Source of the DNA: Cladochytrium replicatum
Lineage: Eukaryota; Chytridiomycota; Chytridiomycetes; Cladochytriales; Cladochytriaceae
Direction: 5' to 3'
Assembly (NCBI GenBank): GCA_025526935.1
Contig: JAHLKD010000020.1
Span: 248,001-312,000, forward strand
DNA: 64,000 nucleotides
Both the position numbers and the translations under genes were made by a program. The notes beneath the pieces were generated by a model. That model was not told where the DNA came from. It did no database searches and saw only the letters and a list, made by a program, of their open reading frames with translations. Positions 1-64,000 of the stretch are shown in pieces (the first letter of the stretch is position 1; each line of letters begins with the position of its first letter).

Positions 1-734
1 ACAAAAGCATAACTTACTTCAATATTTTTCGTTATGTTTCTTCCCTACCGTTGAAGCCCAAATTGCCAAATGAATGTGGAGATCAAGATCATGGTGTTAA
101 TGAAGAGAGCAGCTTTGATCAGGTTTTCATTGAGAGAAAACGGTGTTCTCTTGCCCATGAGTTGGATGAGAAGAGCATACAAAACAAGCCGGATTCAGTT
201 ATGTCAAGTTCAGCAAGATGCAAAATCTTCTCTGAGCAGATCAGAACGAGATCGAGTGCCGTGCCATCACCATAGACGAATGCTCTGCTGTGTGCAGTGT
301 TCACAGCTCCAAAGTTTTCTATAGAAAAGTTGGCAGTTTAGCGAACACTGAGCCACTAATGTCACCCAAAACACTAAGCCATTTCGATGTGGTAATCACT
401 AGCCGTTTCACGGATCCACAAAGCTACCGTGCGAGTGCCTGTGTTTGTGGATCTCTCGGAAATCGGAAACTTGGAGGATTAATAAAGACGCCATGAAGAA
501 ATGGGGGAAATATCACGGTCGACAGCCATATCCACACATAATCCATCATTGCAACAGAACCATCATCGTTAAAGCATACGCTGGTCATCAAACAAATGGG
601 AAGGAGATTCATTTTTAATTCCCGAAACGTCACCTTTGTTTGATTTCAAGTCAGCCATTGCGCTGGAGTTTCCAACGTAGTATTGTTTGTTTATAATGAC
701 GCCAGTCTGAAATGTTGATTTCAGCCTGTGGCAA
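1..734. repeat. Left arm of inverted repeat a
   Basis: This stretch is the reverse complement of 7373-8108 with only scattered mismatches and small indels. The shared block ends abruptly on the inner side after 'cagcctgtggcaatt' (about 734 here, 7373 there). It already matches at base 1, so the arm probably continues outside the window. It encodes no gene I recognise. The longest shared reading frame gives a hydrophobic peptide of about 62 residues (minus strand 424-633 here, plus strand 7495-7683 in the other arm) containing 'MMDYVWIWLSTVIFPPFL'. No transposase or terminal target duplication is visible. Confidence 0.85.
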
Positions 735-1089
735 TTTCATCCACGGGCCGGCGCAAACATGTTTACTCTCCTATTTACAATAGGCTTGAGGAAGAGTTTA
801 TGGAAGAGCGTGATCCTTTGCTTAGGAGCACTGGAGGAGTAGAGCAGAATGACAGCGATGCTTACGCTAATGGATCTGAGGAGCAAGCGTCAGACCAGGC
901 CACGGGCTGCTTTTGTGGAGTTTGCAACCTCTTACGCGGGTGGATCAACGGGAATGGGAATGAGCTTGAGACCAGAAAACCTCTTGGCGACGAGGGGCTG
1001 TGAAAAGGAAGTGCCGAAGATGCCTCCAACGGCCCCTCCACAATTCACCATACGGTCGAGTCCAGTCGCAAACCCTTCCCGACGTGCAC
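735..1089. other. Spacer with a possible ORF remnant
   Basis: The plus strand stays open from 728 to 1003 without an ATG at its start. It would encode an acidic peptide of about 90 residues with a Cys-rich patch ('CFCGVC'). It lies directly between two repeats and matches nothing I know. It may be a remnant of an exon; I see no promoter or complete gene. Confidence 0.25.
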
Positions 1090-2470
1090 AAATTCCAAAT
1101 CACTGGTTGAGGACAGTCGAAAATATTCTCTAAAGGAGCTTCATTATTCATATTACTCTCTTAAACTATGAGCAAATACTAGAAATTCGTTTCGGAAAAT
1201 GCTTCATTAGAGTTTTTGGGCATACGGGCATATATTATGTACATTGATATATTGAAATACTGAGATACTTTGTTTTCGCTAAATGTAAACAGGTCCGACC
1301 AATCAGCCACAAACAAGCTCGTCATGAATTCCCTCCAAATCCCGAGTGCTAAGCGCTTTACATTTCCCAGCAACAGTGATTCTTGTTTGAACAATGAACT
1401 GCAGCTTGGGAGGAAAGGATTGGCATATGCTGTTGGGCATCCTCACCCCATACCTTCACTCTAACATAGTCGACCTGGTTTGGATTAATGCGAAAGTGTC
1501 TCAACCGACGACTTCACGGATCGGAGCAGATCCGGGTAATGACTATCAACAAAGACCACACCCCGGAGTATGTGGACTTGATCCTGGTGGTTTGGAAGCC
1601 CCTCGCCCGTATGGTTACCTTCTGGTAGGAGGAGGACTTATTGAGTGCGGATACGCGTGAGCCACACCCGGAGGAGTTCTGGGAGGCCAACAGCATGTAC
1701 TGGTTCTGGCCGGGAAATGTAGCAATGCACACATGCATCCAGCAGACGACAATTCCTCTTCACTGGCAGATCTGATCTCAGAGGTGGCACCATATCGTTG
1801 GTCTTCTCCAGGTCGAGATTGCCCAACAGCGGCTCCTCCTCTGCCTCTCTAGCTGCGATTAGTCTTGATTAAAAATAACTTGAGTTACGGACAACTTGCC
1901 GGACCTACCCACCTTAGCCTCTCGCGCTTTCGTGCGCCCCTCAGGATAAAACCTGTGATTGTTACTGCGGGGAAGGAGGGCCAGGAAGAAAAATGGCACC
2001 TGTGGGACTCTTGTTTGGGCTGTTTGCGCTGGTCCGCATTTGGCACAGCCGTCATTAGGTTATAGAAAATTTTAGAACACTCTAGACATGCAGACTCGTA
2101 AGGCCTGCCAATCCTTTATACATCAAGAGGGCTCATCTTTCCCGCTCAATTTCAATGAATCAATGCCCAAGTGCGAGCTCCTACATGCCTGGCATCGACT
2201 TCGTTTTACGCGGTTAGGATCTCTGCTCCGTTTGCAATATGACTACGACATGGTAGCTTAGCTTATGAGAGAGCAAAGAATCTCGTACGGAAAGACATTA
2301 AATTCACTGTTCGCTGGATAGGGCCAAGGCGTCGCTCATCTTGGACCGCCCAACCCATCGTTTAATTTTGATTCCAGGTCTGGTCGAATTCCCAGATCAG
2401 AAGTTCTTTTCTTGCGCCAGTCTGTGGAACAATGTCCAGCGGCACCTGTATCCTCGTTTGGATGCAAAAA
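1090..2470. repeat. Left arm of inverted repeat b
   Basis: In segments, this region is the reverse complement of 15815-17125. Matching blocks include 1090-1450 with 16817-17120, 1500-1600 with 16660-16750, 1945-2070 with 16244-16345, and 2260-2460 with 15820-16025. One internal part (1741-1935) matches 17832-18040 in direct orientation instead, so the arm is a mosaic. The plus strand at 1500-1620 still reads a peptide with 'PEYVDLILVVWKP', related to minus-strand peptides at 16600-16760 and 18130-18290. This suggests that a decayed protein-coding gene is part of the repeat unit. Confidence 0.75.
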
Positions 2471-2611
2471 ATTTGTCGTTTACTAGCCCCGGACATTTTC
2501 CCACCCTGAAAACCCGCGGTTGATCCACCGGTTGGATACTTGGAGCCACCAGCCGACTGTTTGAAGACGGGACCTAAAAAGGAACACGACTCCCCGATAC
2601 CACCATCAGCA

Positions 2612-5600
2612 ATGGCGGCATCTCCGCACAGCGTGCTGGATGTCGTGTCGCTGCTGAATGCTACCCTCAACCACATCATTCCCGAACCACATCGGAAGGA
2701 GCTTCGGGCAACCCTGGACGTAGTTGCCTTCACGAATCAGTTTGAGCGCCGGACATACATCCAGCTGACCAAGGGCGATACTATCATCGTTTTCGGGACG
2801 TCATCAATGGCAGATGCAGTCTTTGGACTCAACAGCAGGACGAGGGAAATTGGTGAGCGTTCTTGTCAGTAAAATGCAATCTATCCGTATATTTAAATGG
2901 CTGGAATTAGGATGGATTTCACGCTACCACCTCGAACCCCATCTTGAGGACCCGACACAACCGAACCCTGGGCAATCATATATAGCCGAGTTCGGGAACC
3001 CTGGCACGCGTGGGTCAATATCCTCATCTTCATCAATCAGTCCGTCTCCGGTACCGTCAATTCTTGGCGGTACGTCTGTGAGCTCGGCCGAGTCCAACAT
3101 CGCATTTCCTACTCCGATGAGCTCATTTTCTGTCCATACCTCCTATTCGAACGGGGGAGCGCCAGCGATCATGTCCGCATTAGACAGCACCACGATTGCA
3201 TTTTCTCACATGAGATCTTCTTCTGCTGAGAGCGGTCATAGCGAAAACGTTGCGTCGTCCAGCGGGAGTCGCGGAAGAGGAGCCGCATCAAATAACAGTT
3301 CGTCTGAGGGTTCTCTCTCTCCACCATCGGGCGGGCCAACGCCTAAAACCCGCACAGAGTCCGATCGTCGATACAAGGAAACTCGAGGACCACGCTGGCA
3401 CCTAAACTTCAAAGCGGGTCAGAAGAGGACGTTCACCAAACCCTTCCCTAAGGTTTTGGAAAGATTGTTGACCGTTTTGCATAGAAAGAATCACCCAGAT
3501 GGCTCTGTGATAGCCGTGTTCAGTGCACATGCTATGGACATCGCACGACAAAATCTCAGTAATATGAACGCTTATCAACAAAAGTCATGGCGAATATGGA
3601 CGCCTTTCGACATCAACGCGCGCTTCCATTTGATGGCAAAACAAAATGCACCACAGAGCGATTCCCAGGCTCATTTTCTGGAGATGCTGTTGATCCTCAA
3701 CGAGACCATTTTGGCTGGCCAACCCATCGACCATTTGCTGGAACTGAGTTTGGCATCACCTTCAAGCACCCCTGATGTACGTTGATCTTTCCTTAAGTTT
3801 TTTTGGACCTAACCCTCATTCTTCTTTGCAGCAAATAATTTGGCAGTTTGGTGCGCAATTGGATTTCTCTGTTTCTCCAATGTTGCTGAGCGCTGGTCCC
3901 ATATTGCCTCCGACGACACACGTCGAAGACCCATCTCTGTTTGGGATTCCCTCTATGGCGTTCCCCGACCACGCGCAGATTAACGCTGCCTTGGCATCAA
4001 CTCTACCAGCGGGATACGTCCCTGTCCAGTCCGGAACTACCGCGCCGATCACGATCAGCTTCCCGCAAGCGTTTATCACTCCATCAAATCGTGAAGCCCC
4101 GATGCCCCAGGAGGAGAAGAAGAAGCGGAAACCAAAGTTCAAGATCGGAACGTCGTGGGTCAAGAAGACGGCAAAGAATCTCAAGGATAAAGTGAAGCTT
4201 ACAGCCAAGGTAGGTGGTTATCTTGAAAAGTGGTACTGGCCAATTCTGAATGATTTTTGTGACATCAGCGAACCATAAAGAAAGGAAAGAGCAAGGCGCC
4301 CGAGAGTCCAATCGAGCACTTTGGCATTCCCGTCCCTGACACTCCTCTCTTTACGCCTACTCCCGAACCCCCAACCTCCAGCATGGTCATGGGCGACGAT
4401 GGCGTGCCGGACATCGATTATATCAGTATACCCGTCCCCGATACGACAATATACCCCCAAACACCATCTTCCCCACCAAAGAAGAAACTTCCCAATTCGA
4501 TTCTGGATGTGCTTCATTCCGCAGCGATGGACCTTTCCGATATCCCGAAACACGACCAAGTCGCGATCATGGACCTCGTATCCGAATGCAGTGAGAAGAT
4601 CTACAACATCATCAACGACTCCCCAAAAGTCACTTACACCATTCTCGACGTCTTCGTTGAAAGTGCGGTCAAAAGTTCAGATGCAATTCGCCTGTTTGCA
4701 AGGATCCTCAAAACCATCGAGGCCATGGACGTCGTCACGGACATTAGCGACTCGCTCAGTGCACAATTTATTTCTGGAGTGCAAGACGCAGAGAGCACCC
4801 CAGCAGAACGCGCCAAGATCCTTTGCGCTGCAAAATTGTATGGGGAGGTCTACGCCGTTAGCGCCGAGATCGAGACCGAAGACGAGCAAGACGAAGCGAC
4901 TTACGTGAACATGTTCTCTCTCTATGAGCTTGAAAGCTTCAACATTACATTCGAGAACTTGCTGTTTGCGATCGAGGAGAGGGAACCCAGAAACGTCATC
5001 GTGGTGGCCACGGAGGCCCTGCGTGCCGTATTTGTAGGCGCGAGCAGGCGGCTGGAGTGGGAAATTGGGAACCAGTTGCCCAATGACGAGGACGATCATC
5101 AAGCCGAAGGCGACGCCGATGTCGATGCTGGCAGCACAGACTCGCCGTTTGACAAGGGTACACCGACTCTGACCCTGAGCAGGCGTGCTATTACCATGAA
5201 ACGGACTCGCGAGACGCAAGAAGGTGCGCAGGACGCACAGAACAAGTTCAAACAGCTATTCGCTCGTCTCGTCGACCTCGTAAACTCCCCGACCATTCCC
5301 ACCTCGCTCCGCATCCGCCTTCGGAAGATCTTGAACTTGCTTCCAACCATTGAAAACGAAATCGCCGAGCAAAAGCCAAAGCCTTCGGAAGGAACCGTGT
5401 CGAGACAACAATGGGCCGCGGAGATGTTCACCCGCGCAGTTCAAAAGACTTCCGCGCTGCGATTCTTTAAGCAGATCCAGGGCTCGAAAGCCGTCGTGCC
5501 GTCCGAACGGATCCCGGAGCACGTGTACGCGCTCAACCGCATTCTGGTGCGGTGGTGGGACACCCGCGACGTGCAGATGATCGTTGTGATCGCGCGGAGC

Positions 5601-6026
5601 TTATGCAAAGGATTTTTCCCATCTGCGGCGTTCCTTGACGGAATTTTCAAACCGTTCACGACGAGTTCGGAGGACGTGGATGCACAAGTCGTGGTGGATG
5701 TGTGTAGAGTTGTTGCGGCGTTGAGGGCAGAAGGTGTGTTGGAAGTCGTGGACGTCGCGAGTGCGCTGGGAAGAGCACTTGTTGCTTTGGAAAGTGATGA
5801 CGTGAAGGGAGATCGGAAGGAAGTGCCTGCGTTTGTGTTACTCTTGAGCAAGTTGGTCGATTCTGGTGTGATCTCTATCGACGATGTTGCAAGCCTGGGC
5901 AAGGTTGACAGAGAGATTGACTATGGGGATGATGAGGAGGACAGCGAGGAAGACGATGTCGGTCCTTCGCAGCCTGAAGAAGACCAGGCGGATGACGGTC
6001 AAAGCGATTTGGCTGATCAAATGTGA
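2612..6026 (+). CDS. Large protein of unknown function, 4 exons
   Basis: I do not recognise this gene. The model joins 2612-2852, 2911-3776, 3832-4209 and 4281-6026. All introns are GT-AG and the total is 1077 codons (1076 residues). The start is the ATG at 2612; the frame is open further upstream but has no earlier ATG. Visible features are an N-terminal globular-looking region (residues 1-120), a long Ser/Gly-rich low-complexity stretch (about 150-270), a basic segment near 'PRWHLNFKAGQKRTFTKPF', Pro-rich linkers around exon junction 3/4, a helical region of about 450 residues without obvious motifs, and a very acidic tail ('DDEEDSEEDD'). No signal peptide or membrane segment is apparent, so a soluble, perhaps scaffolding, protein is likely. 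It is wedged between repeat arms, yet its frame is intact over 3.2 kb, which argues that it is functional. Confidence 0.75.
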
Positions 6027-6589
6027 AATCTAGGTGTTGCGTGATTGCTATTTTATGCGTCTTTTCTTTCACTTTGACTTTGCAACATCGAAACAAATTC
6101 CTCATATCATTATGCGAGTGTATGATCATGTCTATCTTGCATGTAATAATTGTAGTAAGCAACAAATCAAGTCATCAATTTACTACCGTAGAGACGTGCC
6201 ATCCCGAATCAACACAATCCCAACAAGAGAGCGACCATCATTGGTCACCCGTTTTCATAATGCGATTCTTTTACCTGAGCAGTCAACGCCCCTTACTCCA
6301 ACGGAAACACATCTTCAAAGCAAATATTTGGCGTGAGTTTAAGAGACATGAAAAAAAGCTTCGCACATCCGTTAACTTCATCTTTAAGGCACCTCTGTGT
6401 GTCAGCTCAAGTTTCGACTATTGTTACACGGCGTCGAGATTGTGCCCACAATAACTACAGGAGTGAATCGACAAATGCTCGGGTAACTCTCCAGCATTGA
6501 CTGTGCGAGCACTTTTGGGTCGGACGGTGCTCCAGCTTTTTTCACATAAGAGCTCACCTTGTACTCTCGAGGCTGCGATACATATTCGC
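6027..6589. other. Gene-free spacer
   Basis: This is the 3' flank of the unknown gene. It holds only short open frames on both strands and no recognisable motif. A diverged start of the membrane-protein relic that follows may lie in its last 100 bases. Confidence 0.4.
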
Positions 6590-7372
6590 TTCGATTCCGT
6601 TCGCCCCTCTTGCATGCCTTGGATGTGCTCTGGTTGTCTCTTCGTGCAAACGAACGGAATGCTGGGTGGGCATTCGTGTGATTTCATGACTGGCTTCCGC
6701 AGCGTTTCTGGTGCTGTCAGTGTTCCTTGTTTATTTCGGCTACAGTCATGCAAAGGTAGCGTGTTTGTATCTGAATCAGCCTGTTTGGATAGTTTTTGGT
6801 GTCGACGTTTTGATATGCGTTCTGCTGGTCCTGAAGTGTGCACGATGAGAGCAGAATCCGACTTTGTTGTTGAAACGGACGGCTCATTACTCGTTAAGAC
6901 TCGCGGTTGAAGGCCAAACTCCAGAAAACCTGTCGATAATGGGCAAGAACCTAAAGCAGAAGTTGAATCTGGGCAACGGCGAAAGGTTCAGTGTGCATGG
7001 TTGATGCTATGCCCTCCTGTGACACTTGGCGAACTTCGCTGCACCTTATATCAGGTTATTCGGGTCGTGGGTGCCTTCTTTTCATCTCTCCTTGCAGTCA
7101 TTATTTCTGCGATCCTATCCAATGGCTGCTCAAGGCTTTTGAATACCTCCACATTTGGTTCCACCCACCAACCCTTGGAACTTTCGCGAATCTCTCCATT
7201 GTCATTCCCGGCCGTTCTGCAGCGCTGAGACGCCCAATACCTTGCGGTGTTGCATAGCGGTGCTCTTTATGGTGTAAATCCTGCTGTTTCAGCTCGGTTC
7301 CAAAGCTCCTATAGTTTGGGATACGAGATGAGTCTGAAGGATGACAGCCTTTGAGAAGGCCCGTTGATCAAT
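6590..7372 (+). pseudogene. Relic of the local membrane-protein family (copy D)
   Basis: DNA here aligns along the plus strand with the middle of copy A. For example, 'gcatgccttggatgtgctctg' matches the coding DNA of the 'ACLGCAL' membrane segment. Bases 7080-7250 still spell a diverged 'SNGCSRLL' segment followed by the remains of the 'LSLAISGR' segment. The block just before 7372 resembles the coding DNA of the Cys-rich outer domain ('L.DD.L'). Frames change several times and there is no start. The relic is cut off sharply where inverted-repeat arm a begins at 7373, so the rearrangement that placed the arm also truncated this copy. Confidence 0.7.
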
Positions 7373-8108
7373 TGCCACAGGCTGAAATCAACATTTCAGA
7401 CTGGCTTCATTATAAACAAACAATACTTCGTTGGAAACGCCAGCGCAATGGCTGACTTGAAATCAAACAAAGGTGACGTTTCGGGAATTAAAAAATGAAT
7501 CTCCTTCCCATTTGTTTGATGACCAGCGTATGCTTTAACGATGATGGTTCTGTTGCAATGATGGATTATGTGTGGATATGGCTGTCGACCGTGATATTTC
7601 CCCCATTTCTTCATGGCGTCTTTATTAATCCTCCAAGTTTCCGATTTCCGAGAGATCCACAAACACAGGCACTCGCACGGTAGCTTTGTGGATCCGTGAA
7701 ACGGCTAGTGATTACCACATCGAAATGGCTTAGTGTTTTGGGTGACATTAGTGGCTCAGTGTTCGCTAAACTGCCAACTTTTCTATAGAAAACTTTGGAG
7801 CTGTGAACACTGCACACAGCAGAGCATTCGTCTATGGTGATGGCACGGCACTCGATCTCGTTCTGATCTGCTCAGAGAAGATTTTGCATCTTGCTGAACT
7901 TGACATAACTGAATCCGGCTTGTTTTGTATGCTCTTCTCATCCAACTCATGGGGCAAGAGAACACCGTTTTCTCTCAATGAAAATCTGATCGAAGCTGCT
8001 CTCTTCATTAACACCATGATCTTGATCTCCACATTCGTTTGGCAATTTATTCTCCAACGGTAGGGAAGAAAGATAACGAAAAATATTAAATTAAGTTAAG
8101 CTCTTGTG
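7373..8108. repeat. Right arm of inverted repeat a
   Basis: This is the reverse complement of 1-734. It retains a slightly more intact frame than the left arm, ending in a hydrophobic segment encoded at 7970-8063 ('ALFINTMILISTFVWQFIL'). The arm ends about 140 bases before the start codon of membrane-protein copy A, so it forms part of that gene's upstream region. Confidence 0.85.
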
Positions 8109-8250
8109 TCAATTCAGTGGCGTGCAGCAAGGTAGCAAGGTGCTGCATGGCGGCTAACAGAGATGCAGGGACATCCATGGCATTTACTATAAAACGGGCC
8201 CTAAAACTCTCACTTGAAAGCTGGAACACAAGCGAACTGTTAAGAGTCAG

Positions 8251-10254
8251 ATGGATTATCTTATAACCGTGCGTGTGGTGTCAACCTGGCTCAATTTCTT
8301 CTAAATTAACTTCATCTTTAAGACTGTATTCATCGATCCGGGTGTCTGGTTAGTACTGGATATCATCTTTTTGGTCCTTATCTGGAGAGCATACCGTCAT
8401 CCGTGGATTGAGTCACCTCTAGGACCGACATCTACGCTGCTGGGGCTAATCGTCCCCTCGTTTCGGAAGCTCTTCGATGGGAGATTGGAGAAGTATCTCT
8501 ACATTGGAGCAGCTATCTTACGGTCGGCAATCTGGATAGGTGGCCCATTACTTCCAACAATCGGATTTCCATGCTTTATCGTTTCGACATTTTCGTTTCT
8601 CCCGCCTCTCACAACAGTGACCCTGATCTTTGGTGCAAGGATGCCGCAATGGGACGATTGGATAATGTTGATTGCGTATGGCTTACCATACTGGGATAAC
8701 TTTCCAGACCATTTTGCACCACTCGCGTGTCTCGGATGTGCGCTTGTGGTCAAGCTGTGCTCTCGAAACGATTATATGTGGGTGACCGTCCGGGCGATAT
8801 CGTGGTTGGCTGCAGCTGCATTCCTTGTACTGTCAGTGTTGAGGATTTTGAGCCCGTACAATTCATGTGCACTCCGATCGTCGGTTGTGAACGTTATTGT
8901 TCCAGATGTTTTGATGTGGACTCTTCTGCTCCTGAAAAGTGCGCGATGGGAGCCGAATCCAACTTTAGCGAAAACTGAACCACCCAGGTCTGAACAGTAC
9001 ATGGATCTTCCGATTGACGAAGAATCATCCCTTGTCGCCCAAAACAACTCAAATCCGGGCAGCGATTCAAAAGCATTGAAGGAAAGATCAGCACCTCAGG
9101 AAATCAACAAGGCACTGCGAGTATGTCGTAAATTGGAATTCGTGCTGTTGATGCTCTACTCTATCGCTCTCCACTCTGTACTTTTCACGGCCTTTCTCTC
9201 ATTGACGATCTTTTGTGTGGCGTTGCTTGAATCAGATCAACTAATTAGAGTTGAGATTACTCTGCTTTCGTCGTGGTTGGCGTTCCTCATTTCGATGATC
9301 CTTTCCGAAGGCTTGTCGAGGCTTTTGAAAGCTGCTGTATTTGGATCCCGGGAGATGACGCCAGGAAGTTTCCCTCAGCTCTCCCTGGCAATATCGGGCC
9401 GTTCTGCAGCGTTGAAACTGAAAAAACCACAATTACTTGCTCTATTCTTATCCATAATCTTCATGGCGATCAATCCAGTTATTTCGGCTCTATTTCAATC
9501 GTCATTAATTGCAGAAAATCGGCGCTTTTATGTTGAAGAACAAGAATCAACCGCTTCATTAGGTACCGCAATTGCTCATTCAGTATCAAATGTCAGCTAC
9601 TCTTACTTGGCTTGGGAGGGAAGCTGCTCCGTTCGTAACGGGACGGCATCCAGATTTGAGACAGAACAGTGCAAGGCGCCGTTTTGGAAACTGCAGGATG
9701 ACAATCTCTGCAACGGCCTCTTGAAAAGGGGTTCCCTGCGCGGATACAGCACGGTCCTGTCAGGATTTGGATCGGGTCGATGCATATTTAGTGGACCGCT
9801 TTTCTCGACATTCCAGACAAGCGTTACGATCAACAACACAATATACTACGGAAACGTCTCTGCAACCGCTGATGTCGCATTGAACACAGTGGCGTTGTTT
9901 CGGAACTTCACCGTAACTTTGCTGCCCGCTTGTAATAGTACACGCTGCCCGACCAATGTCACTTATTGCCAGATTAGTGGGCTATGCGTCGGTTCGGACG
10001 TTGACCGGGGAAGAAAGACGATCGAGTTGAGTTTGAATGGGGCTACATACTTCCAGCTCCAGGTCTATCATGTCGGAATGTATCTCCCCTTGCTTAATTT
10101 TGTTATAGCTGTCATTGCGTTTGTGTGGCCAATGTTTGCGATTCGAGATCTTGATACTCCAATCGTCCTGGAACCCGTGCAATCACTGCCAGGCTCCCAG
10201 AACTCATCCCACGAGGTTCAGAAAAATCAAAAAATATCCGAATTCATATCGTAG
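8251..10254 (+). CDS. Multi-pass membrane protein, family copy A
   Basis: I do not recognise the family. The model is a tiny first exon 8251-8268 (MDYLIT), a 54-base GT-AG intron with a good branch site, and exon 8323-10254, giving 649 residues. About seven hydrophobic segments lie in the first 220 residues, with conserved 'FGARMPQWDDWI' and 'ACLGCALVV' between them. They end at 'SARWEPNP', followed by a soluble linker of about 70 residues. Three more membrane segments carry 'LLESDQLIRVEI', 'GLSRLLKA' and 'LSLAISGRSAALKLKK'. Then comes a 180-residue outer domain with paired cysteines ('WEGSCS', 'QCKAPFW', 'GSGRC') and many N-glycosylation sequons, and a last membrane segment 'AFVWPMF.IRDLDT'. 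Compared with copies B and C, one base is missing near 10168. The annotated C-terminus is therefore out of frame, while the family tail continues in another frame to about 10285. Plasma-membrane or endomembrane location is inferred. Confidence 0.75.
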
Positions 10255-10285
10255 ATGGAACTGAATTGCTTCAAATTGGAGATTG

Positions 10286-11635
10286 ACGACGCACAAAATA
10301 AGCGAACATACTTCTTTCATTTACCTTTCCTTTTCTTGTAAGTGGGGGGGGGGGGGAGTTATTCTGTCATGTTTTTCACATTCTTTTTGTTTTCACTATC
10401 ACTATTTCGTTTTTTACCTATTGAACACCGGTTTATTCTGTAATATCCTTCGCAAAAGTCTTCATTGATAACCACCTAGTTAATTATTATTAGTCTAATT
10501 AATATCCGAATCATAGTACCAGTTAAACAGCCCCCCTACAATTCCCTTGTAACTCTAAGGGCCTAATTTATATTTTCTACCATTAATAGTCAGATTAGCT
10601 TAAATAGTAGTATTGGATATTCTATTTTAATATTAAATAATTAGTTTCCGAAAGGGAGTAAATAATTATAACTTAAGGTTGTAAGCCTGTTCCCAAGTAG
10701 TATCACAAGCAAACGCATACGGATGCAGAAGGCAGAATCAAAATAGAGGTGAACATTATTTTGACAAGATGTATTCAACAAGATGTATTCAACAAGTCTT
10801 CTGTTTCATTTGTGTACTTTTCTTTGTCGTGATCGAATTTCCCACATGACACGGACCAGTCGGTTTCTGCAGCTAAAGCCTGCACCGATACCATGAAAAT
10901 GGCAAGTCGTTGATTGTTGGCCCACCATGATTAAAACAGTTATCATACTTAAAGTGCATGGTGGAAGTGAATGTAAACTTCATGCGATTTCTCTGATCTG
11001 TGATAGAAAATTTTGTGTGGGAAAGGGTCAAACTCATGCTCGCGGAGTACATCAACTGTTCCCAAATAGCATTTACAATCCAACATGAGGGAGCGCTGGT
11101 CTGTCGGTCACACAGGCACAGCAGGCAATCAACACTATCGCTGTGCCGTGTACGCAAGCTGGGTCCATTCTCACACATTGATATTTCGAGGAAATGGCGG
11201 CGGTGCCGTTCACACCGTTTGACACTGCGGCCGACATGTAGAACTCCCTCACATTTCCTGCTATTTAAGCGAGCATAACATCCCCATTATTCAACCAAAG
11301 AAATACTCGAGTAGATTCTCATGACAAACATTGTTTGTCCTCACTTCTTCTCTGACTCCCCCATTGGCCGGGAGGGGTCAAACCTGGGTACTCGAGCGCT
11401 TAATGCTTTCATCCCTTTCATTTATCACCAGGTTGCAGTTGTAAGCCTGCTGATGATGAAAGGCTTGATAGCACACCACAGCTCGGCCATCTGTCATCCT
11501 GTCATTGGCTCGCGTGATCCAATAGCTTCATCTTTCTTAATTTTCTGCTGGTTGGATGCAGATCAATGAACATCGGCATGTCATAGTGCGGACGGAAAAA
11601 ATTACATTAAATGCCAAGATATACATCACCAACGA
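10286..11635. other. Gene-free region with AT-rich island
   Basis: A run of G residues lies at about 10346-10357. Bases 10440-10690 are strikingly A/T-rich, full of 'taattatta'-like words, unlike the surrounding DNA. A 14-base unit 'acaagatgtattca' is repeated in tandem at about 10763-10793. The rest (10850-11635) contains only short shadow frames. No gene or RNA is recognised. Confidence 0.5.
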
Positions 11636-13160
11636 CTACCCATCCTCACTCATGATCTCGTCTTCGCCATCGTCACTCCCAACTCCATCCATATCCGCCA
11701 AGCTCCTCGGCGCCATATCCACAAGGCCCTTCCCACCAACCCGTCCCAAGACCCCTTTGCCCCCAACACCTCCAATAACTCCCTTCCCTCCAACCCTCCC
11801 CACAACTCCAAACCCATTGCCCTCCTCCGCACCACTGCCCTCCCAGTCTTCCTCCTCGTCCGAAGTCCACTTGACCGCTCCACTCCTCTCGTTCTTCTCA
11901 CCCACTCCCGCGACCGTCGTACCGTCCGCCTCGTAATACACGCTCTTGACCACAATGTTGCCTTCCTCGTCTTCAGAGTACTCTTCCACGACGCGCCTGT
12001 CCGCGACTCCTGCGCTGCTCGAGCTTTCGCCGCTTCCCTTGCGCGGGCTCGGTGGGATGTGCGGTGGCGAGGTCGCTGGTGTTGTTGCGGAAGCGGCTGG
12101 AACAGATAAGAGGGGTGCGGGTTGCGGGGGTGGATGCTGGGGCATTCCGGCCGCGGAGGAGGAGGTTGCGCCGGGTTGATGTGCGGCGTTGTATGTGATC
12201 ATCTCGCGCTCGTATCGCGCCTTCGACTCTTCGTATAAATCTGTCGCAACATAAATGAGAAGATTCAAAAATGCACGATTGCATGCAACGAACCAAAGTA
12301 TTCTAGACAAGATGAATGCATCAGCGCGAACTCGCATCATAATTTTACAGTGCGTACTCTGTTTGCTTTCCTTGTCCAGCGTCTTCCATCGCTGCCCGAG
12401 AATTCGGGTCGCCTCTCCGAGACTAAATCCGCCCTTCTCGTCCTTGATCTCCCCGCGATGCATTTCGCAGTACACAAAAAACGCATTCGCAGGCTTTTTG
12501 GGAAGGTTCGGGTCTGCTTTTGGCTTTTTCGCCTTCTTTTCGTGCTGAGGAGGGTTCGGTGAAGGAGGTACTGCAGGTAGTGGTGGTTGTGGTGGTTGAG
12601 CAGTACGCTGTCCCTTGTGGTATGCATCTTCATCTTCCGATCCCGAGCCCTTAAATAAACCGGTTAAGAAAATATGGACTGTACAACTGACACGAGGAAA
12701 ACGTACGCCAGCGGCTCTGTCGTACCGAGGACGAGATTCGATATCAGAGAACGATGCGTCGGACCTGTATGCGTCCGACGGTAAAGTCTGCTTGTAGCGT
12801 TGAAAGAGCATGCTTGGGAGTAAAAGATTACATCATTAAAGTGGCCTTATCAAAACAGTTGAGTTACACACTTCTTTTCGAGCTTCAGTCTTTGAATCGC
12901 ATTTTTTGCTTTCGTTAGCTTGAGCGTGAGTGCATCGTTTTCCTTTGTGGGATTCGAACGTTAGCCAAGAATTGCGACACCTAACGACCACACACCAGCT
13001 CCATTTCAGAGACCTTGCGCTTGAGGTCCTTGTATCTTCTCCTGTAGCCTGCAACCAATAGAATGACGTAATTTCATTGAATTGACCACCAGTATTTACC
13101 ATCCTGCCCCGGTCCCGGTCCCGTCTGCGGGTGAGAGTTTTGTTCGGACGAGTTGAGCAT
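11636..13160 (-). CDS. HMG-box protein resembling INO80 subunit Nhp10
   Basis: The six-exon model on the minus strand is 13160-13100, 13048-12996, 12942-12872, 12812-12707, 12649-12358 and 12240-11636, giving 395 residues with every intron GT-AG and every phase consistent. The protein starts MLNSSEQNSH. It then has a basic coiled-coil of about 50 residues (residues 21-65, 'YRRRYKDLKRKVSEMELEND'), a Pro-rich linker, one HMG box (about 125-195, 'PKKPANAFFVYCEMHR' through 'YEESKARYE', interrupted by a 117-base intron), a Pro/Ala stretch, and an acidic C-terminus. The order coiled coil, then a single HMG box, is that of Nhp10-type subunits of the INO80 chromatin remodeller. That assignment is inference; a generic HMGB protein is the alternative. 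The location is nuclear. Confidence 0.85.
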
Positions 13161-13363
13161 GTGGATTATCTGTGGCTTGGCAAAGCTCAAGCTCGATTTG
13201 TTCGTGGTATGAATATTCTTTTTGAACGCTGCATCGCATGGGCGGTGGAAGTAAAGAACCCGCCAAAAAAAATACTAATAACCTAGGAGGGCCAAAAAAA
13301 CAATAATAACCTAGAATCTTCGTCGAGCCAAAACAGCAACACGTACTGCAACGTGGGAAATCA

Positions 13364-15543
13364 TCACGGTGCAATACTGATTGATTCCGTTTCATTCACT
13401 CTGCATATTCGAATCTTGTGGCCCTTCCGGACATTATGAGTCGCATTAAGCGAGGCAGCGTCGTAGATTCGTAAGGCTGTGATTGCGCGCGATCCGTTCA
13501 CAATTTCGGTGTCCACATCGAAGATCATATAGAACGGCCACACAAATGCTATGATGGCGGTAGCAAACCACAAAAGCAAGCCGATCGAGCCGGTCTTGTT
13601 GAGCTGTATCTGGAACGGGGTCTGCCCCGTCATGCTCAGCGTAATCGTCGACTGTTCCGCCGACCGACTCATACACGATTCGGGATTCGAAGTACAATAG
13701 AGTCGTTCTTCGAGTGTAACGTTCAAGTCTCGAAAGTACATAACTGAATTTGATCGGAGCTCGGCAAAAGCCATAGCTTTTGCGGAATAATTCCTGTCTC
13801 TAATTGTGACCTGTGCGTCAAACGTTGCCAAGAGCGCTCCACTGAACTTGCAGCGTCCCGATCCAAAACCTGAAACAATATTGTTGTTTGTTTCCTTAAC
13901 AGACTCTTTCAATAAACTATTGCAGATTTTGTCATCCTTCAATGTCCAAAGGGGAATTTTACACTGAGCGTTGGATTCGGGTGGGGACGTCCCGTTAAGA
14001 ACAGAACAGCTTCCCTGCCAGATCTGGTAGCCTTGTTGTGAAGTATCCCCAACCAAGCTTGCGTAAGCAGTTACAGCGGGAAGTGTAGTCTTCTGTGTAG
14101 AGTGAAAGATCTGGTCTCCCGAAGTGAATGAAGATTGGAACAGAGCCGAAACAATGGGATTTATCGACATGAAGGCGATCGAAATGAACAGCGCAAGTCG
14201 TTGACTCTTTTTGAGCCTCAGAGCCGCGGCCCGGCCAGAGATTGCTAGCGAGAGCTGAGCAAAGTCTTCGAGTGTTGCTTGGGAATCTAATGTTGAAGCT
14301 TTCAAAAGCCTCGAGCACCCACTTGAAAGAGTCGCCGCGATCAGGAACGCAAAGAGCGAAGACAGAAGTGAAATTTCAACTCGCAGTGGTCGGTCTGACT
14401 CCAACAGTCCGCTCGTAAAGTAATCCAAACAATAGAACGTTGCGACAATGGCTCCGGAAATTGCGGGTGGGAAGAATATCCACAGGAAGTACTGGAGCTT
14501 CCGCAATACTTTAGTCTTACTCCTTACGGATTGCACCGGCACTTCCCTTGCCTGCGCAACCTTCCCAGGCCCGGCTTGGTCATCAGTCACAACCGTGGCG
14601 AGCCCGCTGACATGGGCATTAGATGGAAAACGGGAACGAAATTCCTGTCCTTCTGACTGCTGCCGCTGATTGGCAGCTTTCTTCAAAATCGGATTCGGCT
14701 CCCATCTTGCACTCTTCAGCAGTAGAAGGACCCACATCAAGATCTCACAACCGATTCCCACCAAGTTCGACAATCCTTTGCTACGCACAGGGTCGTTGAA
14801 GCACGTCACCTTGCGTTCAAAGTAGGTCCAAAACATCATCGCACACAGCAAAAGAAAGACAGCAGTCGCAAGCCATGAAATCGCCCGTACACCAAACCGG
14901 CTGTACTCCTTCGGCCTGCACCACCTGACCACGAGCGAACATGAGAGACACGCGACCGTCGCAAACGGGACCGGAAGGTAGTAAACATAATCCACGAATC
15001 GGTTTGACTCGAAATTCTTCCTCTCAGTGACCATCGTAAGTACGGAATCTGGATTCTTCACATAGCCTATGACCGGCAAAGCAAAGGTGACTAACGTGAT
15101 CCAATCGTCCCACAGCGGCATCCGAGCTCCAAAGATCAGTGTCACCGTGGTGAGAGGCGGGAGAAGTGAAAACGGAGACGCGTATGAACAAGAAACGGCA
15201 ATCGTGCCCGCTGGCATAGGCTCGATGAGCGCACTCGGCAGAATGTATGAAAATATCCAAATTACAGATCTCAGAATGGCGGCCAGGATGCAGAGAAACC
15301 TTTCAAACTTCCCACTAAAAGCCCGCCGCAATGGCGGTAGGAGCTGGCCCAGAAATGTGGTAGTTTGTTCCAGTTGCGATTCTCGGGTTCTCCAGATAGC
15401 CAACATGCAGATGATGTCCAGCATTAGACTGACACCGACAAGCGATCCTGCAGCTGAAAACGCTGTTATGGACTGGTACATGGGTTTCAACAGAGGGAAA
15501 GATATACGCTCCGCTCACTTACCCCTCTTATATTGAAGTCCAT
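13364..15543 (-). CDS. Multi-pass membrane protein, intact family copy B
   Basis: This is the best-preserved member of the local family. The model is exon 15543-15523 (MDFNIRG), a 50-base intron, and exon 15472-13364, giving 709 residues. It shares all family blocks with copy A: 'FGARMPLWDDWI', 'RWEPNP', 'LLESDRPLRVEI', 'GCSRLLKAS', 'LSLAISGRAAALRLKK', 'INPIVSALFQSS', the outer-domain cysteines, and 'AFVWPFYMIFDVDTEIVNG'. It also has the complete tail 'ALRIYDAASL...VRKGHKIRI', which is out of frame in copy A. About ten membrane segments are visible, with a 90-residue hydrophilic linker after segment 7 and a large, probably extracellular, sequon-rich loop before the last segment. It lies inverted relative to A and C, next to repeat arm b. 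No known transporter or receptor motif is seen, so its function is unknown. Confidence 0.85.
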
Positions 15544-15814
15544 TGTTTAACCAGTCCTGACGCTAAGAATTGGTGTTTCTACAATAAGAGACTCGATACC
15601 ATTCTTTCTGGAATGCTTTGCGGGTCCTCTTTATCCAAAAAAAGCTCGGCTTGCACATGCAGGGCCGACATCCCTGTAACAACAATCCACAACCCACGCC
15701 GGAATTAATTGGGCAGGGCAGTTACTCCCTTGGAAAATTTTATTGGCATTGGTTGGTAGAATCAGGGTCATTAACGGCAGCGTTCTTATCTGCATATTGG
15801 ATCAGCACATAGGG
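15544..15814. other. Upstream flank of copy B
   Basis: This short non-coding stretch lies between the start of copy B and repeat arm b. A small open frame on the plus strand (15618-15812) has no recognisable content. Confidence 0.4.
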
Positions 15815-17125
15815 ACTGGATACAGGTGCCACTACGCATTGTTCCACCATAGTTCTCGACAGACTGGCAAACGAAAAGAACTTTTGATCTGGGAATCCAA
15901 GCAGACCTGACCTGGGATCAAAATGAAGCGACGGACTGTGGAGGGTCCAAGATGAGCGACGCCTTGGTCCTATCAAGCGAACAAACAGTGAATTTAATGT
16001 CTTTCCATGCGAGATTCTTTGCTCTCTCATAGCTATGCTACCCTGTCGTAGTTATGTTGCTAAACGAGCAGAGACCCTAACACAAGAAACGTAACACGAA
16101 GTTGATCCCAGGCATGTAGAAGCTCTTGAGTCATTGAGATTGAACACGAACGGATGAGCTCTCTCGATGTATAAGGGAGTGAGAGGCCTTAGGACTCTCT
16201 AAAAATTTGTATAGATCATTCTTTCAAAGTAATGCTTGCTGTGGATCCAAATGCGGACCAGCGCAAACAGCCCAAACAAGAGTCCCACAGGTGCCATTCT
16301 TCTTCCTGGCCCTCCTTCCCTGCCGTAATAATCACAGTAGTTCCCTGATTCCTTGCTCTTCTTGGGATCTGGATTGTCCCAACAGCGGCTCCTGCTCTGT
16401 CTCTCTAGGATTAGTTTTGATCAAAAAGATTAGAAGTTGAGTTATGAACAACGTGCCGGATCTACCCACCTTAGCCTCTATCGATCTCGAGCTTCACATA
16501 ACAATCACCTTGCTACATTCCGCGGCCAATACCAGTACATACTGTTCGCCTCCCAAAACTCCTCATGGTGTGGCCCAAGCGTATCCACACCCTCACGAAG
16601 GCCTCCTCCCACCAGAAGGAATCATACGGGAGGCGGGCATTCTAAACTATGGGGATCAAGTCCACATACTCCGGCATGTGGTCCTTGTTGATAGTCATTA
16701 CCCGGATCTGCTTTGATCCGTGAAGTCTTCGGTTGAGACACTTTCGCAATAATCCAAACAAGGTCAACTATGTTAGAGTGAAGGAATGGGTCGAGGATGC
16801 CCAATAGCACATGTCAATCCTTTCCTACTAAGCTGCAGTTCATCGTTCAAACAAGAATCACTGTTACTGGGAAATGTAAAGCGCTTAGCGCTCTGGTTTT
16901 GGGGGGGGAATTCACGACGACCTTGTTGCAGGCTGATTGGTTGGTCTTGCTTACATTTAGCGAAAACAAAGTAACGGAGTATTTCAATATACCAATTTAC
17001 ATATGCCCGAAAAAACTCTCTAACGAAGGATTTTCCGAAACGAACTGTTGTTCATAATTTAAGAAGGTAATATGAATAATGAAGCTCCTTTAGAGAATAT
17101 TTTCGAATGTCGTCAACCAGTAAAT
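15815..17125. repeat. Right arm of inverted repeat b
   Basis: This is the reverse complement, block by block, of 1090-2470. The minus strand at 16600-16760 spells remnants of a peptide with 'PEYVD' and 'QIRVM'. Read on the minus strand, this arm is followed by membrane gene B, whereas the left arm at 1090-2470 is followed by the unrelated gene at 2612. The unit may therefore once have been repeat plus membrane gene. Confidence 0.75.
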
Positions 17126-17139
17126 ATGTCTGCATTAAC

Positions 17140-18290
17140 AATTGCAATCTATGTGCTCACCTTTGCCTTTCGTTGTGCCAAAGGTCCCGAGCTCGGGCTT
17201 CTGCAGCAGGTCGAAGCAAGTACAGGCTCTCGGATTCTGAAGGTAATGTGTCATCCAGAACATAATCGAGTTCCCAACATGGAACCTGGTACGGGCGGCG
17301 GGTTTTTGGGACGACCGGTATCAGCGAGACATATTTGGGAGTAAAATCCACTTTGATCTTCATGCAGATTATGCTTTGTCGTCCGGATTGGCTGCGGATG
17401 CGGTTTGCACTCGATTCACTAAACTTATCTAGTATGAACAAACAAGAATGAGTGGATATGCTCAAATTCCGCCACAACGACGATATTTCCCTGAATAAAG
17501 CTCAATGGCATGCTCCAAGAAACCTGTTTTGGGAGCTGTCCGGTGAACTTTTGCGTTAAGTTTATGGCTGATTGGCCAAAGTTAGATATTGGAATATGAA
17601 TGCCTCCACCATATGATGAATTTTCGTTATAAGGTGCATGTTCTGGGTGTGTTTGGTAATGTGAATAGATGAAATAATGTGCTCGGAATATCGAAGATAA
17701 AGAACGAAAGAATGAAAGTAGATCGCTTACTGTATAAGTGCAAGCACAAGCAAGTGATTTGGAACCGACGAACGATATGCGACAACCTTGGAACCAATTC
17801 TGGACCACCGCAACAACCCCACACATGCACCCAGCTGACGACAATTCCTCTTCACTGGCAGATCTAATCTCAGAGGTGGCACCACATCCTTGATCTTCTC
17901 CAGGTCGAGATTGTCCCAACAGCGCCTCCTGCTCTGTCTTTCTAGGATTAGTCTTGATTAAAAAAGGTTAGAATTTGAGTTATGAACAACGTGCCGGATC
18001 TACCCACTCAGCCTCTCGCGATCTCGAGCTTCCCATAACAATCGCCTTGCTACATCCCGCGGCCAATACCAGTACATCTGTTTGCCTCCCAAACTCCTCT
18101 AGGTGTGGCTCAAGTGTATCAGCCCGAACGTAGTCTTCTTCCCATCTGAAGAAACAGTATAGGCGACGGGCTTCCAAACCACCGGGATCAAGTCCACATA
18201 TTCGGGCATGTAGCCTCTGTCGATTCTCATCACCCTAATTTGCTTGGATCCATGAAGCATGAGAATAAGACTCTTCCTCATTTCTCCCAA
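17140..18290 (-). pseudogene. Decayed gene family with 'PEYVDLIPVVWKP' motif
   Basis: On the minus strand, 18290-18100 reads a peptide with 'GSKQIRVMRIDRG', 'PEYVDLIPVVWKPVAYTV' and 'TTFGLIHLSHT'. After a gap, 17920-17710 reads 'NLDLEKIKDVVPPLRLDLPV' and ends at a plausible splice donor. At 17590-17440 it reads a segment with 'LPKQVSWSMPLSFIQGNIVV', and at 17400-17160 a second, diverged 'PKYVSLIPVV' segment. Related fragments occur in both b arms (1500-1830 and 16366-16760). No continuous gene can be built. This looks like a repeated, decayed coding unit, not a functional gene. The family is unknown to me. Confidence 0.45.
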
Positions 18291-19559
18291 AGTGGTGGGC
18301 TATTTAAGAAGCAACGGCGTGAGTGTTGATTGTTACTATGTACGGAGGTCGTGTTTGCCCAGCTGTATGTGCTCGTGGTTCAAACAAAATCGGTGCTATT
18401 AGAACCGTCCAGCTGCTTTCTGCGTTTTGTTTTGGGAGTGATTCTGAAGACGATAACTGCGGGTGATTGGTCGAGTGTATTTACAATCCATTTAAAATGA
18501 GAATAAGCACTGAGCAAATAGAGCCTAATTCAACAAGCGGGTAATCATGTTAAAGGAGCTAGAATAGTGTTTGACCATCATGACCGGCATCATCACGGAT
18601 GAGTCCCAATTTGGTTTTCTTTCTGTTGCCCACAATTTTACACAAACTGTGAGTTATCCACCTGAAATGATCGTTTTGATGCTTCCCAAACAATACAATC
18701 TGACAATGTCACAACGTGTGAAAGGATCCAACACGAAATTTTCGCCGTCAAACATTTCAACCTCCCGCTAGAATTGTCGATCGCACAAAACAATAGAAGA
18801 GCCAAACGAACTTGAATCTATTCACAATGAGTTCACCGGCACATCAGCCGTGTCCTTGCAATTGGACGATGGATAAAAATGTAATCCGGAAATGTCGAAA
18901 AGGGAGTCAGTACTTACAAAATCCATTCTTGTTGTGAACGATGCGAGGCCCTTCGAAGATCAGATGAAATATGTCGCATTCTCAAAGCTCTTTCTTTCTG
19001 GGTGAGGACTGAGGACAAGAATGTTTTATCCATGTTCACCGAATTGATTACTGCATAATTTTCATCAAAAAAGCAAAACTAATTCTCTCCTTATACTCCA
19101 GCGCCAGCATACACAATTTAAGCTCCAGTCTGCTTGACTTCCACCACTCCAGTGCTGCCAGATTTCCATTTGCACATGAGAGCACATCGAAACGCAAGCC
19201 GTGCTGCACCAGTAGTCTCGGCGAGGACTATCAGGATGCTAATATTGCATCTACCAAACACAGGCCACACACCGAGTGACCGTTCCCGACTAGAATTCAA
19301 TTTCATTGTCAGCATTCGATAAGTGAGAATTTAAAAATGTGTTAAAGGTACAACAAGAGATTCAGCAACAGCTCGACCGATGGAACGATGACCACAAATT
19401 CTACCCGAATGTGATGAATGAGTGATTATCATCCGAGCTCATTTGCCTGGTTGCATCGAGATGGCGGACAGGGGCTTGCATGGTCGACCCTAGAGACTTG
19501 CATGGTGAGCCCTGGAGGCTGGCTTTCCCTATCTTTTATTTTGCATTCACAGTTTTGAG
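18291..19559. other. Gene-free region
   Basis: There are only short open frames on either strand, no recognised repeat, RNA or protein motif. The last 100 bases may hold the promoter of family copy C. Confidence 0.4.
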
Positions 19560-21616
19560 ATGAAGGTCTTGAACCTTCCACGTGCTGTGGACAACGCAAA
19601 TGGTTTCTGTAATTGTTTGGAACTTTCAACCGAAATACTGTTAGAACGTACTAACCCACTCCAGTATTTTGAAGTAAACCTTGCATCAGGTGGTGTTTGT
19701 ATTGCATTGGACATCGTCTGTTTGGTCCTTATCTGGAGAGCATACCGCCACCCTTGGTTGGACATTCGACAATCGCCGCTAGGACCAACTTCCACAATTT
19801 TGGGCCTGCTTGTGCCTTCTTTCAGGACTCTCAGTAATGGAAAAGTGGAAATGTACATGTCCATCAGTGCATCAATCCTGAGATCAACTCTCTGGATAAG
19901 TTCACAGTTAGTGCCATTGTTGGTACCAACGTCCAGCGAAAATGCGACTACGATAGAATGTCTCGGCGTTTCAACGTTTTCGTTTTCTCCCGCTTTTCAG
20001 CACGGTAACACTCATTTTTGGAGCGAGGATGCCGCAATGGGACGATTGGATCATATTGTTCGTGTTCGGGTTGCCATTCACAAACTCAGCACTTCTCATC
20101 CCTGTTCAGTTTGCACCACTCGCCTGCCTCGGATGCGCGCTTGTGGTCACATTGTGTAGACGAAAGGATTACATTTGGGTAGGCGTCCGGGCGATTTCTT
20201 GGATCGGGGCCGCATTGTTTGTTGCCAACTACTCAGTGACGACACTATTTATCTACGAGCCAGAAAAGAGAATTTGCTTGAGAGATCAACCAGCGGTGAT
20301 GTTTATCTGCGAGTCTATGATGTACATTCTTCTGTTGTTCAAAAGCTCACGATGGGAGCCAAATCCGACTTTGATTGCTCGCAATGAAGCTCGGAATCAA
20401 TCCAAACAATATGTTGACCTACCATTGGACAAGCAAACCAGTTTGGAGGACGATTCCTCTTCATTAATTCCAGAAGATCAATCCAAACCTGCTCCGCAGG
20501 ATGACACAGATGGAGCACCAACAGCAGATATATGGCATAAGATGCAGTTCATTTTGTTGGCGTTCTGCCCCCTTTTGTGTCAGCTGCACTCATAACTGCA
20601 ATTCTTTGTTTCGCTATCTTAACGAACGGGCTACTGGAATCAGATCGACTAATGCGAGTTCAACTCTCCTTGTTTTCGTCGTTTCTCGCATTCTTGATTG
20701 CAACACTTCTTTCTAACGGCTGCTCCAGGCTTTTGAAGGCTTGATCAACCCTGCTATTTCCGCTCTATCGCAATCTTCTTTGGTGCCAAAGAATGAAGTT
20801 TTTTGCAACCGCCACCAGCCTCTTAAAATGTTTGCCACCACAGTCGCACACTCTATCTTGAATGCTTCTACTACGGAAGGTTTTCAATTCAGTTGGGATA
20901 AGAAAACCATCAAAAACTACATGAGCTGGCAAGGAAGCTGTTCAGAGGGCAGTGGGACGATTATCAGCCAGTGCCAAGTCCCGTTTTGGATATTAATGGA
21001 TGACAACCTATGCAGTGGATTACTGAAAGCAGCTGTCGATAGTAAGCTCCAGCTTGCATATTTTACATCACTTCCAATTCTACAAGGATTTGGTGCAGGT
21101 CGCTGTATTTTTAGCGGATCACTTTCGGCAACATTTCAGACAGGAATACTCATCAACAATACCAAATACGCTGTGAATGCGACTGACATGGTAGACATCA
21201 GGTCGAATGCTGCTGTGTCATTCCGAGAGCTGAATATGACGCGGCTCCCCGAGTGCAATGATACCTTAGTGGATAGGCTTGCATCTGCTGATTTGAATAT
21301 CACCTTAACCATGAGGAGCGACTCCATCTTTCAACTCCAGGTCTATATGATGGGTTCCTCAATATTTATACTGTTGTCTTTTGTTACTGCCTTTATGGCG
21401 TTTGTGTGGCCGATGTTCATGATTCGAGATCTCGATACCCATATCGTCAACGGAACTCGCTCATTTACAGCCTTGCGTATTTACGACCTTGCCTCGTTGA
21501 AATCAGCTCACACGGTCCGAAAAGGCAACAGGATTCGAATATCCACGGTGGGTGGAGCAGAATCGATCACTATCTCGGCAAGTGATGCTTCCTCTGTGGC
21601 TGGTATTATGCTTTAA
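19560..21616 (+). pseudogene. Membrane-protein family copy C, broken
   Basis: This copy aligns with A and B over nearly the full length. The start is an ATG at 19560; a probable intron ends at 19660 with a good branch site 'tactaac'. Lesions relative to A and B are one extra T in the run at 19983-19986, one extra C in the run at 20568-20572, and a deletion of roughly 130 bases at 20740. The deletion removes the 'LSLAISGR.AAL.LKK' segment and shifts the frame. After it, 20741-21616 is open and encodes the complete outer domain, the last membrane segment 'AFVWPMFMIRDLDTHIVNG' and the family tail. The two homopolymer indels could be assembly errors, but the deletion cannot be explained that way. 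The gene is probably non-functional. Confidence 0.75.
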
Positions 21617-22368
21617 GCTGCTGTCCTATTTGGTTGCCAGCCCAACAACTTTTTGGTTCTGTATTCGATTTTGATGGGTGCGTGTTTACTTTTTTGGACT
21701 TTTGGTCGACTGCAATTTTGGGTTTGGGCGTTAACGAGAACTCTGGGAGGTCTGTGTTTTGACTTTTTCATGGATTTTTCGATTTATTTGGTGTGCTTCA
21801 TTGACTGCAGAGAGGATTTCACTTGCTCTCATTATTGCTATATTCCCAGAGGGCCTGAAAGGCACACCTTTGTCGTGGGAGCGTTCAATCCTGCAAACAT
21901 GCAAGAGAGCTCACATTCCGCAAAAAACATCACGCAAGATCCACATAGACTGATTCGTGATCCGAAGCTGTGGTGTGAAACAAAAAAGGTCATTTTCACT
22001 CTTTCTAGACACTTTCTCTCAAGCGAGATGAAATCTATCACAGCGCCCGTCCAGCAAGTGTAATGTGGAACGTCTTTGCTCAAATTGGAATGGATCAGCA
22101 TAGCCTTGGTTATGATAACATATCCGCCATCTCGTCCCTCATCTCCGCGACCACGGCTCTTAAAGGCAACTTGCTGTACAAAATGTTCCCAAGTCCTATG
22201 ATTTCGTTCGTGCACGAGCGAGCGAGCGTGATAAATGTACCTCGTAAGTGTAAGGATCTTCTTGGAACACTACGCTGTCCCCTGGCGTGGATTGTTATTT
22301 TCCCCGTAGATTTAATTTCTACGCGGGGTGTGATTTCAATAACCAACCTCGAATTTGCATCGCACGCA
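21617..22368. other. Spacer and upstream region of DNA glycosylase
   Basis: No protein or RNA is recognised. The frame open from 22063 continues in frame into the glycosylase start at 22369, but its upstream part has no conserved content. Confidence 0.4.
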
Positions 22369-24669
22369 ATGGTAGAGGGTCACCAGGTCCACAGGGTCGC
22401 GGCTGCTCACTCGAGACTGCTGCTCGGTCGCAGATTCGCTGCTGCTTCGCCAAACAAGCGCTTCGTCGACGGCGCGGCTGTCATTCACGGCAAATACCTC
22501 ATTCGAATTGAAGCTCACGGCAAGAATCTATTCTACTGTGAGTCAATGAGCCTGCCATGAATTGTTACATTCATTAAGCATGAGCTTACATATTCTTATC
22601 ACCGTTTTCGCTCGACTATTTCGGTATCGCATGCTTACTTCCATACTCAAAAAGTCTTCAGCCCAGATCCACCCAAATCCTCCTCTGCCAAACACAATGC
22701 AGACCTTACATCGATCATTCGCGTCCACTTTGGAATGAGCGGTCGATGGCGCTTCATCCCCGTCTCCGCAGGCGTCAACACCATCCGATCACAAATCCGT
22801 CAATCTCCCCCACCGCTATCTGCATCCGCACAACCACTCCTGGCGCGTAGCAGAAGTAGCAGAAACTCAAAATTCGCTGAAGAAATGGCATCAGCATCAG
22901 ATGCAAAGCCAGGGTCGCGAAAGCGCGGTCGCAGCGAACCCGAACGTCCCCCGACACCTATCCGAAGCAGCCCGTTCTCTCCCGACGACGCTGCCGGGCC
23001 TGAATTTCATCTCAGAGGGCCAGTTAGCCCCCCTTCGTCAACATCCGACTCCTCGATATCACCCGATCCGAAATTCACTCGGCCGAAGCCTATTTTGGAT
23101 CTCGATAGTAATCCGTTTCTGGCAGGACCACTCAAGCCGAATCGAATCGAGTTTGAAGAGATGGAAGAGGATGTTAATCATGATGTGAGCGGCGTTGCGT
23201 CGAGGGAAGAAGACGGGGCTATGGAAGTGGAGCTCAAAGATGCAGTGGAAGGCACCGGCTTTGGAAACCCCACCACAGTGCGCCTTCTCATCGTGTCCTA
23301 CGAAGCTCTAGACAGTACCACAGCGACATCGTCAAATTCGAGTAGCAAAGTCACCAATGCCGGTGAACCAGTCTCTGCGCAGCTCTCCTGCCAAACCCTC
23401 GAACTGCTCGAACCAGGCGGATATGAATCATGGGTGAAAAAGCTCGGTGAAGACCCACTCCGCGAAGACACTCCCGACTCCGACGGACGATCCGCAGAAG
23501 ATCGAGCCTGGGACAGCATCCGCGCACTCAAACGCAGCATCGGCCACGTCCTCATGGACCAAGACTACATCGGAGGGGTCGGCAACATCTACCGCGCCGA
23601 GATCCTTTTCAAATCGGGTATCCACCCAGAAACGCCTTGCAACCTCCTCTCCCGCGAACACTTTTCGAAAATATGGATGCACTCAGCGGCCTTGCTGAGG
23701 CGTGGGTTCACGAGCGGGTCGATATTGACTGTGGACCCTGACGAGGCGAAGACGTTGGGACCGCCGTGGACACGACGGTATATTTACAACCACGCGCAGT
23801 GCGGACGGTGTAAGAGCTCTGTGATGAAGTGGGATATGGGCGGGCGGACGGTATACGCTTGCTTGACGTGCCAGCCGTTTCCGCGTAGCAACGTGACTGG
23901 CACACCGACGAAAAGGAAACGGTCGAAGGTGGACGACATGAAGGACGAGGATTATTCGGTGGACATTGAAAATGTGTTGACACCTGCGCGACTCAAGGCA
24001 CTCCGTGCCGCAGTCCCAGTCGGAAAACCCTTCCTGAGCCATTGTGCGCCGGAGGACGGACAAAAGAAGAACAGCCCCAAACTCCAACGATCACGCAGCG
24101 CACCCAACCCCAAAACTATCTCCAAAGACTCGAGCGAGGACGAGACCAAGACGCCAACAACGACACCCAAACGCCGCCGTCTAAACTCATCCAAACAACC
24201 AGATCAATCCACCGAGAGTTCCGACGACGTGGATTTTTCATCTTGGACCGTCGAACGCTTGAGATCATCGCTTCGATCCGGCGGTCATGCGGTCTCAGGG
24301 AACAAAGCCGAACTCATTGCACGAATGCGCAGCGTCGCTTCCGAATCACCAACAACGCGAGCTCGCTCACCGCAGAAAACACCTGAGAATCCGCCACCGT
24401 TGGTAGTGCCCGGTGCACCAGTGGCGCGAAAGCGGAGCAGGATCGCAGCACGAAAAGAGACGAGCACTCCAACACGACGACGATCACGCAAGAGAAGCGA
24501 GCCGTTGGAACAGTCTGATGAAGACGAGATCGACGAGGGTCCGGTGAAGTGGAAGGGGGATTTGATGATTGCGTCTGCGAAAGAGGCACGGGAGGAGAAG
24601 AGGAGGGCTGGAGAGAACGATGCAGTCGAACATGTTGCGCTCACAAACGATATCGACGAAGTGTTATAG
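22369..24669 (+). CDS. Fpg/Nei-type DNA glycosylase with SAP domain (NEIL3-like start)
   Basis: The enzyme class removes oxidised bases in nuclear base-excision repair and nicks abasic sites. The model is exons 22369-22537 and 22655-24669, giving 727 residues. It begins MVEGHQVHR, so the residue exposed after Met removal is Val, as in animal NEIL3, not the Pro of Fpg/Nei; Glu3 is kept. Lys in 'HGKNLFY' and 'VHFGMSGRW' (about 84) belong to the N-terminal domain. That domain is interrupted by about 110 residues of low-complexity sequence (about 100-245). The H2TH segment is at about 345-395 ('DQDYIGGVGNIYRAEILF') and the zinc finger C-x2-C-x16-C-x2-C at about 438-462 with the 'GGRTVYAC' loop. 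A C-terminal SAP domain (about 583-618, 'WTVERLRSSLRSGGHAVSGN') should aid DNA binding, and the basic tail looks nuclear. The start is chosen because the catalytic N-terminus must lie there. Confidence 0.9.
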
Positions 24670-24731
24670 TTATCTGATTTTGTTCCACCACGTAAAATTT
24701 ATTTTTGTGTCCAATTATCTATCTTGCCATC

Positions 24732-25862
24732 ATGAGAGCGTGGTCGCTTTCGGTGCCGATAGAGCTGGTGGACGGCATCCTGCTCTCCCTCGCAACACAC
24801 GCCAAAAGTGCACGGCTGGCATTCCGATGCGCTGCATTCTTTGATCGAGGTTCCGTCAGGAAACAATTGGTTGGGATGGTCATCCGGCCTGACACCGCCA
24901 GCGAACTTGGGCTCCCTCATGTGCTTGATCTCATCTTCTCGACGAACGCCATACGCCAACACTACTGCTATTTAGATCTGAAATCCATCGAGTTGGCGAG
25001 CAAGAATGGACACCTCAATGTACTTGAATGGTGGCTAAACTTTGCCAAAGAGATGAAAGGCCCCGACGGTGCTCTCAGCTTTTTTGCTTACCATTACAGG
25101 AGCACGGTACACTGTTTCGCTTCCGAAAATGGACATGTCGCGGTTTTAGATTGGTGGAAGGCAAGCGGTCTCGGTATGAGCAGCGCGGTGGAAAATCGCG
25201 CAGACACCATCAACAGAGGCCACCAAAGCATACCCAGCTGGTGTGTTGGGCTTGCAAGCGACAAGGGGCACGTCGACGTACTCGAATGGTGGAAATCAAA
25301 TGGGCTCGAATCGGGCTACGGCTCCGCCGGTGCGATCAGAAGTGCTTCACGTAATGGTCACGTCGATGTACTCGATTGGTGGAAATCGAGCGGAATTAGA
25401 GTGATTGTGACCGACGACATCATCGACACCTCTAGCGAGTACGGCCACGTGTCTGTGTTGGAATGGTGGAAGTCCAGTGGATTCGCTGTGACTTGGCACG
25501 TAAGTGCCATTAACGGAGCCTCTGCAAGAGGTCACGTCGCCGTGCTGGATTGGTGGTTTTCGAGTGGTTGGAAATTGAAATGGACGGAACATGCGATCGA
25601 CGGTGCTTCTGCTGGGGGGTACATTGCGCTTCTGGATTGGTGGAAATCCAGCGGGCTCCCGCTGAAATACTCTGCTAGCGCTGTGGACTCCGCATCCCGG
25701 TGGGGCCACACCGCCGTGCTTGATTGGTGGAAGTCGTCTGGACTCGAGATGAAGTATACCGCAGCTGCAATGGACCACGCGAGCCGGGCGCACGTTCACG
25801 TCCTCGAATGGTGGAAACAGAGCGGACTGGAGATGAAGTTTTCCAACTGCGGACTTACCTAG
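24732..25862 (+). CDS. Ankyrin-like repeat protein (nine WW-type units)
   Basis: This is a single-exon gene of 376 residues starting at ATG 24732. Residues 1-45 resemble the N-terminal segment of F-box-like proteins ('SVPIELVDGILLSL') but are too weak to assign. From about residue 85 to the end there are nine units of 25-35 residues on the pattern 'A...AS..GHV.VLDWWKSSGL..K', an ankyrin-like repeat with a hallmark tryptophan pair. Such proteins usually bind other proteins; the partner is unknown. The repeats stay in register to the stop codon, so the gene looks intact. It lies 62 bases downstream of the glycosylase in the same orientation. Confidence 0.85.
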   Translation: MRAWSLSVPIELVDGILLSLATHAKSARLAFRCAAFFDRGSVRKQLVGMVIRPDTASELGLPHVLDLIFSTNAIRQHYCYLDLKSIELASKNGHLNVLEWWLNFAKEMKGPDGALSFFAYHYRSTVHCFASENGHVAVLDWWKASGLGMSSAVENRADTINRGHQSIPSWCVGLASDKGHVDVLEWWKSNGLESGYGSAGAIRSASRNGHVDVLDWWKSSGIRVIVTDDIIDTSSEYGHVSVLEWWKSSGFAVTWHVSAINGASARGHVAVLDWWFSSGWKLKWTEHAIDGASAGGYIALLDWWKSSGLPLKYSASAVDSASRWGHTAVLDWWKSSGLEMKYTAAAMDHASRAHVHVLEWWKQSGLEMKFSNCGLT

Positions 25863-26214
25863 AGATACTTGATTTGTGGGTGTCCCTGGGAGTCAATGTG
25901 AACTGATAGAGATTCGCAATATGATTTGAAACGGTCAGATCGGTTTGAACAGCATGTGGGATTGTTTAAGTGTGAATTCGAAAAGTGAGCAAAAACTGGT
26001 ATGGAAAGCAAACAGATCAATGGGGTAGCAGTGAGGTGCAGACAAACGCGCGGCGACTTAAAGCACTTCGCTCCTAGTGACATTTGCTGAGCGATTACCA
26101 TTTACTTAAGCGGGCAACACAATCCTCAAACCCGACGCACATCCTCGCCCTCACAAGCAGCCGCCTAATGAATCCTTCTTTTTCACATCCAAAAGAATTC
26201 CACGTCTTTTTAAA
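25863..26214. other. Intergenic, convergent 3' ends
   Basis: This lies between the stop codons of the ankyrin-like gene (plus) and GST 1 (minus). It should hold both 3' untranslated regions. Nothing else is seen. Confidence 0.5.
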
Positions 26215-27100
26215 TCAATGCCAAGCAGGCACTCGGTCCGGGGACTCAACGTACTCCCTCACCCTCTCCGACACCTCAAGCACCTTCCTATAAACCGCAA
26301 AAAGTTCCGGGAACATCTCCTCGGTCAGCAGTCCGGGCAAGTAAGCGTTTATCCCCTGTATCGCCTGCAGCGCATGCAGGTCCGCAAGCGACACCTTGTC
26401 CCCGATATAGAAGTGACCCGCCTTTCCATGAATCTTGATAAACTTCTTATGGTTCTCGATAAACTTGGCCAGCTGGGTGTCCTTGAACGTCCTCAGGACT
26501 TGTTCCTATAAAAGAAGAAAGAAAGAAGAAGGCGAGGGGGATGTCAAGACTATCAGACTCGTTTTCATTTTCCTAAAAAATACCTTCTGGTCCGCTGGTG
26601 CGCGACGGTACGCCCGGAACTGTGCGTACAGGTCCACGTAGGATTCCTGGATCGACTCGATGAGCGCGGACTCTTTGGGCGTGGAGCCGAGGAGCCCGTA
26701 TTTGCGCGCGAGGTAGCGCTCGATCGCTCTCGTCTGCGCGAGCGTGAGCACCTTCAACGCCAAAACGAGGGAGAGTCAATTTTTTAAAGTTCGCTTTTGG
26801 GGGGGGGGAGGGCTTACGGAACCGTCGTCATCGGTCTCGGTGAGGACGGGGATTTGGTTGAAAGGCGTCAAGGGTTTCTCTGCCGGCCAGTCGTTTGCGA
26901 ACCTGTTGGACCATTCTGCCTGCAATAGTTGATGAGTTGTGGTGTAATTGGGGGTTGCGTGGGGCGTACGCCAGAGTAGGCGAGGATGAGCCTGACGACT
27001 TCGGCGCGGGCTTGTTCTTGGTAATAGTAGAGCGACTGGAGCAGAGCATTAAGGGTTCGCTTGGGATGTTTGGCACATATTCACTCACGTAGTGGACCAT
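26215..27100 (-). CDS. Glutathione S-transferase 1 (sigma-like), 5 exons
   Basis: Glutathione S-transferases conjugate glutathione to electrophiles in the cytosol. The model is 27100-27089, 27035-26970, 26919-26818, 26751-26584 and 26505-26215, giving 212 residues, the usual GST length. The N-terminal thioredoxin fold shows an aromatic 'YSLYYY' strand (catalytic Tyr region), 'QARAEVVRLIL', the cis-Pro motif 'IPVLTE' (about residues 50-55) and the Ser/Thr-Ala-Ile type glutathione-contact segment 'LAQTRAIERYLA'. The helical C-terminal domain has 'GDKVSLADLHALQAI' and ends 'RVPAWH'. It is a tandem duplicate of the next gene with the same exon boundaries. The substrate is not predictable. Confidence 0.93.
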
Positions 27101-27270
27101 GTTCGTTGGAACAGCAAGTCTCGGGCGGAGATTGAAAGTGGAGTGCAGAACGGCCGACCAGCAGGCAAGCAGATGAAGACGGGGAAGCTTTTGTTAGGGA
27201 GTTGCGCAGCGTTCATGATGACAATCAGATCATCTTGCTGTACATAAAAATTTATCGCTGACAAAGACTA

Positions 27271-28161
27271 TTATTTGGGGTAAGCTGATGGATCTCGAGC
27301 AGGCACTCGATCCGCAGACTCGACATACTGCTTTACACCCACGCTCTCACTCAACACCGCATCGCGGACTCTAAACAATTCCGGGAAGGTTTCTCTGGCC
27401 ATCAACCCGGGTGCCCAGGCTTGGATCGTATCGATCGCAGCGACGGCATGCAGGTCTGCAAGGGACACTTTGTCGCCAACGTAGTGTCCGTTGTTCCCGT
27501 TCTTTGCGAGAAACTTTGAATGCATGGCGATGAAATTAGGTAAATGGGTAGATTTGAACTGGGACAGGATCTCCTCCTACAGATTACAAAGAGCTACATC
27601 AGGGAAAATCGTTTATACGAGTGGTATTTCTGAATTTGTCACCTTTGGGTCGTGACGGTAAGTACGGAACTGGTTGTAAAAGTCGACATGTGCTTCCTGA
27701 AGCGACTCGATCAGGGCTGATTCGTGGGGAGTCGAGCCAAGGAGACTAAACTTGCGCGCAAGGTAGCGTTCGATGGCTCTCGCCTGAGCCAAGACGAATT
27801 CCTAGTTTTGAAACGAGCGAGTCGGATGCAGTTTAGCTTGTTTCGTGTCACGTACGTACCGAACCGTCGTCGCATGTTTCCGTGAGGACAGGGATCTGAC
27901 CGAATGGGGTCAAGTGCTTCTCAGCCGGCCAATCGTGAGCAAACCTGTTTACCCATGGTTGCTTGAGATTGAAGAATTAGTGTTAGTATTAGTAATAGTA
28001 ACTGGCAGTGATAACATGATTGATTCGCAAAGTACCCCGGAGTGAGCCAGGATTAGTCTCGACACTTCCGCACGAGCCTGCAGTCTGTAGTAGTACAACG
28101 ACTGCAACAACAATTAGCTACTTGTATCACACACACAACGCTTGCTACTCACATAACCCAT
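27271..28161 (-). CDS. Glutathione S-transferase 2 (sigma-like), 5 exons
   Basis: The model is 28161-28153, 28101-28036, 27961-27860, 27801-27643 and 27576-27271, giving 213 residues. Exons 2 and 3 have exactly the lengths of those in GST 1 (66 and 102 bases), and all intron phases agree, which confirms both models. The motifs are 'YSLYYYRLQARAE', 'QIPVLTE', 'LAQARAIERYLARKF' and 'GDKVSLADLHAVAAI'. It lies 170 bases upstream of GST 1 in the same orientation, and 120 bases divergently from the kinase gene at 28282, with which it may share a promoter region. Confidence 0.93.
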
Positions 28162-28281
28162 CTCCAAGCTGTGCAGTGGCTTGTTCTGACACTTGGCTCT
28201 ATCTTGGTACTTATTAGAAAAATATTATCCAATTTCAAAAGTGGACTGCAAACCGCAATCTTTCCAATTTGGGCAACATCA

Positions 28282-29452
28282 ATGCAGCGAGGTATGGGCT
28301 GGCTTGTGGGTTACCTGACTGAGCTGACGAATTCCAGTATTCACAGAGCTTGCGGACGAGATTGTAGCAAATCTTGATACATGGTAAGTGTCCAAGAATA
28401 AACACATGCGGAGCGCTGATTTGTTTTTGGCAGGTCTCTTCAAGAAAGGATCATAATCACCATTGCATGTAATTGTAGATGTGAACAAATTCTCGATTGT
28501 TTTAGTGTAATGTTTGCTTGAAGCGGTTCCAGGTGGAGGAAAGAGCACTCTAGCTGCACGAGTAGTTGAATTGGTGAACGAACACACCAGAAGGTAACGA
28601 CAATTGGGCGACCTGTGAGATATATTTCCAATCACCGTTTTTCAGCAAAGGAATCGGCGATGTTGCAGCGACGCTGTCCATGGATGGATTTCATTATCCG
28701 AGAGGTACGTAGAAGGCTCACCTCAGGCTCAGTTAGTCTCATGACGATTTCGAAGCTGCCTTGGATAGATTTCTGGTACTCTGCGAGCATTTTCATCTGC
28801 GATCAAAGGTTGCTGACTGAGGCCAATGGAGTAGGACCCAGAAGAGGCGCATCGCCGAAGAGGGGCACCATTTACATTCGATTCACAAGGTGAGGAACTT
28901 ACACCAAGTCACCGCTCCTATCGTGCTCACAATCTCGCAAACCAGGTTTGGTGAAAGTCATTGAAATGCTGAAGCGCGTACCGCTAGAAAAGGTGACGGC
29001 GCCATCCTTCGACCACCAACTTAAAGATCCAGTTGAGGACGATATTGTGATTCTACCGTCGTAAGTAACCGACGGCGGCTTATTCGGACCGTGTTGCCAA
29101 ATTAAGGCTGATCATATTTCAGGCACCGAGTAGTTTTGCTTGAAGGGTTGTATGTACAGCTTCACGAAGGTGACTGGGCGGCAGTATCGAAATACGCAAC
29201 GGAGAGATGGTGGATAGAAGTGGATCTTGAAGTTGCAGCAGATCGTACCGCAAGGCGACACGTCACTGCGGGCCTTGGTAAGAGTGAGCATCATAGATAC
29301 ACAATTCGTCAACTCATGGTCTTTCATTCAAAGCATCAACGTATGAAATGGCGATGGAGAGAGTGCGTGGCAATGATCTTGTGAATGGACAGTATGTTAT
29401 TGCACACAGTCTCCCGCCGACATGCACGATCCGGTCGGTCGCTTTTGCATGA
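28282..29452 (+). CDS. P-loop kinase of the uridine kinase/Yfh7 type, 10 exons
   Basis: Proteins of this class (yeast Yfh7; phosphoribulokinase/uridine kinase superfamily) phosphorylate small hydroxylated substrates with ATP; the substrate of Yfh7 relatives is not settled. The model is 28282-28291, 28347-28383, 28434-28468, 28524-28593, 28646-28704, 28756-28775, 28835-28889, 28946-29060, 29123-29277 and 29334-29452, giving 224 residues. Motifs in order are N-terminal 'LADEIVANLD', Walker A 'SVPGGGKST' (about 28-36), 'MDGFHYPR', 'DPEEAHRRRGAPFTFD', 'PSFDHQLKDPVEDDI', 'LLEGLYV' (Walker B region) and 'NDLVNGQYV'. Every junction is GT-AG and falls between conserved motifs. Exons 1 (10 bases) and 6 (20 bases) are tiny. 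Confidence 0.9.
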
Positions 29453-29754
29453 TGTGCCGATCTCATTAATACCGAATTAATCCCGAAAGGCGCAGCCCTT
29501 ATAGCATACACGTGTGCTCCACAGCCACACATCGGGTTTCCAGCCACCCCACCCAACCTCTTAAGGCGGCGATTCCCACCCACCCACCTGCACCTCACGC
29601 CCTCTCGACCAGCCAGCGACCGCTCTAACCGAACAACACTATCCATCTGTCCATCCACAGACCCGACGGCGGGCTAGTTCATCCAATGTATTCAAAATGC
29701 TCGCATCCCTCGAACAACTGAACTCACTTATCGCCCTCAATTGCAGCCTCCAGA
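29453..29754 (+). promoter_or_regulatory. Leader of RNA-binding protein gene with probable 5' UTR intron
   Basis: Just upstream of the start at 29755 lies a strong acceptor, 'ccctcaattgcag', with a branch-like 'ctgaac'. An upstream ATG at 29697 would open a short frame that overlaps the real start and ends at about 29765. Removal of a leader intron ending at about 29745 would leave that upstream ATG out of the mRNA. Both points are inference from sequence only. Confidence 0.4.
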
Positions 29755-30914
29755 ATGACCACTGAAACCGCAGCTGCCGAGACGGCCCCCATTGTCGATG
29801 CACCCGCTGAAACGACAGCGGCTACCGAAGTCGTCGCAAAGGCAAAGAAGGAAAGGAAGCCCAGAAAACCAAGGGCTCCCAAGGAACCCAAACCCGCTGG
29901 CGAAGACGGTGCCGCGGCTGAACCGGAAGAGGAGGACAACACCCACAAGGTCTTTGTGGGCAACTTGGCCTTCACTACAACCAGCGAGGAGCTCACCACT
30001 TTCTGCACTTCGGCTGGCCCTGTGTAAGTCATGGTTAGAATACAGTGCGTTTGACACCCATCTGATTATGCTTCCCAGCGTGAAGGTTGAAATCATCACT
30101 CGTGGCACTCGCTCTCTCGGGTACGGTTTTGTGTCCTACAACACTGAGGAGGAGGCACAGAAGGCCGTCAGCCTTTTTGACAAGCAGGAACTCGGCGGTC
30201 GTCAGATCAACGTCGAACTTGCCAAATTGCGCGAAGCTGGTGAAGGCAAGGCGAAGGGACCGCGTGTTGTTCGCTCTGTTCGTAAGGGCCGCAGCTACCT
30301 TGGTCGTGGTGGTCGCCGTCGCGTTGTGAGTTTTGCGAATGATAAAGTTTGAAAACTTTTGTAAACTTTTGCGTTCGGTTGATAAGAAGAAGGCTGCTAC
30401 CGAGGGCGAGGGTGGCGAGAGGCGCGTCGATGATGAGGAGCCAACCGAGGGTGAGGGAGTGACCGACAAGTCTGGTGGCGAAGAAGCTGGCGAGAAGTCA
30501 TTGCGCGGTCGTCGTGGTCGTGGCCGTGGTCGTTCCGCTGGCAGGCGCCGTTTCCCGCTTGCTGCCCGCGAGCCAAAGGAGGGTCAGGAGCCCGCTCCCC
30601 TTTCCGAGACTATGCTTTTTGTTGCCAACCTTCCCTTCAAGGTTACGGACGATGATCTGAAGTCGATTTTCAAGGACTACAAGGTCACCACCGCCAAGGT
30701 GGTTCGCCTGAAATCTGGAAAGAGCAAAGGTTTCGGTTTCGTTGAGGTTGAGAGCCACGAGGAGCAGCAGCGTGTTCTTACCGAGCTGAAGAACGTTGTC
30801 GTTGACAGCCGTGAACTCGTTGTCAAGGTTGCACTCGCGAACGCTGCCCAGAACGCCGAGAACGAGGAAACTGATGTTGAGGCTGCTCCTGCCGCAGAGG
30901 AGACCAATGCCTAA
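29755..30914 (+). CDS. RRM-RG-RRM RNA-binding protein (Sbp1-like)
   Basis: The model is exons 29755-30023, 30079-30325 and 30387-30914, giving 347 residues. After an Ala/Glu/Lys-rich N-terminus comes RRM1 (about 66-145; RNP2 'VFVGNLAF', RNP1 'LGYGFVSY'). A linker with an RG/GR-rich patch ('RGRRGRGRGRSAGRRRF') follows, then RRM2 (about 238-312; RNP2 'LFVANLPF', RNP1 'SKGFGFVEV') and an acidic tail. The RRM-RG-RRM order is that of yeast Sbp1, a translational repressor and P-body component that binds mRNA and eIF4G through its RGG region. The functional transfer is inference. The high use of GCC/GTC/AAG-type codons suggests strong expression. Confidence 0.9.
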
Positions 30915-31638
30915 GTTCCCACTTACGGACTCGTGGCCGATGAGGTGGTGTTGAGACGAACTGGGATATTATCCCCTTCGGACCAGCATTTTCTTTTTGA
31001 TCGGAAAACAACACATTCAGCTACATTTTTACGATCCCGGGCATGACACTTTCGTTTGCTTGGCGAGAGAGCTTAATTTTGTTTTTTCTTGAGAAGTCCT
31101 TTCTTTATTGTATTCATTTCGCAGCTCATTTTTTGTGCGAAAGGGTGATTGGTTCATTTACAATCCTTGGCAAACAGTGTTTTTGGTTTTGATGGTGCAG
31201 CGTTTTGTCGGAAACAGAAAGAAAGGTCGGGAGCGTGGACATGGACGAACACTCTTCTGTGGTTGGCATAGAACGGAATTAGGAGGTGCTTAATGTAATT
31301 TCTTACTTTTTTTGGTTTTGTAAATCTCCTGTTTTCGCAACAGCCTCACTGTATAAAATACATACTCTTTTTGCCATGGAACTTGCAGGAACTCGGAAAG
31401 CAGATTGGGTCTTGCGGGGTTGTTGATCATGGTGAACACAGTGTGCACTAACTGTTGGTGTTTTCTTGCGGGTTGATCCAAGATGGTCAAAGCGATAGCT
31501 TACAAATCTGCACTGTGAATGATACCATCTTCTCAAATAGATCCGACGGAGACGGAAGCGTTCTCTTGCCAGATTGTTCCGTGGTCGATCTTGATGTGCC
31601 CCCCCGCCTAAAACTAAAATTTGTGTTCCACAACAATA
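30915..31638. other. Intergenic
   Basis: This holds the 3' flank of the RNA-binding protein gene, including a T-rich stretch at 31070-31130, and the upstream region of the P450 gene. No gene is recognised. Confidence 0.5.
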
Positions 31639-33938
31639 ATGTCTGCCATGCTGCTCTCCGGTCTGGTCGCCTTCCCCGCCCTGCTCTTCGTGTACTACCT
31701 GTACCTCCAGCAACGCCTGAGTCGCCGCGTCGCGGCTCTCCGCGCGATCAATCCGACCCTCACGATCAAGACGGCGTGGTACGGAGGTTTCGGTGTCATC
31801 CCGGGCCGATTCCTGGGTCCGATCTTTCGACGCCTGGGATTCTACTTTTCTGAAGGATGGGCGTTCATCCGCGCGTACGAGCCGTTCGCGGATACCGAGG
31901 ACGACGTCTTTGCGCTCGTGACGCCCTACACCACGCATTTCCACATTGCGAACCCGGTCGCCGTGCGCGAGATTACGCAGAGGCGGCCGACGTTTTTCCC
32001 AAAGCCCGTTGAGTTCTGTGAGTATTTCCAGCGCGGGAATTGCAACATGCGTGTGTGTGTGTGTGCTGAGATTGGATTGACGTTTTTCCAGATGGCGTGC
32101 TGCGGATGTATGGCGAGAACGTTGTGACGACGGAGCACGAAGAGTAAGTGCGATGAAGGACCATGTTTCTCGAGATGGTTTATTGGTTTCTTTGAAGCTG
32201 GAAGAGGTTGCGTCGGATTACTGCACCGCAGTTCTCGGAAAAGAACAACTTGCATGTCCAAGAGTCCACCATCGTCGCCATGCAGCAGATCTTGAGTGAA
32301 TGGAAGTCCCGCGAGAACAACAAAGGCGAGGTCGCGACAGTAGATGTCGCTCCGGTAAAAGATGCCCAAAAAAAAAAACAGCAACCACAAAACTCAACTA
32401 ACCGCTTCCCATCAGCTCTCCGTCCGTCTCACCCTCTTCGTGATCTCCGACTCCGCCTACGGCGAGCGCCTCGACCTCGCCACCAACGCCCGCATAACCC
32501 CGCCTGGATTCCAGATGTCCCTTCAGCAATCCCTCGAGATCTTCGCAACGTATCTGCACTTTGTCCTCCTCTCTCGCAAATGGATGTCGATGATCCCGAA
32601 CGAGTTCGTGAAGAGTGTGGTGACGGCGCGCGAGGAGTTTGGGAAGCACATGCGGGCGGTGATCGAGAGGGCGAAGGAGGCAAGGAGGAACGGGATGGGC
32701 GTGGAGTCCAAGTCGCGGTCGACGGTGTTGGGGAGTTTGGTGGAGGCGGTGGAGATGGAGGAGGAGGGGAAGGGGATGAGCGAGAGCGAGATGGTTTCGA
32801 GTGCGTTTGTGTTCTTGTTTGCGGTGAGTGCAGTGCTACTGGTTGCCGTGTGAAATTCATGGATGATTTGTGTTTTAGGGTCATGAAGTAAGTTGATCAT
32901 CTGGGACGTGGACATTGTGTGCAAGATTTGGATTTGTTTAACCCATCAAATCGATGCTTCTCTAGACCACAGCCAACACATTCTCGTTCGCGCTCGCACT
33001 CCTTGCGCTGTACCCAGAATACCAGGAGAAGCTTTACGAGGAAACCAAGCTGGTGACAAAGGGCGAAACTCCTACCTACAAAAACTTCCCCGAGCTTCGA
33101 ATGGCACTGGTGAGTGTCCCGAGTTATAAAAGCCCCACTCTTAACCCTCTGCAACAATCTCAAATCGTTAATGTCCAGGCCATCATGCACGAAACCCTCC
33201 GGATTTTCCCCCAACTCGTCGTCCGTACGTAAACAACGAAAAAAAGAGAGAGAAAAAGGAAAAATCAAACCTCACCTTCTCACCACACTAAACCAATATT
33301 CTATTCCCAGTCCCCAAGAGCGCGTACTGTGGCCCCGAACACACCGACACCTTCCAGCCCATCCTGGGCAAATACAAGATCCCCGCCCTGGACAACCCGG
33401 CCTCCCCCGACCTTTCCCGGACATACATCAACCTGCACATCATGGGCCTGCACCACAACCCGCGCTACTGGGGCGACGACGCCAAAGCCTTCCGTCCCGA
33501 GCGGTTCCTCGAGATGGACTCGAGCGCGACAGAGGACGAGGGCGAGGAAGGGAAGACGCTGATGCGGTACGCGTTTGCGCCGTTCAGCGTCGGCACGCGC
33601 GCGTGCGTCGGGAAGAAATTTGCTCAGGTAAGCTTTTCACCACAGCGTTTTTGCATCAACAACTTTGAAATGACTGGTGGCGGGGTGTTGGGGGGTTTTT
33701 TTTTTGTTTGCAGGTCGAGTTTGTGTGTGCGCTGGCGATGATTGCGCAAAAGTACACGTGGACGGTTTCGAACGAGATGGCGCCAAAGGAGGTGAGGGAG
33801 ACGCCGGGGGTCGCGGCGGAGGTTGTGCAGGCTGCTGCGAAGGCCGAGCTTGAGAAGGCGACGTTCATGCCCAGGAGAGGTGTCACCCTCAAGCCGGCGC
33901 GCTCGCCGCTCCTCACCTTCAGGAGGAGGGATGCTTGA
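31639..33938 (+). CDS. Cytochrome P450 monooxygenase, 9 exons
   Basis: The model is 31639-32017, 32092-32143, 32198-32354, 32416-32823, 32879-32887, 32966-33109, 33179-33224, 33311-33627 and 33714-33938, giving 578 residues. An N-terminal membrane anchor (about residues 4-24) places it at the ER, where it would receive electrons from cytochrome P450 reductase. The I-helix oxygen-activation motif 'AGHETT' is assembled from three exons, with the 9-base exon 32879-32887 supplying Gly-His-Glu. The ExxR motif is 'ETLR' (about 388-391), the PERF motif is 'FRPERF', and the heme-binding loop is 'FSVGTRACVG' with Cys497. The substrate and CYP family cannot be named from sequence alone. It is not part of an obvious biosynthetic cluster. 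Confidence 0.93.
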
Positions 33939-34357
33939 TTAACCAGTGCCGATTGTGTTTATGTCTCTGTTCTATGTTTTCCATTTTTGTCACATTTTCC
34001 GTCCCTCATACGTGCCATAAGCTGGTCACGGATATCTTGTTTTTCACGCCTCTATGCGTGTAAACCTTTCAATATCCAAACATCAAAGAAACAAAGGAAG
34101 ACACACAGTTTGAAGTTCATTGTGATATTTATTCTTTGGGATGGCGAACAAGAAACACAACAAGAAAAACAAAGCTCTCCGCAATATCCCTGCGCTACAA
34201 ACCATGAAAAGTGCAAAACAAAAAAAACCAAAAAATTACACATAAAAATATTACTGAACCAGGCTGAATTTTCTAATAATTCGCATCTAGGGGGGTTGTT
34301 GTTTCCTTCATGTGTACACACAAGAACAGCCGCACAAAAAAGCACAAGATCTGCTCC
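33939..34357. other. Intergenic, convergent 3' ends
   Basis: This separates the stop codons of the P450 gene (plus) and the chitin deacetylase-like gene (minus). It is A-rich around 34150-34260. No gene is seen. Confidence 0.5.
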
Positions 34358-35988
34358 TTAAACCAATGACCGCTCCGCCGTTCCAACCTGGCTGTAACCT
34401 TCCAGCCATGTCACAGTGACACGGTACAACCGTCTGTGCGAAAGCGCCACGACGGCCGCAGCGACGATCGCGACGCTCACGATTGCGATCGCCCATGACG
34501 CCGCCGGGGATATTGGCGGCGACGAGGTGCGCGGGACGGTGTTTGCCAGGTTGGCGTCCTGGCCCGCAGCATCGAACGAGGCTAGTGACGGGACGGATTG
34601 CGATACAACTGATGGTGAGTCGATGGAAGGTGTGATTGTGTCGTGGTCCGGTGAGGGTGTTGATACTGCGGGAGTCGGGGATGGTTTTGGTGAGGGGGTG
34701 GAGACCCAGTGTTTTGAGTAGACGACGCTGGAGTTAACTGGGTTTGATTTGGAGGATGTGTGGGGAGCGGGTTGGGGTGTGACGTGTGTGGAGGATGTGA
34801 TTGTGGGGTTTGCGGGATGGTGAGGCGTGAATTGTACGATGGGGGTGGAAAGTGCATGGGGGAGAGATGCGGTGTGTGGGATCGCAGGCGAGACGGACGA
34901 GTGAGGGGTTGCAGCAGACGTGGCGAGTTTAACAGATGCGGTAGTTGCGCCGTTTGAAGCTTGTGCGACAGAAACCGTGGCCGGAGTGGCATCGGCGTAA
35001 GGTTCTGAGGTGTTGGTGGTTACGCTGGTGTCGAACGCCGCGTTGACAACGTTGCCCCAGCCGCCTTCGTAAGGTTGTTTATTAATACACTCCGAGATGG
35101 AGATGAACCGGAATCCTTTCGATTTTACAAATGCGTGGATCTGTCGAAGCTTTTCCGGCGTTCTAAAAAAAACACAGAGAATCCGTCGTTAGCTGCCGGG
35201 TCTTCAGTCATGAATGAGAGCACGACTTACTCTACAGCGGCGGTGTCGTGTGACAGCGAAGCAATGCCCCTTCCCCGTTCCAACCCCTTTTCGAATGTTT
35301 TGATTGGGTCGTATCCCCTCCACTGCAAAGCAAGAACAGTTGAGTACAACTGGAGGGTTTCTCAAATCCTCAAGCACGTACATCGTTCGTATCCAGTATC
35401 CACAAGATGGTCCAGTACCCCATCTCCTTCAGTACCTTGTGCACTCTCCGGTCCGAGTTTCCGTAAGGCGGCCGCATGACCCGCATACGCTGCCCGATGA
35501 CCCTATAGACCAGGTCCTCATTCCTCTGAATCTGGCCACGAACTTCGTCGTTGGAGAGTTTAGTGAGAGCAAAGTGGTCGTAAGTATGCTGTGCAATCTG
35601 GTGCCCTTCGTCGTACGCCCGCTGGAGAATCGCAGTGTTATTATGGACGTTCTTTCCCTAAAAGCGAGAGTGTGAACAGCTGCGTCTGAAACTACGGGGA
35701 GGGGCGGGAGTACCATGACGAAGAAGGTCGCCTTTATGCCGAGTTCCTTAAGCACGTCGAGGATGGCCGGAGTAAGCGTGGGCTGCGCAGACGTTTGGCA
35801 AAATAAGTCAAATGTTTCATAGACGCTACGACCACAAACGGACGTACATGTGGCCCGTCATCAAACGTCAACGCAAGGGTATTGGGAGTTTTGCAACCAT
35901 GGAAGTCGACGCCATTCTCCTCCGGCGTGCCGGCCCAGGCTAGTGTGAGCAGCGCAAGCAGGGCGGCTAGTACGTAGGGCAGATGCAT
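34358..35988 (-). CDS. Polysaccharide (chitin) deacetylase-like protein 1, membrane-anchored
   Basis: The enzyme class removes N-acetyl groups from cell-wall chitin at the cell surface. The model is 35988-35848, 35782-35714, 35657-35382, 35322-35231 and 35162-34358, giving 460 residues. A signal peptide (residues 1-20) precedes the NodB domain: metal-binding 'TFDDGP' (about 41-46), 'HTYDH', and 'RPPYG' are all present, with Cys at about 33. The domain ends near residue 215 at 'ISECINKQPYEGGWGN'. A Ser/Thr/Pro-rich stalk of about 180 residues follows, then a membrane segment ('AIAIVSVAIVAAAVVAL') and a short basic cytoplasmic tail. The exon phases and the lengths of exons 2, 3 and 4 are identical to those of the paralogue at 48908-50107. 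Chitin as substrate is the likely, not the only, possibility. Confidence 0.9.
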
Positions 35989-36689
35989 CGTCTGCGGATA
36001 TGGTTGGACGCCCTCGGGGCAGCGAGCGAGTTTTAACGGCCAGGCGGACCCAAAATTTGAATTATTGTGAAAAACCACAAAAAATAAAAAATTGTTTTAT
36101 TGTCGTTTGTAGCCGTTATTGGACACACAACTAACGCGAGGTGGAGAGGGACGGCACAGACGAGCGTGTAGCGATGCAACTAAACACAGACAACTGGCAA
36201 CACTGCCGCTGTCCAGTACAGTGGTGGCTTCTATCCGGCCCAGCATTACGCTGAGGATACACAGAAGTTGACTCTTCAAATTTTCACACTCGTCTTCGGA
36301 ACAATTTCTGGATACCCGCTGCCTAATTGAGCCTAATGAGAGATCGCTGGCATGTCCGCAAAATGGAATTAGTCAAACAATGGGTGGAAAACGGTCGACT
36401 ACATTGCAGCTGCAGGATGGAGCCCTCTAGATGAGGCGGAAGCCAATGCATTTATTACCTCTAGCGATGGCTCTACCGATGACGTTCGCACATACCGCTG
36501 TCCCAGTTAATATATGTGCACGAACTGGGACTGAGAATGATACTGAGAGACGCTCTTCTTACTTTACATGATGCAGTATACATGCTCCTGGTAAGCAATC
36601 CCATCACACAGCCCTGGCTCAACACCAAATTGATGTTGGACACCTTTATCAGGATGACATTAAAGAAGGATCCAGGCTCACTTGCAGCA
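35989..36689. other. Gene-free region
   Basis: This is the upstream flank of the deacetylase gene and DNA leading into the methyltransferase relics. There are short open frames only, with no recognised motif. Confidence 0.4.
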
Positions 36690-37640
36690 CCATCTAGTGA
36701 AGACGCTGAACAATGGAGTTAACGTCATTGGGATCACGAATGAGGAGCTGAAATCTGGCATGAAGATTCTCTACGTTGGGTATGAAACCCTGCGCAATCA
36801 CTTTTGTGTAGATCGATTGACTTCCAAATATCCGCAGCTTTCTGGCGGAGCTAGAACTTGATTTCCCAGAAGGAGAGTACCACGGCTCGGTAATTATCAA
36901 GCTTGCAAAACGCGACTCAGGTTCTCACACACCAATGAAAAGGACTTGAGTCCCACCGAGTGGTCAAGGGCTTTCAAGAGCACCGGTCGCAGGATCGAAG
37001 ATGTTGATGCAAATGTGTGCAATTGCCTACCTCGTAAGTTGAGAACGTTGTAAATAATTGGCCATCACCTCACGTTTATCCTCATAAAAACGATGACAGC
37101 ACCTTCGACTATGTACTTAATCAAGCTATTCTTATCTCACTCGAAACTAAAAAACGCCCTCAAGTACGCGGAGATATATATCCAGTTCTTCGCCGCTCGT
37201 GTTGTCAACGCGTCTACGGGTAAAACCAGATACAAAAACTGGCTGACATCCACATGCCTAACCCGTGATCTTCTATCATCTTCCAGCGAACGACTTGAGA
37301 AAGTATGTGGATCAAAGCGGACTCATTGACAAGCCTGTGACACTGCGACGTGCGCACCGTGGGGATGGGAGGGCAAGATCTGGGAGTTCTGGATCAAGGA
37401 CGGTCGAATGGGTGCTCAAGGCCTGGCCCCTTATGCGGTCAAAGTGCTCGGTGTGAGCGTGGAGGAGTGGTCGGAATTTATCGAGAAGTACTTGCAAGAG
37501 TTAACCAACGGGAAGGCTTCATGAACATTGTAAGTTGCTCATTGTTTCTCGCTTGGAACAATCCTCTGAATTGAAACACGTAGTTCCGCGTTTATGGGAG
37601 AAAGAAGGCAGGTGTCAACTACAAAAACTGAAGGCTCTTT
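36690..37640 (+). pseudogene. Decayed SAM-dependent methyltransferase copy M1
   Basis: Plus-strand fragments read in order 'NGVNVIGITNEELKSGMKIL', 'FLAELELDFPEGEYHGS', 'LSPTEWSRAFKSTGRR', 'IYIQFFAARVVNASTG', 'ANDLRKYVDQSGLIDK', 'VLGVSVEEWSEFIEKYLQEL' and, after a probable intron, 'FRVYGRKKAG'. They parallel copy M2. The frame changes several times, and the residue that should be Asp before the SAM-binding Gly is Tyr here ('ILYVG' versus 'VLDVG'). The 'CGTGIW' portion of the binding loop is missing. Non-functional. Confidence 0.65.
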
Positions 37641-37979
37641 TGCTCAGTTTTTCTTTGCCGCACTTCAATGTCTTTTCCTCTGATGAAAATTTTGATTTGT
37701 GGGTTGATGATGGGGATGCAGATTGTCATAAGATCAAGCTTTAAACAGCTTGCCAAGAAGGGACTTGATGGGGGTTCGAATTGTCATGGGCAGCTCTCTC
37801 TCCACAAGTGAGCAATTCCCGCCGCCAATGGGGCCGCGCAATTGGCGAATCCATCAACACTCTGTTTGCTGATTTTAAAAAACCATGGTGCCGTACATGC
37901 TTCCAGTAAGCGTGAAAAGAAGTAAGGATGATAATATATTCAGAAACTCATATTGTGATCGTTAGGATGATATAAAAGA

Positions 37980-39038
37980 GGGATCTCGACTAAACCTAGA
38001 ACACCACCCTGTCCAAGAGTAAGTACGGCGGTGTCAACTTCATCGGCGTGATGAATTCCGATTTGACCACTGGGTTGAAGGTGCTTGATGTTGGGGTGAG
38101 CAGAGATTCAGTACCAATTTACAGAGTGAGATCTAAGAATGCACATTTTAGGTGCGGCACTGGGATTTGGTTGGCAGAGTTGGACCGAGATTTTCCAAAT
38201 GGAGAGTACCGTGGAGCGGTGTGATTGACATGAGGATATTTTGCCAAACATCAAGATGTACTGACCGCCACGATGTGGGATCTAAGTACAACCGAGTGGG
38301 CGAAAGCTTTCAAGAATACGGGACGCAAAGTCCATGTCGTTGAGGCTAATGTGTGCGATCGGTTACCCTGCAAGTGAATCCCTGGTATTTGCACTGCTCC
38401 CGATTCACATAAGTTCCTTTATTTACTTTCTGTAGATGAGGATACTACGTTTGACTATGGTACGGGATGTGCATTTAGCTTACTGGCATAACTAAAAAAT
38501 TTATATTCTCTCCTTCAACAGTTCATCAGCAGTTTGTTCTTGCGGGAGTGCCTGATAAGAGTTGGCCGCATGGGGTTCTCGACGTCACAGAGGTTTTGTA
38601 CGGGTAGTCAAAACAGATGGTTGTTGCTCACTCTATGTTTCCAGATGGACGTTATCCCGCAATTTACTGGAACGCCTGGCCCATACAACCAAAAGCGCAC
38701 GGAAATTTATACGCAGTTCTTTGCTGCAAGAGGTGTGAATGTATCGATGGGTACACGCACCTTTGTGTATTGCTTGTTTATCATTTTGCTGTTGATGCTT
38801 CGTGTCCCAGCAAATGACCTCTGCAAACATCTTACCGACAGTGGGTTGATCTCGGACCTCTACACTGCCCGCCGATGTGCACCGTGGGGTTGGACGGCAC
38901 ATTGTCTGAATTTTGGATTTCATGGGTTTGTCACCGTATGCTGCCAAAGTTCTCGGCGTGAGTTCCGAAGAATGGGCGGATTTCACCGACAACTATTTGC
39001 AAGAATGGAAGGACCAAAAGGCTTTTATGACATTGTAA
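37980..39038 (+). pseudogene. Decayed SAM-dependent methyltransferase copy M2
   Basis: Fragments on the plus strand include 'VNFIGVMNSDLTTGLKVLDVG', then 'CGTGIWLAELDRDFPNGEYR' (class I methyltransferase SAM-binding loop), 'LSTTEWAKAFKNTGRKVHVV', 'TEIYTQFFAARGVNVSMGT', 'ANDLCKHLTDSGLISDL' and 'VLGVSSEEWADFTDNYLQEW', ending at about 39038. The junction inside the SAM loop (around 38096-38150) is one base out of phase for any GT-AG intron, and other frame changes occur. I judge it a pseudogene, less decayed than M1. The substrate is unknown. Confidence 0.6.
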
Positions 39039-39349
39039 GGAACCGATGCGTATGCTTTTGTGGTAAATGTGTTCACGCACCATCCAATCTGTAGAGAAGG
39101 CCATTAAGTGAACTCAATTCACCGAGAAATACCCCTACAGTGTTTTTTCTGATGTTAGTTGAACCGGCCTATAAAAATCTCTCTGTTTTCTGTAATTCAA
39201 AATTGAAGTATAATTATAAAGGTATCTTTGACAAGTTCATTGACTCAACGCGCGTGTGCGTTCGGATCACAAATGCTCGTCCGCTCAAACCCGATCACAC
39301 AACTGTCCCAGGAGCATTTGGGGAGGCAATTCTGCGGTAGAGCTATTAA

Positions 39350-40500
39350 TTTCGAATGAATATCAATGTCTTGAGATTATCCTATTTCTGCATAGTGAAG
39401 CTTCAGATCCATGAACCCATCGGGAACAAATCATTGAACAGTCGCCAGATCAGCATTCAGGTTGTCACGCTCCTCACTCTGCTAGAGTCAGTGCTGGTGA
39501 AAGAGTCGCTCCTCAGAAAGCAATTAGATTCTCAGCTACCAACCGGGACCAAATCAAATGCGGTTTGTTAGCTGGAGACATGACTCTGATCTAACGTATT
39601 GAACCTTGCACGCAAGGAGACACTTGCGGCGCTATCATCGGAAGCAAACGCGATAATCTTGCGTGCAAGCGGCGCTGTGGCCCAACTTGATGCGAACTAT
39701 AGACTGGATGTAAAAGCCCAACGCAGGCACCTATCACGACAGATTACTAAATGTTCAAAATAGAGATACATGGCTGACCACTCACTGAAGTCACTCTTTC
39801 CAAAGTCTGCGAAACTGATCGGCGTAGAAGGGACCGGCTCAAACCAAGTTGGTGGCGATATTCGAGGTGAACGTAACGTGACAACACAACGTTTTGCAAA
39901 ATGACTCTGTATGGATCTTCTCGATTTTATCTTCCAGGCTATTTCTATGCATTGGGTATGCACAATCAGATGATATCCATGGCAGTCCAGCTTCGAAACG
40001 ACATGAACCAAGGATGTAAAGATTACTATTGCCGTTCGGCGGTCTCGTAATAACCGCCAACGCTTCCTTATACAGACGACAAGTATTGCGCACACCAATT
40101 AAGCCTTCTATATGTATGTACATCCGCAAACCCTCTTGAGAAAACAATCAACTGTATCGTTATTTTTTTTGCAAGCAAGCTGTTTCTCATGCGGGCGAGC
40201 GGTTCACCAAGTACCACGCTAGGATTCAGGAAAATTTTGACGAGATAAAGGCTGCAACTTCTCAAAAGGGCGGCGACAAAGCTCTCAGTTCGATGGACGT
40301 GGAAGGTCATAGTCGTCTGACTGAAGACCAGAGGAAATGGTATGGTGGAGTTGAGATTGACATAATTCTCTCCACAACTTCATATCTTGGTTCTTCTGTG
40401 CCCTAGGGTCCTCGGTCTGGTGAACGAAATTATCGACGAAGGGCTGCACAAGAATCTTACCCCGAGGATTGACTTATTCAACAATGTCACGAACCCGTAA
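39350..40500 (+). pseudogene. Orphan exon-like segments of an unrecognised protein
   Basis: Coding-looking stretches appear on the plus strand: 39450-39570 ('LLESVLVKESLLRKQLDSQL'), 39618-39708 ('ETLAALSSEANAIILRASGA'), 39940-40020 ('YFYALGMHNQMISMAVQLRN'), 40175-40340 (a hydrophilic helix-like segment with 'LTEDQRKW') and 40409-40500 ('LVNEIIDEGLHKNLTPRIDL', with a stop soon after). Some are flanked by plausible splice sites. They could be one multi-exon coiled-coil protein or relics of it. I cannot build a complete model or name it. Confidence 0.3.
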
Positions 40501-40659
40501 AGGGCCATATTGCTTGGTTTAATGTAATCATTCAATCTTGAAATATTGCCCTGTAGCATGAGATCATTTTCCAACAAAAGATACACCATAGCCAAACCAA
40601 TCCTAGTAGACTCGGAACTTGAGAACAAAATCACCCAATGAATCCTAAAGTTTCAAACT

Positions 40660-40990
40660 CACAATGTTCGTTTATGCTTTCCCTTCCACAAATTCTTGCA
40701 GATACTTGTCGACATAGTCGTTCCATTCCTCGGTGCTCTCGTGAATGGAAATGTAGTCTGGATTGTCCGACGTCACCAATCACCAAGAACATCGTGCACA
40801 AAATCGAGCATATGACCGCCGGTGATTCTGAGTATGCGGACCACAGTCTCCCTGTTCGTGATCTTGCGAGCCATCTCGTGAATTTGGTCGCGAGGAAGAA
40901 GGATGCTGTGCGACTTCACCTCACTGTTGAAAAACTTTCCCTATGACGCCAGAGTTGAGACTTGTTGTCCTAAATGTCAGTTCCAATCTA
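40660..40990 (-). pseudogene. Fragment of a methyltransferase C-terminus
   Basis: On the minus strand, 40770-40680 reads 'STEEWNDYVDKYLQEFVEGK' followed by a stop. This matches the C-terminal motif of methyltransferase relics M1 and M2 ('EEW.DF.D.YLQE'). The adjoining part (40920-40800) contains a helix-like segment with 'MARKITNRETVVRILRITGG' in another frame. It is inverted relative to M1/M2. It abuts the SDH1 fragment. Confidence 0.4.
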
Positions 40991-40999
40991 GCGGCTTCA

Positions 41000-41560
41000 C
41001 CGGCGGCGTACAGTCCAGGAACAACATCGTCCTTGCCGTCCTGAATGAGTCGAGACATTTAAGTCAAATCCTAGATAAATGAAAATGGATTCCTATCATA
41101 CCTTCTAGGTGATCACTTCACCAGTGCAGCGGGTCGGGATACCTCCCAGGTTGTAGTGCACAGTGGGCAAAATGGGGTTGAGCTCCTTGGTGACATCGAC
41201 GCCGGTGAAATGGCGGCAGTCTCAGAGATACCCTGGAGACGGAGCTTCAACCCATCTGGGGGCAAGTGGCTCAACTGGAGGTAGATGTGGTCCGTCTCGG
41301 GTCCAACTCCACGTCCCTCACGGATCTCAATGGTCATACTGCGGGACACGACGTCGCGACTGGCAAGATCCTTTGCGGTCGGCGCGTACCTCTCCATGAA
41401 TCGCTCCCCCTCGCTGTTGAGCAAGTATCCACCCTCACCGCGCGAACCGTCGGTAATCTGGCACCCGGCACCGTAGATACCGGTAGGGTGGAACTGCACA
41501 AACTCGAGGTCCTGAAGAGGAAGACCGGCACGAGAGACCAAAGTCGTACATTGTGAAGGT
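41000..41560 (-). pseudogene. Truncated SDH1 (succinate dehydrogenase flavoprotein) fragment
   Basis: The minus strand from 41530 reads the highly conserved mid-section of the mitochondrial succinate dehydrogenase flavoprotein subunit: '[20 protein letters not shown]', '[20 protein letters not shown]', '[20 protein letters not shown]'. A one-base loss in a T run near 41210 shifts the frame, and the next segment ('[16 protein letters not shown]') is only found in the shifted frame. After an intron-like gap, 41060-40990 gives 'VVPGLYAAGEAA' before similarity ends. Both ends of the gene are missing. The functional SDH1 must lie elsewhere in the genome. Confidence 0.85.
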
Positions 41561-42431
41561 GGGAACATTACCACCCAAATCGGGACTCATATGGCACTCC
41601 AAAATGCAGATATCTCCACGGGATTCTCACCTGGGAAGAAAATTTCGCAAAAAACATCCGGATTTTGATCGGCTTGATGCATTCATGGGTCAACGAATTG
41701 GAAGCAACGCACCTCCTGAGCTAACCAAAGAGACTGCTGCCACTATTATAGCACGGAGACTTGCCGGTGGCCGTCGCAAAGAAAGCATTGATGATGCGGA
41801 TAATCTCCTTGAAGTGAATCCTCCGGAAAACGCGGCTACACACAGGTTGGATGATGATGACGATCCTGAGGGTTCAGTTGACGGAACTGGATCTGAAGAT
41901 CAGAGGGAGTTGCACGACATGGGTGGTGAAGAATCATTTGACGAAGAAGACACGATTGCCAAAACCCAAAAAGGAATGGCTCCAATGGTGCCACAATGGT
42001 GTCAAAGAAGTCAAAGTACTCTGTCTACATTCCTGATGATCCCGAGGATGTTGAATATGATGTTGCAACACCACGACCCAAAGCGAAGAAAAAGACATTT
42101 GGAAAGACCCCTACAAAATCGAATCCTCGCAAGCGCTGTGTTTCAGCTAATCTCGACGGTTCCGACAGTGATGATGATGACACTGATCTTGGGGGTAATT
42201 CAAAAGGATCAAAAAAGCGAGGCGCTCGCTTCAGTCCCCAGAAGTACCTGCAAGAAAATCGGCTGGGCAAGCGAAGCGCGAGTGAGAGTAGTAGAGTTAA
42301 ACAGGGAGGTTGAGTTGGCTAGGATCAAACAAGAAGGCGAGTTCAGGACAAAGCAGATGACGGCAAACGCTGAGCACAGGAAGACACAGACAGATATAGA
42401 GTTGAAGAAGTTGGATCTCATGATGGAGTAG
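41553..42431 (+). CDS. Harbinger accessory (DNA-binding-like) ORF
   Basis: The open frame of about 290 residues has no ATG at its start, so the true start lies further in or in a lost exon. Early residues ('[20 protein letters not shown]') and the C-terminus ('[20 protein letters not shown]', a charged helix) resemble the second, Myb/SANT-like protein of fungal and plant PIF/Harbinger elements. The middle is very acidic (Asp runs at about 100-105). The region 41996-42313 is also open in a second frame that keeps the Lys/Ser/Asp-rich character, so a frameshift within this gene is likely. It may be inactive. Confidence 0.45.
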
Positions 42432-43651
42432 ATGCGTGTACGCAAAGAGGAATAGCTGAAAAACGAGATATGCTGTGGTTACGCCTTACTGGATGCTTCC
42501 TCCAGGACAAAACATGTTTTAAAGTTTGGAGTTTATGTAGTTTGTTTCTGACTTATCGAAAAATTACTGAAATAAAGGATTAATCAAAAATTACTGAAAT
42601 AAAGGATTAATCAAACTTTGTCTTTGTTTACTTGTGACTGTCGAGTTAAATTGAACATGTATGTATGTTCGTTTTGCTTTGGCATCACGGGTTGCCTCCA
42701 GAGGAAAAGGATTCTTCCGCACGCCATTGCCTTTGCCATTGCTGTCTTCCTCCTCTTCATCATCCTCATCCCACTCATCAAGGTAGACATCGCTGTGGAC
42801 CATGTTGTAATAGCACATGCTCTTGCCCACATGCAAGCATGTTGATGTGATTCATCATCTTTTATCATGATCAGGATACCTTTCAGGCTCTGGAAGCGCC
42901 CTTTGTGAGGGCTAAATGTGTGCTCCACCACAACCCTTGCAGCCGAGACTGATGTATTGAACCTTCTCTTGTTGTTTGAAATACGTTTCTTCTGTGGCTT
43001 TCGATAGAGAGGAATGACGTACATCTGCAGACCGTATCTACTGTCAGCAAGCATATATTCTTCATGATCAAAGTACTCTGCAGCATTGCAACCAAGATCA
43101 CTGACACCTAAAGCTCGATTGTCAAGCGAAGATCCTGGTTGGCGCACAGAGAAGAAGCGTATGTAGCCCTCATGATCACACACACTGACTGCATTGTCGA
43201 ACCAGCCGCTTGTGAAGGTTTTTTGTGCCATCAATGAATCCAAAACAATTCGGAAATCTGTGCTCGCGAATGGCAGTTTGATCCATTCCGTTCATCAGAA
43301 CCCTTATTGGGCCAGGAAACAAACTCCCTCTCCAAGGAAAGAAGCGCTGCAATTCGAGTGTCCCCTCCCCAAGCCCAGCGAGGTCCGCTATGTCCATGAA
43401 TCAAGCAGCATTCCATGACGGGCAAATTGATATAAGGGTACCGCTAACTGAATCTCAACTGGCCGCTGAGATACGTAAGACTTGTTTTGAAACACATGGT
43501 GGTCTTCAATCCGACTCAATATGTAGTGAAACTTGCGCTTTGAAACACAAAACTTCTGTACAAATCGAATCCCAGATGCACCCTGTTGACCTTGCAAACC
43601 ACTTCTCAACTGATTCTCCGCGCTCGACTTTGTGTCTACGGCCTTCTTCAT
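41560..43651. mobile_element. PIF/Harbinger-type DNA transposon remnant
   Basis: Two convergent coding parts are visible: an accessory ORF on the plus strand (about 41560-42431) and the transposase on the minus strand (about 42611-43651). This two-gene layout (transposase plus Myb/SANT-like DNA-binding protein) is characteristic of the superfamily. I could not locate terminal inverted repeats or target duplications with confidence. The left side abuts the SDH1 fragment and the right side abuts a copia remnant. Confidence 0.75.
42611..43651 (-). pseudogene. PIF/Harbinger transposase (DDE_Tnp_4), frameshifted
   Basis: The N-terminal part (43651-43390) has 'VSQRPVEIQLAVPLYQFARH'. After a frame change, 43397-43176 reads 'IADLAGLGEGTLELQ' and 'FPNCFGFIDGT', which contains the first catalytic Asp. 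A further frame change leads into 43243-42611 with 'MLADSRYGLQMYVIPLYRK' (second Asp) and 'RVVVEHTFSPHKGRFQSLKG' (catalytic Glu). The DDE triad and the R-x-x-x-E signature are thus preserved, but at least two frameshifts separate the parts. The enzyme would excise and reinsert the element when intact. Confidence 0.75.
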
Positions 43652-43766
43652 GACATGGGATAGACGTCTATCTCCTTCAGAACAACTTGCTCGTCATGGA
43701 TGTCTCCGATTTGTTGTTCGTACTCAGAGTGATCAGACTGAAGGAAGAGGTCTTCACAAACTGCCA

Positions 43767-46060
43767 CTACAAGAAGTTCTCAAGTGAAGTGATGGTCTTC
43801 TTGCAGTTGGAGTTTTGGTGAACGCAGGCATCGCAACCGAAAACGCCGAGGTGACTCAAGTCAGGCGGATGGCCAGCCCAAGCTTTGTGAGGGGTGATAC
43901 CAGACAAAAGAGAACAGATCGGGAGGCGATTATACAGGTAGCAGATGGTGGCGACTGCATCTTGCCAGAATTGGGCGAGCAGGTTTGCATGGACGAGCAT
44001 GGTCCAGACCATGGAGTACAAGGTGCGGAAGGAACATTCGGCAACACCATTGTGTTGCGGAGTGTAAGGCTCCACAAGCTCCATCACGATGCCCCAGGTG
44101 GCCATAGTGTTACGGACGGCTTGAGCTATAACTCGGTGCCGTTGTCGCAGCGAATGTGCTGGATAGTAAACACACGTTCCTTTTCGACTTGGAGTTTGAA
44201 GATGCGGAAATTTTGAGGAACGCCACCGCCATTTTTCTTGCCGAGAAGAGTGTCCACTTGTGGGATGAGTTGTCGTCTGTGATGCCCCAGGTGTAGATCT
44301 TGCTGTAGAGGCTAGGCATTGGAATTGAACCGGAAGGGTCAATGTGGAGAAGGCCGAGAGGAATTGCAGCACGTTGGCGAGTGCTGGGAAAAGGAAGTTG
44401 AGTCAAATTTGCCGCCAGACATGAGGTGCAGATAGGTGAGTTAGCCGGGAAGGTGATGTTGACCCCTGTAGTGACTTGTCCAAGTTGTTGTAGTTTCCGG
44501 TGATGAGGGTGCGCACATCGTGCGTGCCAGAGTCGAGTGGTATCTTTGTTTGCGGGAGCCAAGAGTGCGAGTTGTCCGCGGGTTCCATTGTTGTCGATTG
44601 CCCCGTATCTCCCACTCCAATCCAAAGGCCAGATGCGTGGCGCTGCGCGATGAAAGCTGTGGAATTGCTGGCATGGCCAACACAGACATTAGTCCGGAAC
44701 TCCACGCACTCACCAGCGTCGTAACTCGCCCAATGGAAAGGAGGTTATGGGAGAATTGGGGTAAGTAAAGCACATTGTGCAGTGTCAAGGTGGCTAACTC
44801 ATTTTCGACGGTAACTTGTTGGAGAACGGAGCCTGAAATTTGGCTTCAATGTTGTTGCCGATGAGGACAAGAGCAAGTTCAGAGAGTTGCTCGATATCGG
44901 CGAAAGCCGAGCATTTGTTGCGGATGTAGGCTGTGGCTCTGGAGTTGAGGTACCATCCTTTAGTGTCCTCAGCGGTGGTGGAGACGAGACCATAGTGCTG
45001 ATCCTGGGTGACATTGTCTTGGGCTTCTTTCTTTATGATGTGACCTGGATCAGGAGCTTGATAGTCATCGGGGTTGATGTTTATAGAGGGGAACGCGTGC
45101 GCGTTCGAGTGTCGCGTATGCCAGATGAAGTTGTTGATTTGGACCGGATCTGTTTGGCTCGTTGTGGCGGTGCTGGCAATGACCATTGAAACACTGAAAC
45201 ACGAGTCAAGAGTTGGAGGTATCGAAGGTCCAGAGTGACTTAGTAGTGTTGACACTTTCGGCAGTGTCCAGAAACGAGGTTGTTCTTTCCGCAATAATCG
45301 CACTGCTTGAATTCGCGAACCTGTTGAAAGTGCGAGTGAAAGTAGGTCCTTGGCGTGGCGGCCCTCGTTGCGCCATACGGCTGTTGACCACGGAATTGTT
45401 GTGGAGACAATAAACCAGTGAAGACAGGTGTGGTATTTGTGGGAAACAAAGGACGGCAGTGTCGTACATTTCGAGGATACAAAGTTGCTCCAAGAGGTTT
45501 TGGTACGTATGTTCTCCTTCGGGTCCAGGTGCCACTGTGAAAGCCGACGTGGTGTCGTCCGTGGCCGCCGAGGATTTGCATGATCAGCACTGATCGGAGA
45601 TTTTGTCTTTGGGTCTGTGGCGATGCTGTTGATTGTGGGGCTAAGTTCTCGAATACGACTAGCAAACATTGTGTGGGTCATGCTGGAGGTTTTGACTGTG
45701 CCCAAGAGCTCTTCTTCCAGAAGACGACAACAAGTGACGGGAGATTGGAGCTTGAAGCTTGGTCAATTTTTGGGATGTTTTCGTCAACGAGAGCCTCGAT
45801 GATGGACGATAGTGCAAGAGAGCGGTCTTGAGGTTCTTTGTTGTCGCAAGGTCGATTGTCGTATCCATTTTACTGTGCCAGAGTTTGCGACCTTTGAGGA
45901 AGGTGGTTATGCGGTATTCCGAGAAGGGGAAATTCTTTTTGTCAATCTTGGGAATTTTCGAGCTGCTGTCGTTGTCGCTGCTGGACCCTGGACTGAGGAG
46001 TTTGGTGCTGAACCGGAGGCTGGGTTGGATCCAGATGCTTGTTCCAATGATGAACAATTT
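43767..46060 (-). mobile_element. Truncated, decayed Ty1/copia retrotransposon (gag to integrase)
   Basis: On the minus strand, in order: a gag-like segment (46057-45660, with 'KNFPFSEYRITTFLKGRKLW'), a zinc-knuckle-like motif at about 45310-45240 ('CDYCGK...GHC..C'), a protease segment at about 44960-44900 ('WYLNSRATAYI'), the GAG-pre-integrase domain at about 44540-44420 ('LWHARCAHPHHRKLQQLG'), and an integrase core in two frames (44380-44220 and 44140-43900; 'EPYTPQHNGVAE'). Reverse transcriptase and RNase H are absent; the element stops at 43767, next to the Harbinger remnant. Several frameshifts are present. No LTR was identified. Confidence 0.8.
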
Positions 46061-46914
46061 GAAATGACGGGAGATTTTTGCTGCTGAGGTTGGACTTGGG
46101 TAGGTTGCTGATGTTCAATTAATGAGGTGCTGATTGAGTTTTCCTCGGCAGATGCAGTTGTTGGTGGCGATGGTGGTGCGAGAGCTTGTGAGACTAAAGC
46201 TGAACTGAAGCTGAATGCTGAGCTGAGAATGGATGAACCAAGGCTGAGGGTTGAGTTGAGATATGATGAGTAGGTGGTTGTTGTTCTTTGCTCTTCAGAT
46301 GAATCTGAATCGCTTTCTGACTCCGAGGGAAGTGGTTGCGAGGCAGAAAGATTTGGAGTGGTTGGAGTTGACGACCACCTTGTTGTTATTCAGAGCGTGA
46401 GATGTCAAGGGAATGGCGTAGGTCTGAAGATGAAGAGCGGGTGGGAGGTCTGGACATACAGTGGAAGAGAAGAACTGACAAATGCGCTGATAGAAAACTG
46501 TGCGCAGAAGCAAAAAAAGAGAGATGAAAAATATCATCGTGAAAAGATAAAGCAACTCTGAAACACGGATGTTAAAATGGTATTACATAAGAAGTAAAAT
46601 TCCAAACTTGCATAGCCACTGAAGTGTGTAAAATTCAAACAAAACAACAGTCTCTTCCTGCTCGAATGCACCCCACCGTACGGAGACTGTGGACACCAGA
46701 GTGTACACCGTTACAAAGTCGATGGACTACACCTTGATCAAATGGAAAGTTGGACACCAACGAGTGACATGAAATAATGTAGCATCGCCTGTAATGACCA
46801 TCTGTGTTAACATTAACACGTTCATTATTTAATACTACTATTGGCGTGGCTTGACATCTATCTATTGATTCCACGCACCACCCCAAATACAAATACAAAA
46901 ATACTTTAACAGAA
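46061..46914. other. Gene-free region beside the copia remnant
   Basis: The stretch 46130-46270 is simple-sequence-like ('gctgaactgaagctgaatgctg'), and 46274-46561 is open on the plus strand without recognisable content. The remainder is the probable promoter region of the TrpD gene. Confidence 0.4.
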
Positions 46915-48121
46915 ATGGATTCGCTGCGATTGCTGCTGGCAAACCCACGCGATTTCACCGAATACCATGCAACTCGAGCTGCAAAAGCAATCATGCAAGG
47001 AGAAGCTACCCACGCACAGGTCGGCGGTTTTCTGGTTGCATTGAAGTTGACAGGAAAGGAGTCCGACCCGTCGATCGTCGCCGCTTTCGCATCAGTCATG
47101 CGGGACAATAGCCTGCCCGTATCTGTTCCACCACATTTCGAAAACAGCGTAATCGACATAGTGGGAACGGGTGGTGACGGGCAGAATACATTCAACGCTT
47201 CAACGGCTGCGGGACTCGTTGGCGCTGGCGCTGGCTGCATCGTTGCAAAGGTAGCTGGCCTTACCAATCACAATGTTTTGTGTCTGAACTTTGCATCAGC
47301 ATGGAAACAGAGCGTCATCATCTAGTTGTGGATCCGCAGACGTTTTGGAAGCTCTGGGATGTCATCTAACCAACCTTACGCCCGATAGCGTCCCCCGCGC
47401 GCTCGATTCGTCCGGGTTCGCCTTTTTGTTCTCTCAGGTCTTCCATCCCGCGATGAAAAACGTCTCGGTTCCACGAAAAGAGCTCGGTGTTCGCACAATC
47501 TTCAACCTGTGAGTTTGGCAAAGTGAACCGGGGACTCGAGAGAACGTGCTGAATGTATTTTTGACTTCCAGATTAGGACCCTTGACGAATCCTGCTCGAC
47601 CAAAGAAGATTGTGCTCGGCGTCTACGCAAAGGAACTCGGGCTGCTCTTTGCACAAACGCTCAAACTCACGGGGGTACAGCGCGCATGGGTCGTGCACGG
47701 GGAAATCGGTCTCGACGAGGTGAATAGATTCGAAAAAAACTAACGCTATAAAGCATTGTTAACAATTTTGTATTTCAAGGTCAGCCCTGAAGGATACACG
47801 CAAGTCTGGGAGCTCCAACCCGACGGCTCGATCACCGAGCTCCGTCTGCACCCCTCCGATTTCGGCCTCTCCGAACACCCACTCTCGACAGTCGTCGGCG
47901 GCGACGCTGCGATGAACTCCAAAACGATGACGAGTCTACTGAACGGGGAGCTTCCAGACGGCCACCCTATTCTAGACTTTGTCCTGCTGAACGCAGCTGT
48001 GCTTGTGTATGTTGCGGGGAAAGCGGGTTCGATTAAAGATGCGGTTGGGGTTGCGAGGGAAAGCATCCGGAGCGGGAAAGCACGGAGTGCACTTGAGGGT
48101 TTTAGAGTGTGCACAGAGTAG
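46915..48121 (+). CDS. Anthranilate phosphoribosyltransferase
   Basis: This enzyme catalyses the second committed step of tryptophan synthesis: anthranilate plus PRPP gives N-(5-phosphoribosyl)anthranilate (yeast Trp4, bacterial TrpD). The model is 46915-47250, 47300-47508, 47572-47719 and 47780-48121, giving 344 residues, the normal family length. The PRPP-binding loop 'GTGGDG' is at residues 84-89, followed by 'TFNAST' (92-97). The anthranilate-site segment '[20 protein letters not shown]' begins immediately after intron 1, and '[16 protein letters not shown]' spans intron 2. All catalytic landmarks are present and in frame. The location is cytosolic. It stands alone, with no other tryptophan gene nearby, as is usual in fungi. 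Confidence 0.95.
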
Positions 48122-48907
48122 AGGTGGGGAGATGTGATTGGGCACCGAAATGAAGCGGTCAGATGCTTTTGAGGAAGTTGGAACAAAAGCTTCTCGTCAA
48201 AATACATACATTCTTTTCTTAGGCTGTAAAGCCTGCTCGATTGATGAATATTCCAGAACTGCGAGGACTTATCGGCAACATTAGTTGTCTCGAAAGATCA
48301 TTCTGCACAACTTTTATATGCCTCTATTTGTAACCAGAGGAATCTTTTTGTCCTAGATCGGTTGGAAACCCCTTTTAAACTGATTGGGACAAAGTCTCTG
48401 GTATCCTTTGTCGGAGCATTCCCCCACTTTTTTTTGCCCAACTTAAAGCTGATACTACTGAATGAACCACCCAGACAAAGATCGACGGAGCCTCACCGGC
48501 TCGAAAATGTTACTGAATGAACCACCCGGACAAAGATCGAAGGAGCCTCACTGGCCCGTAAGTAACATTTCCGCAATACATTTTTATAATCGTTGCGGAT
48601 AGCCCCTTGATGAAAGGATGGCACAGCATTAATTTTCGGCTAATACTTTCATATTACGTTAAGAGTTTTGACTTACTAGTTCCTAGCTCCCCACTCACTA
48701 TATAACCCACTGAATGTTCTATGATCATGAGCCGACACGGCAGCCCCCAAACCATCTATAATAACAGAAATAGAATTGTGCGGCTAATTTTGTTTCGTGG
48801 CTTCTAATCAAAATTTTGAATGGCACACAGCCTCGCATTGTTGTGATAGCATTAAAATAGAGACTCCTTCCCTCCGAAGACGCTTACTTTAGCTTTTGTC
48901 TTTGTCA
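48122..48907. other. Intergenic with a 55-base tandem repeat
   Basis: Bases 48456-48510 and 48511-48560 are two imperfect tandem copies of a unit starting 'tactgaatgaaccaccc', with a period of 55 bases. No coding content or RNA structure is recognised in the rest, which includes the upstream region of the second deacetylase gene. Confidence 0.6.
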
Positions 48908-50107
48908 ATGCGTTCAGCAGTCACTTTCGCCGTTGCAGCGCTCGCTGCGCTTGCCACCTCCGCGGCCGCTCAAAGCGACGGTGTTGACTTCTTCGGATGC
49001 GGAGGCACGAACACGTTGGCCATGACGTTTGACGATGGACCGGATGTACGGACCGTCTGCATAATCCGAAATATTCAAAGTCCTTACTGTGCTCTCTTGA
49101 TAGCCCAACATCACTCCCGGCCTGCTCGATACTCTGAAATCCCTTGGAATCAAAACCACTTTCTTCATTTTGGTAGGTCGAGCAATGTTTATGGTACCTC
49201 TGTCTGAATATCTCGGCTTTGCTCCGGTTAGGGTGCAAGCGCGGTCAACAACAGGGCGCTTGTCAAGCGTGCATACGATGAAGGTCACCAGATTGCCCAT
49301 CATACATACGACCACTTGTCGCTTCCTTCGCTGACGGACGCGCAGGTGAAGGATCAGATTCAGAGGAACGAGGATTTGATAAACAGCATCATTGGTCACC
49401 GCACTGCCATCGTACGTCCCCCGTTCGGTGACTCAGACGCCAGGGTTTACGGCATTGTCAAGGGGATGGGCTACTCCATTGTCAAATGGAACCTGGATTC
49501 CAACGACGTAAGATTTATTTTATAACTGGTTGTCACCTTATCATGCCCACGCTCTCCTATCAGTGGCAGGGCGTTGATCCCTTCAAGATTTTCGACACCG
49601 ACCTTAAGCCCGGTAAAGGCTACATGGCTCTCCAACACGACATAAACTTTCAAGAGTATGCCTTTTGTATTGATCTAGTTAATTGCGCTAATCGCGTGCG
49701 TTCATAGAACTCCCGCCAAAATTCGCCAGATTTACAATTTGGTAAAGCAGCGCGGCTTCCGTTTCGTTTCTATTTCCGAGTGCATTGGCAAGCAGCCCTA
49801 CAAGGACGGCTGGGGAAACGTTGTCAACAAGAACTTTGACGGCCCTACGGGGGGTGACCAGAGCCCGGCCACGTCCCAGTCGGTTGCTGTTACGTCTGCA
49901 ACTACCACAACCTCTGTTGCCCCCACATCTGCTACAACTACTACAACCGTCTCTGCTTTTGCTCAGATACAGACCACTGCGTATACAGTCATATCTGTTA
50001 CTCCGACCGCAACCGCCACCGCTGCCGCCGCGCCCGGTGCCGTTGCATGGCCTGTCGTTTCCGTGTTTTCATTCTTCGCTGCTATTTTTGGTGTGCTAGC
50101 TCTCTAA
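48908..50107 (+). CDS. Polysaccharide (chitin) deacetylase-like protein 2, GPI-type
   Basis: The model is 48908-49045, 49104-49172, 49232-49507, 49564-49655 and 49708-50107, giving 324 residues. A signal peptide (about 1-21) is followed by the NodB domain with 'TFDDGP' (about 40-45), 'HTYDH' and 'RPPFGDSD'. The domain ends at 'ISECIGKQPYKDGWGN', as in the paralogue at 34358-35988, and exons 2, 3 and 4 have identical lengths (69, 276 and 92 bases). A Thr/Ser-rich stalk of about 50 residues and a purely hydrophobic C-terminus ('VVSVFSFFAAIFGVLAL') without following charges indicate GPI anchoring, in contrast to the transmembrane paralogue. It is expected at the plasma membrane or wall, converting chitin to chitosan. 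Confidence 0.92.
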
Positions 50108-50152
50108 AATCGCTTTGCTATTTTTGGTGTGCTAGCTCTCTAAAATCGCTTT
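50081..50152. repeat. 36-base tandem duplication across a stop codon
   Basis: The unit starting 'gctatttttggtgtgctagc' occurs twice in perfect tandem (50081-50116 and 50117-50152). The first copy encodes the last residues and stop of deacetylase 2, and the second lies in the 3' untranslated region. It is a recent duplication by slippage or unequal exchange. Confidence 0.95.
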
Positions 50153-50432
50153 GCTTGGCAGCAGTCACATACTCCACTTTCCGTTGTACTCACATTTGAT
50201 TATTTTGTGCTGGTGATGAGTAGTGTGTCTTTCTTGACAGCTTCACATCTTACACTTTTCTGTATCGCCCGCATTTTGCAACCCCATAGAGGGCGTGCCT
50301 GGAATACATTCCGAAAGTCTAAACATAAAATTTAGAAAATTAGACAAACGTACTCAGTTCGATCCATTCCCTGCGCCATTTCCGCCAGCCACTCCAAAAA
50401 ACCTTTCTTTCCAACAAAAGCTCTTTCTCGAC
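50153..50432. other. Intergenic
   Basis: This is the spacer between deacetylase 2 and Snu13. No feature is recognised apart from presumed promoter DNA. Confidence 0.4.
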
Positions 50433-50874
50433 ATGGTGATAAAACGAAAATAACTCGATGGATTGACTGTCTGAGCTCATTTTTCTTTGTTTCAAGTCTG
50501 CACCTAACCCGAAAGCCTTCCCTCTCGCCCCTCCCGAGCTCGCCGAGAAGATTCTTGACCTGGTCCAGCAGGCCAGCCACTACAAGCAGCTCCGAAAGGG
50601 TGCCAACGAGGCCACCAAAACCCTCAACCGCGGCATCTCCGAGTTCATTGTCATGACCGCCGACACCGAGCCTCTCGAAATCCTGCTCCACCTCCCCTTG
50701 CTCTGCGAAGACAAGAACGTTCCGTACGTCTTTGTGCCGAGCAAGATCGCCCTCGGTCGTGCGTGCGGTGTCACGAGGCCCGTTATTGCCGCGAGTGTCA
50801 CCACGAACGACGCTGGAGAGTTGAAGAGCCAGATTTCGGTGATTAAGGGCGAGATTGAGAAGCTCATGATCTGA
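50433..50874 (+). CDS. SNU13: Snu13 / 15.5K RNA-binding protein (L7Ae family)
   Basis: Snu13 binds kink-turns in U4 snRNA and box C/D snoRNAs and nucleates assembly of the spliceosomal tri-snRNP and of rRNA-modifying snoRNPs in the nucleus and nucleolus. The coding part of exon 1 is only the ATG at 50433-50435. A 61-base intron follows, and exon 2 runs 50497-50874, giving 126 residues, exactly the length of yeast Snu13. The sequence '[20 protein letters not shown]', '[20 protein letters not shown]' and '[16 protein letters not shown]' is the family signature including the kink-turn-binding segment. The ATG-only first coding exon is supported because family members begin MSAPNPKAF and exon 2 begins with TCT (Ser). 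Confidence 0.95.
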
Positions 50875-52370
50875 GCAGATCAAGTATTGTGAATGAGTGG
50901 AAGAAAAGACGGAGAATTGTGGTCGAAAGGGCGCTAACTTCAAGAACCTCTGTTTGATTTCCACTTTTTTCCATCAACCTCCCTGTTTTGTCGTCTATCC
51001 ACTTCAGTATCCTTTCCCTGTCCCAAAATGGCACGATTGTTTGAGTGAGCGAAATGACTTTACGTTGAACCACAGATGGGGCAAATCCACCCCTTTGTCT
51101 TTTGTTTTTGTTTTAAGGAAGGTGGTTTATGCTCTGGTTAATTGTAAACGACGCACCATTTTGGGATGGAGACTGGGTCAAGAATGTTTTGTGATTGTAT
51201 CGGATGTTGAATACACTTGATCGATCCACTGAATGACGTTTGGAATGAGCGAACACTCGATGTGCGAACGTTGGTTCAGGTTGACACGATAAATGACACG
51301 AATGCAGTCAACTCCATGTTGATTTTGAAAGAACAATACGTGGTTACGAATGGGCACAGCGGGATTTTTGTTATCTCGAGTTGGAAGATCCGCCGGAAAG
51401 CCATTCAACCGCTCCTGACCCGCTGCAGTGAGGGAATTTAACGGCGTTCTTGAAATTGAATTGAGCGCTGAAGGACAAAAGCGGATAGAGTCCCTGTAGG
51501 TGTTTGTGTCACAAAAATGCCCATCGTTTTCATCTCCGAATTCATTTTGCTTGGTAGTTCGATCTCAAATGACATTACCTTCCAGTCTATTTTCGACCAT
51601 CCTTCTTTGGCTTTTCCCGTGAATAGAACGACCCGCTTCTACTCTGCATCTCAAATCTGAAAGATACAAGCCAAGCGGGAAGTCCTCGATCCTTAGAATC
51701 TTCCTCTCCCGATGGGAGCCCCTCCATCGACGCAATGCGAGGATCGAAACAAGATACCGCATGCTTGAAAGCTCGCATGACGAGAACTGACCCTCTGGAT
51801 GCCAAACTGGCAATCATATTATTCTCGGTAGATTAGTATCGGATGAACCCGAGTGGCTTACGACGACAGGCTGTTTATGATCGTCAATGACTTGGTCGTT
51901 GCTACCTGACGTAGCAACGACCATGTTGCAGTTGGTAAGTTTTCTCAATTTTAGATACCACATCGTTGATCTACGTGTTCTGCTTTTTGAGGGACAATGT
52001 TTCCTGCAGACCGAATTGCCCGATATTCAGGACGAGTCGAAGCTCCATTACACAAATTGCGTTATTATTAAGGTACAATTGCATTGAATGCCATTTTCTC
52101 AACATTCTGAAAGTTTCCTTATCGGTCTTAGGTGTTAGATCTAGCCCCGATACGTGCACGACCACTTTCAAAATTTTGTTCTTCAACGCCTGAGAAATTT
52201 TGAGAAATACATGAGGATGAGGTATTGAAAATCCCAATCATACACAAAAGTGGGGTAGGGTGGGTGTAATTGACGAGATGAAGAATGATGCTATGAATCT
52301 GTTAAAATGATGTTGAGGGAATATGAAAAGGCTGAAAAAGGGGCCCGGGTTTCTTCAAAATCGGAAACGC
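50875..52370. other. Gene-free region
   Basis: Short open frames occur on both strands (for example minus 51817-51587) without recognisable motifs or splice-supported continuation. A gene fragment cannot be excluded. Confidence 0.35.
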
Positions 52371-54923
52371 TCACTTGGTTGGGTTTCCCCAGGGGTCGAT
52401 GTTGTAACAGTAATAATCGAGGTAGCTGTTGTCCGGGTCTGGGTTGAGAGTCCAAATAGGGAAGACGATACCGTTGGCCGTGAGCGCGGTGGCGAACAGA
52501 ACAGCGGCAGCAACACCACCAGCCTGGGCTGCCGCCAACACGTAGGTGTACTTCTTCCACCAGTCGGGGTACTTTTTCAGAATGTAGTACGAGAATATGA
52601 AGCCCATTAATGGCGCAACGACGTAGAAGTTCTGGAACTGATTAGAACCTGGGAACATTAAGAATCAAGTTTTCCATTTCTAAAGCAGTGGCATTCACAA
52701 ATTTACTTACCGCTAATGGCGACGATGAGCGGAATGTTGAGCATATGCCAGTTCTTAGATGGGTAATACTTGCTAATTACCCAGACAAGGACAGGTGCAA
52801 TGGCACCAACCAAGAAGCCCCACAAAGTGTTCTGGTAGACTGATCCGATTCCGAAGAAACGAGCAGGGGCGATAGCGCCCCAGATCGCTCCAGCGTTATA
52901 GAACGTGAGGTAACCAAGAACTTGCCAGTCACCCTCTCCAAGAGAAATTGATTTCTGGAACATCATCCACCAAGCAACCCCGAGGTAAATGACAGAACCA
53001 AGGACAGTTCCGTAGATTTGAGCAGCGAACATGGAAATCGGGGGGATCTTGAGGTAATGGCCCTGCTTCAGATCCGCGAGGAGGGTGATCGCTTGGTATG
53101 CAGTGTTGAATCCAACCGACTTGTAGCACATGACGGCGACTGTGTCACCGGGCATAAGAAGACCGGCAACGAATTCCTGGAGCACGTTCAGGTAGATCTG
53201 CGTACCAGTGACGCCGAGCACAACACCGATGGGTACAAGAAGGACGAACGCGGTGGCAATGGCCAAGATAACACCCCACACGGGCATACGGAACTCGGTG
53301 AACGCACAGACCAAGCACAGACCAATGGTCCAAAGGAGCAACCATCCACCGTAGAACCACTCGGGAATGTCGGGGTAAGCGGCCATTAGCTTGTTGTGGA
53401 TGTCGGTTTCGTCGTTGATCTGCTTGATCGCAGCCTTGAATTGACGAACGATGTCTTTGCCGTACCACACCGCGACGTGCGCGACCATAGCCGGAAGAAC
53501 TATAAAGTCGACCATGTAGACAACGGCAAAGTAATCGGAAATGTAGATCGGCCCGACTTCGTTGTACTTGGTTACGTTGAGAGAGTAGTCTGGCTTCGAG
53601 TAGAGATCGCGGGCCCGCATTTGGATGCCATTCTTGTCGAACAAGGCGTTGGTGTTGAAGTACGGCTTGGTGTCGTTTGTGCCAGGGATGATGTCCTTCT
53701 TGATACCACGCCATAATTCTTCAGGGTGCCCGAAGGGGTTGGTGTAGTGCATCGGGACGGAAACGAGGTACACGAAGATCCAGTTGCCGATCCAGCTCTG
53801 GAGCTGGTAGATCCATGGGATAAGGTAGACACCGGCACCAATGTATTGCAGGTCGAAAGTGAGACCGAGAAGACCGGGCCCGGAAACCGGGGGACTAACT
53901 GAGCCAAGGAAGCGAGCAATCTTGTTTGAGGAAAAGAGGCAGAGCAAAGCAACAGCCTGCAATGCAGTGGCGAAGATCTGATGGGAACGGTAAGCATTAA
54001 CATGGATAGACGGAGGTTAAAGACGCTCGTACGTTGGGAATAAGCTCATAGATGAAAATTCCAGCAAGCGCGATCCAGAAGAAGCTGAAGCGAGACATCT
54101 TCCAGGTGTTCAGCTTCAAGTCGGGCTTGTGCAGAGAGACAAACAGAGCGGTCTGCGACAAGATGCTGGGCCACAACATAGCAGCAGGCTTAACGATGAA
54201 GCGACGAGCAAGGCCGGCCATACCGAAACCGACGAGCTGTGTGGTGATGACCCAGAAGAATGATTGCACAAAGTCAATCTTGTCGTTGGCCATGAACATG
54301 TCCATGCGTTGGGAGACGACGTTGTACAAGGCGTAGGGGCTCGCACTTCCGGCCGAGGCCATAACTGAAATGAGAACGTGCTCCTTGATGCTGAATGGGC
54401 CAGGGTTCAGCGTGAAACTGAACTTGCCAATGTTGATCTTCGTCGTTGGAAGGATCTTGGCCAAGATCAAACCAAGAGGGTAGGAAAGCAGGACGGCCAA
54501 AGTAGGGTCTACAACATGAGACAGGTAAGACCAGATCATGCAAGTATTTTGATAATCTAACCAAGGGTGATCGAGTTGGTACGGAACGAGAAGATGGCGT
54601 TGGCAGCAGCCATTCCAGCGCACCAGAACGTACCGAGGATCCAGACTCGAGCACTGTTATCATTGAAAACACGTATAGCAAAGACACCATGACACCTTGA
54701 TTGGCACTTACGACAAGTGAGGGATGTTCGGATCATCGGTTTGAGGAACGATGGCACTGGTAAGCTTGTTAGCCAAGCTGGCATCAGCGTTTTCCGCATC
54801 CAGAGCAAGGGCAGCGTCCTCGGCCGAAATCGGCTCGCCAGTCTCGATATCACCCGCCTTCTTCTCGTCAACGACTTCGAAGACTTCTTCTTGCTTTTCT
54901 TGCTTGGCTTCCGTGTCCGCCAT
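52371..54923 (-). CDS. OPT-family oligopeptide transporter (intact copy)
   Basis: OPT transporters of fungi (Opt1/Isp4 type) import small peptides or glutathione with protons at the plasma membrane. The model is 54923-54712, 54653-54562, 54508-54033, 53977-52711 and 52648-52371, giving 774 residues with all introns GT-AG and phases consistent. A 70-residue acidic N-terminus is followed by about 14-16 membrane segments. Family landmarks include 'NPGPFSIKEHVLISVMA' (the NPG motif of fungal OPTs), 'SPYALYN', 'PFGHPEELWRGIK', 'GHYLKIPPISMFAAQIYGT' (the KIPP motif), 'ARFFGIGSVYQNTLWGFLVG' and the conserved last exon 'PLMGFIFSYYILKKYPDWW'. The next gene upstream is a broken near-copy. The substrate is not predictable. 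Confidence 0.95.
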
Positions 54924-56097
54924 ATGACCGGATTGGTTGGTGTTGATCTTTGATGGGGGCGGGATCCGCACTCTTTATAGGCACAAAAGTCTGAGGAGGC
55001 ACCAATGTTGCGCCATGATGGAAGGTTGACGTAAATTTGACGCTCAACAAAATTATCCTTGGGCTGTGCCGGAGGAGATAAATACTCATGATTGTTCACA
55101 ACTCTTGCGTATTTCCAAGCTTGCGCTTTGTTTGGGTGCTAGACCGGACCAGAAGCAACTTCAAGGAGGTAGAGCACTTAAAGGAGGGAGTTGGAGATCA
55201 AAGTTTTGTCGTTGCGGAATGTTCTTAGTTTCCATTCAAAATTTTCAAATCTCCATGGAACAAACATAAGGAGGCAGCGAACCACTGATACATTGATATG
55301 GGATAAATTGTTTCCTTCAGTTCTAGCCTTATCCGAGGCCAGCTGTCTGTCAAAGTGTATTCGTTTGCCATGGCAATCAGAACAAACACTCGTCTTCCGG
55401 CAAACCAACACCTCCCATGATCAACACAACAAAGAATGTTCGATGGGGCTATGGCAAGGGTTTAACATCATGCACCTTTTCCGATTTATGTCATGTGCGA
55501 AATGTATCTGATCATCGACATTTTTCCGAAGATTCCGTCCAGTTGCGGACATCTCCATTATGTAGCCACCAAGAGAGCTTCCTGTGTTGCATAGAGCAAC
55601 GGGCTCACGTAGCATCTTTTGCCTCAACTCGTGAAGACAGAAAGCAACATCAGAAAGCAACATCAGCACGTTTCTCGTTTATGCTGCGATGCTTTTCCTT
55701 TTCGGGTTCAATCGGAACATACGGATAATTGTTTCCAGATGAGTTGTCAGTCGCACATAGCTGTGGAGTTCTCCAGAAGGGAACCACCAAATAAGAGATA
55801 TGTGCTAAAAGAATTCCACAAAGGGTCCACAACAGGCAATCCAGTTTCACGTATTTGATATCTACTTGATTCTTAATGATAAATTTATTTGATTAAGAAT
55901 GCAAGGCTACTTGAGGAATGCATATGTCCCAAGCGATCAACATAATGATGAGGTATTCGTTCCCAACGATACTTAAGGGAAGGTTTCTTGCAAATAGAGG
56001 AAGTAAATGACGAAAATGATTGGCAATGCAAATGAATCGGAATAAATGATGTTTGGGAAGATGAACGTGGGGATGGTTGGGTCACCAGTTAAAGCGC
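54924..56097. other. Intergenic between the OPT copies
   Basis: This holds the promoter region of the intact transporter and the 3' flank of the broken copy. The open frames here are short and unsupported. Confidence 0.4.
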
Positions 56098-58571
56098 TCA
56101 CTTATTGGGGTTACCGAAAGCGTCAATGTTGTAGCAGTAATAGTCGAAGTAGCTGGCATTTGGGTCGGGTTTGAGAGCCCAAATAGGGAAGTTGACACCG
56201 TTGGCGGTGAGTGCGCTGGCGAACAGAACAGCGGCAGCAACACCACCAGCCTGGGCTGCAGCCAAAACGTAGTTGTACTTCTTCCACCAGTCGGGGTTCT
56301 TCTTCAAGATGTAGTACGAAAATATGAACCCCATCAACGGCGCGACAATGTAGAAGTTCTGGTACTGGTTCGAACCACCGATGTAGACGATCAAGGGGAT
56401 GTTGATCAAGTGCCAGTTCTTTGAGGGGTAGTACTTGCTGGCTGCCCAAACGAAGACAGGTGCAGCGGCACCAACGAGGAAACCCCACAGGAGGTTCTGA
56501 TAGACTGATCCGATACCAAAGAAGCGAGCCGGAGCAATGGCACCCCAGATGGCACCAGCGTTGTAGAACGTAATAGCCAAGAACTTGCCAGTCAGACTCT
56601 CCAAGAGGAATCGAGGTCTGAAACATCATCCACCAAGCGACGCCAAGGTAAATTATCGCACCGACGATAGTACCGTAGATCTGAGCGGCGAACATGGAGA
56701 TCGGGGGAATCTTAAGGTAGTGGCCCTGCTGAAGATCCGCGAGGAGGGTGATGGCCGGGTATGCAGTGTTGAACCCAACCGACTTGTAGCACATGACGGC
56801 AACGGTGTCACCGGGCATAAGGAGACCGGCAACAAACTCCTGGAGCACGTTGAGGTAGATCTGGGTTCCTGTCACACCGAGCACGATACCGATGGGGATT
56901 AGCAGTACGAAGGCAGTGACGATGGCCCAAGAGAACACCCCACACGGGCATGCGGAACTCAGTGAACGCGCAGACCAAGCAGAGAGCGATGGTCCAGATG
57001 AGCAACCATCCACCGTAGAACCACTCAGGAATGTCGGCGTAGGAAGCCATCAGCTTGTTGTGGATGTCGGTCTCATCGTTTATCTGCTTCACTGCGGCCT
57101 TGAACTGGCGGACGATGTCCTTTCCGTACCAAACAACAACGTGGGCGACCATAGCCGGGAGCACGATGAAGTCGACGAGGTAGGTGACCGCGAACAAGTC
57201 GGAAATGTAAATCGGACCGACCTCGTTGTACTTGGTAACGTTGAGAGTAATCGGGCTTGGCATAGAGATCGCGAGCCTTCATGACGACACCGTTGTGGTC
57301 GAACAAATAGTTGGTGTTGAAGTACGGCTTGGTGTCGTTGGTGCCAGGGATGATGTATCTCTTGATACCACGCCATAAAGTGTCAGGGTGTCCGAAGGGG
57401 TTGGTGAAGTACATCGGAATGGCAACGAGGTACACGAAGATGTAGTTGCCGATCCAGCTCTGGAGCTGATAGATCCATGGAACAAGGAACACACCAGTTC
57501 CGATGTATTGCAAGTCGAAAGTGAGACCTAGAAGGCCAGCTCCTGAGACTGGGGGACTGACGGAGCCGAGGAAGCGCGCGATCTTGCTGGAAGAGAAGAG
57601 ACAGAGCAAGGCAACAGCTTGCAATGAAGTGGCGAAAACCTGATTGGGAAGAAAAGCATAACCATGGATAAACGGAGATTAAGATAATGGCACTTACGTT
57701 GGGAATAAGCTCATAGATGAAAATTCCAGCCAGAGCAATCCAGAAGAAGCTGAAGCGAGACATTTTCCAAGTGTTGAGCTTCAGGTCGGGCTTGTGAAGT
57801 GACACGAAGAGAGCGGTCTGCGACAAGATTCCGGGTCACAGCATGGCAGCAGGCTTGACAAGGAAGCGACAAGCAAGACAGGCCATACCGAAACCGACGA
57901 AGTGATGACCCAGAAGAAAGACTGAAGGAAGTCGATCTTCGTTGGCCATGAACATGTCCATGCCCTGGGAGACGACGTTACACAAGGCGTAAGGGCTCGC
58001 ACTTCCGGCCGAGGCCATAACTGAAATGAGAACGTGCTCCTTGATGCTGAATGGGCCAGGGTTCAGCGTGAAACTGAACTTGCCAATGTTGATCCTGCTA
58101 GTGGGAAGGATCTTGGCCAAGATCAAACCAAGAGGGTAGGTCAATAAGACGGCCAAAGTTGGGTCTACAACATGGGACAGTAAGACCGATCATGCAACTA
58201 TTTTGATCAACCAACCAAGGGTGATCGAATTGGTACGGAACGAGAAGATGGCGTTGGCAGCAGCCATTCCAGCGCACCAGAGGGTACCGAGGATCCAGAC
58301 TCGAGCACTGTTAACATTGAAAACACGTTTAGCAAAAGACACCATGACACCTTGATTGGCACTTACGACAAGTGAGGGGTGTCCGGATCATCGATCTGAG
58401 GAACGATGGCGCTGGTAAGCTTGTTAGCCAAGCTGGCATCAGCAATTTCCGCATCCAGAGCAAGGGCAGCGTCCTCGGCCGAAATGGGCTCGTCGCCCGT
58501 CTCAATATCACCCGCCTTCTTCTCGTCCAGAACTTCGAAACTTCTTCCTGTTTGACTTCCGTGTCCGCCAT
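56098..58571 (-). pseudogene. OPT-family transporter, broken tandem copy
   Basis: This copy is closely similar to the intact OPT gene along its whole length and keeps the first introns. Lesions read against that copy are: one base lost in exon 1 near 58545; two bases lost near 57940 and a further small loss near 57900; a TGG-to-TGA stop at 57836-57838 ('PAAML' then stop); two bases lost near 57245; a frame change near 56935; and another near 56580. The last intron of the intact gene is absent: 'YIGGSNQYQNFY' is read straight through around 56370. The C-terminal part (56604-56098) is open to the same stop position. The gene is non-functional as it stands, unless the assembly is very poor here. 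Confidence 0.85.
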
Positions 58572-59200
58572 TTGACCGGGTTTGGAGAGTAATAGTCTTC
58601 CGAACAGGGAAATCAGCTCTCTTTAGACCAGACGCTTGGCGGCACTCCACGATACAGACGCGCCATGCTGTAGGATGTGATGTAAATTTGCTGGCGTTGC
58701 AAAATCATCGGGCTGTGCCTACTGGGGAGGTAGGAAACGGACTAACTCAAAGTAGGTCAGAAAACGTGATCGTTTGTGTCTCTGGTCTCATCACGGTCGA
58801 AAAACTACATCTTTGGTTCTGATGTCAAAGATTGGAGTTGGATGAGCTGAGAGAGCGGTCAATGGTATGCTGCAAGTGTCTTTTGGAATGTTCTTCAATT
58901 CTGCTCGGAATTTTTGTGTCTCCGAGGAACATCTGAACTTTCGTGCCAAGAAACTCTGAGACTCTGAGACACCACAGGCTGATGCGACTCATGCAAAGGT
59001 GCGCCAGCCTCAAAAACCTACCAATAGTCAGCTAACGTTTCCTGCTCCCAATCGAAGATTTATTCAACGGGCTACATCGGTCCACTAAATTTTCAACCGT
59101 CATGCACGGTGGCAATCCGGAACATTCCATGGACAGCTGCACTGCACGTATGATGAAATTTTGAAGGGAACCAATGTGTTCTTTAGATACAGATGAAAAC
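58572..59200. other. Intergenic
   Basis: This is the upstream flank of the broken OPT copy and the 3' flank of the FAM114-like gene. No further gene is recognised. Confidence 0.4.
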
Positions 59201-61376
59201 TTAGGTTGTCAAACGAACAGGTGCGGATCGCCTGTATGCATAAAGGAGTTTCAGCAATGGTTCCAGGGACGAAACAGCCGCCTGGACTTGACCCACAGCC
59301 AGCTGAAATAAAGGCATAGTTTAAAATATGTTTTGGTAGGTCCACATTGCACTTAAACTCACGTCTGTATCTGATTGAAGCTGGTTCTTGTGCGAATCTA
59401 CGATCTGGATCACCGCACCCATGTCACCGTCGGATTCGACGCTCACGACCGCTGGTATCTTCTCAAGGGACTTTGAGAAGTAAAGATTCGTCGAGTGGAG
59501 TTCCTGTGCGCGAGATTGTCATACCATGACAACACCACAATGGATTTGATAAGGCTTACCGACATCCATGCCATTCCAAGCTCCCGGACATTCTTTGCAA
59601 TATCCATTGGCGTAACTGCAGCATGCTCGTCGACACCACCTGCAGCAAGTGTATCGTTTCTCTTCGAAACAACGTCGCAAATGGAGCAAATCTTTCGGTA
59701 AACGTGTTTCATTAAGCTTCCAAGGTTCGTGGTTTACGCAAGCTCACCTCCACTGAAGCGGTCTCGCTCACAACCACAAGCGTATCGACAGCAATATCGT
59801 GAAGAGTCGCACAAGCGTTGATGGCTTCGTCCTTCCCGCCCTTCGTTCGCGCTTCCTCGAGGGCTTCGTCCCCGAGCGCACGAACGCGTGCTCCCAGATC
59901 TTTAAGGGCATCTGTCCACTTTGTAGATCGCTTCAGCGATACTTTGCTCACCGCTTCGATCTGAATTCATTGCATTTGTTAAGCGACGAGCAACGTTCCA
60001 AAGCCTCCACATCCTACCAAGCTCTGGATCTTTGCATCATCTGCGAATACACTTGTACCAATTGACCCTCCAACGCTCACGGTCCCAGCCACCGCTTCTG
60101 CATCCTCGTTCATCGCCTCGGCGCTCAGCACTGCATCGATCGCCGCTGAGTCCGCCAGATTGAAGCCTTCTGCACTCCCCAGTGCCGCACGAGCGCCTTT
60201 CCCGCGCACCTCCAGCCGACCCACGATCTCTCGCCGTCCTGTCGCGTCAGCGCGACTCCACGCGGCTGCGAATCGATCTCCTGAATACACCCCACTCTCA
60301 GATCGGCTGTGTGGAGTGCTCCAAAGAACCTCGTTTGGACTGGGGACCGCAACGCCAAGAATCGCCATTGCCCGCTCGCCGAGCGTTTCGATTGCTGTCA
60401 GACCCTGCTCAACGAGCTTGGCGCTGGTCTCACGGGACTGGTGGACTACTTCGGAGTTGCTCACGTCACGTACCACATCCTTCAGCTAGTCCCATCGTCA
60501 TGACAGAACACTTTAAAGTTTGGCAAGAATCCTACCTTTCCACCGGTTGTTTTGAGTGCAGACGCAAAAGCCTCGGACGCAAAATCTAGTCCCTTCACGA
60601 TCGAATCCAGCGCATCCGGTGCATGGGTTCCAGCCTCCTCGACGTTCACTTTCTCGTCGTCGGCATCCCGCTCCGCATCTCCTCCTGCAGCTGCCGTGCG
60701 TGCACTCTGAGGACGTCTTATCTCTTCTTGATAGTGTTCATCAAACTGTGGGTCGAGTGTCGAATATACGGTGTCCACAGCTTGATTTGTAACGTCACGA
60801 ATGTTCGTTCCTGAATAATATCGTCAACGAAATCGAAACAATCTTTCGACTAATTTTTTTATAGTACCGATAGTTTGAGCCTGCTTTCCAACCTCCTTCA
60901 CGATCTCACTGTTCTCGATGTCACGCGCAACTTTCAACACAGCGCTCGTGAACATGGTGACGAGACCCGGACTCGTTGTGCGATTTTCGTCGCCTTCTTC
61001 CTCTCCATCTTCGCCCTCTTCTCCAGCCTCGCGTTTTCGTGTCTCATCCCCTCCACCACCGCCTTCCTCCGCCTCACTAGCGATGGGTTTAAGCAGATCT
61101 TGTGTTGCAGAGGTAACCGTAGCAGCAGCAGCCGTAGCTGTTCGCGCTGTGTAGGCGATGATGAATGCAATCCGAAAGTCAATCCAATTTAGAATGCTTT
61201 GGTTTGGTGTTTGGACACTTACAGAACCAACCGCCGATCGACGACGCGAAAGTGCTCGCCGTGTCTAGCATGCTTTGGGCGGGATCATTTTCATCCAACG
61301 AGCCCTGCCTGCTCCGTCGTGGGGGTGGCAATGGCTCTGCGGAGTAAGCAGGCACGTCAAAGGCGTCTGCGGACAT
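59201..61376 (-). CDS. Hypothetical protein, possibly FAM114/DUF719-like, 8 exons
   Basis: The model is 61376-61223, 61146-60868, 60810-60536, 60479-60018, 59960-59748, 59691-59560, 59503-59363 and 59302-59201, giving 585 residues. All introns are GT-AG and 50-80 bases long. The N-terminus has 'FASSIGGWF', followed by Ala/Thr-rich and then acidic low-complexity sequence. The middle contains 'LVEQGLTAIETLGERAMAIL', which resembles the amphipathic helix region of the FAM114 (DUF719) family ('G.LDALE.IGK..M'). The total length is also close to that family. The C-terminal half is helical with no signal peptide or membrane segment. FAM114 proteins in animals associate with Golgi and Rab2; whether that applies here is speculation. 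Confidence 0.7.
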
Positions 61377-61727
61377 GATGAAGGATTCGTATCACGTGGT
61401 GGAAGTGGGAATGATAAAAAATTGGGTGCTGAAACAATGTATGCTGATCATCAGGACTGGAAAGGCTGATTTGACTGATTTTGAATGTCCCTCCAAATCC
61501 AGTGCAAGTTCCCACTATTTTGAAAAAGTTACATCAATTGTGAATAACTCGAACCTAAAAAGGTCTTGCTGCCATTGCGATCTGGTCTGTTTCCGTTGTG
61601 TGGTCGGCGGTGCGGTGTGTGTAAACTTTCCATTGTTGCTCAGTTGGCACCCTTTCAACACCGCAAGTGTGAACGCAGATTCCTTTATTAGATAGAACAT
61701 TAAATCGAATCAACTTACTATCATGAT
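61377..61727. other. Intergenic
   Basis: This is the upstream region of the FAM114-like gene and the 3' flank of the terminal gene. Nothing else is recognised. Confidence 0.4.
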
Positions 61728-63847
61728 TCATGCTGGCTCAACTCCAATCTTCTTCTCCAATGCCTCCAGCCGATCCAGCACTGACTGCAATATTCGATTC
61801 GTCAACTCCGGATGGTATCCCGACGTCCCCTCCGCACCTCCCGTCGGCGCACCTCCAGGCCTGATCCCACCGATCGCGCTCAGCGGCCCACCCCCAACAT
61901 GGAACGTACCCCTCGCACTAAACAACTGTCCATTATGCATCTGACTCCCTCCAACACCCGTCTGCGGCCCCAGCCTCGCCGACACCATTCCCGCGTTGTT
62001 CTCATGATTCCCGCTCCCCGATCCGTTCGCAGTCGGATCCACCTCCATCATATCCTCAATGACCCTCAACCGCCGGTTCAACTGCGTCAACGCCATCCCA
62101 AACTTCTCCCCATACGTCATCTGCATCTTTCCGAAATGCGTCTGCACGAGCCCCTCGATCATCGTCGCTGAGCCCTGCAACGTTTGAAGCAACGCCGCGG
62201 ACTTGCGGATCTGATCCTTCAATGTTCGCTGAAGGGCGATCGACTCCTCCATCTGGTCGTAGATGCCCTCGAACACGCTCAGGAAGTGAGTTCGCGATAC
62301 AAGCGGCGGCTGTACTGCGGTCATCGGGGGCTGGTGAGAGCCGAGGTTGTGTGGTGGATGTATGTGCGATGATGACGGTGGAGGGGCGTGTGAATCACGA
62401 TGGAGGGTGTGGGGTGGGGTGGCAGCTGGATGAGCGCTATGCGAGCCGTTCGAGGACCCTCCTGAGTTTGACAGGTGATGGTTTGCTAAGGATGTGCCAT
62501 GTGGTGTGTATCCTGTTGACGGAGACACTGGGTGCATGTGCGACGGGGTGGGGACAGGAAGCCTTCGAGCTGGAAATTCGGGATTTCTAGGAGAAGGCGG
62601 GAATCGAGCATCCATGCCACTTCTTAGCTGTCCAGCGCCTCTTGAGCTGAGGCCACTTGGAGGATGGTGATGAGATGGTGTGTGCAACGGTGGAGGCATC
62701 GCTTGGGTGTTTGCGTCGTGAGTAGTTGGGAGCGGACGAACTGGTCCATCATGCGGTGCTGACATGATCTGTGGATATCGGTTGCCATCTGATCCAGGTG
62801 TTGTGATCGTAAGTCGAGCGTGGGTTCGCTTTTCACTCATCCGTCGCCCAGAAGGGGTGGGATCAGACGAAAATGGAGGTTTATCGCTATTTCCTACCCC
62901 GGTGCCGGCTGGTGACTCTGTAATTGGGATAGCTGATGTATTGGTGTCAGCGTTCGAGTGAATGCCATCTTGTGCAGAGCGGGGATAGTTGTCGAGAGAT
63001 GTTGTAATTATCGAGAGTCGCTTCCGCTTTCTTCTGTCCTCACTCATTGCTGGATTTGGCGTCTCGGGCTGAGCTGAATTGGGAGGCTCCGACGAAGTGT
63101 CGTCCATGGCTCTTTTCTGTCCAATTTCAGGATCCGACCTCGATGCAGACTGCATTCCTGGCTTGACCGAGCTTGGCTGTGAAAGAACTTGTTAAGAGTG
63201 GCAGAACACCACAAATGATGACGAACATACCCTGGTACCTTCACTCTTTGGACTGTCACCTGATTGCTCCTTCAAACCCACGGCCATGTTGTCTATACTG
63301 CTTCCTCCCGACCGTTGTGTCTGCTCAAACTCAAAGTCAAGTTCGTCCACCGTCTCTCCAAATGGCCTCTTCAGGGCCAGCCCGTTCAAGCTCTTCAAAA
63401 CCTCTTCCGCTTCCGTTCCTCCCGTTTTCAGACTGGATGCATCCAGTCGGCAAAGCTTACGAATAATCTGCACACCTGGTGAATCTGTCGACCCTTTGAT
63501 CCCAGCTAACGCCTCCACAGAGACATATACATCCCCAGTATTCTCGCTGAGCGCGTGAGTCGGATCAGCCAGATACTCTGATGGGAGCATTCCCGATCTC
63601 AATAAGTATCCGACATCTTCTGAAAACACCAAGTGGTCTAAATCCCGAGAGCGAAAGAACGCACGTTGAACTATTTGGTTTGAGCTGTTGCCTTTGACCG
63701 GTACGGAAATGGTGTAGAGACAAAAGGCGTGACCGTGTCTACCAGTCCGAAAGACCCCGAGCTTCAACTTTGCGACTCGGAGGGCCCTCTCTACAGTCTC
63801 CGACCCCCCCGTGTTTTCCCGCATCTGCTTATTTGCCCACTTGAGCA
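61728..63847 (-). CDS. Large unrecognised protein, 5' end missing
   Basis: Two exons are visible: 63847-63231 (entered through a plausible acceptor 'aaaactcag') and, after a 54-base GT-AG intron, 63176-61728. Together they give about 687 residues. The start codon is not in the window or lies in an unidentified upstream exon. The N-terminal 200 residues look globular ('FCLYTISVPVKGNSSNQIVQ', 'LLRSGMLPSEYLADPTHALS'). Then come basic, Ser/Pro/His-rich low-complexity sequence of about 270 residues with a nuclear-localisation-like 'RRKRKRL', and a coiled-coil of about 100 residues ('LQGSATMIEGLVQTHFGKMQ'). A Gly-rich linker and a final short helix ('ILQSVLDRLEALEKKIG') end the protein. It may be nuclear; I cannot assign a function. 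Confidence 0.7.
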
Positions 63848-64000
63848 CTGAGTTTTGGATTCAAGTGATGAGAATAAGATGGTAGATGGTGAAAGATTAA
63901 TTGAAAAAGGGCAGTGGAGAAAATCAACGGTTCCAATCTGCAGTTGATTGGGAACAGAAGACCTTTCTCAAAGCGAGTGGATTACTTCGAATCGATCACA

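Follow-up and report, generated by a model that had tools for sequence, protein, structure and literature searches.

Fungal G-protein-coupled receptors (GPCRs) comprise 14 classes plus mammalian-type homologs, as given in the excerpt of PMC12842992 considered here. The family of membrane proteins described below resembles the receptors of that excerpt in its predicted seven segments with the N terminus outside, its variable outer loops, and its better conserved cytosolic loops. It differs from them in that no GPCR profile is matched and in that the seven-segment unit is extended by four extra segments with an outer domain. Chytrids also possess seven-segment membrane proteins of the gustatory-receptor-like (GRL) type, which are related to chemosensory proteins and of which the excerpt of PMC7746228 reports one in each of two Spizellomyces species. 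The GRL candidates in that excerpt were chosen at about 350 to 500 residues, with seven segments and the N terminus inside, while the present proteins have 649 to 705 residues, a predicted outside N terminus, and an additional four-segment part. The third system that invites comparison is that of the Mem_trans or PIN-type carriers (PF03547), in which, as in our family, a long linker separates one group of segments from another.

The window, i.e., the whole stretch of 64,000 nucleotides that was analyzed, covers positions 248001 to 312000 of contig C20 in a genome of 50.5 Mb and 198 contigs. This genome contains eight matches to the flagellar PACRG-type family PF10274, which is found in 0 of 14 control genomes, and 73 matches to chitin synthase PF03142 (many of them pieces, best E value of 1.7e-226), a profile that also matches 4 of the 14 controls; from the presence of both we take the host to be a flagellated, chitin-making chytrid-type fungus. 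Homologous multipass membrane protein copies are present where a first-pass annotation of the window had placed a locally amplified family, copies A and B matching each other with an E value of 2e-138 in tblastn. The set of four copies that it listed had to be revised: A and B are intact genes, C is a pseudogene, D is a degraded relic, and a third intact gene (E), just left of the window, was missing from the set. Other broken pieces were detected by genome search, four of the places being on C70, two on C45, and one on C78. Counting also a mirror of the D remnant (see below), the family occupies at least 13 places, of which 3 are intact and some of the rest are perhaps parts of one relic, and these counts are lower bounds because the search scores only the best candidates. 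Dead copies on C70, C45, and C78 carry at least one of the conserved blocks ([RK]MPQWD, RWEPN, ISGRS-AL, and RDLDT), a recurrence that identifies these blocks as the signature of the family.

Copy A (8251 to 10254, plus strand, 649 residues) consists of exon 1 at 8251 to 8268 and exon 2 at 8323 to 10254, and it is intact provided that a putative 54-nt phase 0 intron at 8269 to 8322 on the same strand is removed, which is suggested by its GT...AG borders, by a sequence resembling a branch point, and by how A compares with B. This stretch carries an in-frame TAA in A and is open in E. The stop had made A look like a pseudogene, a reading we rejected since removal of the inferred intron disposes of it. 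Copy E (C20:245851 to 247857, minus strand) is an intact gene of 650 residues when spliced, and copy B (13364 to 15481, minus strand) is an intact intronless gene, in which a single frame encodes 705 residues including a long TM4–TM5 loop. Because this long loop is common to B and one dead copy on C45, at least two subfamilies are likely. In copy C (19692 to 21616, plus strand, 5' end approximate), homology is spread over four stretches in changing frames, with changes near 19990, near 20570, and again near 20740, where by eye ~130 to 135 nt corresponding to the LSLAISGR block and most of TM10 appear to be missing. Copy D (6585 to 7590, plus strand), recognized from tblastn pieces, frames with stops, and DNA comparison, retains parts of TM5 to TM10, split between two frames (6585 to 6944 and 6980 to 7321). 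A short remnant of the outer domain follows from about 7373 and has its mirror at window positions 515 to 724.

The layout proposed in the first-pass annotation (seven segments, a linker, three segments, an outer domain, and one segment) agrees with hydropathy, which at a scan threshold of 1.2 recovers TM1 to TM3, TM5 to TM7, the linker, TM8 to TM10, and TM11. TM4 is weak, exceeding the threshold in B (1.27) and falling short of it in A and E, and a few windows above it were left uncounted, namely one within the outer domain of both A and E (1.24) and one at residues 80 to 98 of B (1.27). In the loops of the seven-segment unit, lysine plus arginine account for 12 of 71 inner vs. 2 of 40 outer residues in A, and for 16 of 67 vs. 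8 of 70 in B, a bias that agrees with hydropathy in predicting an N-out seven-segment unit. Hydropathy, charge, and (in A) sequons thus support a topology that would run from an outside N terminus through the seven segments, the cytosolic linker, three further segments, and a cysteine-containing outer domain to the last segment and a cytosolic tail. An outside N terminus would therefore also place the cysteine-containing domain of 186 to 198 residues outside. This domain, which had been described as rich in both cysteines and sequons, has eight cysteines in A and six in B, four of its cysteines being invariant across A, B, C, and E. While A has seven sequons (shuffle mean 2.6, P = 0.006), the four in B are no enrichment (shuffle mean 2.5, P = 0.21), and the predicted inner parts also hold two (A) or three (B). 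Not all blocks that had been called invariant are so: FGARMP.WDDWI and RWEPNP are kept in A, E, B, and C, but LSLAISGR.AAL.LKK is complete only in A, E, and B, the block being missing from C, and FVWPM and DLDT.IV vary, B having FVWPF and DVDTEIV in their place. Conservation is strongest in blocks predicted to lie in the cytosol or at the border of the membrane.

We next consider whether the family belongs to a known one. The earlier expectation that there would be no Pfam hit is borne out at curated cutoffs for A, B, E (exon 2), and the C pieces, which were scanned with hmmscan at E values up to 10; the matches listed below the cutoffs are to Mem_trans, SLATT_5, MnhB, DUF6044, and DUF6706, and neither a GPCR model nor an adhesin or wall domain was matched in these scans. 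No NCBIfam family was found for the two copies scanned, no PHROGs match better than an E value of 0.05 for four members, and nothing credible in the Protein Data Bank (PDB) by sequence. Viral contigs, prokaryote contigs, and phages contained no relative; on the eukaryote side the search covered this genome, to which any claim of novelty for the family is confined. AlphaFold models of full-length B (4 alignment rows, pLDDT 34, pTM 0.21) and of its outer domain (8 rows, pLDDT 39) are too poor to interpret, and Foldseek with the latter gave no PDB match at E values up to 0.001 (best 0.61). A literature search, in which papers are not searchable by sequence, returned no publication linkable to the family.

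A clear match of B to a characterized transporter or receptor family, the finding that would have overturned the original description, did not appear, the nearest approach being a subthreshold match of A (21.5 bits) and E (22.4 bits) to Mem_trans, which rises to 24.1 bits for a cut stretch of A and remains below the cutoff of 25.7 (best E value of all, 1.7e-5). None of the few controls, five in number (one reversed and four locally shuffled sequences), reproduced this match, two of them matching other families at E values of 0.055 and 0.22, and we would therefore not call it mere composition. However, no such match was seen in B or in the C pieces, and hhalign of the family against 12 bacterial Mem_trans members gave a probability of 0.2% over a different stretch, with the shallow family alignment (Neff 1.5) limiting the comparison. 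PIN carriers, which are present in the PDB, were not recovered by the PDB profile search, and the Mem_trans family is not known to include an outer domain ahead of its last segment. Homology to these transporters was therefore rejected, the match being below the cutoff and confined to A and E and the profile-profile comparison unsupportive.

Copies A and E are mosaic inverted duplicates, which are new here. The A arm (7358 to 11502, plus strand) is 97% identical to the E arm over 7358 to 10459 (3.1 kb) and 94% identical over 10688 to 11502 (0.8 kb), with 10460 to 10687 unmatched; the part of the E arm inside the window (1 to 736, minus strand) pairs with 7370 to 8107. Differences are very unevenly distributed. 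They affect 39 of 471 positions (8%) in a block encoding TM2 to TM7 (8480 to 8950, plus strand in A) as well as 14 of 200 farther upstream, at 7958 to 8157, as opposed to 4 of 1,293 at 8958 to 10250 and 2 of 209 at 8250 to 8458. The two copies share identical runs of 597 and 543 bp, and when their 72 differences were placed at random over the 3,091 columns, a 597-bp run was reached in 1 of 10,000 trials. Outside the TM2 to TM7 block, A and E differ at three nonsynonymous and two synonymous codons. The simplest reading would be an older duplication, ~7 to 8% diverged, that was later homogenized by conversion in tracts that spared TM2 to TM7; alternatively, a recent copy may have acquired this block from a lost paralog. 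Over the seven-segment part, A and E lie at roughly the same distance from C as from B, and therefore neither looks like a chimera with C. Together, the intact and dead copies, the inverted duplication, and the conversion-like mosaic identity bear out the suggestion of birth-and-death evolution, for which clustered intact and dead paralogs with recent duplication or conversion are the expected pattern.

How selection acts on the two faces of the protein was assessed from substitutions. The A–B comparison gives a dN of 0.48 and a dS of 2.1 (saturated), i.e., a dN/dS of about 0.22 (NG86), and the protein is therefore constrained; between A and E, the whole-gene values are 0.021 and 0.030, and a dN/dS of about 0.7 corresponds to weak constraint. 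Within the divergent A/E block, where sides were set by hydropathy midpoints drawn up after the differences had been seen and with TM4 mapped by hand from B, the outer side has 19 nonsynonymous and 6 synonymous codons among 77 (dN 0.154, dS 0.150), and the inner side 3 and 4 among 64 (dN 0.021, dS 0.092, dN/dS about 0.23). The excess of nonsynonymous codons outside (19 of 77 vs. 3 of 64) is significant by Fisher's test (P = 0.001), but the positional signal is modest, as 19 was reached in 9 of 141 shifts when the side labels were rotated round the block. The nonsynonymous/synonymous contrast alone is not significant (P = 0.17; 0.25 and 0.019 under two other label sets, which give lower P values for nonsynonymous codons that we do not rely on), and the near equality of dN and dS on the outer side can be explained equally well by relaxed constraint and by diversification. 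More distant pairs show the same direction, with identical positions at 28 of 77 outer and 61 of 102 inner sites for A and B, 33 of 77 and 78 of 108 for A and C, and 31 of 91 and 58 of 103 for B and C. For these and for E–B and E–C, Fisher P values are 0.007 or lower, the comparisons not being mutually independent, and gap columns between copies fall mostly on the outer side.

The first-pass annotation had offered a receptor- or channel-like surface protein. Between these, the outer/inner contrast in divergence leads us to prefer, tentatively and with somewhat less than even confidence, a receptor-like surface protein whose outer face varies while its inner face stays constant, although no receptor family was matched. 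This preference draws on homology, intact frames, A–B dN/dS, K+R bias, the outer/inner contrast, and identical tracts; against it stand the lack of a receptor-family match, the useless models, the modest positional signal, the side labels drawn up with the differences in view, the weak whole-gene constraint between A and E, the weak TM4, and the unenriched sequons of B. On this view, the 11-segment membrane proteins would form a small family under birth-and-death evolution and most likely act as cell-surface receptors, in which the outer domain and the variable outer loops of the first seven segments may recognize a ligand or partner, the conserved cytosolic motifs R-M-P-x-W-D-D-W, R-W-E-P-N-P, L-S-L-A-I-S-G-R, and D-x-D-T may signal to a constant inner partner, and duplication and conversion may renew the outer face. 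The main rival, possible but to our minds rather doubtful, is a lineage-specific transporter or channel, with the 10 or 11 segments as conduit, the outer domain as gate or substrate collector, and the cytosolic motifs in structural or regulatory roles. The many segments and long cytosolic linker suit a conduit, as does the Mem_trans match that the controls did not reproduce, but the same match is absent from B and the C pieces, neither hhalign (within the limits of its shallow alignment) nor the PDB profile search strengthened it, and a conserved conduit is less likely to show divergence biased toward the outside. It also weighs against the receptor reading that in many transporters, too, the outer loops change more quickly than the inner ones.

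The variable outer face, an outer domain with six to eight cysteines and some sequons, the clustering of intact and dead copies, and the conversion-like tracts would also suit a wall, adhesion, or self-recognition surface protein, which would contact a partner cell or substrate through its outer face and be held in place or scaffolded mainly by its membrane part. We find this distinctly unlikely, as the best conserved blocks are predicted to be cytosolic or at the membrane border, beyond the needs of an anchor, and no adhesin or wall domain was matched. That the copies are decaying, functionless duplicates and the outer-face pattern relaxed drift is the least probable reading of all; the scarcity of intact places (3 of 13, some of the others being maybe parts of one relic) and the whole-gene A–E dN/dS of about 0.7 speak for it, but A, B, and E retain frames of 649 to 705 codons, dN between A and B is far below dS, and within the A/E block the inner side shows the low ratio given above. 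Returning to the preferred receptor-like protein, a more specific version would be a chytrid-specific surface receptor made of an N-out seven-segment unit and a four-segment module with a glycosylated, disulfide-containing outer domain, in which selection keeps the outer loops diverse and conversion homogenizes the rest, serving chemosensing or self/nonself or mate recognition; in this detail it is unlikely, if far from negligible. A variable-outer, constant-inner multigene surface family would be a concrete candidate for the sensing of substrates or partners by zoospores, which at the receptor level is, to our knowledge, poorly understood in early-diverging fungi. Among candidate sugars, N-acetylglucosamine is reported to attract zoospores (PMC12115818). 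The A/E pair, near-identical genes differing mainly in one receptor-like block, amounts to a natural experiment.

Between A and B lies an HMG-box gene (11636 to 12832, minus strand). A seven-segment receptor beside an HMG-box gene could evoke a mating-type locus, which we regard as a remote idea; a literature search yielded no link between the family/HMG-box pair and this reading, and the HMG box presumably is of the chromatin HMGB kind. One close paralog of this gene was found in the genome, plus a weak match on C41. The paralog adjoins a dead family copy on C70, its stops falling in stretches that may be introns, and the HMG-box gene and a family copy were probably duplicated together as a block.

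A second repeated DNA unit is dispersed across the cluster of the 11-segment, receptor-like membrane family, with window copies at 15939-17121, 17887-18257 and 1102-2347, a further copy outside the window on the same contig (C20:243439-243814) and one occurrence detected on another contig (C70:18706-19162). These copies display 68-84% identity, and no clear gene or element was recognised in the unit.

The HMG-box gene (11636-12832, minus strand) has a single close paralogue detected in the genome, which is located on C70 (positions 6272-7391 of stretch L010, minus strand), and both genes adjoin a membrane-family member. Stop codons within the C70 paralogue may be intronic.

Frames for secreted-looking Ser/Thr/Pro-rich proteins are found ~2-3 kb from dead membrane-family fragments on both C78 (L011 5535-6648, plus strand) and C45 (L013 700-1820, minus strand). 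The two frames are closely alike, which suggests that C78 and C45 share a further segmental duplication. A different frame on C45 (L012 5854-6549, minus strand), ~1.5 kb away from a dead membrane-family copy, contains near-identical tandem repeats that look tetratricopeptide-like.

Elsewhere in the window, a plus-strand frame (22561-24669) resembles a DNA glycosylase of the Fpg/NEIL kind, with an H2TH domain and a SAP-like stretch scoring slightly under its cut-off. An OPT oligopeptide transporter is encoded at 52703-54016 (minus strand; Pfam E 2e-69).
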